A DNA stretch of 34,309 bases from an uncultured Eubacteriales bacterium (GTDB taxonomy: Bacteria > Bacillota > Clostridia > Oscillospirales > Oscillospiraceae): the NCBI GenBank assembly GCA_900319275.1, contig ONNS01000028.1:1-34309 (forward strand), in the 5' to 3' direction. This document shows, piece by piece, positions 1-34,309 of this stretch. Each line of letters opens with the position of its first letter. The first letter of the stretch is position 1. The position numbers were made by a program, and so were the translations under genes. Under the pieces are notes generated by a model that saw only the letters and a list, made by a program, of their open reading frames with translations, did not search any database and was not told the origin of the DNA.

Positions 1-864
1 GGCCGCACTCTCGAGCATCAGGCGGGCAAGCTCGCCGAGATAGACGCCGGCCGTCAGCTTTTCAAAATGCTTGGCGCCGGGATTGTGGCTCTCCTCGTCG
101 AGCGCGATATCAAAGTCGCCGCGCGGCAGGCCGTCGTATGCGCCGCTCTCCATATTGACAAGGATCCCGGTATTTTCCGTGCGGTGGATCTTGGAGATCC
201 GGCTGAGCGGCAGAATGCAGCAGGTGTTTGTGCCGGTTCCGCTGACCTGACCGATAAAGCCGTCATAGCGGCTCTTGTCCAGCAGGGCGGACTGCCCCAG
301 CAGGACGGCGGCGGTGTCGTTGAGGATCACAATATGCTTGCCGTAGATCCCGCGGCGCGCCAGCTCCTTGAGCAGCGATTCGCCGACGAGCTGATTTTCA
401 GCTCCGGTAACAACGACCTCCTTGTCGATGCCGATCACACGGGCATCGATCTTCGGGGTGACGTTGGCCGCAAACGAGAAGCAAAAACCAATGGCGTCCG
501 CCCTGTCGCACAGCGGCTCGACCGCGTCGGCTACGAAGGAGATAAACTCCTCCCAGGTCACCGGCCGGTCAATGCCGGGCATCTTCTTTTTCTCAACGGT
601 ATCCATACGGAAGCCACGCTCGGTATAGGTCATCAGTCCGCAGCGGAAGTTGGTGCCGCCTGCGTCGATAACGATGGCGGACTTCCCCACCGGAACCTGT
701 CCGTCGTTGCGCAGATAGGTGGGGATCATCGGCATGGTAGTCCCATCCTCGCTGATGCCCTTGGCCATAGCGGCTGCCATCTGATAGGCCAGCGTCTGAA
801 TATCGATGCACTCGGGGGCCATGCCATGGGCTTTCAGAAAAGACAGTGCAGATTCTTTACTCAT
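1..864 (-). CDS. Hexokinase, eukaryotic-type family (3' end cut by window edge)
   Basis: The first 288 codons are present; the stop lies beyond the left edge. The enzyme would phosphorylate glucose or another hexose with ATP in the cytoplasm, feeding glycolysis. Visible motifs are those of the hexokinase type 1/2 family rather than of ROK glucokinases: phosphate-1 loop DAGGTNFR at residues 67-74, sugar-binding and catalytic segment LNDTAA around 181-186 (Asp183 as the expected general base), phosphate-2 GTGTN at 209-213, then NMESGAYDG and ALDEESHNPG near 238-263, which contact sugar and hinge in the eukaryotic enzymes. About 150 C-terminal residues, including the adenosine site, should lie outside the window. 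The ATG at 862-864 is preceded by TTGAGGAG eight bases upstream. It is separated from the SPFH operon by a terminator, so it is probably its own unit. Family assignment is strong; sugar specificity is unknown. Confidence 0.88.
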   Translation of the reverse strand, partial: MSKESALSFLKAHGMAPECIDIQTLAYQMAAAMAKGISEDGTTMPMIPTYLRNDGQVPVGKSAIVIDAGGTNFRCGLMTYTERGFRMDTVEKKKMPGIDRPVTWEEFISFVADAVEPLCDRADAIGFCFSFAANVTPKIDARVIGIDKEVVVTGAENQLVGESLLKELARRGIYGKHIVILNDTAAVLLGQSALLDKSRYDGFIGQVSGTGTNTCCILPLSRISKIHRTENTGILVNMESGAYDGLPRGDFDIALDEESHNPGAKHFEKLTAGVYLGELARLMLESAA

Positions 865-883
865 TGCAGTATCTCCTCAAATC

Positions 884-912
884 ATTATATATATCATTTC
901 CGTGTACCGAAA
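884..912 (-). promoter_or_regulatory. Possible promoter of the hexokinase gene
   Basis: A perfect TATAAT (plus-strand ATTATA at 884-889) lies 17 bases from a poor -35 (TTTCGG). It would give a 5' leader of roughly 15 bases that holds the TTGAGGAG ribosome binding site. The weak -35 makes this tentative. Confidence 0.35.
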
Positions 913-940
913 ATCTGCCATCTATCTTAGCACACTTTTT

Positions 941-974
941 CAGCAAAAGAAAGAGGGCGCAGTACTGCGCCCTC
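941..974 (-). terminator. Intrinsic terminator after the SPFH gene
   Basis: A perfect inverted repeat, arms GAGGGCGCAG and CTGCGCCCTC around TA (953-974), is followed on the minus strand by TTTCTTTTG. It closes the NfeD-SPFH unit before the hexokinase gene. A T run on the other side could make it work in both directions. Confidence 0.85.
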
Positions 975-1003
975 AAATTTTTTATATATTTTTTACGAAA
1001 GCT

Positions 1004-1894
1004 TTATTTCTTTTCCTTCACGGTCTCCAGCACACCCTCGGCCAGACCGGCAATGCCCTGGATCTCGCTGGGAATGATGATCTTGTTCGCAGGGCCGTTG
1101 GCAGCCGCGGCGAAGGCCTCGAGCGCCTTGAGCTTGATTACGGCTTCGCTCGGGCAGGCCTCGTTGATGCGGCGGATACCTTCGGCCGTGGCGGTCTGCA
1201 CCTTCAGGATAGCCTCGGCCTCGCCTTCGGCTTCCAGGATCTGCTGCTGCTTTTTCGCGTCCGCGCGCAGGATCGCGGATTCCTTCTCGCCCTCGGCCTC
1301 GAGAATGGCGGCGCGCTTCTCGCCTTCGGCCTTCAAAATCGCCTCGCGGCGTTCACGCTCGGCCTTCATCTGCTTTTCCATGGCGTTCTGAATTTCCTTG
1401 GGCGGCAGGATGTTCTTAAGCTCGACACGGTTGACCTTGATGCCCCAGGGGTCGGTCGCCTCGTCGAGGATCGCACGCATCTTGGTGTTAATGATATCAC
1501 GGCTCGTCAGGCACTGGTCAAGCTCGAGATCGCCGATGATGTTTCTCAGCGTCGTGGCAGCCAGGTTTTCAATGGCGACCATGGGCTGCTCAATGCCGTA
1601 GGTGTAGAGCTTGGGATCGGTGATCTGGAAATAGACGACCGTGTCAATCTGCATGGTGACGTTATCCTTCGTGATCACGGGCTGGGGCGGGAAGTCGGCC
1701 ACCTGCTCCTTGAGCGTGACGATCTTCGCGACGCGCTCGATAAACGGGATCTTCAGGTGAATACCGGTATTCCAGGTGGTCTTATAGGCGCCGAGCCGCT
1801 CGATGACGAAGGCCTTGGCCTGCTGAACAACACGGATATTGCGGATCAGAATAATGACGATCAGCAAAATCAGGGCATAAATGACATACTGCAT
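1004..1894 (-). CDS. SPFH/Band 7 (stomatin-prohibitin) membrane protein
   Basis: A 296-residue membrane scaffold of the stomatin/prohibitin/flotillin superfamily. One N-terminal transmembrane helix (about residues 2-18, YVIYALILLIVIILI) is followed by the Band 7 domain, from AKAFVIERLGAYKTTWNTGIHLKIPF through the segment ending GIKVNRVELKNILPP. A charged Glu/Ala/Lys heptad-like coiled coil with repeated ILEAEGE/ILKAEGE units (about 180-245) comes next, then a short C-terminal tail. Proteins of this type oligomerise on the cytoplasmic membrane and organise microdomains or modulate membrane proteases. It lies 45 bases after an NfeD gene on the same strand, the classical NfeD-SPFH pair, so the two are probably co-transcribed and physically linked. 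The length is typical of the QmcA-like branch. The precise cellular role is unknown. Confidence 0.93.
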   Translation of the reverse strand: MQYVIYALILLIVIILIRNIRVVQQAKAFVIERLGAYKTTWNTGIHLKIPFIERVAKIVTLKEQVADFPPQPVITKDNVTMQIDTVVYFQITDPKLYTYGIEQPMVAIENLAATTLRNIIGDLELDQCLTSRDIINTKMRAILDEATDPWGIKVNRVELKNILPPKEIQNAMEKQMKAERERREAILKAEGEKRAAILEAEGEKESAILRADAKKQQQILEAEGEAEAILKVQTATAEGIRRINEACPSEAVIKLKALEAFAAAANGPANKIIIPSEIQGIAGLAEGVLETVKEKK

Positions 1895-1939
1895 GGTGAA
1901 TCCTCCTCTTGATATTTAGTGTGTTTACTGACGCATGTT

Positions 1940-2371
1940 TTATACGGTCTCAACAATCAGCTTGACGCCCTCGATGCGCAGGACACGGGCCATGGCGCCT
2001 GCCGGGATCGTCTGCGACTCATTGTCGCTGCGGGCTGTCCAAACCTTGCCGCCGACATTCACCGCACCGGTCCCGCGCAGATTGTCGATAGTCTCGGTCA
2101 CCAGGCACTCACGGCCGATCAGCATATCGGCGTTGGTCGGCTGGACCTTGCCGTTGACGTATTTGCGCGCCAGCGGGCGCGTCAGTGCCAGGGCTGCAAC
2201 CGAAACGGCGATAAACCAGACAAACTGCAGCCAGAACGGTGCGCGCAGCAGCGCGGAGATCAGCGCAGCCACTGCGCCAAAGGCAAACCAGATGGACACA
2301 AGCCCCGGAACAAGCGCTTCCACCACCAGGAACAGAACGAACGCCCCCAGCCAAATGGCAGCCATACTCAT
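1940..2371 (-). CDS. NfeD family membrane protein (short form)
   Basis: A 143-residue short-form NfeD protein without the N-terminal ClpP-like protease domain found in long NfeD proteins. Three hydrophobic segments lie at about residues 4-22, 25-42 and 48-65. They are followed by a soluble beta-barrel (OB-fold) NfeD C-terminal domain that begins near LIGRECLVTETIDNLRGTGAVNVGG and ends with RVLRIEGVKLIVE. The start chosen is the ATG at 2369-2371, directly after AAAAAAGGAGGCGGAAGC; a longer upstream start at 2395 would put the ribosome binding site inside the gene. It precedes and is probably co-transcribed with the SPFH gene. NfeD OB domains are thought to bind SPFH partners; the biological function here is inferred from that pairing. 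Confidence 0.88.
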   Translation of the reverse strand: MSMAAIWLGAFVLFLVVEALVPGLVSIWFAFGAVAALISALLRAPFWLQFVWFIAVSVAALALTRPLARKYVNGKVQPTNADMLIGRECLVTETIDNLRGTGAVNVGGKVWTARSDNESQTIPAGAMARVLRIEGVKLIVETV

Positions 2372-2419
2372 GCTTCCGCCTCCTTTTTTCCGCAAACGCG
2401 GTTGTTATATTTCAACATA

Positions 2420-2448
2420 ATACTATCACAAGCGCATCGCCTATGCAA
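2420..2448 (-). promoter_or_regulatory. Probable promoter of the nfeD-SPFH unit
   Basis: Reading the minus strand, TTGCAT is separated by 17 bases from TAGTAT. The start point would fall about 40 bases before the NfeD ATG. It is divergent from the yerC promoter about 75 bases away. Confidence 0.5.
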
Positions 2449-2520
2449 GCGAAATCAACACTTCCATTTATTACATTGTGAAATAACCGTCGATTTTTCA
2501 AACCGTTCAAACTTTAGTGC

Positions 2521-2549
2521 TTTACATTTTGAAATTTATATTGTATGAT
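2521..2549 (+). promoter_or_regulatory. Sigma-70-type promoter of the yerC operon
   Basis: TTTACA (2521-2526), a 17-base spacer and TATGAT (2544-2549) form a near-consensus promoter. It overlaps the first ATG of the longer reading frame, which supports the downstream start at 2587. Confidence 0.65.
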
Positions 2550-2586
2550 ATATTTACCAGATATTGAAATAGCCTTGGAGGGTGAA

Positions 2587-2910
2587 ATGAACAAACTTCC
2601 CAAGAAGCCTCGCAACGAGGAAATGTACAAAGCCATCCTGACCCTGAAGAATTTGGACGAGTGCATGCGTTTCTTTGACGATCTGTGCACCGTGACAGAA
2701 CTGATGGCTCTGGAACAGCGCTTTCAGGTTGCCCGCTGTCTCGATAACGGTATGATTTATAACGACATTCTGGCTGTGACCGGCGCCTCCAGCGCCACGA
2801 TCAGCCGCGTGAATCGCTCGCTGCAGTACGGCAACGACGGCTATGCCATCGTGTTTGAGCGTCTGAAGGAGCAGGAAGGCCAGGCCGAGACCGAGGCGGA
2901 AACCGTATGA
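2587..2910 (+). CDS. YerC/YecD family TrpR-related regulator
   Basis: A 107-residue small DNA-binding protein of the YerC/YecD family, related to the Trp repressor. The family signature is clear: an N-terminal helix pair (NEEMYKAILTLKNLDECMRFFDDLCTV...), ELMALEQRFQVARCL, then a helix-turn-helix with the recognition helix TGASSATISRVNRSL at about residues 70-85. Members are predicted transcription factors of largely unstudied regulon. The ATG at 2587 is chosen because GGAGGGTG precedes it; a longer frame from 2545 lacks a ribosome binding site and would begin inside the promoter. The stop overlaps the start of the methyltransferase gene by ATGA, so the two are translationally coupled. The ligand, if any, is unknown. 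Confidence 0.9.
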   Translation: MNKLPKKPRNEEMYKAILTLKNLDECMRFFDDLCTVTELMALEQRFQVARCLDNGMIYNDILAVTGASSATISRVNRSLQYGNDGYAIVFERLKEQEGQAETEAETV

Positions 2911-3632
2911 GCTGCTATGGCCCTCTCGCCTCCTGGTACGACCAGCTGACAGGAGACGTGCCATATCAGGCGTTCGCGGCATATTACGAGGCGGAATTTG
3001 CCCGCAAGGGTGGCGAATTCCGCCTTCTGCTTGATTTATGCTGCGGCACCGGCACGCTGACCGCCATGATGGCCGCGCGCGGCTATGAGATGATCGCCGT
3101 GGACGCCTCGGAGGATATGTTGATGGAGGCGCGCGAGAAGGCCGCCTCGCTGCCGACGCCGCCGCTCTTTCTGCTGCAGAGCGCCGAGGAGCTGGATCTC
3201 TACGGCACGGTAGACGCCGCCTTCTGCTCGCTTGACGCCATGAACTATCTCCCGCGTGAGCTGCTGCCCGAGGTTTTCCGCCGTCTGCACCTCTTTGTGC
3301 GGCCGGGCGGGCTTTTGATTTTTGACGTGCACACCAGCGAATGGATGCGCGCGCTCGACGGGCAGGTATTTGTTGATGAAAACGACGATGTGCTGTGCCT
3401 ATGGCGGGCAGATTATGACGAAGAGGAAGACGCCATCGTCTACGGAATGGATCTATTCACGCGCCGCGGCAGGCTGTGGGAGCGCAGTGAGGAGGAGCAT
3501 GTGGAATACATCCACAGCTGTGAGCTGCTCCGGGAGCTTCTCGAGGCGGCGGGCTTTGCCGATATACAGTTTAAACTCGACGGCCCGCAGAGCGACAACG
3601 GAAGACTGTATGTGGTCGCGACGCGGCCGTGA
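2907..3632 (+). CDS. Class I SAM-dependent methyltransferase
   Basis: A 241-residue Rossmann-fold methyltransferase. Motif I, LLDLCCGTGTLTAMMA at about residues 41-56, binds S-adenosylmethionine; the acidic end of strand 2 appears in EMIAVDASEDML; motif III-like AAFCSLDAMNYL and the post-motif VRPGGLLIFDVHT follow. Such YcgJ/UbiE-like proteins are common in Clostridia between yerC and hslO or ribosome-maturation genes, and the substrate is usually unknown. The C-terminal half (WERSEEEHVEYIHSCELLRELLEAAGF) matches the substrate-side lid of small-molecule methyltransferases. It starts at ATGA overlapping the yerC stop and is followed after 24 bases by hslO, so the three genes form one operon. 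Confidence 0.9.
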   Translation: MSCYGPLASWYDQLTGDVPYQAFAAYYEAEFARKGGEFRLLLDLCCGTGTLTAMMAARGYEMIAVDASEDMLMEAREKAASLPTPPLFLLQSAEELDLYGTVDAAFCSLDAMNYLPRELLPEVFRRLHLFVRPGGLLIFDVHTSEWMRALDGQVFVDENDDVLCLWRADYDEEEDAIVYGMDLFTRRGRLWERSEEEHVEYIHSCELLRELLEAAGFADIQFKLDGPQSDNGRLYVVATRP

Positions 3633-3656
3633 GAACGTTTTTGAAAGGATCATACA

Positions 3657-4544
3657 ATGGACAAGATACTTCGTGCAACAGACGCAGACGGCTATATTAA
3701 AATGGCGGTGATTTCCGCCACGGAACTGGTTGCGCGTGCGCAGCAGATCCACCGCTGCTCCCCCACCGCCACGGCGGCGCTGGGACGGACCCTATGCGCG
3801 GCTTCGCTGCTCGGCGAGGCGATGAAGGAGGAGGACGCCTCTCTCACGATCCGCATCAACGGCGGCGGTCCGCTCGGCGGTGTGATCGCGATCTCCGACC
3901 ACGAGGGCTATGTACGCGGCGCTGTGGGCGATCCGAGCGTCGATCTGCCGCTGCGCGCCGATGGGAAGCTTGACGTCGGCGGCGCAGTCGGCCGCGACGG
4001 TATGCTGACCGTCAGCCGCGATATCGGTCTCAAGGAGCCCTACGTCGGTTCGGTGGAGCTGCGCAGCGGCGAGATCGCCGAGGATCTGACGGCCTATCTG
4101 CTTGAGAGCGACCAGATCCCCTCGGCCTGTGCGCTCGGCGTGCTGATCGACACCGACGGCAGCGTGAAGACGGCCGGCGGCTTCCTTGTTCAGCTGATGC
4201 CCGGCGCTCCCGACGAGCTGATCGGCAAGCTCGAGGACAACATTTTCATGATGGACCAGCTGACCACGATCCTCTCTGAGGATGGGACGGACGAGGTGTT
4301 CCGGCAGGTGCTCCGCGGCTTTGACTATCACCTTGTGCAGGAGGCCCCTGTCGGCTATCGCTGCAGCTGCAGCCGCGAGCGCGTGGAGGCCGCGCTCGGC
4401 GTGGTGGAGACGCAGGAGCTTGAAGAGATGATCGCGGAGAACCGGGAGTTTGAGGTCAGCTGTCAGTTCTGCGACGCCGTCTACCGCTTCGGCCCACAGG
4501 AGCTCTCGGAGATCCTGCGAAAGAGCTCGGAAAAGAAAAATTAA
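3657..4544 (+). CDS. hslO: Hsp33 redox-regulated chaperone
   Basis: A 295-residue Hsp33 protein, a cytoplasmic holdase activated by oxidative stress. The N-terminal domain (ILRATDADGYIKMAVISATELVARAQ... SPTATAALGRTL) and the linker are typical. The C-terminal redox switch is complete, with Cys236 and Cys238 (RCSCSRE) and Cys269 and Cys272 (SCQFCDAVYRF), which hold one zinc ion in the reduced state. Oxidation to disulfides releases zinc and exposes the substrate-binding surface. The length is normal. The ATG at 3657 follows TTTTGAAAGGATC and is the third gene of the yerC operon. A tRNA promoter starts ten bases after its stop, and no terminator is visible between them, so some readthrough into the tRNA cluster is possible. 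Confidence 0.97.
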   Translation: MDKILRATDADGYIKMAVISATELVARAQQIHRCSPTATAALGRTLCAASLLGEAMKEEDASLTIRINGGGPLGGVIAISDHEGYVRGAVGDPSVDLPLRADGKLDVGGAVGRDGMLTVSRDIGLKEPYVGSVELRSGEIAEDLTAYLLESDQIPSACALGVLIDTDGSVKTAGGFLVQLMPGAPDELIGKLEDNIFMMDQLTTILSEDGTDEVFRQVLRGFDYHLVQEAPVGYRCSCSRERVEAALGVVETQELEEMIAENREFEVSCQFCDAVYRFGPQELSEILRKSSEKKN

Positions 4545-4553
4545 AAAATCCTA

Positions 4554-4582
4554 TTGACAAACCCTCGTTTCTCTGGTATTAT
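4554..4582 (+). promoter_or_regulatory. Consensus promoter of the tRNA cluster
   Basis: A perfect TTGACA (4554-4559), a 17-base spacer and TATTAT (4577-4582) lie just ahead of the first tRNA. This gives a very short leader before tRNA-Val at 4601. Confidence 0.85.
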
Positions 4583-4600
4583 AAGCAAGCTTTCGAGCCC

Positions 4601-4677
4601 GGGAGCATAGCTCAGCTGGTTAGAGCACCTGCCTTACAAGCAGGGGGTCACTGGTTCGAGTCCAGTTGTTCCCACCA
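4601..4677 (+). tRNA. tRNA-Val (anticodon UAC)
   Basis: A full cloverleaf: acceptor GGGAGCA pairs with TGTTCCC, the anticodon stem CCTGC/GCAGG encloses CTTACAA (anticodon TAC), and the T loop is GGTTCGAGTCC. CCA is encoded. It is the first gene of a four-tRNA transcript. Confidence 0.97.
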
Positions 4678-4698
4678 TTCGCCCAAAAGTTTGCCTAC

Positions 4699-4774
<76 letters not shown>

Positions 4775-4775
4775 C

Positions 4776-4795
4776 CCCACCGCTTTTGCGGTGGG
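4776..4795 (+). other. Perfect hairpin between tRNA-Phe and tRNA-Gly
   Basis: CCCACCGC, loop TTTT, GCGGTGGG: an 8-bp stem right after the tRNA-Phe CCA. No T run follows, so it is not a standard terminator. It may guide or block processing of the precursor transcript. Confidence 0.6.
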
Positions 4796-4800
4796 TGTAT

Positions 4801-4876
4801 GCGGCCATAGCTCATCTGGTAGAGCGCCACCTTGCCAAGGTGGAGGTAGCGAGTTCGAGCCTCGTTGGCCGCTCCA
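4801..4876 (+). tRNA. tRNA-Gly (anticodon GCC)
   Basis: Acceptor GCGGCCA pairs with TGGCCGC, the anticodon stem CCACC/GGTGG encloses TTGCCAA (GCC), the T arm is GAGTTCGAGCCTC, and CCA is encoded. Confidence 0.97.
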
Positions 4877-4885
4877 TTACAAATG

Positions 4886-4920
4886 ACAGTGCGGGTCTTT
4901 TATGGCCCGCCGCTGTTTTC
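4886..4920 (+). other. Hairpin between tRNA-Gly and tRNA-Cys
   Basis: GCGGGTC, loop TTTTAT, GGCCCGC (one G-T pair), extended by flanking ACAG/CTGT and followed by TTTTC. It may act as a weak terminator that attenuates tRNA-Cys, or as a processing signal. Confidence 0.5.
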
Positions 4921-4926
4921 ATACAC

Positions 4927-5001
4927 GGCGCCATAGCCAAGTGGTAAGGCAGAGGACTGCAAATCCTCGATTCCCCAGTTCAAGTCTGGGTGGCGCCTCC
5001 A
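4927..5001 (+). tRNA. tRNA-Cys (anticodon GCA)
   Basis: Acceptor GGCGCCA pairs with TGGCGCC, the anticodon loop CTGCAAA (GCA) lies in a GAGGA/TCCTC stem, the T arm is CAGTTCAAGTCTG, and CCA is encoded. It is the last gene of the cluster. Confidence 0.97.
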
Positions 5002-5006
5002 AACAG

Positions 5007-5036
5007 GGAAAGATGCGATTCGCATCTTTCCTTTTT
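5007..5036 (+). terminator. Intrinsic terminator of the tRNA cluster
   Basis: An 11-bp perfect stem, GGAAAGATGCG/CGCATCTTTCC, with a 3-base loop, followed directly by TTTTT. Confidence 0.92.
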
Positions 5037-5095
5037 ATTCGCGATTGTCCATATTCGCGAGAATCTAAAGAATTATTAAATGATGAGAAGTCCTC

Positions 5096-5124
5096 TTTCC
5101 AATTTGCGAACAAGAGTATATAAT
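5096..5124 (+). promoter_or_regulatory. Promoter of the sortase gene
   Basis: A perfect TATAAT (5119-5124) lies 17 bases after TTTCCA (5096-5101). The transcript would begin about 30 bases before the sortase start. Confidence 0.6.
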
Positions 5125-5160
5125 ACGTATCATTCATTATCCCGACGGGAGGGATCCTGA

Positions 5161-6018
5161 TTGAAAAAATCACATCAGAAAAAAGATAAAACCACCCTGC
5201 TGCTGACGGCACTCTCCGTCCTGCTGGTCGGCGTGTTTTTATTCAGCGGCTACAAGCTGCTTTCGACCCTGCTTGAATATCGGAAGGCTGCCAACATGTA
5301 CAACGGTCTGACCGGTGAATTTGTATCCGAACGAAGCGGTGAAGCCGCTCCAGACACAACCGGTGCTCCCGGAGCAGCCGGAATTGCCGGAGCCGTCAGC
5401 ACGCAGCGCCCCGGTGCCGGGCAGTCGGCGTCCTCGCAGCCCATGGAGCGCTCCCCCATCGAGGTGGACTTCTCCGCGCTGCTGGCCAAAAACCGCGATG
5501 CGGTCGGCTGGATCTACAGCCCCGATACCGTCATCAACTATCCGGTCGTTCAGGGCAGCGACAACGACTACTATCTGCACCGCCTTATCGACGGCACCTG
5601 GAACCCAAGCGGTACGATCTTCGTCGACGCGCGCGACACGCGCTGCTTCGACGGCCGCAGTGCGATCCTGTACGGCCACCACATGAACGACGGCAGCATG
5701 TTTGCCTCGATCGTCAATTACAAAAAACAGGATTACTATGCGGCGCACCCGAATCTCTACCTGAATACGCCGTCGGGGAACTATCGGCTCGCGGTTTTCA
5801 GCGGCTTTGTGACCTATGCGGACTCGAGCGTCTACACCTTTGACTTTGCGGGCGATGCCGAATTCATGGACTATGTGGCAAAGATGAAGGGCTTTTCTGA
5901 TTTTTCCAGCGATGTCACTGTCTCCGCTTCGGATCGCATTGCCGTCCTCTCGACCTGCACCTATGAATATGACGACGCACGCTATGTCCTGTTTGCGAAG
6001 ATGGTCCCGATCGCGTAA
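5161..6018 (+). CDS. Class B sortase
   Basis: A 285-residue membrane-anchored cysteine transpeptidase that attaches sorting-signal proteins to peptidoglycan. A basic N-terminus and a transmembrane helix (about residues 14-34, LLLTALSVLLVGVFLFSGYKL) are followed by a low-complexity Ala/Gly/Pro spacer (about 60-95). The class B catalytic domain starts at VDFSALLAKNRDAVGWIYSPDTVINYPVVQ. The catalytic triad is visible: His173 in YGHHMNDGSMF, Cys266 in VLSTCTYEYDD and Arg274 in DARYVLF. The start is TTG at 5161, supported by GGGAGGG seven bases upstream; no ATG or GTG lies nearby with a comparable site. The next gene encodes a surface protein with a TPRTGD sorting signal, the most likely substrate, although a promoter and terminator separate the two genes. 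Confidence 0.95.
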   Translation: MKKSHQKKDKTTLLLTALSVLLVGVFLFSGYKLLSTLLEYRKAANMYNGLTGEFVSERSGEAAPDTTGAPGAAGIAGAVSTQRPGAGQSASSQPMERSPIEVDFSALLAKNRDAVGWIYSPDTVINYPVVQGSDNDYYLHRLIDGTWNPSGTIFVDARDTRCFDGRSAILYGHHMNDGSMFASIVNYKKQDYYAAHPNLYLNTPSGNYRLAVFSGFVTYADSSVYTFDFAGDAEFMDYVAKMKGFSDFSSDVTVSASDRIAVLSTCTYEYDDARYVLFAKMVPIA

Positions 6019-6037
6019 TTACTTAAGGAACATTAAG

Positions 6038-6066
6038 GTGACAACGCCGGAAAAAAGGTGTACAAT
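6038..6066 (+). promoter_or_regulatory. Promoter ahead of the large surface protein
   Basis: GTGACA (6038-6043), a 17-base spacer and TACAAT (6061-6066). The predicted start point falls at about 6072-6074, inside the 5' arm of the adjacent terminator hairpin. Confidence 0.55.
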
Positions 6067-6068
6067 AC

Positions 6069-6100
6069 AGGCACAGCAGAAAATGCTGTGCCTTTTTCTT
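6069..6100 (+). terminator. Terminator of the sortase gene overlapping the next promoter
   Basis: GGCACAGCA, loop GAAAA, TGCTGTGCC, then TTTTTCTTTT. It ends sortase transcription. Because it abuts the -10 box of the downstream promoter, it may also form a short leader hairpin on the surface-protein mRNA. Confidence 0.85.
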
Positions 6101-6129
6101 TTGTATTCTGTATTTTGAGGTGATAAGCA

Positions 6130-9100
6130 ATGAAAAGAACGATCCAACGCTTTCTGAGCATCACGCTGGCCCTGGCCCTCGTTTTGTCGTTTGCCGGGGT
6201 TTCCCTGGCCGTCGGCAGCGAGGCGGCCGTGACCGTTCAGCTGCTGCTGGCCGACCAGGCCGGTGCGGCAGGCTATGCGGCTTCGGCGGAGGACTTCGGT
6301 TCTTATCCCGTTGTCAGCTTCCAGGGCAAAAACGGATCCGATCAGGCCGCAGCCAGCGTCGCCGAGCTGCAGGCAAACGGCCTGTGTGTGACACCGCCCG
6401 CCGGCTTTGGCGTCGACAGCCTGTATCTGGCGGCTGACCCCGGCTTTGTTCCGAACAGCTCCGTCAAAAGCCTGACCGAGCTGGCCGAGATCGACAGCCA
6501 GACCCATGCGGTCTATGTGCCGGCCTCTGCATTTTATGATGGCAGCCAGACGAAATCCAACCGCGGAGAATCCTTCGGTCAGGTCTACATCGGCGACGCC
6601 GGCAGCTATACGCTGTTTGTGACGTTTGTCCGGCTGAGCGCCTCCGCCGAGGTCCGCGTCAGCTATCAGTCCGGCGAAGTCGCGCTGGGCGGCGATCTGG
6701 TGGACGGCGGCAACGAGAAGATCCTGCGCTATGCCTCCGACGCCGACCAGTCCGTGCCGCCGGAGAGCGGCATCCAGGCGCTGACGGTTTCCGACCTGCT
6801 CCCCGGTGTGGCTGAAAACGCCGGGCGGCGCTTCCTCGGCTGGAAGCTTGTCTATGCCAACGGCGCCGCTTATGATGTGGCGCCCGGCACGACTTTGGTC
6901 CCCTACACCAGCGCCGCGCTGATCGCCCAATGGGGCGAGACCGTCAGCGGCGGTGAGAGCGGTGCGCCGACCGACGTCACGGAGACGCCCGCTCCCCACG
7001 AGCACAGCTGGGACGCCGGCGTCGTTACGGTACAGCCCAGCTGCAGCGCCGAGGGCAGCGTTCTTTATACCTGCACGGTCTGCGGTGAGCAGACTACAGG
7101 CACGCTGCCTGTCACAGCCCACACGCTTGAACACCACGATGCGATCCCCGCCACCGAGCAGAGCGAGGGCAGCTATGAATACTGGCAGTGCAGCATCTGC
7201 GGAAAGCTTTTCTCTGACGCTGACGCGCTCTATGAGACCAGCGCCGACGCCCTCGTGATCCCCCGGCTTGCACACCAGCACGTCATGACCTTCCACGAGG
7301 CCGTTCCCGGCAACTGCACGACTCCCGGCAGCAGCGCCTATTACAGCTGCGAGGGCTGCCAGAAGCTCTTCGCCGACGAGGCCGGCACCCAGGAGATCAC
7401 ACTGGAGGACACCGTAGCTTACGGCGGCCACGATCTCGTGCATCACGATGCGATTGCCGCCACCGAGCAGAGTGAGGGCAGCATCGAGTATTGGCAGTGC
7501 AGCATCTGCGGACAGCTTTTCTCTGACGCTGACGCGGTCAATCTGACCAGCGCCGACGCTCTGGTGATCCCCCGGCTTGCACACCAGCACGTCATGACCT
7601 TCCACGAGGCCGTCCCCGGCAACTGCACGACCCCCGGCAGCAGCGCCTACTACAGCTGCGAGGGCTGCCAGAAGCTCTTCGCCGACGAGGCCGGCACCCA
7701 GGAGATCACGCCGGAGAGCACCGTTGCTTACGGCGACCATGATCTCATGCATCACGATGCGATTGCCGCCACCGAGCAGAGCGAAGGCAGCATCGAGTAC
7801 TGGCAGTGCAGCATCTGCCAGAAGCTCTTCTCTGACAGCGAGGCCTCGCAGGAGATCACAGCCGAGATGACCGTGGTGCCGAGACTTACGCATCAGCATA
7901 CGCTTGAAAAAACCGACGCAAAGAATCCCAGCTGCACCGAGCAGGGCAATATCGAGTTCTGGACCTGCACTGGCTGCGGCAAGCTCTTCTCCGACGCCGA
8001 GGCTGCCAATGAAATCAGCGCCGAGAGCACCGTGATCGCTATGACCGAGCACAGCTGGAATGAAGGCGTCGTCACGCTTGAGCCGACCGAGAGCACCGAG
8101 GGCGTGAAAACTTACACCTGCACCGTCTGCAACACAACGAAAACCGAGGCGATCCCTATCCTGGATGTCGAACCGGCTGCTTCGCCCACCGTCGAACCGA
8201 CAGCGGAACCGACTGCCGAGCCGACTGCCGAGCCTACAGCGGAACCGACTGCCGAGCCCACCGCGGAGCCCACCGCTGAACCTACTGCCGCACCGACGCC
8301 GGTGCCCGCGCCGTCAATCGGCAGCGAGATCGTCATCACCGACGCGCTCAGCCAGGCCGGTATCACGACCGTCCAGCAGGTAACCGATCTGATGAACCAG
8401 AAGGCGCAGACACTCGGCTGCGGCGCCGTCACGCTCTATGAAGTGACGATCCCCGCCGGCACGGCCTTCCCGCTGAGCATCACGCTCCCCTATCCGCAGG
8501 GTGTGGACACCAGCGCCGAGTTCAAGGTGCTGCACATGATCGCCGAGGGCGCGAGCGCCGGTGCGATCGAGGAGCTGGCAGCAACCAAGAGCAGCAGCGG
8601 TCTGACCGTCACGGTCAACAGCGCCTCGCCCTTCGCCGTCGCCACAGTCCCGACAGTCACCAACTACACGCTCAAAATGAGCGGCAACAGCGCCATCTCG
8701 GTTACGGTCGACGGCACGACCGGCAAGGTCTTTGCCAGCAAGCCCTATGATGGCACGCCGCTGATCCCGACGGGCGATATGTTCACCCTCTCTGATTCCA
8801 ACGGCAACACCGTCAGCGGCTACACGTTTACGGTCAGCTACAGCCCCAATGCCAATCCGACCACCGTGACAAACGGCAGTGTGGATATCACCTACAACGT
8901 CACCGAGCTGCGCGATGCAAGCGGCAATGTGGTAGCGGCGAACCGGTATACGGTCAGCCCTGTCACCGCGTCGCTCTCGATCACCAAGCGGCCGCTGACG
9001 CTCTCGGCCAGCTCTGCCAACAAGGTCTATGACGGCAGCGCCCTGACGCCGCCAGCGCCCGGCTATACCGTGACCGGCGGTTCGCTGGCCGCGGGTGAGA

Positions 9101-9948
9101 GCATCACCGGGATTTCCGTCACCGGATCGCAGACGCAGTACGGCTCGTCCCAGAGCGTGATCACAACCGGCAGCACCGTCATCAAGAAGGCCGACGGTAC
9201 CGAAACCACCAGCAACTATCAGCTCACGCTCAACCCCGGTACGCTTGAGGTCACCGCCCAGCCTGTCACGCCGATCACCGTTTCGGTCGGCAATGTCAGC
9301 AAGGTCTACGACGGTACGCCTTTGACGCTCTCGAACAGCAACGTCCAGGTCTTGAGCGGCACGCTGCCGGCGGGCAGCACGATCAACGCCGCGTTCAGCA
9401 CCGCCTCGCGTACAGTTGCCGGCAGTGACAGCGTCACGATCACCTCGATCAGCATCCGCGATGCCGCTGGCAACGATATCACCAACAGCTTCTCCATCAA
9501 CCGCCAGAGCGGCACGCTGACTGTGACAAAGCGCCCGCTGACGATCGAAACCTTCAGCAACAACAAGGTGTATGACGGCCGTCCGCTGACCAATATGACG
9601 ACGCCCGCTGTCACGGGCCGTCTTGACGGCGACCAGATCTCGCTGAAGATCACGGGCTCGCAGACCAACATCGGCTCGTCCCTGAATACGATCTCGGATC
9701 TGAAGATCACCCACGCGGCCAACCAGCAGGACGTGACAGCCAACTATGAGATCACCTACAAGCTCGGCACGCTGACCGTGACCGATGCCAACGGAAAGAT
9801 CACCACGCCGCGCACCGGCGATGAGAGCAACATCGTTCTCTGGATCGTGCTGATGGTCGTGGCCCTGGTGCTCGCTGTGGTCGTCTTCCTGATTCTCAAG
9901 CGCAGCAAACAGCCGAAAAAACAAGCAAAGCGCAAAAGTGACAAGTAA
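6130..9948 (+). CDS. Large sortase-anchored surface protein with CxxC repeats and MBG domains
   Basis: A 1272-residue exported protein. An N-terminal signal peptide (residues 1 to about 28) precedes a region of unknown fold and an InlB-like repeat near 230-272 (RRFLGWKLVYANG... LIAQW). Residues about 290-675 hold a Cys-rich array with eight CxxC motifs (CTVC, CSIC, CEGC, CTGC types), including a 103-residue unit repeated almost exactly. A TAEP-rich linker (about 680-727) follows, then a beta-domain ending SPFAVA, then several MBG-type domains with the KVYDG motif (about 845-1220). The C-terminus is a sorting signal: TPRTGD at 1226-1231, a transmembrane helix at about 1235-1256 and a Lys/Arg tail. 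The start at 6130 follows TGAGGTGATAAGC. The CxxC array suggests metal binding or disulfide stabilisation, but the ligand is unknown. The likely role is cell-wall adhesion. Confidence 0.9.
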   Translation: MKRTIQRFLSITLALALVLSFAGVSLAVGSEAAVTVQLLLADQAGAAGYAASAEDFGSYPVVSFQGKNGSDQAAASVAELQANGLCVTPPAGFGVDSLYLAADPGFVPNSSVKSLTELAEIDSQTHAVYVPASAFYDGSQTKSNRGESFGQVYIGDAGSYTLFVTFVRLSASAEVRVSYQSGEVALGGDLVDGGNEKILRYASDADQSVPPESGIQALTVSDLLPGVAENAGRRFLGWKLVYANGAAYDVAPGTTLVPYTSAALIAQWGETVSGGESGAPTDVTETPAPHEHSWDAGVVTVQPSCSAEGSVLYTCTVCGEQTTGTLPVTAHTLEHHDAIPATEQSEGSYEYWQCSICGKLFSDADALYETSADALVIPRLAHQHVMTFHEAVPGNCTTPGSSAYYSCEGCQKLFADEAGTQEITLEDTVAYGGHDLVHHDAIAATEQSEGSIEYWQCSICGQLFSDADAVNLTSADALVIPRLAHQHVMTFHEAVPGNCTTPGSSAYYSCEGCQKLFADEAGTQEITPESTVAYGDHDLMHHDAIAATEQSEGSIEYWQCSICQKLFSDSEASQEITAEMTVVPRLTHQHTLEKTDAKNPSCTEQGNIEFWTCTGCGKLFSDAEAANEISAESTVIAMTEHSWNEGVVTLEPTESTEGVKTYTCTVCNTTKTEAIPILDVEPAASPTVEPTAEPTAEPTAEPTAEPTAEPTAEPTAEPTAAPTPVPAPSIGSEIVITDALSQAGITTVQQVTDLMNQKAQTLGCGAVTLYEVTIPAGTAFPLSITLPYPQGVDTSAEFKVLHMIAEGASAGAIEELAATKSSSGLTVTVNSASPFAVATVPTVTNYTLKMSGNSAISVTVDGTTGKVFASKPYDGTPLIPTGDMFTLSDSNGNTVSGYTFTVSYSPNANPTTVTNGSVDITYNVTELRDASGNVVAANRYTVSPVTASLSITKRPLTLSASSANKVYDGSALTPPAPGYTVTGGSLAAGESITGISVTGSQTQYGSSQSVITTGSTVIKKADGTETTSNYQLTLNPGTLEVTAQPVTPITVSVGNVSKVYDGTPLTLSNSNVQVLSGTLPAGSTINAAFSTASRTVAGSDSVTITSISIRDAAGNDITNSFSINRQSGTLTVTKRPLTIETFSNNKVYDGRPLTNMTTPAVTGRLDGDQISLKITGSQTNIGSSLNTISDLKITHAANQQDVTANYEITYKLGTLTVTDANGKITTPRTGDESNIVLWIVLMVVALVLAVVVFLILKRSKQPKKQAKRKSDK
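7261..7709 (+). repeat. Near-identical 140-bp direct repeats inside the surface-protein gene
   Basis: The segment at 7261-7400 recurs at 7570-7709 with only a few silent changes, a period of 309 bp or 103 codons. Flanking HDAIAATEQSEGS-type sequences are also repeated, at lower identity. Exact in-frame repetition makes unit gain and loss by recombination likely. Confidence 0.9.
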
Positions 9949-9966
9949 ACCATCAAATAAACCGTA

Positions 9967-10006
9967 AAAAATATCCGGTGTCCGAAAACGGACACCGGAT
10001 ATTTTT
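9967..10006. terminator. Bidirectional terminator between the surface protein and rdgB
   Basis: A 17-bp perfect stem (AAAAATATCCGGTGTCC at 9967-9983, its complement at 9990-10006) with a GAAAAC loop. It has an A run on one side and a T run on the other, and so serves both convergent genes. Confidence 0.95.
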
Positions 10007-10015
10007 GTAAAAGGT

Positions 10016-10600
10016 TTATTCGCCGCGGTCGAGCTTTTCAACCAGTTCTTTGAGCGCCAGTGCGCGATGGCTGACGGCGTTTTTCTGCTCGCTCGTCATC
10101 TCGGCATTCGTCATGCCGAGCTCCGGCACATAGAACAGCGAATCATAGCCGAAGCCGTTGCTGCCGCGCTCCTCGGTACCGATCTCGCCGTAAAACTTTC
10201 CTTCGGCCGTCACCTCGCTGCCGTCGGGGCGCACGAGCGCGATCGCGCAGGTGAAGTGCGCGCCGCGATCCGTAACCCCCTGCAGCCGCTCGAGCAGCAG
10301 GCGGCGGTTGGCTGCGTCGTTGCCGTGCTCGCCGGCAAAGCGCGCGGAATAGATGCCCGGCGCCCCACCGAGCGCGTCGACACACAGTCCGCTGTCGTCG
10401 GCAAGCGCGCAGCAGCCGGAGAGTTCTGCGATCTCGCGCGCTTTCTTCTCGGCATTGGCCAGAAAGGTCTCGCCGTCCTCCACGGTCTCGTGCTCGATCC
10501 CGGCTTCACGCAGTGAAAGGATCTCTCCAAAGTAATCGCCCAGGATGGCTTTGATCTCCACCAGCTTGTGGGCGTTGTTCGAGGCAATGATCAGTTTCAT
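10016..10600 (-). CDS. rdgB: XTP/dITP diphosphatase (RdgB/HAM1 family)
   Basis: A 194-residue house-cleaning pyrophosphatase that hydrolyses dITP, XTP and related non-canonical purine triphosphates to monophosphates, keeping them out of DNA and RNA. The family signature is complete: the N-terminal IIASNNAHKLVEIKAIL loop, FLANAEKKARE, the metal-binding ALADDSGLCVDALGGAPGIYSARFAG, then GSNGFGYDSLFYVPE, and AEMTSEQKNAVSHRALAL near the end. The length is normal. The ATG at 10598-10600 follows AAGGAGAAACGAT. It lies 26 bases downstream of cls on the same strand and probably shares its transcript. The cls-rdgB pairing has no obvious metabolic logic. Confidence 0.97.
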   Translation of the reverse strand: MKLIIASNNAHKLVEIKAILGDYFGEILSLREAGIEHETVEDGETFLANAEKKAREIAELSGCCALADDSGLCVDALGGAPGIYSARFAGEHGNDAANRRLLLERLQGVTDRGAHFTCAIALVRPDGSEVTAEGKFYGEIGTEERGSNGFGYDSLFYVPELGMTNAEMTSEQKNAVSHRALALKELVEKLDRGE

Positions 10601-10626
10601 ATCGTTTCTCCTTGTTCTTTTTTTGC

Positions 10627-12210
10627 TTACAGCAGCGTTTCGGCGGCCTTCAGCAGCACGCCGGAGAGCCGGGTCAGCACGTTGAGATTGCGCAGATCCC
10701 TCGGCGTGACCTCATGACACAGGGCTGCCGTGGCCTGAAAATCGCTCTCCACGTCTCGAACGGCCTCTGTGCCGTACAGGTAGGCCGCGCACTCGAAGTG
10801 GTGGTAGAGACTGCGGTAGTCCAAATTGATCGTGCCGACGACAGCCCGGCAGTCGTCGCTGACGAAGCATTTGGCGTGGACAAAGCCCGGCGTGTATTCG
10901 TAGATTTTCACGCCGGCGCGCATCAACTGCGGATAGAAGGTCTTGGCGAGAGCATAGGGCATCTTTTTATCCGGGACCCCCGGCATGATGATCGACACCT
11001 CGACGCCGCGCTCCGCCGCGAAGCACAGTGCCGTCTCCAGCTCGCCGTCCAGGATCAGATACGGCGTCATGATGTGGACGTATCGCTGCGCGCGGTTGAG
11101 GATATCGATATACACCATCTCCCCGGCGCGGCTCCGCTCCAGCGGGCTGCTGGCGTAGGGAATCACAAAGCCGTCTCCCGCTGACGGTTCGGCTGCCTGT
11201 TCGGCATGGAGATAGGGCTCGTAAGTCGGCTCCTTTTCCGTCATATTCCAGTTTTGCAGGAACATCAGCGTGAAGCTGCGGGCCGCCTCACCGCGGATCA
11301 TCAGTCCGGTGTCCTTCCAGTGTCCGAAGACCTCCTCCAGGTTGATGTAGCGGTCGGCCAGATTGACCCCGCCGGTAAAAGCGGTATGTCCGTCGATGAC
11401 CAGGATCTTGCGGTGATCGCGGTAATTGTAGTGTGTTGACAGGAAGGGACGCAGCGGAGCAAACACCTTGCACTGGATGCCGAGCTGCTCGAGCTTTTTC
11501 GGATAATCCCGGGGCACAAAGAAAAATTCGTTCATACCGTCGTAGATCAGCCGCACCTCGACGCCCTCGGCGGCCTTGTGCGAGAGGAGCTCGAGCATCT
11601 CGCCGAGCATCTGCCCCTCCTGGATGATGAAGAACTCCAGGAAGATGAAGTGTTCGGCCTTTGCCATCTCCTCCATGATCCGGTCGAACATGTCTTCCCC
11701 CAGACGGAAATACTGTGTATTGCAGCCCCGGTAAACCGGAAAGCAGCCTGTGCGCGCCAGATAATGCGCGATCCCGGCCGAGGCCGGGTCTGCCTCTTCG
11801 AGCGCCGCCACGGTCTGCTCATCCTGCCTGAGCACATACCGAGTCTTTTCCACCTGTGCACGAAACAACTCACCCAGCCTGCGGTGGCCGAAGTTCATCT
11901 GTGTGAAGAAGAGGAATATCGTGCCGAAAATCGGCGTAATCATGATAAACACCAGCCAGGTGACCTTGCTCGAGGGGTCGTGTTCGCTGTTGAGAAGGTA
12001 GAGCACCATCACCGCGACAAACACACTCTGCACGGCAATCAACTGCGGCAGATAGCGGTTGAGCGCCAGAAAGGCCACCAGCAGCAGTGCGAACTGCAGC
12101 AGCAGCATCAGGGTGATCAGCCCCACGCGGCTGAACAGCACGCGAAAGAACCCCAGCCGTCCGCGTTTTAACAGCCGGATCCCGCGCGCCCTGACCGCAT
12201 GCTTCTCCAC
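10627..12210 (-). CDS. cls: Cardiolipin synthase
   Basis: A 527-residue membrane phospholipase-D-superfamily enzyme that condenses two phosphatidylglycerols (or a related pair) to cardiolipin and glycerol. Two N-terminal transmembrane helices (about residues 30-50 and 58-73) and a third hydrophobic segment (about 84-103, WLVFIMITPIFGTIFLFF) precede two HKD catalytic motifs: HRKILVID beginning at His266 with GGVNLADRY after it, and HAKCFVSD beginning at His445 followed by GTINLDYRS. The length is slightly above the usual 480-510, mostly through an Arg-rich N-terminus. The start is a GTG (12208-12210) preceded by GGGAGGGAG. It leads a two-gene unit with rdgB. Confidence 0.94.
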   Translation of the reverse strand: MEKHAVRARGIRLLKRGRLGFFRVLFSRVGLITLMLLLQFALLLVAFLALNRYLPQLIAVQSVFVAVMVLYLLNSEHDPSSKVTWLVFIMITPIFGTIFLFFTQMNFGHRRLGELFRAQVEKTRYVLRQDEQTVAALEEADPASAGIAHYLARTGCFPVYRGCNTQYFRLGEDMFDRIMEEMAKAEHFIFLEFFIIQEGQMLGEMLELLSHKAAEGVEVRLIYDGMNEFFFVPRDYPKKLEQLGIQCKVFAPLRPFLSTHYNYRDHRKILVIDGHTAFTGGVNLADRYINLEEVFGHWKDTGLMIRGEAARSFTLMFLQNWNMTEKEPTYEPYLHAEQAAEPSAGDGFVIPYASSPLERSRAGEMVYIDILNRAQRYVHIMTPYLILDGELETALCFAAERGVEVSIIMPGVPDKKMPYALAKTFYPQLMRAGVKIYEYTPGFVHAKCFVSDDCRAVVGTINLDYRSLYHHFECAAYLYGTEAVRDVESDFQATAALCHEVTPRDLRNLNVLTRLSGVLLKAAETLL

Positions 12211-12242
12211 CGTGCTCCCTCCCTTTGTCTGATATGTTCTTT

Positions 12243-12271
12243 ATCTTAAATCATTCTTTTTCCCGCGTCAA
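12243..12271 (-). promoter_or_regulatory. Promoter of cls-rdgB
   Basis: On the minus strand, TTGACG, a 17-base spacer and TAAGAT end about 33 bases before the cls start codon. Confidence 0.75.
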
Positions 12272-12290
12272 GAACACAGCGCAAAAATAC

Positions 12291-12344
12291 CCCGGGCATC
12301 CGGTAAGCTCCCGGCGAAAACCGGTGACCTTCCATCAGCCCGGG
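12291..12344. other. Orphan structured palindrome between cls and apbE promoters
   Basis: The 332 bases between cls and apbE hold the two promoters and this structure: outer arms CCCGGGC (12291-12297) and GCCCGGG (12338-12344) enclose an inner CCGGT/ACCGG helix with a CGAAAA turn. On the minus strand it is followed by GTATTTTTG, terminator-like, but no gene reads into it. On the plus strand it lies upstream of the apbE promoter. I do not match it to any riboswitch I know. Confidence 0.5.
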
Positions 12345-12446
12345 AAAAAGGGCCCACGGGGACAGTTTAGCATGCCATATGTTGATAATCCGTCGAAATC
12401 GTGTCTGTTTTCTCCGCTCGTCAGGGGAATATCGTTGATATACCTG

Positions 12447-12475
12447 TTTTCAAAAAAGAAAAACTGTGATATAAT
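12447..12475 (+). promoter_or_regulatory. Promoter of apbE-recG
   Basis: TTTTCA (12447-12452), a 17-base spacer and TATAAT (12470-12475), preceded by TGA as an extended -10. Confidence 0.7.
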
Positions 12476-12542
12476 TACATATTCGGGAATGCAAATCCAC
12501 ACCACGAATTGAAAAGATAACAGCACAAAAGGATTGATTGTT

Positions 12543-13604
12543 ATGAAGCACTTCTCTTTACTTACGCGCCTGACGGCGCTGCTGCTGTGCCTGATCATGG
12601 CACTCGCGCTCGGCGCCTGCGGCCAGGAGGCCGAGAGTTCCCAGACGCAGACCTTTGCAATGAACACGATCATCACGCTGACGGCCTACGGCAAGAACCG
12701 TGAGGCCGGACTCGACGCGGCCAAGAGCGTCATCTTCTCGATGGATGCGATGCTCGACCCGCAGATCGACACCAGCGTTGTCGCCGCCATGAACCGCGCC
12801 AACGGCGCTTCGACCGTCGTGCCCGGGCAGGTCGCGCGGATGATCGAGGTCGCCAAAGAAATCTATAAGCGCAGCGACGGCGCGCTCGACCCGACGATCT
12901 ACCCGCTGGTGCAGCTCTGGGGCTTTGTTGACCAGAAGTACTATGTCCCGAGTGACGAGGAGATCTCCCAGGCCAAAGGCCGGATGTGCTTTAACGACGT
13001 GACGCTGACAAGCTTCCCGGCCACGGGCACCTATACCGTCACAATGCCGGATTACGCCCGGATGACCTTTGGCGCCATCGGCAAGGGCTGTGCGGCCCAG
13101 TATGTCATCGACGCGATGCGCAATGCCGGCGTCAAGAGCGGCATCATCTCGCTCGGCGGCAACCTGCAGACGCTGGGGCTCAAGCCCGGCGGCAAGCTCT
13201 GGACCGTCGCCATCACCGACCCGAACGATCCGACCTCCTGGGTCGGCACGATCCAGACCGGGATCGAGGACGGGACCGTCGCCGTTGTCACCAGCGGTCC
13301 CTATCAGCAGAACTTCACCAAGAACAACAAATTCTACCACCACATTCTCAGTCCCAAGACCGGATATCCGACAAACAACACGCTCAATTCCGTCACGATC
13401 ATCTGCGAGGACGGCACCACGGCCGACGCCCTGTCCACCGCCATGTTTGTCCTCGGCAAGAACGCCGCACTCAATTACTGGCGCACCTACGGCGGCTTTG
13501 AGATGATCCTGATCACGAAGGACAACGAGATCACCTGCACCAAGGGTCTGCTGGAGAACTTCACGGTCTCCAACAAGAACTACACGCTGCGCTACGTCGA
13601 GTGA
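12543..13604 (+). CDS. apbE: FAD:protein FMN transferase, lipoprotein
   Basis: A 353-residue exported ApbE enzyme that splits FAD and attaches FMN covalently to Thr/Ser of FMN-binding proteins outside the membrane. The signal sequence ends in the lipobox ALGAC with Cys26 as the lipidated residue. The ApbE fold is visible from FAMNTIITLTAYG, through YKRSDGALDPTIYPLVQLWGF and FGAIGKGCAAQYVIDAMRNAGVKSGIISLGGN, to the C-terminal HHILSPKTGYPTNNTLNSVTIICEDGTTADALSTAMFVLG, which holds the flavin and metal site. The ATG at 12543 is preferred over a TTG nine bases upstream because AAAGGA sits at the right distance. The stop overlaps the recG start (TGATG). A plausible client, the FMN-binding reductase at 17765-20128, lies a few genes away. 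Confidence 0.95.
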   Translation: MKHFSLLTRLTALLLCLIMALALGACGQEAESSQTQTFAMNTIITLTAYGKNREAGLDAAKSVIFSMDAMLDPQIDTSVVAAMNRANGASTVVPGQVARMIEVAKEIYKRSDGALDPTIYPLVQLWGFVDQKYYVPSDEEISQAKGRMCFNDVTLTSFPATGTYTVTMPDYARMTFGAIGKGCAAQYVIDAMRNAGVKSGIISLGGNLQTLGLKPGGKLWTVAITDPNDPTSWVGTIQTGIEDGTVAVVTSGPYQQNFTKNNKFYHHILSPKTGYPTNNTLNSVTIICEDGTTADALSTAMFVLGKNAALNYWRTYGGFEMILITKDNEITCTKGLLENFTVSNKNYTLRYVE

Positions 13605-15658
13605 TGGCGGAGCTGACAAAAGACGTCAGGTACATCAAGGGGATCGGAGAGAAAAAGGCGCTGGCGCTCAACAAGCTCGGCGTCTTTTCTCTGTATGACC
13701 TGGTGTCGTATTTTCCCCGACGCTATGAAGACCGCTCGCTCGAGCGCGCGATCGCCGAGACGATGGACGGCGAGAGCGTGACGCTGCGCGTCCTGATCGC
13801 CGATCAGCCGCGTCTCACGCGCGTGCGCCGCGGCATGGAGCTCGTGAAGTTCCGCGCCGTGGACGAGAGCGGTTCGGTCGATATCACCTATTTCAACCAG
13901 AGCTATATGGCCAATCAGTTCAACCGTGGCGACGAGGTGCGCTTTTTTGGCCGTGTGGAGGTCAAGGGCACGCACCGCTCGATGGTGAACCCTGTGTTTG
14001 AGCTGACAGAAAAGCCAAACGGTCAGGTCGGGCGCATCGTCCCGGTCTACCGCCTGACGGCGGGACTCAGCCAGCGCGCGATCCAGCAGGCTGTGCGCCA
14101 GGGGCTCGACGCCTGTGGAGAGCAGCTGCCCGATCTGCTGCCGGACGAGGTGCGCGAGCGCGAGCAGCTCGTTCAGGCCCGCTGGGCCTATGAGCAGATC
14201 CACTTCCCCAGCGATTTCGGCACGCTGGAGCTCGCGCGGCGGCGGCTGATTTTTGAAGAGCTGTTCATTCTGGCCTGTGCGCTCGGCGATATGCGCCGCA
14301 AGCGTGTCGCCGAGGACGGCATCGTTGTGCCCGCGCCGGATTTTGAGGAATTCTTCCGTGCACTCCCCTTCCCGCCTACCGGTGCGCAGCGCCGTGCGAT
14401 CGGCGATGCGTCGCTCGACATGGCTTCGGGCAAGGCTATGAGCCGTCTCGTGCAGGGCGACGTCGGCTCCGGCAAGACGCTGGTCGCCGCAGCCATGATC
14501 TGGAGCTGCTGGAAAGGCGGCCATATGTCTGCCTTTATGGCTCCGACCGAGCTGCTGGCCGAGCAGCACTTTGAAACACTGACCGGCTTTTTAGCGCCGC
14601 TCGGGCTGCGGCTCGGTCGGCTGACAGGCTCGCTGACGGCCAAGGAGAAGCGCACGGTCAAGCAGCAGCTGCGCGACGGCGAGATCGACTGCGTGATCGG
14701 CACGCACGCGCTTTTCAGTGAGGATGTCGAATACCGCGATCTCGGCCTTGTCGTCACCGACGAGCAGCACCGCTTCGGCGTCGGCCAGCGCGCCGCGCTG
14801 ATCGGCAAGGGGCAGCGGCCGCATGTCCTTGTCATGTCGGCCACGCCGATCCCGCGCACGCTCGCGCTGATCCTCTATGGCGACCTCGACGTCTCGATCA
14901 TCGACGAGCTGCCGCCCGGCCGTCAACGGGTCGATACCTTCGCTGTGGACGAGAGCTACCGCGATCGTCTCAACGGCTTTATCCGCAAGCTGGTCGGCGA
15001 GGGCCGCCAGGTCTTCGTCGTCTGTCCGATGGTCGAGGAGAATGAAGAGCTGCCCACACATCTCAAATCTGCCGAGGAGCACGCGGAGACGCTGCGCCAG
15101 ACCTTCCCCGAGCTGACGGTCGGCTGCGTGCACGGCAAGATGAAGCCCAAAGAGAAAGACAAAGCCATGGCCGCCTTTGTCGCCGGCGAGACCAACATTC
15201 TCGTCGCCACCACGGTCATCGAGGTCGGCGTCGACGTGCCGAATGCCGCGCTGATGGTGGTTGAGAACGCCGAGCGCTTCGGGCTCAGCCAGCTGCACCA
15301 GCTGCGCGGCCGCGTCGGACGCGGACGGCACAAGAGCTGGTGCATCCTGGTCTCTGATAACGACAGCCCCGAGGTCAAGGCCCGTCTCGACATCATGCAC
15401 AAGAGCTCCGACGGATTTAAAATCTCCGAGGAGGACCTGCGGCTGCGCGGTCCCGGCGACTTTTTCGGCTCGCGCCAGCACGGTCTGCCCGAGATGCATG
15501 TCGCCGATCTCGGTGCCGACGCCAAGGTCCTGCAGGACGCCCAGCGCGAGGCCCAGGCGCTGCTGGCCTCCGATCCCGATCTCTCCCGTCCGGAGCACCG
15601 GGCATTAAAAAATCGCATCGACCTGCTCTTTGCGCGCAGCGATGCGAGTTTCAACTGA
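13604..15658 (+). CDS. recG: ATP-dependent DNA helicase RecG
   Basis: A 684-residue replication-fork and branched-DNA helicase that regresses stalled forks and resolves recombination intermediates. The N-terminal helix-hairpin and wedge (OB) domain runs from DVRYIKGIGEKKALALNKLGV to about residue 170. Helicase motifs follow in order: Walker A GDVGSGKT (about 284-291), MAPTELLAEQH, DEQH box in VTDEQHRFGVGQR, MSATPIPRTLAL, then the second RecA domain with TTVIEVGVDVPNA and QLRGRVGRG. FKISEEDLRLRGPGDFFG and a short C-terminal hook finish the protein. The length is normal. The ATG at 13604 shares its first base with the apbE stop; a GTG three bases earlier is possible. Coupling of recG to an exported lipoprotein gene is unusual. 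Confidence 0.98.
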   Translation: MAELTKDVRYIKGIGEKKALALNKLGVFSLYDLVSYFPRRYEDRSLERAIAETMDGESVTLRVLIADQPRLTRVRRGMELVKFRAVDESGSVDITYFNQSYMANQFNRGDEVRFFGRVEVKGTHRSMVNPVFELTEKPNGQVGRIVPVYRLTAGLSQRAIQQAVRQGLDACGEQLPDLLPDEVREREQLVQARWAYEQIHFPSDFGTLELARRRLIFEELFILACALGDMRRKRVAEDGIVVPAPDFEEFFRALPFPPTGAQRRAIGDASLDMASGKAMSRLVQGDVGSGKTLVAAAMIWSCWKGGHMSAFMAPTELLAEQHFETLTGFLAPLGLRLGRLTGSLTAKEKRTVKQQLRDGEIDCVIGTHALFSEDVEYRDLGLVVTDEQHRFGVGQRAALIGKGQRPHVLVMSATPIPRTLALILYGDLDVSIIDELPPGRQRVDTFAVDESYRDRLNGFIRKLVGEGRQVFVVCPMVEENEELPTHLKSAEEHAETLRQTFPELTVGCVHGKMKPKEKDKAMAAFVAGETNILVATTVIEVGVDVPNAALMVVENAERFGLSQLHQLRGRVGRGRHKSWCILVSDNDSPEVKARLDIMHKSSDGFKISEEDLRLRGPGDFFGSRQHGLPEMHVADLGADAKVLQDAQREAQALLASDPDLSRPEHRALKNRIDLLFARSDASFN

Positions 15659-15675
15659 TTAGGTAGGTACATACG

Positions 15676-16266
15676 ATGAGAAAAACGATTTTACTGCTTT
15701 TTGCCCTTGCGCTGCTGCTCTCGGCCTGCGGCACAGCGGCCCCGGCGGCGACGCCGGAGCCAACGAGTGTTCCGACGGTCGAACCAACTGCGGAGCCAAC
15801 ACCAGAACCGACGAGCAAAGCCACCGTCGCACCGCTGCCGACCGAGGTGCCGGTCACGGTGACGACCGACCCGGCCGGTATCCTCGCGCTGCTGCGCGAG
15901 ACCGACGAGCGCGCCGAGCCCGGCTCCGCCGGCGCCGCGCTGAAGGCCGCCTCTGTCGCCTGTGACTTCCTTGACTATTTTATGTCCACGTCGATCTCCC
16001 GCGGCGAGGTCCGCACCGCGGCCGAGAGCTTTCTCGCAGGTCTGACGGCCGAAGAGAAGGCCGCATTTGCCGCCAAGCTTGCCACCGTGGAGAATGCGCG
16101 CCGCACCTTCACCGAGAGCACCAGCTATGCCGAAGGCCTGCTGCGCGACTGTGGCCGAATCAACGACTGTCTCTACCCCTGGGACGAGGCGGCGCACAAC
16201 AACTTTTCCGGTCTGATCGACGCCTTTGGCGGCCGCGCGGCCTTCGAAGCCCTGCTGCCGCGGTAA
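15676..16266 (+). CDS. Small lipoprotein of unknown function
   Basis: A 196-residue predicted lipoprotein. The signal peptide ends LLLSACG, with Cys18 as the lipidated residue. It is followed by a Thr/Pro/Glu linker (about residues 24-55, PEPT and VEPT units) of the same kind as in the large surface protein at 6130. The remaining 130 residues are largely helical, from VTTDPAGILALLRETDERAEPG to LIDAFGGRAAFEALL, without a motif I recognise. The start at 15676 follows AGGTAGG. It lies 17 bases after recG and is probably in the apbE-recG transcript. It ends 10 bases from the convergent S41-like gene, with no clear terminator between them. Extracytoplasmic location is well supported; the function is unknown. 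Confidence 0.8.
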   Translation: MRKTILLLFALALLLSACGTAAPAATPEPTSVPTVEPTAEPTPEPTSKATVAPLPTEVPVTVTTDPAGILALLRETDERAEPGSAGAALKAASVACDFLDYFMSTSISRGEVRTAAESFLAGLTAEEKAAFAAKLATVENARRTFTESTSYAEGLLRDCGRINDCLYPWDEAAHNNFSGLIDAFGGRAAFEALLPR

Positions 16267-16276
16267 AGCACCGCCT

Positions 16277-17617
16277 TTATATCGCCAGCGCCTTCTCCAG
16301 CAGGACGTCACGGTATAGCTCCTCTGTCGTCCACGGCACATAGCGGTCCACGGGCAAGCCTTTGCCCAGTACGCCGCGGCCCTCATAGGCGTCCGACGTC
16401 ATAGCGATCGGATACGAGATCGTCATGTGGCTGTTCAGCTGTACCGTGATATTGTCAAAGGTATCGAGCGTCCCCATCGTGGGCCGCCCCAGTGTCACGA
16501 CCTTGCTCCCACAGCGCTGTGCCATGGCGACAAAACGCTCTCCCTCGTCCTCGCAGAAGGTATCGGTCAGCAGTACGACCCGCTCAGGGGCGTGCGCTGC
16601 CGGGGTGAAGACCAGCGGCGGCGTCGGTTCGGCCCTGCGGATCACCGGGCCTCGGCCGTAGTTTTTCAGGTAGAAGTCCCGCTCGGTCTCGACAAGGGCG
16701 CGCTCGTCCGTGTCGGTCAGTGTATCCAGGAAGTCCGACAGCTGGCGGTAACGCAGCTCACAGTTGGTCGCCGTGCAGTTTACATAATATTCTTTCTCGT
16801 CCGTCAGCTCCGCAAGCGTTGTCTCCCGATCCAGCAGGAAGGGCAGCAGGCCGTTGAGCGCGTCCTCATCCCCGCCGACATTCCGCCGGAGATCCAGAAT
16901 CAGCTTTCGGCTGGCTCCGATCGCCGGGGTAAAGTCCCGCAGCAGCGCCTCGGTGGCCGAGCGATCCATGTGCTCGAGCTTCAGATACACCGTATCGCCG
17001 AGCAGCTTTGCGCCGATGGGCCATTGCTCTTTCGTCTCTGGCACATGCGGAAGAAGCATCAGCTCCTCGCTGCCATTGCGATGTTGCACCAGGGCGTTCC
17101 GCGCCATGCGCAGATAGCCGCCCCACAACTCGCGCTCGGGCTCACTGGCGTAAAAACCGGTTCCTCGCAGATAGTCGCGGATACGCTCGGGCGTCATGTG
17201 CTGGATCTCCAGCAAGCAGTCCCCCACCCGCAGCGGGCAGCCGGGCCTGGCCTCGGTGACCCAGAGACGGTCCCGCTCGGCGCGCACGCGGTAGTCGAGG
17301 CCTGTATTCTGATAGTCGATCCAGTTCTCACAGTGAAAGCGCAGGTGGCGGTCGCGCATATCGGCCGTAAACTGGTGCAGCGAGCGTGCAAGCATCTGCA
17401 GCGTCAGGTCGTTATAGCGGTAGTGGGACAGGATATAGGTCCGGTACTCGTTCGGCATGAACGCGCGGTGCTTCCGGGATGCCATCACATAGTCCGTCCC
17501 CAGTACCCGCACCATCATGTCAAACAGAGCGTCCAGGTCGATGGGCTCGGACTCCAGCGGCGCATACAGGTTTCGCCTGTCCGCGCGCAAGCGCTCCGCC
17601 CGCTCGTTGAGTTCCAT
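16277..17617 (-). CDS. S41 peptidase-like protein lacking the usual catalytic serine motif
   Basis: A 446-residue protein with the architecture of tail-specific (S41) proteases. There is an N-terminal helical region, a PDZ-like stretch (GCPLRVGDCLLEIQHMTPERIRDYL), then the S41 core with KLILDLRRNVGGDEDALNGLLPFL, VVTLGRPTMGT and a C-terminal GKGLPVDRYVPWTTEELYRDVLLEKAL. The usual nucleophile segment (a Ser-Ala-rich motif such as SASASE or FSAAED) is replaced by LLTDTFCEDEGERFVAM, which has no serine, so peptidase activity is doubtful. No signal peptide is visible, so it is probably cytoplasmic, unusual for S41. The ATG at 17615-17617 has GGAGG seven bases upstream; a longer start at 17635 would overlap that site. 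It stands alone between convergent and same-strand neighbours. Confidence 0.8.
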   Translation of the reverse strand: MELNERAERLRADRRNLYAPLESEPIDLDALFDMMVRVLGTDYVMASRKHRAFMPNEYRTYILSHYRYNDLTLQMLARSLHQFTADMRDRHLRFHCENWIDYQNTGLDYRVRAERDRLWVTEARPGCPLRVGDCLLEIQHMTPERIRDYLRGTGFYASEPERELWGGYLRMARNALVQHRNGSEELMLLPHVPETKEQWPIGAKLLGDTVYLKLEHMDRSATEALLRDFTPAIGASRKLILDLRRNVGGDEDALNGLLPFLLDRETTLAELTDEKEYYVNCTATNCELRYRQLSDFLDTLTDTDERALVETERDFYLKNYGRGPVIRRAEPTPPLVFTPAAHAPERVVLLTDTFCEDEGERFVAMAQRCGSKVVTLGRPTMGTLDTFDNITVQLNSHMTISYPIAMTSDAYEGRGVLGKGLPVDRYVPWTTEELYRDVLLEKALAI

Positions 17618-17653
17618 GCCGCAGCCTCCAATCATGCAAAGATTTGTGAAATT

Positions 17654-17683
17654 ACTATATCACAGACGTTTATATGCTGTAAA
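17654..17683 (-). promoter_or_regulatory. Promoter of the S41-like gene
   Basis: On the minus strand, TTTACA, an 18-base spacer and TATAGT with an extended TGA before it. Confidence 0.6.
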
Positions 17684-17685
17684 GA

Positions 17686-17713
17686 CAATCCGCAGGGCAA
17701 GCCCCGCGGATTG
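17686..17713 (-). terminator. Terminator-like hairpin after the reductase gene
   Basis: CAATCCGC, inner GGGC-AA-GCCC and GCGGATTG form a nearly perfect long stem. On the minus strand TCTTTAC follows, a weak T tract. The hairpin abuts the S41 promoter. Confidence 0.65.
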
Positions 17714-17764
17714 AACTATTTTTGCCCTAAGAGCCGGCTTTGGACAGCTCCCAGAGGTCAGGAC

Positions 17765-20128
17765 TCACAGCGCGGCGACGATCTGGCCGGCACACCAGCC
17801 GTGGGTCGTGGCCATGCCGATGGAGTTGCCGGCGCTCGGGCAGCTGTAGCCAAGGCCGTAGCGGCCGCCGAGGCTGTTGCCGACGGCATACAGGCCCTTG
17901 ATCACGCTGTTGTCGTTGCGCATGACGTTCAGGTTTTCGTCGGTCATCAGGCCGGTCATCGTAACCATCATCGGGGTGGGCGCCCTCTGGCTCAGCGTGG
18001 TGACGGAGGCATAGAAAGGCGCGGTCTCGATGGGCTGAAGCGCGCAGGCGCCTTTGCCGTAATCTCCGTCGTAGCCCTTGTGGCAGAAGTCGTTATAGCG
18101 CTCGATGCTCTTGAGCGCCGTGGCAATCACATCGTCCTCATAGCCGCAGAGCTTCAGCAGCTCCTCCAGGGAATCGGCCTTGTACATAGTGGCATAGCCG
18201 CGCTCCATGATCGTGCCGGTCAGGATCGAGATCTGGCCGTTTTCGTCGGGCTCGCTGTTCATGCCATTGATCACGTCCGCCAAAAACTGCGGGCGGCCAA
18301 AGTCGGGGCCGCCATGCTCCATGCCGGAGCCGGCCACGCTCCTGAGCCAGTTAGCATCGACCAGCATCACGGCGGTGCCGTTCTGCTGCAGATAGGTCGC
18401 GCGGTTAGCGGAGGAGATGTGGCCCTCGTTGGTGAAGCGTTTGCCCTTGGCGTTCAGCCACAGGCAGGAGTTGGCGCCCCAGGGAGAGCTCGGGCCGCCG
18501 CCGAGAATCATCGTACCGCGCGGAGCGGGATCGATGAAGCCTCCGGCCCAGCAGCCAAGCTTGACCGAGCTGCCGTCACGGCCGCCCATGAAGGAGAAGA
18601 AGCTCTCCTTATCGCCGCCGAGACGCTCGTTCTCTTCCATATACTCGGTCAGCAGCGCCCAGCACATGTCCTTGTTGCCGGCATAGTCACCGCCCGCCAG
18701 AATGACGCCCTTCGAGGCGTTGTACTGCACATACTTGCCGCCGACCTTGGCGATAACGCCGGTCACGTCGCCCGCGTCATTCTGTACCAGCACCTGGGCA
18801 GGCGCGTCGAAGACAATGCTGGCTCCCAGCTCGACCGCCTTGGCGAGGCAGGCGCTCTGCACATTGCGGATCGTGGAGTTGGCCGCGACGCCCTGGATCG
18901 GCTCCCAGTTATACGGGCCGGCGAAGGTAACCGTGGTTGCCCATGTCTTGGTGCCCGGCATCAGCGGGTAGTTTGTCAGGTTCTCGCATTCATACACATC
19001 CGCGCCGGACATCGCCTTGTCGGCGTCGATGTTGGTCTGAATGAAGAGCTGTCCGTCAGGGGTATTGTCATAGGTCAGCATGACCGGATCGAGCTTGAGA
19101 ATGTTGTTCTCGAGCACGGTGCCCTTGATGCCCTCGAGAGCGGCGTAGCGCTCCTTGTCGGCGCAGACCTCTTTTGCGACGGCCAGCATGTTGTTCATCA
19201 TCGGGCCGGAATTCTGCACGAACATGCGGATGACGTCGGGGTTGCAGCGGCCGCCCGCGCGGTTGATGTACTCAAGCGTGATCTCACCGAGATCATACTC
19301 CTTGATGCCGTGCTCCCTGGCGAGATCGCAGTTGTAGGCGGCGATGTCCTCGCCGTACCAGTCAAAAATTGCGGCGCTCTGCTTTTCCAACACGACGACC
19401 TTCGCGCCGGCCTGCGAAGCGGACAGCGCGGCCTGGGTGCCGGAGTGTCCGGCGCCAACGACCACGATCTCGGTGTCAACGATCTCATCGGGCAGGATGG
19501 TGGGCGCGGTGCCCAGCCAGTCGCCGGGGCCGGCATAGCCCTTAACACGGCCGTCCTCGGTCACCGAGGACACGAAGGGCTCCACCGGCGCGGACGGGCC
19601 GCCGGGGCCACCGGGGCCACCGGGGCCACCGGGGCCACCAGGACCGCCTGCAGCTGTCCCGGCGGGAGCCGCCTCGGCCGTACCCTTGGCCTGGGCGATC
19701 ACGTCGTTGAGCGCCGAGCGCACAGCGCCCGAGGTCATACTCGCGCCGGAAACGCCGTCGATCTCGGCGCTCTGGGCGTCGAGCACCTGCTGGATCAGCG
19801 TGTCGGCCGCCGCCTGGCCGATCTCCGGCGTCTCAGTGCTGACATCAAGGACGATCTTAGTGATGCTCTTCTCACTGAAGGTAGCTGTCAGCGACACGTC
19901 GCCGCCCATACCGGCGGCCTTGGCCGTGTACTCGCCGGGCGTGTACAGCACATCGCCGATGGCCTCGTTGATCGCGACGATCTGTTCGCTGCTCAGCTCG
20001 CCCTCTTTTATGACCGCGTCGGCCGCAAAGGCCTCCGGGTCACGTCCGGCCAGCCCGAACACGCCGGCGCTGACGGCGGCCGCCGCGGCGCCCTTCAGAA
20101 AGTCCCGCCGGGAAATTAATTTGCTCAT
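17765..20128 (-). CDS. Tat-exported FMN/FAD reductase (fumarate-reductase-like flavoprotein)
   Basis: A 787-residue exported flavoprotein. The N-terminus has a twin-arginine motif (SRRDFLKG, residues 6-13) and a hydrophobic segment ending near AFA-AD. An FMN-binding domain (about 40-148) carries the acceptor motif DGVSGAS (124-130), the ApbE target for covalent FMN. A (GGP)6 linker (161-178) leads to a FAD-binding fumarate reductase/succinate dehydrogenase-type domain with VVVGAGHSG (dinucleotide loop, 222-230), VVVLEKQ and a C-terminal GNSLGGRYGLGYSCPSAGNSIG closing the FAD site. Such enzymes reduce organic acceptors outside the membrane using electrons delivered from the quinone pool or an ApbE-flavinylated relay; the substrate here is unknown. 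No heme motif is seen. The start at 20128 follows AAAGGAGGCAGC. A LysR gene is divergent and probably regulates it. Confidence 0.92.
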   Translation of the reverse strand: MSKLISRRDFLKGAAAAAVSAGVFGLAGRDPEAFAADAVIKEGELSSEQIVAINEAIGDVLYTPGEYTAKAAGMGGDVSLTATFSEKSITKIVLDVSTETPEIGQAAADTLIQQVLDAQSAEIDGVSGASMTSGAVRSALNDVIAQAKGTAEAAPAGTAAGGPGGPGGPGGPGGPGGPSAPVEPFVSSVTEDGRVKGYAGPGDWLGTAPTILPDEIVDTEIVVVGAGHSGTQAALSASQAGAKVVVLEKQSAAIFDWYGEDIAAYNCDLAREHGIKEYDLGEITLEYINRAGGRCNPDVIRMFVQNSGPMMNNMLAVAKEVCADKERYAALEGIKGTVLENNILKLDPVMLTYDNTPDGQLFIQTNIDADKAMSGADVYECENLTNYPLMPGTKTWATTVTFAGPYNWEPIQGVAANSTIRNVQSACLAKAVELGASIVFDAPAQVLVQNDAGDVTGVIAKVGGKYVQYNASKGVILAGGDYAGNKDMCWALLTEYMEENERLGGDKESFFSFMGGRDGSSVKLGCWAGGFIDPAPRGTMILGGGPSSPWGANSCLWLNAKGKRFTNEGHISSANRATYLQQNGTAVMLVDANWLRSVAGSGMEHGGPDFGRPQFLADVINGMNSEPDENGQISILTGTIMERGYATMYKADSLEELLKLCGYEDDVIATALKSIERYNDFCHKGYDGDYGKGACALQPIETAPFYASVTTLSQRAPTPMMVTMTGLMTDENLNVMRNDNSVIKGLYAVGNSLGGRYGLGYSCPSAGNSIGMATTHGWCAGQIVAAL
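19595..19648 (-). repeat. GGP-encoding tandem 9-bp repeats (interdomain linker)
   Basis: Six GGP tripeptides are encoded by near-identical 9-bp units. They form a collagen-like flexible or extended spacer between the FMN and FAD domains. Replication slippage in exact units would change the linker length in steps of three residues. Confidence 0.9.
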
Positions 20129-20230
20129 GCTGCTGCCTCCTTTGTTTTTGTTCGACCGAAAAATATCCGGTTGGCTTTTGTATTCATCGAAAGCTGCTAC
20201 AGTTAACATCCGATGATATTGGATAGTTAA

Positions 20231-20259
20231 ATTATAGCGCATCCTCTCTTGCATTTGAA
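20231..20259 (-). promoter_or_regulatory. Probable promoter of the reductase gene
   Basis: On the minus strand, TTCAAA, a 17-base spacer and TATAAT. The leader is about 95 bases. Its -35 end touches the -35 of the divergent lysR promoter. Confidence 0.5.
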
Positions 20260-20277
20260 TTTCAGATGTTTTACAAT
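20249..20277 (+). promoter_or_regulatory. Probable promoter of the lysR gene
   Basis: TTGCAT (20249-20254), a 17-base spacer and TACAAT (20272-20277). Its -35 box shares a base with that of the divergent reductase promoter, so one bound regulator could affect both. Confidence 0.45.
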
Positions 20278-20296
20278 GGCGTTAAGAAAAACTAAA

Positions 20297-20322
20297 TGCC
20301 AACAGTGTTTATGCTGTTGGTA
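20297..20322 (+). promoter_or_regulatory. Inverted repeat in the lysR leader (candidate operator)
   Basis: CCAACAG (20299-20305) and CTGTTGG (20314-20320) surround TGTTTATG. The repeat lies just after the predicted lysR start point, upstream of GGAGGT. It could be an autoregulatory site or an mRNA hairpin limiting translation. Confidence 0.45.
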
Positions 20323-20337
20323 TCGGAGGTAACATCT

Positions 20338-21228
20338 ATGCTTCGCCCACAGCTGATCACCTTTCTCACCGTGTGCGAGACCGGCAGCTTTACCAAGGCC
20401 GCGGCCGCGCTGTATGTGACGCCTTCGGCCGTGCTGCAGCAGATCCGCGCGCTCGAGAGCGATTTTAGCACGCCGTTGTTGATTCGCTCGAGCCGCGGCG
20501 TCCGTCTGACGCCGGCCGGCGAGCTGCTGCGCAGCCGCGCCTGGCAGCTGCAGCAGCTCAGCGACGAGACCCGCCGCGAGATCGCCGCGCTGGCGAGCGC
20601 GAAAAACCGTATCGTCGTCGGCAGCTCGATCATGGAAAAGGTGCGGCTGCTGTACGAGCTCTGGGTGCTCTACGCCCAGCAGGAGCAGGACTGCGAGATC
20701 CAGATGGTCAATATTGACCTCAGCCGCCACATCCCGCCGCCCGAGACCGACCTGATCGAGAGCATCAATTCCGGCGTTCTCTGGATGCAGGAATGGGCGT
20801 TTTTCGAGATCTGCCGCGTTCCCTTCGGCTTTGCCGTACCCGCAGGCAGCCCGCTGAGTGAAAAGACCTGCCTGACAATCGACGATCTGCGGCACGAGAC
20901 CATCCTGACGCTCAACAGCGGAACCTCGCCGGAGCTGGCCGCACTGATGGATTGCCTGCGCGCGGCCGGCATCCCGGTCGTCGAGCCGCGGGAGCATGAA
21001 TCGAATATGATATGGGGCTCGGCCTTTCGCCGCGAGGTCTTTCTGGTGCCGATGGTCTGGAGCGACATTCTGATTGGCAGCACGGTTCTGCCCTTCGAGC
21101 CGGCAGTCACCCAGCCTTACGGCATCTTCTACCGCCCCTCGCCCAGCGACGCGGTGCGCTGTTTTCTCGATTTTATCCGCGCCACCTACCGCGAGGGTAA
21201 TTCACAGGGCATCGTGCCGGTGCTATAA
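20338..21228 (+). CDS. LysR-family transcriptional regulator
   Basis: A 296-residue LysR-type regulator. The N-terminal winged helix-turn-helix is typical: LITFLTVCETGSFTKAAAALYVTPSAVLQQIRALES at about residues 6-41, then LLIRSSRGVRLTPAGE. The effector-binding domain follows from about residue 90 to the end and would sense a small molecule, probably the reductase substrate or product. The start is the ATG at 20338, preceded by GGAGGT seven bases upstream; an earlier ATG in the same frame has no such site. The gene is divergent from the exported reductase, the standard layout for a LysR activator and its target. It is followed 32 bases later by mnmE, with no terminator seen. Confidence 0.95.
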   Translation: MLRPQLITFLTVCETGSFTKAAAALYVTPSAVLQQIRALESDFSTPLLIRSSRGVRLTPAGELLRSRAWQLQQLSDETRREIAALASAKNRIVVGSSIMEKVRLLYELWVLYAQQEQDCEIQMVNIDLSRHIPPPETDLIESINSGVLWMQEWAFFEICRVPFGFAVPAGSPLSEKTCLTIDDLRHETILTLNSGTSPELAALMDCLRAAGIPVVEPREHESNMIWGSAFRREVFLVPMVWSDILIGSTVLPFEPAVTQPYGIFYRPSPSDAVRCFLDFIRATYREGNSQGIVPVL

Positions 21229-21260
21229 CACGCTCTACCTATTGAAAGGATGCTGAACCC

Positions 21261-22619
21261 ATGTCATCTACCATCGCTGCCATCGCCACGGGCGCGCAGA
21301 TCTCGGCCATCGGGATCGTGCGTCTCTCGGGGGAGCACGCAATCGAATATGTCGACACGCTTTTCCATCCGCTCTCCGGGCGGCCGATGCGTGAAGCGCC
21401 GGACCGCCAGTTGGTCTACGGCCGTCTCTGTGACCGTAAGGGCGAGCTGCTTGATCTCTGCCTATGCACGGTCAGCCGTGCGCCGCACAGCTACACCGGC
21501 GAGGACACGGCCGAGCTGCAGTGCCACGGCAGCCCTGTGCTGCTGCGCCTGGTGCTTGAGGAATTGTTTGCCCTCGGTGCCCGGCAGGCCGGCCCCGGAG
21601 AATTTACCAAACGGGCGTTCCTCAACGGCTGTCTCGAACTCACCGCGGCCGAGGCCGTGGCCGACCTGATCGACGCCGAGAGCGCCGAGGCCGCACGCAA
21701 CGCCGCCGGGCAGCTCTCCGGTGCGATCGGCGGCAAGATCGAGGCGATCTACCGCGCGCTCATGGACGTTTCGAGCCACTATCACGCCGTACTCGACTAC
21801 CCCGACGAGGACATCGAGGATTTCGAGCTGCGCAGCTATGTATCCACGTTCAGCAGCGCTGAGGAGCAGTTAAACGCTCTTCTGCGCAGTTTCGCGCGCG
21901 GCAAGCTGATGCAATCCGGCCTTCCCAGCGCGATCATCGGCCGCCCGAATGCCGGAAAGAGCTCTCTTTTAAACGCGCTGCTCGGCTACGACCGCGCGAT
22001 CGTCACGGCTGTCCCCGGTACAACGCGGGACACGATCGAGGAAAAGCTGCGTCTCGGCAAGTTGACGCTCCGGCTGATCGACACGGCGGGCCTGCGTGAC
22101 ACGACCGACGAGGTCGAACAACTCGGCGTTGACCGCAGCCGCGCCGCGATGGACACCGCCGGTCTGCTGCTGCTGGTCATCGACAGCAGCGAGCCGCTGA
22201 CCGACGAAGACCGCGCCCTGCTGCGCCGTGCCGAGCAGGCCGACAAGGCCGTCGTTATCCTCTCAAAGAGCGATCTTGCCCCGGTCACCACCGCGCTTGA
22301 CACAACGCTGCCGGTCGTCACCGTCAGCACCCGGACCGGCGAGGGCCTTGACGCCCTGGAGCAAACAATCGACGCGCTCTTCCCCCTGCCGCCGCTGCCC
22401 GCCGGCGAGATCCTGACCAACGCCCGCCAGGCCGAGGCGATCCGCCGCGCGCTCGACGCGCTCTCCTCCGCGCGTGAGGCCATGGCTATCGGCGAGACCC
22501 CCGACATCGTTCTCACCGAAACCGAGCGCGCCATGCAGGCGCTCGGCGAGCTCACCGGCCGTTCTGTCCGCGAGGACATCACCAATCGCATCTTCGAGCG
22601 CTTCTGTGTCGGTAAATAG
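21261..22619 (+). CDS. mnmE: tRNA modification GTPase MnmE
   Basis: A 452-residue GTPase which, with MnmG, builds the 5-carboxymethylaminomethyl group on U34 of tRNAs reading NNA/NNG codons. The N-terminal folate-binding domain (IAAIATGAQISAIGIVRLSG... PHSYTGEDTAELQCHGSP... GEFTKRAFLNGCLELTAAEAVADLIDAE) is followed by a helical domain and a G domain. The G domain shows GRPNAGKSS (about 227-235), VPGTTRDT, DTAGLRDT and a G4 motif SKSD where NKxD is usual. The protein ends in the catalytic CVGK with Cys449. The start at 21261 follows AAAGGATGC. MnmG is not in the window, although in many Firmicutes the two genes are adjacent near rpmH. The gene follows lysR and may be cotranscribed. Confidence 0.97.
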   Translation: MSSTIAAIATGAQISAIGIVRLSGEHAIEYVDTLFHPLSGRPMREAPDRQLVYGRLCDRKGELLDLCLCTVSRAPHSYTGEDTAELQCHGSPVLLRLVLEELFALGARQAGPGEFTKRAFLNGCLELTAAEAVADLIDAESAEAARNAAGQLSGAIGGKIEAIYRALMDVSSHYHAVLDYPDEDIEDFELRSYVSTFSSAEEQLNALLRSFARGKLMQSGLPSAIIGRPNAGKSSLLNALLGYDRAIVTAVPGTTRDTIEEKLRLGKLTLRLIDTAGLRDTTDEVEQLGVDRSRAAMDTAGLLLLVIDSSEPLTDEDRALLRRAEQADKAVVILSKSDLAPVTTALDTTLPVVTVSTRTGEGLDALEQTIDALFPLPPLPAGEILTNARQAEAIRRALDALSSAREAMAIGETPDIVLTETERAMQALGELTGRSVREDITNRIFERFCVGK

Positions 22620-22691
22620 TTTCCCGCTCGGCGGCTGCAGGTCTGCGCTTCCCGCGCTTTCCGCAGGAATGTGAAAAGCGGAAAATCTTTC

Positions 22692-22720
22692 TTGACATTT
22701 CCGATTCCCTATGCTAAACT
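22692..22720 (+). promoter_or_regulatory. Promoter of the tRNA-Ser gene
   Basis: A perfect TTGACA (22692-22697), a 17-base spacer and TAAACT (22715-22720) with a TGC extended -10. Confidence 0.75.
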
Positions 22721-22751
22721 ATCCAAGCAATGTCGAGTGCATTGCGGCCTT

Positions 22752-22845
22752 GCAGAAGTACCCAAGAGGCCGAAGGGGCTCCCCTGCTAAGGGAGTAGGC
22801 CGGTTTAGACCCGGCGCGAGGGTTCAAATCCCTCCTTCTGCGCCA
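22752..22845 (+). tRNA. tRNA-Ser (anticodon GCU)
   Basis: A class II tRNA with a long variable arm. Acceptor GCAGAAG pairs with CTTCTGC, the anticodon stem CTCCC/GGGAG encloses CTGCTAA (GCT), the variable arm is GCCGG..CCGGC, the T arm is AGGGTTCAAATCCCT, the discriminator is G, and CCA is encoded. Confidence 0.96.
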
Positions 22846-22854
22846 AAAGAACGC

Positions 22855-22898
22855 CAAAAGAATAACCCCCATCCAAATGGATGGGGGTTATTCTTTTG
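22855..22898 (+). terminator. Terminator after tRNA-Ser
   Basis: A perfect 20-bp stem (CAAAAGAATAACCCCCATCC at 22855-22874 and its complement at 22879-22898) with loop AAAT. The pyrimidine-rich TTCTTTTG of its 3' arm can serve as the release tract. Confidence 0.85.
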
Positions 22899-22906
22899 GA
22901 AAGATT

Positions 22907-23193
22907 GGAGGGATTTGAATCATGTCCGCACATGCCGGTGGCATGTGCATGAACCAGTGCGCACACTGGTGAATACCTCTATTTCTTTTCGCGTCCCCCG
23001 CGAGCGAAAAGAAATGCTGGCAAATCCCTCCTTCTGTTGATCTAAAATTGATTTGATCGTCGGCCTTGCGCCGCCGGTGGCCGATGAAGCAAGGCCCTCT
23101 CATCCGCAGCGGTCGAAAAACCGGAGGAAGAGCGTAAGCCCGAACGGTTTTTCGTCTCACCGCAAGGCGGATCAAATCCCTCCTTCTGCGTCA
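22907..23193. repeat. Non-coding array of tRNA-Ser 3'-end copies and perfect hairpins
   Basis: This fills most of the 596-base gene-free stretch before the 5'-nucleotidase. The 16-mer CAAATCCCTCCTTCTG of the tRNA-Ser 3' end recurs at 23021-23036 and 23173-23188. The last copy matches the 25 terminal tRNA bases with two mismatches (23169-23193). An inverted 11-mer copy, GGAGGGATTTG, lies at 22907-22917. The first block (22907-23031) is closed by that inverted pair and holds three perfect hairpins at 22928-22948, 22953-22970 and 22981-23015. The second block is closed by GATTTGATC (23050-23058) and GATCAAATC (23170-23178) and holds stems 23062-23069/23089-23096 and 23114-23123/23145-23154. No open frame here looks like a protein gene. 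The element class is not recognised. Confidence 0.8.
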
Positions 23194-23273
23194 ACTCATC
23201 ATGTTCAGAACCGGTTGCGGCAGAAATAGCGAAGCCGTTTTTCTTACGAACAGCACAAATCCTCATTCACTTC

Positions 23274-23302
23274 TTGCAGTCCTTTTGTTGCTATGCTATA
23301 AT
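23274..23302 (+). promoter_or_regulatory. Promoter of the 5'-nucleotidase gene
   Basis: TTGCAG (23274-23279), a 17-base spacer and TATAAT (23297-23302) with an extended TGC. The leader would be about 130 bases. Confidence 0.65.
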
Positions 23303-23375
23303 ACTCTCAGAAGTGGATATTATATTTCAATAACGCCTTCTTTTCTCCCGGCGCGGCAGTTGAAAACATGGCAAA

Positions 23376-23408
23376 TTATATCATTCCGATCTTTACGGCA
23401 TGATATAA
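23376..23408 (+). promoter_or_regulatory. Inverted repeat in the 5'-nucleotidase leader
   Basis: TTATATCA (23376-23383) and TGATATAA (23401-23408) are separated by 17 bases, just upstream of the ribosome binding site AAGAGGT. It could be an operator or an AT-rich mRNA hairpin. Confidence 0.35.
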
Positions 23409-23441
23409 AAATAAAAAACTTATAGAAAAGAGGTACTGCTT

Positions 23442-25121
23442 ATGGCTAAGAAACTCCTTCCCCTGCTGCTGGCACTGGTCATGCTCTTCTCCCTGACGGG
23501 CGTTATGGCCTTTGCTGACGACGCTGCTCCCTCGGAGCGCAGCGCAGACATCGTGATCCTGTACACCAGCGACGTACACTGCGGCATCAACCAGGGCTTT
23601 GGCTACGCCGGTCTGGCTGAGGTGTACAAACACCTCGAGGAACAGGGCAACGCAGTCATTCTTGTGGACGACGGCGACAATATTCAGGGCGAGCCCGTCG
23701 GTACCATGACGAAGGGCGAGGCACTTGTCGACCTGATGGGTAAGGTCGGCTACAGCGTCGCCATCCCCGGCAACCACGAATTCGACTATGGCATGGATCA
23801 GTTCCTCGATCTGGCCAAGAACGCCTCGTTCACCTATATTAGCTGCAACTTCAACCGCGAAGGCGAGCTGATCTTCGATCCCTATGTGATCCGTGAGCTC
23901 GACGGTGTGAAGGTCGCCTTTGTCGGCGTGACCACCCCGCAGACGCTGATCTCCTCCACCCCGCGCTATTTCCAGAATGAAGAGGGCGAATACATCTACG
24001 GCTTCTTCCAGGACGAGACGGGCGAGGGCGTGTACAACGCGGTGCAGAACGCTGTTGACAGCGCCCGTGCCGAGGGTGCGGAATATGTCGTCGTTCTTGC
24101 CCACCTGGGCAATGAAGAGGAGTGCCGCCCCTGGACCTATGCCGACGTGATCTCCCACGTCTCCGGCATCGACGTGCTGCTGGACGGCCACAGCCATGAC
24201 ACCGATCAGATCGTCATGAAGGACAAGGACGGGAAAGACGTCCTCCGCTCGGCCTGCGGCACGAAGCTGGCGCATATCGGCTATGTCCGCATCACCACCG
24301 ACGGCAAGATTAGCACCGGCCTTTACAACTGGAACAACGACGAGAGCGCGCCCGCGCTGCTCGGCATCCAGAACGACGCCTCGGCCTATGTCGAGGAGGC
24401 GACCGGCGCCCTGCAGGAAAAGCTGAAGGAAGTCGTCGCCACTTCTCAGGTGCTGCTTACCATCTATGATCCGGTAGCCGTTACCGACAGCGGCTCGCCG
24501 ATCCGCATGGTACGCCGGGCCGAGACCAACCTCGGCGATCTCTGCGCCGACGCTTACCTTGACCAGTCCGGTGCCGACGTCGCCTTTGTCAACGGCGGCG
24601 GCATCCGCGTAAACATCAACGCCGGCGACATCACGCTCAATGACATTCTCAAGGTCCATCCCTTCGGCAACGCGATGTGCGTGATCGAGGTCACGGGCCA
24701 GCAGATTCTTGACGCGCTCGAGTGGGGCGCCCACGCGATCCCGGGCGAGAACGGCGGCTTCCTGCAGGTTGCCGGGCTGAGCTATGAGATCCACAGCTAT
24801 ATCGAATCCCCCTGCCAGAGCGATGAGAATTCGCTGTTCACCGGCATCGAGGGCGAGCGCCGCGTGCAGAACGTCCTGATCGGCGGCGAGCCCATCGACC
24901 CCGAAGCGACCTATACGCTGGCGAGCCACAACTACATGCTGCTCGACCACGGCGACGGCTACACGATGTTCGACGGTGCGCCGCTGCTGCAGGACAGCGT
25001 CAAGCTGGACAACCAGGTGCTGATCGACTACATCACCGGCACGCTCGGCGGTGTGATCGGCCCGGAGTATGAAGACCTCACCGGACAGGGACGCATCGTC
25101 ATCGTCCAGGAGAAGCCGTAA
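23442..25121 (+). CDS. Secreted 5'-nucleotidase / UDP-sugar hydrolase family protein
   Basis: A 559-residue exported metallophosphoesterase that would dephosphorylate nucleotides, and possibly UDP-sugars, outside the cell for nucleoside and phosphate uptake. The signal peptide covers residues 1 to about 26 (cleavage near AFA-DD). The N-terminal calcineurin-like domain shows the dimetal ligands in SDVH (Asp44, His46), DDGDN (76-80), GNHEFDYG (110-117), VVLAHLG and GHSHD (249-253). The 5'-nucleotidase C-terminal domain (about 333-525) has GDLCADAYLDQ, FVNGGGIRVNINAGDITLNDILKVHPFGN and LQVAGLSYEI. No cell-wall anchor or C-terminal transmembrane segment is seen, so the protein is probably released or loosely bound. 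The start at 23442 follows AAGAGGTACTGCTT. A secreted HAD phosphatase is convergent downstream. Confidence 0.93.
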   Translation: MAKKLLPLLLALVMLFSLTGVMAFADDAAPSERSADIVILYTSDVHCGINQGFGYAGLAEVYKHLEEQGNAVILVDDGDNIQGEPVGTMTKGEALVDLMGKVGYSVAIPGNHEFDYGMDQFLDLAKNASFTYISCNFNREGELIFDPYVIRELDGVKVAFVGVTTPQTLISSTPRYFQNEEGEYIYGFFQDETGEGVYNAVQNAVDSARAEGAEYVVVLAHLGNEEECRPWTYADVISHVSGIDVLLDGHSHDTDQIVMKDKDGKDVLRSACGTKLAHIGYVRITTDGKISTGLYNWNNDESAPALLGIQNDASAYVEEATGALQEKLKEVVATSQVLLTIYDPVAVTDSGSPIRMVRRAETNLGDLCADAYLDQSGADVAFVNGGGIRVNINAGDITLNDILKVHPFGNAMCVIEVTGQQILDALEWGAHAIPGENGGFLQVAGLSYEIHSYIESPCQSDENSLFTGIEGERRVQNVLIGGEPIDPEATYTLASHNYMLLDHGDGYTMFDGAPLLQDSVKLDNQVLIDYITGTLGGVIGPEYEDLTGQGRIVIVQEKP

Positions 25122-25139
25122 ACCCCCGCACAGGAAGGG

Positions 25140-25322
25140 CTGTCTCAAAACCGGTTGAGCGGCGCATTCCGGCGCGGGATGCCGGAGCTGCCGCAGAACC
25201 GGTCCCCGGACGACTCTTGTGAAGAAATCTATTATTCAGAACGATTATGGGCGAATACGCGTGATGTTTACGCGTATTCGCCCATAATTTCAGTTTATAT
25301 CAATGATTATATTTTGAGGCAG
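25140..25322. mobile_element. MITE-like non-coding palindromic element
   Basis: A 183-base insert-like segment between two convergent genes. Its ends are imperfect inverted repeats, CTGTCTCAAAA (25140-25150) and TTTTGAGGCAG (25312-25322), matching at 10 of 11 positions. Inside are an interrupted hairpin at 25150-25203 (ACCGGTT/AACCGGT, GCGGC/GCCGC, CCGGC/GCCGG) and a perfect 19-bp stem at 25244-25262/25270-25288 with a 7-base loop. The left end resembles transposon-end sequences of the GGCTGTCTCAAAA type. No target duplication is clear. It may also serve as a bidirectional terminator. Confidence 0.45.
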
Positions 25323-25324
25323 TA

Positions 25325-26776
25325 TTATTCTCCGGCGTAGAATTCCGTCGTTGTGGGATTGGCCTGGATCAGCACCGAGCTCTGGCGGAAGGTCTCGATC
25401 AGCTCGTCCGCCGCCGCGTGCACGGCGTCCTTTGTGGTATCGCTCAGATAGATGACGAGCGTATACTCCTGATACAGCGTATCGCCGTCCATCCAGCCGC
25501 CGTTCGCCTCCTGCATGGTATAGCCGCCGAAGTGCCGCACAAGGATTTCCTTGGCCTTCTCCCTCGCCTCCGCCTGGGTGAAGACGGGCTTGTTGGTGTC
25601 CTTGTCGTTGGTGCCGAGATAGAGGACGTACTGGACGTTTTCTTCGCCCTCGGCCGCGGTCTCGGCCGGAGCGGCCGCGCGATCCTCGGCCAGGTCGTCG
25701 AGCCAGTGGAAGCTGCCGGTCCTGACGACATTGTCGCCATAGATGGTGCGGAAATCATCGCGCATCGAGATCACATGGAAGCCCGCGTCGCTCCACTTTT
25801 CCTTCAGACTCGCGGTCTTCTCGGGATTGCCGTAATCGCGCACATCGTCGTCCGCCACCAGCATGAAGGCCGCGCTGCGGTAGGGATTGTCGCTGATCGT
25901 GTACATATGCATGCTCACGTCGCCGCTGCTGTTGCCAAAGGAAAGCACGGGCTTGCGGCCGATCTCCTGGACGATCTGCGTGACTTTGTTCATTTTGAGA
26001 TTCTTGATGAGCAGCCGATCGGTGCGGACCACGTCGTCGCCCGCCTTGAACACATACTCGAGCCCGTCTTCCCCGTTCTGTCCCGTTGCCTCGAGCGCGA
26101 CGTCCATGCCGATGATCTGTTCGTAGGGGATATCGATCATGCCCTCAATAAAGGTGCGGCAGATAAAGCGATCGCTGCCCGAGCAGATGTAGACCTTGAA
26201 ACCGTTGTCCTCCAGATAGTCCACGACCTCGATCATCGGCGTATAAAACGCGGCCGCATAGGTCATGCCCTCGAAGCCGTCCACATTGCGTACAAGGCAG
26301 CCGTTGACGAAATCGGCGAACTGCTGCAGCGTCATGCCGGCATAAGCGCGGGCCGCGTGCTCGGCATGGAGCATATCCATGTGATCGGGGAAGGCTTTAT
26401 CGATCGCGTGGTCGCGCAGCATACGGCCGAATTCCAGCATCTCGGCGTCCGGCGTATAGCTGGGGTCCTTCAGAATGCGCCAGGCCAGCAGATAATACTC
26501 GAGATAGGTCGGGCAGAGCTCGGCACAGAGCGTGCCGTCCATATCAAAGACCGCGATACGGTCGACCGGCGGGATATAGTCGGGCGAGGACTCGTCCGTC
26601 ACAGCTTCGACGTAGTCGATCAGCGCGCCGAGCGCGGGGGCGCCGTCGATCCAGTCGGCGAATATCTCCTCTGTCGTCCACGCCCCGTCATCCGAAGCGT
26701 CAGCCGCATACGCGGCGCAGGCGCAGAGGCTGAGCGCCATCATCAGCGCAAGGCAGAGTGCAAGCAGCTTTTTCAT
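25325..26776 (-). CDS. Secreted HAD phosphatase with a C-terminal DUF3574-like domain
   Basis: A 483-residue exported hydrolase. The signal peptide (1 to about 25) ends in SLCACAAYAADA, so either a lipobox LCAC (Cys20) or ordinary cleavage after AYA is possible. The HAD core has motif I FDMDGT (nucleophile Asp78, acid Asp80), motif II ICSGSD (Ser199) and motif III/IV LSFGNSSGD (279-286). The large helical cap after motif I resembles phosphoserine-phosphatase-like secreted enzymes. After an Ala/Glu linker (about 365-380), a roughly 100-residue domain (YVLYLGTND... HFGGYTMQEANGGWMDGDTLYQEYTLVIYL) resembles DUF3574. I know of no standard fusion of this kind. The start at 26776 follows AAGGAGAATCACT. 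It likely scavenges phosphate together with the neighbouring 5'-nucleotidase; the substrate is unknown. Confidence 0.87.
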   Translation of the reverse strand: MKKLLALCLALMMALSLCACAAYAADASDDGAWTTEEIFADWIDGAPALGALIDYVEAVTDESSPDYIPPVDRIAVFDMDGTLCAELCPTYLEYYLLAWRILKDPSYTPDAEMLEFGRMLRDHAIDKAFPDHMDMLHAEHAARAYAGMTLQQFADFVNGCLVRNVDGFEGMTYAAAFYTPMIEVVDYLEDNGFKVYICSGSDRFICRTFIEGMIDIPYEQIIGMDVALEATGQNGEDGLEYVFKAGDDVVRTDRLLIKNLKMNKVTQIVQEIGRKPVLSFGNSSGDVSMHMYTISDNPYRSAAFMLVADDDVRDYGNPEKTASLKEKWSDAGFHVISMRDDFRTIYGDNVVRTGSFHWLDDLAEDRAAAPAETAAEGEENVQYVLYLGTNDKDTNKPVFTQAEAREKAKEILVRHFGGYTMQEANGGWMDGDTLYQEYTLVIYLSDTTKDAVHAAADELIETFRQSSVLIQANPTTTEFYAGE

Positions 26777-26809
26777 AGTGATTCTCCTTGAATAGTATTT
26801 GGTGTCATT

Positions 26810-26838
26810 ATTATAATCCCTTTGTCTTCAACCGTCAA
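26810..26838 (-). promoter_or_regulatory. Promoter of the HAD phosphatase gene
   Basis: On the minus strand, TTGACG, a 17-base spacer and a perfect TATAAT. The leader is about 27 bases. Confidence 0.8.
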
Positions 26839-26846
26839 CGGAATCC

Positions 26847-26875
26847 TTGAACGACCGCCCGGGATATGCTATACT
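26847..26875 (+). promoter_or_regulatory. Promoter of the DUF1349 gene
   Basis: TTGAAC, a 17-base spacer and TATACT with an extended TGC. It is back to back with the HAD promoter, with only eight bases between the two -35 boxes. Confidence 0.7.
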
Positions 26876-26966
26876 CATGGAGAAAAAGAATGCGGCCCCG
26901 GCGCGCCGACCGCTCTGTCACCGCGGCAGGAGGCGGCAAATCACAGACAGGGAGGAAGAAACGACA

Positions 26967-27570
26967 ATGGACTTCCAATGGACAAGAACCCCGGCGGATT
27001 ACACGATCACGGACCGCGAAATCACGATCACGACCGCCCCCCCACACGGATCTGTGGCAGCGGACCTACTATCATTTCCGAAACGACAACGCCCCTGTGC
27101 TCCAGACCGAGACCGACGAGCGGTTTTTCAGCTTTACCGTGAAGACCGATTTTTCCGAAAGTCACCACCGCTTCGACCAGTGCGGCATTGTGATGTATCT
27201 CGATGCGGAAAACTGGCTGAAGGGCTCGGTGGAATATGAAAACGAGCAATTCCAGCACCTGGGTTCGGTGGTTACGAATCACGGGTACTCCGATTGGGCC
27301 ACCACCGCCATCCCCGCGGACGTGAAAACGATGTGGTACCGTTTCAGCCGCCGCGAGGACGACTACTGCATCGAGTGCTCGTACGACGGAGTGGCGTTTT
27401 CCCAGATGCGCGTCTGCCATATGTGGGCGGGCGGCGGCCGGATCCGCTTCGGGGTCTACGCCTGCAGCCCGGAGGATTCCAGCTTTACCGCGCGATTCAC
27501 CGACATGCAGCTGGGGCCATGCCTGTGGAAGGCGCACGACGGGCAGCAGCCGGACGCCGCGGAGGCGTGA
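26967..27570 (+). pseudogene. DUF1349 protein gene with a +1 frameshift in a C7 tract
   Basis: The ATG at 26967 follows GGGAGGAAG and opens MDFQWTRTPADYTITDREITIT. At the seven-C run 27037-27043 this frame leaves the family sequence. Dropping one C restores TAPHTDLWQRTYYHF and continues to the stop at 27570, giving about 200 residues, the usual DUF1349 length. The corrected protein has the concanavalin-like signature of the family: FFSFTVKTDFSESHHRFDQCGIVMYLDAENWLKGSVEYEN, then LGSVVTNHGYSDW, TMWYRFSRREDDYCIECSYDG and IRFGVYACSPEDSSF. The molecular function of DUF1349 is not firmly known, and it has been linked to carbohydrate binding by fold. The shift may be a real mutation, a phase-variable tract, programmed slippage or a sequencing error. 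Confidence 0.85.
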
Positions 27571-27588
27571 GATAGGTCAACCAATGGA

Positions 27589-27633
27589 AAAAAGCAAGCC
27601 CTACCCCGTTTTGAAGGGTAGCGCTTGCTTTTT
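27589..27633. terminator. Bidirectional terminator between DUF1349 and the adhesin
   Basis: AAAAAGCAAGC (27589-27599) pairs with GCTTGCTTTTT (27623-27633), with a further CTACCC/GGGTAG helix inside. A and T runs on opposite sides let it serve both convergent genes. Confidence 0.92.
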
Positions 27634-27645
27634 GTTTTTCTGTGT

Positions 27646-30600
27646 TTACTTGTTTTCTGTGTACAAATCCGCAGCAGCTTTCTCTGTTTGCGATCTGTCG
27701 TTCGTTCCACCTGGCGCTTCTGGGCCTTCGAAGACTCCGTTGGCCGTTACGACCAGGTAGAAGTAGGCTATTGGAGCAACGCTGGTTTCCTCGATGATGT
27801 ACCAGCCATAGGGCAGATTCCCGACCCAGAATACACCGCTGTCAAGGGACTTCATCGGCTCCACAGGCACTACAGTCGATCTCTGTTCACCGCCAAGCTG
27901 GGTTATTGTCGTTCCGTCCTTATTGATATACGGTATCAGGCTCTTGCCCTTGTATACAACAAAGGTCATGTCCTTGACAGGGGCAAAATAGCTGTTCACC
28001 TTGCGCAGTACCACCTTGCGGCTTCCGGCAACACCGTTCCAGTAGATGAATCCATCATCACCTTCGATCGTTCCGTACAGCCACAGCGTCTCGCTCTCAG
28101 CGAACGAATTATCTGTCGCTCCATCGTCCTGGGCGTTACGGAAGGCCTTCAGATGAGCCGCGTCAATCTTGCCCTCCGGTACAGACTGGCCATTCTCTAC
28201 TTTGACAAAATCTACACCCTCAGGCTTTGCAAACGGCGTGAGCTGCTTGTGATGGTTCTCATGCTCAGCCCAGACCCAGATCGTCCCGTCACCGATATAT
28301 CTTCCGGTTCCGTCAGCCAGGTCGCCGGTCAGTTTGATCGAGGCAGGATTTTCACTGGTTTCCGCAAGATAGATATCCTGACGGACCGCATTTGTGGCAG
28401 GATAGTTCTTCTGGCCATTCTGTTTGGCGTTATACCCGCTCAGCGTGACAAAGTTGCCAGCCGGGACGGACTCGCCATTGACAGTCCTGGTTGTGATCAG
28501 GTTGCCGTCCTCATCCGTGCCAGTGCCGCCAAAGTACGGCGCGCCGGAGATGTTCAGTGTAGCCCTTTTAGCTGGTATGACATTACCTTCTTTGTCTTTT
28601 CCCTCGGGGGTGTACGCAAGGTAGATGCCCGCGCCACAGCTGTATACAGCGTCATTTTTACTCATTGCCGTATTGCCAATGATTGTGCCGCCTGTAAGAT
28701 TCAGGGTGCAATCCTGACCCACGCTGACTGCGCCGCCATAGGCATACTTTTTATTTGCCGTACTCCTGACCGTGTTGCCGCTGATCGTACCGCCGGAAAT
28801 CGTCAGTGTTCCAAGCTTCATATTAACGGCACCACCCCACGTGTCACCAGCGCGTTCTGCTTTGTTGTTCTTGATTTCAGCCGTTCCCGAAATTACAGCT
28901 ACAGCTTGAGAACTGCCTTCCATACGGAGCGCGCCGCCTCCGGAACCAGTAGCTGTGTTTCCGGAAATCTCGCCAACAGAGATATTTACTCTCGCTTTGG
29001 AACCTGTTTCACAGATTGCGCCGCCAGCTTCCGCCGTGCAGTTCCTGATGCCCGGGGTGATATTCGGGTATTCCGCAGTGGGAACCATGTTCAGCGTCCC
29101 CCTGTTGACGTACACGCCGCCGCCGTTGGCGGTTGCCGTACACTGCTCAATGCTGGCGCTCGCCACCGCTCCATCCGATTTCAATACACCCAGCAGATTC
29201 AATGTGGCGTCTTTGCCATTCAGGTAGACCGCGCCGCCGTTGGTGGCAGAGAACCCGTAAATCTTGCCGTTCAGGTTCAGCGTACCGGTACTGCTGTTGA
29301 CATAGGCCGCGCCGCCGTAGGTGGCTTTGCAGTTGGAGACGATGCAGACGTTATCGCCCGCGTTGTCGACTGTGGTGAGCGTGCCGTTCACGGTTGCCGT
29401 TCCGGCAATCACATTAGTCTCCTTCGGTTTCGTGCTGCTTGTGACATACAGGACGCCGCCGTTGGTGGATTCGCAGTTTTCGATTTTGCCGCCGTTGAAG
29501 TTGATGGTCACGTTCCCCCGCTTCACAGCCACTGCCGCGCCGTTTTTCGCCTTGCAGTACCGGATGATCGAGCCGGTGGTCCTCAGGCCAGTGGTTGCAT
29601 CGGTCGCGGTCGTCACTTCGTTTATGTTGAGCGTGCCGTCTCCGGTAAAGTTGATTGCACCGCCCATTTGGTTGTCACCGATATACGAATTCTGCAGCAC
29701 CGCATTTTCTCCCAGCGTGAGGGTTCCCTGCGCGTTAAACAGACCTCCGTCGTGAGTTATAGCTTCGCGCCAGGTCACCTCCTGCGTATCCGGATCGACT
29801 GTGCACCAACCGCCGTCGATGGTCACGTTCACCAGCGTGAAGTCGCTGCCCTCTTGGGTTGTGAACATGGAGTCTGTGCAAGCGCCGCGGCTGATGGTCG
29901 CGCACCCGTTATGATTCTTATAAATCTGTCCCTTCTTATCCTCAGGCAGATTATCATCAGCTTCCGGCGCCATGGTCAGCGTAATCTTGCCGTTTGCGGG
30001 TACCACCACGCTCTTGTCCCAGTGCAGCGCATAATCGAATACGAGCATCCGGACATAGTACTCAGTTCCCGTGTATTCCTCCGACTTGTGGGTTTGTTCG
30101 TCATAGGTATAGAACTTCTGGTATCCGCGCAGGGCTTCAAAGGCGCCATACTGGTCGAGATACTGATACAGCGCGGGCGCTGTGGCCTTCGCATTCGTGA
30201 AGAGCAGGTTGCCATCGGGATCCGTGATCTCGCACACATAGTCCGCCCAGTAGATGCGATGCGGGCCATATTCGTTGTTCGGGTCCTCGTCCTCTTCTAT
30301 CGGCTTCCTGACGCCGTAATAGTACTCATAGCCGTGATAGGCCGTGCCCGTCCGGTTGTTGATGAAGCGGTTCAGATTCTTGCCACCATTGCTATTTTTG
30401 CTGTTGTCGAAAGTGCCAAAGGGCAGACTTGTGGTTCCGTGTAGATCCTGATGCAGCATGAGGGGTGTACCGGTAATAACTGTCGTGGGATTACCGTTTG
30501 CATCCTTATAGAGGGGATAACCGTCTTCATCCTTTGCCTGCTGATCCGGCACATACACGCCGATGTGCGAGTCATCATTCAGGCCGACCGCTGTGGTCCG

Positions 30601-33600
30601 GATGATCTCGTTGCTGTCCTCGCTCAGGCAGACGTCGCACTGCGTCTGGTTGTTGGACTCTGGCATGGTGTTGCCCCAAACCTGGATATCCCCCTCGAAG
30701 TACAGCCGGACATTCGGGCCGCCGATGGCGATGCCGCCGCCGCCCGCGACCTCTGTCACGGAGTTACCGGCCAGCTCGCCGCCTTTGATGTAGGCCTTTG
30801 TCAGGTAGGCATCGTCTGAGCTTGCACCATTCGCCACAAACAGGCCGCCGCCGCGCTTGGCGGTGTTGCCGCCGTTCGACGTATCATCATCATTCAGCCC
30901 GCCGACCCCGCCGCTCATGAGCGTAAACGATCCGCCGCCGAGATAGATGCCGCCGCCGTTGCCGCCGTTGCCGCTGGAGTCAGCTTCCGCTTTGTTGTAC
31001 TTGATTATGCCGTTTGTGATTGTCAAAGTGCCGTTCTGCTGGTAGATGCCGCCGCCGTTGACCGCGGTGTTGCCGTCCGCACTGGCAGCGCCGCCAATGG
31101 TGCCGCTGAAGTTGAGCGTAGTGTCTTTATGGTCGAGATAGATACCGCCGCCGTCGTAAGCGCTGCAGCCCTTGATGGCCGAAGCTGTGATGGTCAGCGT
31201 GCCGCCGCCCTGATAAAGGCCGCCGCCCTTGTTTTCGGCAACAGGCGTATCTGCAATGGTCACGGTGCCGCTGCTGTCTACGGTGGCATTGATCGCCCGG
31301 CAGTTCACGATCGCGTCGCCGTTTTTGGTGATCGACACCTTTTTTGCGCCCGCGATATAGACGCCGCCGCCGGATGCTGCATTGCAGGAATCGACCAGGC
31401 CATCGGTAAACGCAAAGCTTCCGTTTTCCTGATAGACGCCGCCGCCGTTTGCAAGCGCGTCACATTTTTCAATTGTGCCGCCGAAAAGATTGAATACTGC
31501 ATTGTCGCCCATCAGGCACGCGCCGCCGCCGTTTTTATCGGCGTTGCATGCGGACAGCGTACCGGCTTTGAATTCGATCGTGCCGCTTTCAAGATAGATG
31601 CCGCCGCCATCACCGGAAGAACTGTCGTTGGCTTTCGCCTTGGCATAATTTGCTTTCAGGCTGCCGCCATCGATGGTCAGCTTACCGTCGGCCTGGAAGA
31701 TACCGCCGCCATTGGCTGCAGTATTGGACTTTTCGACGCTGACGGTATTGCCGTTGCCGTCGTTTTTTGTCTCAATATCGCCGATTTTTCCGCCGGTAAA
31801 GTTAAACCTGCTGTTCTTGCCGCCCAGGTGAACGCCGCCGCCTTTGCGTACTGCTTCATTCTCTATGATGCTGCCGCTTTGCAGGTTCACCGTACCGCCG
31901 CCCTGGAAAACGCCGCCGCCATCGTTTGTGGCCTTGTTGCCGATCAGGCTGCCGCCATTGATGGTCAGCGTACCGCCAGTCTGATAGATGCCGCCGCCAT
32001 TGTCAGCGGTATTGCCCTTTTCGACAGTTACGGTACCTCCGTTTCCGTCTTCCTCCGTTCCATCCTCATCGCCGATTTTTCCGCCGGTGAAGTTAAACGT
32101 GCTGTTCGTGCCGCCCAGGTAAACGCCGCCGCCGTTAGAGGATGCGGTACAGCCGATGATGCTGCCGCCGTTCATGTTCAGCGTACCGCCGCCCTGATAA
32201 ATGCCGCCGCCAATACCGCCGTAGTTTTTGCCACTGACGGTGTACACATTTGCCTCACAGTTCTGGATCGTCGTTCCGACCTCGACTGTGAGTGTGGCAG
32301 AGTTGAACAGATACACACCGCCGCCCTTGCCCGCAGTGCAGTCAGAAATGGTGGTTGTACCCGTGATGGTAGCGTCGCCAAAGCAGGCTATCGCTCCGCC
32401 CCATGTACCATCGCAGCCGCTGAAAGTGCAGTTCTCAAATGTGGTTGTTTTATTGCCATAACTGCGCACAGCGCCGCCAAAACCTCCGTTTTTTTCTCCC
32501 TCGCCTGTAGAATCGAGCTGTGCCTCGCAATCGGTAAACGTGCAGTTGCTGATTGTCGCTGTAATATCCTTGTCACTTCTCCAGAAGTTCAACGCTCCGG
32601 CACTCCTTGAGGATGTACAGCCGGTAAACGTGCATCCGTTTATCGTAGCAGATTTTGCCTGTGTCTCCAATGCTCCGCCGGAATTCACTTTGGCTTCACC
32701 CGCATGGCAGTCCCTAAAGGTACAGTTCGTCACCGTGCAGCTGGTGCTGCCCTTGTGGAAAACCGCGCCGCCCTGACTGCTGCTGCTGCAATTGTCAAAG
32801 GTGCAGTTTGTCAATGTCAGCGTTGCCCCCGCAGATCGAAGTCCGCCGGTACCGTCGCCATCGCTGCCAGTCTCGTCTTTACAGCCGGTGAAAGAAACAT
32901 GGTCAAACACAGCGGATGCTTTTTCCACATTCACAGCTCCAACATATTTGGCGGCTGAACAATGGGAGAAATCGGCATAGGAAACATTCAATGTAGCCGT
33001 TTGCTCCGTATAGATTGCGCCATAAGCCCCCTCTGAATGTGCCCGGCAATGGTTGAAGACAACGCCGTTGGAAGCTGTGCCGGAAATCGTCAGCGTGCCT
33101 TGATTGGAGACGTAAACCGCGCCGCCTTTGCCGCCTTTATTATTAGAGTACTTGACCGCGGTATTCTGCATGGTCGTGCCTTCGTCAACGGTCAAGCTGC
33201 CGCTGACATTCACAATACCGCCATGAACGTTTACCTCTCCGGAACTGTAAGCATGTGTTGCAGGATTAAACTCCGCCCCGCCGTCCAGAATGATATTCTT
33301 CGTGGTGAAGCTCTTGCCGTTGGGGACGGTGAACATGGATGCATTGTTTCCGGTGCCGCGGCTGATCGTGCTGCGGAAGCGCGTCTGGCTTCCCTGCTCG
33401 CCGGTCAGAGGATTCCAGCGGTCATCCTGCGTGGTGCGCAGCGTGACGCTGGTGAGATTCTCACCGTCGAAGGTAACGCCGCTCGTCAGGGTATAGCGGG
33501 CATGGGTTTCATACAGCGTCTCGATGATGACGTCGCCGGTGAGGGTGTTGGCGTAATTGAACGCGCCCTTATAGGTCACACCGTTTTCTGTCGTATCGGC

Positions 33601-34309
33601 CAGCGCCTCAAAATAGGTCCAGGTCGTTCCGTTGTCCGTGCTTACACGGGCAATGGGGTCAAAGCTGTTGGTAAAGTCCACCACGGCTCCGTACAGGTTG
33701 AGATCGCTTATGGCCACCGCGGCAGTAATGCCGGTGTTTTCTTCTTTCGTCACATTCCCGCTCCCGTCATCGGAGAAGGTCGTGACGACATAAGAAGGAT
33801 GGAAGACGGAAGCCGAGGCCGCAGTGTCTCCGATCTTGACTTCCTCCACGGTATAGGCGCGTCCCACATCTGCCTGAACTCTGAGCCTCCAGCCGTTGGC
33901 CTCGTTAAGAACGAGATCGGAAACAATTGTTGTCGTCTCGTTTCCGGTGCCGTCCACCGTGGTGATGGGGAAGGACAGGGCCGTGCCGTCGGCGTCCTTC
34001 ACCTGAACCGTAACGCTGTCAGGGTGCATGAAGGCAAAAGTGCTGTCCAGCTTCCAGGCTTTCGAGATCGTAATCTCGCCTTTTTTGATGGTATTGACGA
34101 TACGGAACAGGACCCCCGCGTCTGAATCTTCCCGTTCGACCGCGGTCTCATAGTTCGGGTGCGGATCGTCAGCGGAGTCGATGGAACAGGTCGTTTTCTC
34201 ACCCTTGATGGTGTAATTCGGCACATCAGTGTATTTCTTGGTCCATGCTTCGCCGGCTTCACTGTCCGCTTCCTTTACGAGCCCTTTCAGTTTCTGGGTA
34301 TCCGTGTCT
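27646..34309 (-). CDS. Giant beta-helix adhesin with SpaA-like domains (5' end cut by window edge)
   Basis: At least 2220 residues are visible; the frame is open to the right edge, so the true start and signal peptide are missing. From the visible N-terminus, a Cna-B/SpaA-like domain (ITISKAWKLDSTFAF... YTVEEVKIG) is followed by a capping module and a first right-handed beta-helix of about 23 rungs marked by GGGIYQ/GGGVYLGG. A linker and a second capping module with the same TISRG..SMFT..DGG pattern lead to a second helix of about 11 rungs. The last about 110 residues form a SpaA-like domain (VVLRKVNSYFAPVKDMTFVVYKG... SGVFWVGNLPYGWYIIEETS). The C-terminus, ...AAADLYTENK, has neither an LPxTG-like signal nor a transmembrane helix, odd for this family. 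It is probably an extracellular adhesin or glycan-binding protein; the ligand is unknown. Confidence 0.88.
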   Translation of the reverse strand, partial: DTDTQKLKGLVKEADSEAGEAWTKKYTDVPNYTIKGEKTTCSIDSADDPHPNYETAVEREDSDAGVLFRIVNTIKKGEITISKAWKLDSTFAFMHPDSVTVQVKDADGTALSFPITTVDGTGNETTTIVSDLVLNEANGWRLRVQADVGRAYTVEEVKIGDTAASASVFHPSYVVTTFSDDGSGNVTKEENTGITAAVAISDLNLYGAVVDFTNSFDPIARVSTDNGTTWTYFEALADTTENGVTYKGAFNYANTLTGDVIIETLYETHARYTLTSGVTFDGENLTSVTLRTTQDDRWNPLTGEQGSQTRFRSTISRGTGNNASMFTVPNGKSFTTKNIILDGGAEFNPATHAYSSGEVNVHGGIVNVSGSLTVDEGTTMQNTAVKYSNNKGGKGGAVYVSNQGTLTISGTASNGVVFNHCRAHSEGAYGAIYTEQTATLNVSYADFSHCSAAKYVGAVNVEKASAVFDHVSFTGCKDETGSDGDGTGGLRSAGATLTLTNCTFDNCSSSSQGGAVFHKGSTSCTVTNCTFRDCHAGEAKVNSGGALETQAKSATINGCTFTGCTSSRSAGALNFWRSDKDITATISNCTFTDCEAQLDSTGEGEKNGGFGGAVRSYGNKTTTFENCTFSGCDGTWGGAIACFGDATITGTTTISDCTAGKGGGVYLFNSATLTVEVGTTIQNCEANVYTVSGKNYGGIGGGIYQGGGTLNMNGGSIIGCTASSNGGGVYLGGTNSTFNFTGGKIGDEDGTEEDGNGGTVTVEKGNTADNGGGIYQTGGTLTINGGSLIGNKATNDGGGVFQGGGTVNLQSGSIIENEAVRKGGGVHLGGKNSRFNFTGGKIGDIETKNDGNGNTVSVEKSNTAANGGGIFQADGKLTIDGGSLKANYAKAKANDSSSGDGGGIYLESGTIEFKAGTLSACNADKNGGGACLMGDNAVFNLFGGTIEKCDALANGGGVYQENGSFAFTDGLVDSCNAASGGGVYIAGAKKVSITKNGDAIVNCRAINATVDSSGTVTIADTPVAENKGGGLYQGGGTLTITASAIKGCSAYDGGGIYLDHKDTTLNFSGTIGGAASADGNTAVNGGGIYQQNGTLTITNGIIKYNKAEADSSGNGGNGGGIYLGGGSFTLMSGGVGGLNDDDTSNGGNTAKRGGGLFVANGASSDDAYLTKAYIKGGELAGNSVTEVAGGGGIAIGGPNVRLYFEGDIQVWGNTMPESNNQTQCDVCLSEDSNEIIRTTAVGLNDDSHIGVYVPDQQAKDEDGYPLYKDANGNPTTVITGTPLMLHQDLHGTTSLPFGTFDNSKNSNGGKNLNRFINNRTGTAYHGYEYYYGVRKPIEEDEDPNNEYGPHRIYWADYVCEITDPDGNLLFTNAKATAPALYQYLDQYGAFEALRGYQKFYTYDEQTHKSEEYTGTEYYVRMLVFDYALHWDKSVVVPANGKITLTMAPEADDNLPEDKKGQIYKNHNGCATISRGACTDSMFTTQEGSDFTLVNVTIDGGWCTVDPDTQEVTWREAITHDGGLFNAQGTLTLGENAVLQNSYIGDNQMGGAINFTGDGTLNINEVTTATDATTGLRTTGSIIRYCKAKNGAAVAVKRGNVTINFNGGKIENCESTNGGVLYVTSSTKPKETNVIAGTATVNGTLTTVDNAGDNVCIVSNCKATYGGAAYVNSSTGTLNLNGKIYGFSATNGGAVYLNGKDATLNLLGVLKSDGAVASASIEQCTATANGGGVYVNRGTLNMVPTAEYPNITPGIRNCTAEAGGAICETGSKARVNISVGEISGNTATGSGGGALRMEGSSQAVAVISGTAEIKNNKAERAGDTWGGAVNMKLGTLTISGGTISGNTVRSTANKKYAYGGAVSVGQDCTLNLTGGTIIGNTAMSKNDAVYSCGAGIYLAYTPEGKDKEGNVIPAKRATLNISGAPYFGGTGTDEDGNLITTRTVNGESVPAGNFVTLSGYNAKQNGQKNYPATNAVRQDIYLAETSENPASIKLTGDLADGTGRYIGDGTIWVWAEHENHHKQLTPFAKPEGVDFVKVENGQSVPEGKIDAAHLKAFRNAQDDGATDNSFAESETLWLYGTIEGDDGFIYWNGVAGSRKVVLRKVNSYFAPVKDMTFVVYKGKSLIPYINKDGTTITQLGGEQRSTVVPVEPMKSLDSGVFWVGNLPYGWYIIEETSVAPIAYFYLVVTANGVFEGPEAPGGTNDRSQTEKAAADLYTENK
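31780..32130 (-). repeat. 97-residue tandem repeat in the first beta-helix
   Basis: The block encoding GGKIGD...GGGIYQ...GGGV recurs with a period of 291 bp; the plus-strand marker gccgattttt occurs at 31780 and 32071. Both copies encode NSxFNFTGGKIGD, then VEKxNTAxNGGGI, then a GSL.xN.A segment. Identity is high enough for slippage or recombination to change the copy number. Confidence 0.75.

Follow-up and report, generated by a model that had tools for sequence, protein, structure and literature searches.

The window, the whole stretch of 34,309 bases analysed here, carries on its forward strand a tRNA-Ser(GCT) gene (22752..22845), called by ARAGORN and matched by the Rfam tRNA family with 54.6 bits. 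Its upstream neighbour is mnmE (trmE; 21261..22619, forward strand; Pfam MnmE_helical 2.3e-47, TrmE_N 2e-37). The tRNA is the anchor of an array, downstream of which lies a gene of the 5′-nucleotidase family (23442..25121, forward strand; Pfam 5_nucleotid_C 5.4e-41, Metallophos). The T-loop base C56 of the tRNA (22825) is the boundary of the copies of the tRNA tail. The initial annotation had reported that a 16-mer, CAAATCCCTCCTTCTG, recurs twice behind the tRNA, and its three positions (22825, 23021 and 23173) and spacings (196 and 152) were confirmed, as was the greater length of the last copy, the 26-mer 22821-22846 having a copy at 23169-23194 that differs at two positions (92% identity). 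When up to 2 mismatches are tolerated, CAAATCCCTCCTTCTG is found in exactly 3 places in the window, while shuffled sequences contain 0.02 on average. Tail 1 (22825..22845), from C56 to CCA, belongs to the functional tRNA, tail 2 (23021..23036) is 16 nts long, and tail 3 (23173..23194; repeat analysis), which ends in CGTCAA, is probably the displaced, presumably original, end of the tRNA. No second tail copy was found for the other 4 tRNAs of the window (first 14 nts, at most 1 mismatch). The initial annotation was also right that the intervals are devoid of genes and dense in stems. There is no credible gene in 22846-23193, where the sole ORF of at least 100 aa (22711-23040) overlaps the tRNA, and the stretch folds far better than its shuffles (z -10.3).

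All features of the array are on the forward strand. A perfect 22-bp hairpin (22854..22899; inverted repeat I1) between the tRNA and the first site is read as the putative terminator of the tRNA. It is followed by an inverted copy of the T-arm, GGAGGGATTTGAA (22907-22919), capable of pairing with the tRNA as well as with each of its two tail copies (inverted repeats I2, I3 and I5). Its first part (22907..22917), the reverse complement of the local tRNA from C56, is the 5′ arm of a helix, P1, delimited from inverted repeats I2 and I5 and from the family-wide comparison, and the first 11 nts of tail 2 are the corresponding 3′ arm. The two arms enclose a conserved core (22918..23020), AATCATGTCCG ... 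ATGCTGG, defined by the family alignment and covariation, in which three hairpins follow one another: P2, GCACATGCC-GGT-GGCATGTGC (22928..22948), P3, ACCAGTG-CGCA-CACTGGT (22953..22970), and the long P4, ATTTCTTTTCGC / GCGAAAAGAAAT (22981..23015; inverted repeat I4, covariation). This first block (22907-23031) is one member of a family of structured sites of about 125 nts, hereafter type I, and is matched by our covariance model R1 with 141 bits (contig C52, 22905-23033). Unit 1 (22825-23020, 196 bp) is closed by tail 2. In unit 2, the site is of another kind, type II (23050..23177), recognized from its sequence, with outer arms GATTTGATC / GATCAAATC around a palindromic core CGCAGCGGTCGAAAA ... 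CACCGCAAGGCGGAT, and has relatives at two other loci (L012 and L013) and, as judged by eye, behind tRNA-Ser(GCT) in other genomes. Folding as DNA gave z -7.9 and -8.5 for the two strands of the type I site, a good fold, and weaker values for the type II site (z -3.1 and -3.3). The two blocks of the window are of different kinds, and their conservation is visible only across other loci.

In the genome of the window, two further good copies of the first block were found, one 55 nts behind tRNA-Gln(CTG) and one behind a 3′ fragment of tRNA-Arg. In both, the middle is conserved while the two outer arms agree with the adjacent tRNA and not with tRNA-Ser. When 40 genomes were searched at the DNA level (the own genome, 24 of the same genus and 15 of other genera), 13 gave matches, all of the same genus. 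Together with these, the matches listed for the core 16-mer in named genomes gave a set of 54 loci, of which the loci of relatives are part; many of the 16-mer matches are due to chance, and they were filtered by the P3 motif to 85 candidates and then by a hand-made exclusion list to the 54. Where source titles are present, these loci come mostly from uncultured Clostridia, often Oscillospiraceae/Ruminococcaceae and many from rumen or gut, and the genomes are drafts, mostly MAGs where titles are shown. The R1 model matched 57 of the 102 genomes of the genus at E<=0.01, with up to 21 sites per genome, and 15 of the 34 with a completeness of 90% or more and a contamination of 5% or less. Among 394 genomes sampled from the order, 6 matched at E<=1e-4, including that of the window; of the 5 matches in the remaining 393, 4 are strong and belong to three other genera of the same family, while 1 is weak and belongs to another family. 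The strong sites of other genera are diverged in sequence and keep the same plan (terminator, inverted arm, three hairpins, ...GCAAG/GCAAA or similar, tail). They include positions behind tRNA-Gln, tRNA-Arg (CCG and ACG) and tRNA-Leu(CAA), with local arms, and most sites of other genera retain the P3-like motif CCAGTGC..ACACTGG. Collections of phages and plasmids contained no match to the tRNA-Gln site, and the 16-mer matched viral contigs twice, neither time with the core.

Across the family, the order of elements is the tRNA with its CCA, a hairpin resembling a terminator, the local tRNA tail in reverse complement as far as C56, the AATCATGTCCG motif, hairpins P2, P3 and P4, the motif ATGCAAG and finally the local tRNA sequence from C56 on, both motifs showing some variation. 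Site statistics were drawn from 60 regions (L341-L400) of 11 site-bearing genomes, retaining the best 76 of 88 R1 matches and dropping the 12 weakest. A complete tRNA lies within 3 kb upstream on the same strand in 63 of the 76 sites, with 16 anticodons represented, and 42 of the 63 sites begin 39-52 nts behind it. The initial annotation had asked whether the blocks occur elsewhere and, if so, always beside the same tRNA-Ser: they are multi-copy in the own genome and across the genus, and lie behind tRNAs of as many as these 16 anticodons. On average, 14.8 of 16 positions of the right arm match the own tRNA, compared to 8.8 for other tRNAs, and 10.6 of 13 positions of the left arm do so, compared to 7.7. 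The own tail was best or tied among 21 tails in 58 of the 63 sites; of the 5 others, one (L389) reflects a tRNA called in the wrong register. In 72 of the 76 sites, C56 is the first base of the right arm, and the preceding base is G (62), A (7) or C (3) and never T, whereas the tRNA has T55. At two loci (L143 and L029), the left arm tracks changes of the right arm that are absent from the tRNA (GGATGATCG or GGGTGATCG against CGATCATCC, the tRNA reading CGATCCCC). For the 13 sites that lack a tRNA, comparable cases were seen elsewhere, behind tRNA fragments left by islands, at contig edges, and behind an element that we take to be selC, for which ARAGORN gave no call. In one further case (L064, 5991 in the oriented sequence), a type I core directly adjoins the T-loop of a tRNA-Arg fragment (GGGGTTCG|AATCATG), without terminator and without inverted arm.

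Type II and type III sites, named by eye, have the same C56 boundary and lie behind the same tRNAs as type I sites. Type II cores also occur within the P2 of type I sites (L055, L137 and L151). More generally, type II palindromes are seen inside or beside type I hairpins (L055, L137, L151 and L013), as if hairpins were swapped as modules. In another instance (L012, 1440-1640), a type II palindrome with no tRNA nearby is nested among other large palindromic repeats between genes.

RNAalifold applied to 45 aligned sites (alignment A1) predicted 39 pairs, 29 of which are backed by compensatory double changes. A wobble pair is tolerated in RNA and is a mismatch in DNA, and the spectrum of pairs in the helices therefore bears on the nature of the folded molecule. 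The 1723 ungapped helix cells of A1 comprise 1629 Watson-Crick, 21 G-T, 24 A-C and 49 other combinations, and the 2905 cells of a second alignment, A2 (76 further sites, partly overlapping A1), 2800, 39, 17 and 49, respectively; A2 was fitted to the model, so that its pair counts lean towards the model, while A1 was not fitted. As a control, the acceptor, T and anticodon stems of 38 distinct tRNAs of the fetched regions gave, in 612 cells, 554 Watson-Crick, 46 G-T, 11 A-C and 1 other combination. Hence, G-T pairs make up 1.2-1.3% of the cells in the sites and 7.5% in tRNA stems, being about six times rarer in the former (nominal Fisher 1.9e-13 for A1 and 7.7e-15 for A2, the cells not being independent). 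Because G-T is rare in the site helices while RNA tolerates wobble, selection appears from these alignments to act on folded, single-stranded DNA rather than on RNA. The excess of G-T over A-C in A2 (39 against 17) may leave room for some RNA-like tolerance.

The sites are arranged in arrays, of which 85 were delineated, corresponding to 74 distinct ones because some contigs are present in both sets. In the 74 distinct arrays, 59 of 90 tail-to-tail spacings fall at 166-205 bp, with 8 above 500 bp and a maximum of 2423 bp; typical values are about 180 bp without a gene and 0.6-2.4 kb with cargo. Convincing cargo is mostly oriented away from the tRNA. Closed tails enclose a complete XhoI-type restriction-modification pair, endonuclease and DNA methylase (L398, 1099-2702; PF04555 3e-82, PF01555 3e-43), within a unit of 2271 bp behind tRNA-Ser(GGA). 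An HTH_3 protein (L027) is likewise enclosed, and lipoprotein-like and unknown proteins are the cargo of five other loci (L159, L138, L135, L035 and L141). A clear closing tail is lacking for 23S-IVP and GNAT proteins (L041) and for an AMP-binding ligase preceding a decayed site (L155). Long intervals of 552 and 1227 bp hold no clear gene, and one of 2286 bp (L064/L392) terminates at a second tRNA-Arg fragment. The own genome has another array type as well: behind tRNA-Val(CAC) (L007, 1300-1615, contig C45), a duplicated tail and terminator surround a different hairpin block, ending in ...TTATGCAAGCGAG. Elsewhere in this genome (L340, contig C118, 55000-64498), an array was displaced by an island of about 6 kb in tRNA-Arg(ACG) and is now found at the far end of the island, following the 3′ fragment of the tRNA.

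Corresponding tRNA genes differ in whether they carry units, as the initial annotation had suggested looking for in the form of empty or extra-block sites. For tRNA-Ser(GCT), 30 loci were read among the matches in 89 genomes, and 28 contain that tRNA. A second tail is present in 7 of the 28, namely the window, with types I and II, and 6 loci whose units are of type II or III. The 21 others have no second tail within the sequence at hand, which in four of them extends over less than 300 nts, and 2 of the 21 contain the left part of a type I site. The most informative comparison concerns tRNA-Ser(GGA), where loci L198 (genome G044) and L071 are identical over 126 of 126 nts up to the end of the tRNA. 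Exactly between two 21-bp copies of the tail, L198 has 1009 extra bases comprising a hairpin, a lipoprotein-like gene, a terminator and a type I site, and the flank beyond its second tail is the one that directly follows the tRNA in L071 (98.8% over 85 nts, tail included). Past these shared 85 nts, the loci differ until they rejoin: L071 contains its own type I site, whose left arm fits the right arm poorly and which is absent there in L198, and in L198 about 360 bp of different sequence intervene. No other locus pair involves a gene cassette, and even this one does not reduce to two clean states. In two other pairs (L115/L161 and L053/L024), the difference is one gene-less unit, which starts at the terminator or left arm and not at the tail, a boundary that could equally come from unequal homologous recombination. 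A systematic comparison of loci gave more differing pairs, many based on short flank matches. Finally, the nearest neighbours of the 76 cores were in another genome behind another tail (40), in another genome behind the same tail (15), in the same genome behind the same tail (11) or in the same genome behind another tail (10). Because there is no clear clustering by tRNA or genome, the cores seem to have moved between tRNAs, in which case the arms must be renewed; such mixed relatedness of sequences fits movement without showing its route.

Because units ending in hairpins sit in arrays, some with genes, the system looks like an integron on tRNA genes. The interpretation that we favour, and regard as reasonably probable, is an integron-like cassette system that uses tRNA genes as anchors and is served by a recombinase acting in trans. 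In such a system, each unit starts at C56 of a copy of the tRNA tail, stops short of the following C56 and contains the tRNA tail, the terminator-like hairpin, an optional gene with its own terminator and the folded, putative recombination site. The type I site is a structure of four helices, presumably of DNA, P1 being formed by the local tail and its reverse complement, and P2, P3 and P4 by the conserved core. A site-specific recombinase, presumably of the tyrosine type, would use the folded single strand and let a new unit enter at the tRNA T-loop, with a crossover at or 3′ of C56. The incoming tail would restore the tRNA and the old tail would be pushed downstream, so that repetition would generate an array. 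After a move, P1 would be re-made on the new tRNA, possibly in one step, by snap-back copying of the tail from the 3′ end of the folded strand, or alternatively by selection for pairing, which would be slow.

Among the possibilities put forward in the initial annotation, minimal non-autonomous elements using the tRNA as attachment site come close to the data, in that the sites are multi-copy, present or absent at corresponding tRNAs and without a recombinase of their own. The scar of successive integrations proved too weak a description because one conserved, covarying core occurs at 16 tRNA anticodons. The inverted T-arm copy, the matching of the stem to each tRNA, the gene-carrying units and the lack of a tie to one tRNA had been overlooked.

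A dedicated recombinase was not found by integrase clustering or by searches for intI and Y1 proteins across site-bearing and site-free genomes. The clustering of tyrosine integrases covered 15 genomes of the genus (7 rich in sites, 8 without) and, at a later step, 5 from other genera; G056 and G065, both site-free, entered it with two Xer-like proteins each and the other genera with 30 loci. No family in the clustered genomes convincingly tracks the sites. Two Xer-like families are present in 14 of the 15 clustered genomes, with and without sites, and the other integrases are diverse. Within the units, an own integrase is likewise not apparent: 3 of the 2,595 ORFs of the 54 loci match an integrase profile, two beside tRNA fragments and one as a weak C-terminal remnant. 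Integrases that do lie beside sites (L003/L340, L026, L334 and L335) adjoin tRNA 3′ fragments, as island integrases do. In a genome of another genus (G399), a 291-aa tyrosine integrase is encoded directly behind a site (L450, 2947-3822), which is itself preceded by a sequence similar to the end of a tmRNA. Homologs of this integrase (E<=1e-20) are found in 27 of the 102 genomes of the genus, including G084 and not G048, G041, G069 and G082; it was rejected as the enzyme because its family is missing from most of the site-richest genomes. The integron integrase model (TIGR02249, cut-off 265 bits) matched 0 of the 102 genomes, the best listed score being about 84 bits, and 14 control genomes also match below the cut-off. 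RAYT-like Y1 proteins, set apart from the IS200-type by score and by reading, were observed at L501-L515, L517, L518 and L520, the copy at L504 having GGCGGCAGATTGCCGCC repeats upstream.

Instead of forming a system of their own, the units could be non-autonomous satellites of ordinary tRNA islands, moved in trans by the island integrase of each tRNA, with the hairpins as spacers or remnants of attP. Islands bearing integrases do use the same tRNAs, sometimes right beside an array, and C56 is within the T-loop, a known crossover region of integrases. In addition, integrases of one cluster (375-443 aa) are encoded by 6 of 11 site-bearing genomes and are absent from the integrases fetched for the site-free ones, but the four neighbourhoods of this cluster that were read are island-like and contain no site. 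Furthermore, an island integrase usually serves one tRNA, whereas one covarying core is found at 16 anticodons, and the island junctions in L137 and L151 have TTC before the tail, with identity from T54 and not from C56. We consider this explanation unlikely. No dedicated enzyme at all would be needed if the units arose by slippage during replication and by homologous recombination between the repeated tails and terminators. The tails and hairpins do constitute direct and inverted repeats, and 2 of the 3 closely examined unit-level differences have compatible boundaries; such events would leave unexplained a core common to unrelated tRNA loci and genera, as well as cargo bounded by tails, and we give them hardly any credence.

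A structured RNA, a small RNA or attenuator that pairs with the tRNA 3′ end and was duplicated with the tRNA, would agree with the strongly conserved structure, with the complementarity of one arm to the tRNA and with the RNA fold of the stretch. It was rejected mainly on the wobble spectrum, and the position of the site after a terminator-like hairpin, the gene cassettes between tails and the presence or absence of units at corresponding tRNAs also speak against it. At the gathering score, Rfam recognized tRNA alone, all other matches of the stretch being below their gathering scores. Such an RNA is very unlikely, and of the proposal in the initial annotation that the blocks are structured RNAs derived from a tRNA tail, the conserved structure stands, while the core is not derived from a tRNA and its base pairs appear DNA-like and not RNA-like. 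Movement of the hairpins as single strands by a Y1 (HUH) transposase, similar to REP/RAYT, would suit the depletion of G-T pairs, and RAYT-like Y1 proteins are encoded, within the genus, by 8 of the 11 site-rich genomes and by 0 of the 8 that lack sites (post hoc Fisher 0.003). Against this, they are missing from G048, which has 21 sites, from G070 and G066 and from the site-bearing G399, G435 and G357 of other genera, and are present in the site-free G342. To our knowledge, Y1 transposition gives no long target duplication. In the flanks of 18 of 20 Y1 loci, the only site of any of the three types was a decayed type I copy (by L514), and this lack of linkage led us to reject RAYT as the mover, an explanation that we hold to be highly improbable.

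Integrons, typical of Proteobacteria, are the best-described cassette collectors with folded single-stranded sites, and together with CALINs they are the closest parallel to the tRNA-anchored cassette system proposed here. Both have tandem cassettes with one, few or no genes, each closed by a folded site, arrays without an adjacent integrase and one fixed anchor at which new units would be added. The structure and pair spectrum point to a folded single-stranded DNA site with paired outer arms, as in integrons; tandem arrays of site-bounded cassettes, some with a gene, are present, and insertion at the anchor may be represented by one difference directly behind the tRNA, with no integrase gene found. 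In contrast to integrons, the anchor is a tRNA gene, many of which exist per genome, the hosts are Clostridia, the outer stem is the local tRNA tail and the core is strongly conserved, with four helices. The attC R-box (GTTRRRY / RYYYAAC) is found at either arm in 0 of the 76 sites. The system works like an integron but is not one, as neither intI (0 of 102 genomes) nor the R-box was found.

With tRNA islands, phage satellites and tycheposons, the system shares the duplicated tRNA 3′ tail at both ends, the crossover in the T-loop region (which is presumed here) and the cargo downstream of the tRNA. Unlike in these elements, the units read have no integrase, most measure about 180 bp and are in tandem arrays, the same folded site occurs at many tRNA types and an inverted T-arm lies inside the unit. 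Similarly, REPINs with their RAYT are multi-copy, palindromic hairpins of the single-stranded type, and the genomes studied here often contain RAYT-like genes, but our sites are tied to tRNA tails, have locally matched arms and gene cassettes, and RAYT is missing from several site-rich genomes. CTX-type phages have a folded attP recombined by XerCD at dif. They are alike in principle, a folded single strand being the site of a host tyrosine recombinase (which is presumed here), and differ in that the target is dif and not a tRNA. In the abstracts covered, which exclude most subscription papers and bioRxiv preprints, nothing resembling this system was found.

The system may, tentatively, represent an independent gene-capture system of Clostridia parallel to the integron, in which many tRNA genes serve as entry points and the site is folded single-stranded DNA, its stem being re-made from the tail of each new tRNA; a site would thereby bring its address along and leave the tRNA functional. 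The R1 model makes the arrays easy to locate, and the system raises the testable question of how a mobile site re-writes its own stem to fit each tRNA. If true, the proposal would explain part of the flux of accessory genes in these bacteria, an XhoI-type restriction-modification cassette being among the cargo, and the existence of a second, unrelated-looking capture system, located on tRNA genes in Clostridia of the gut and rumen, would suggest more than one origin of such systems.
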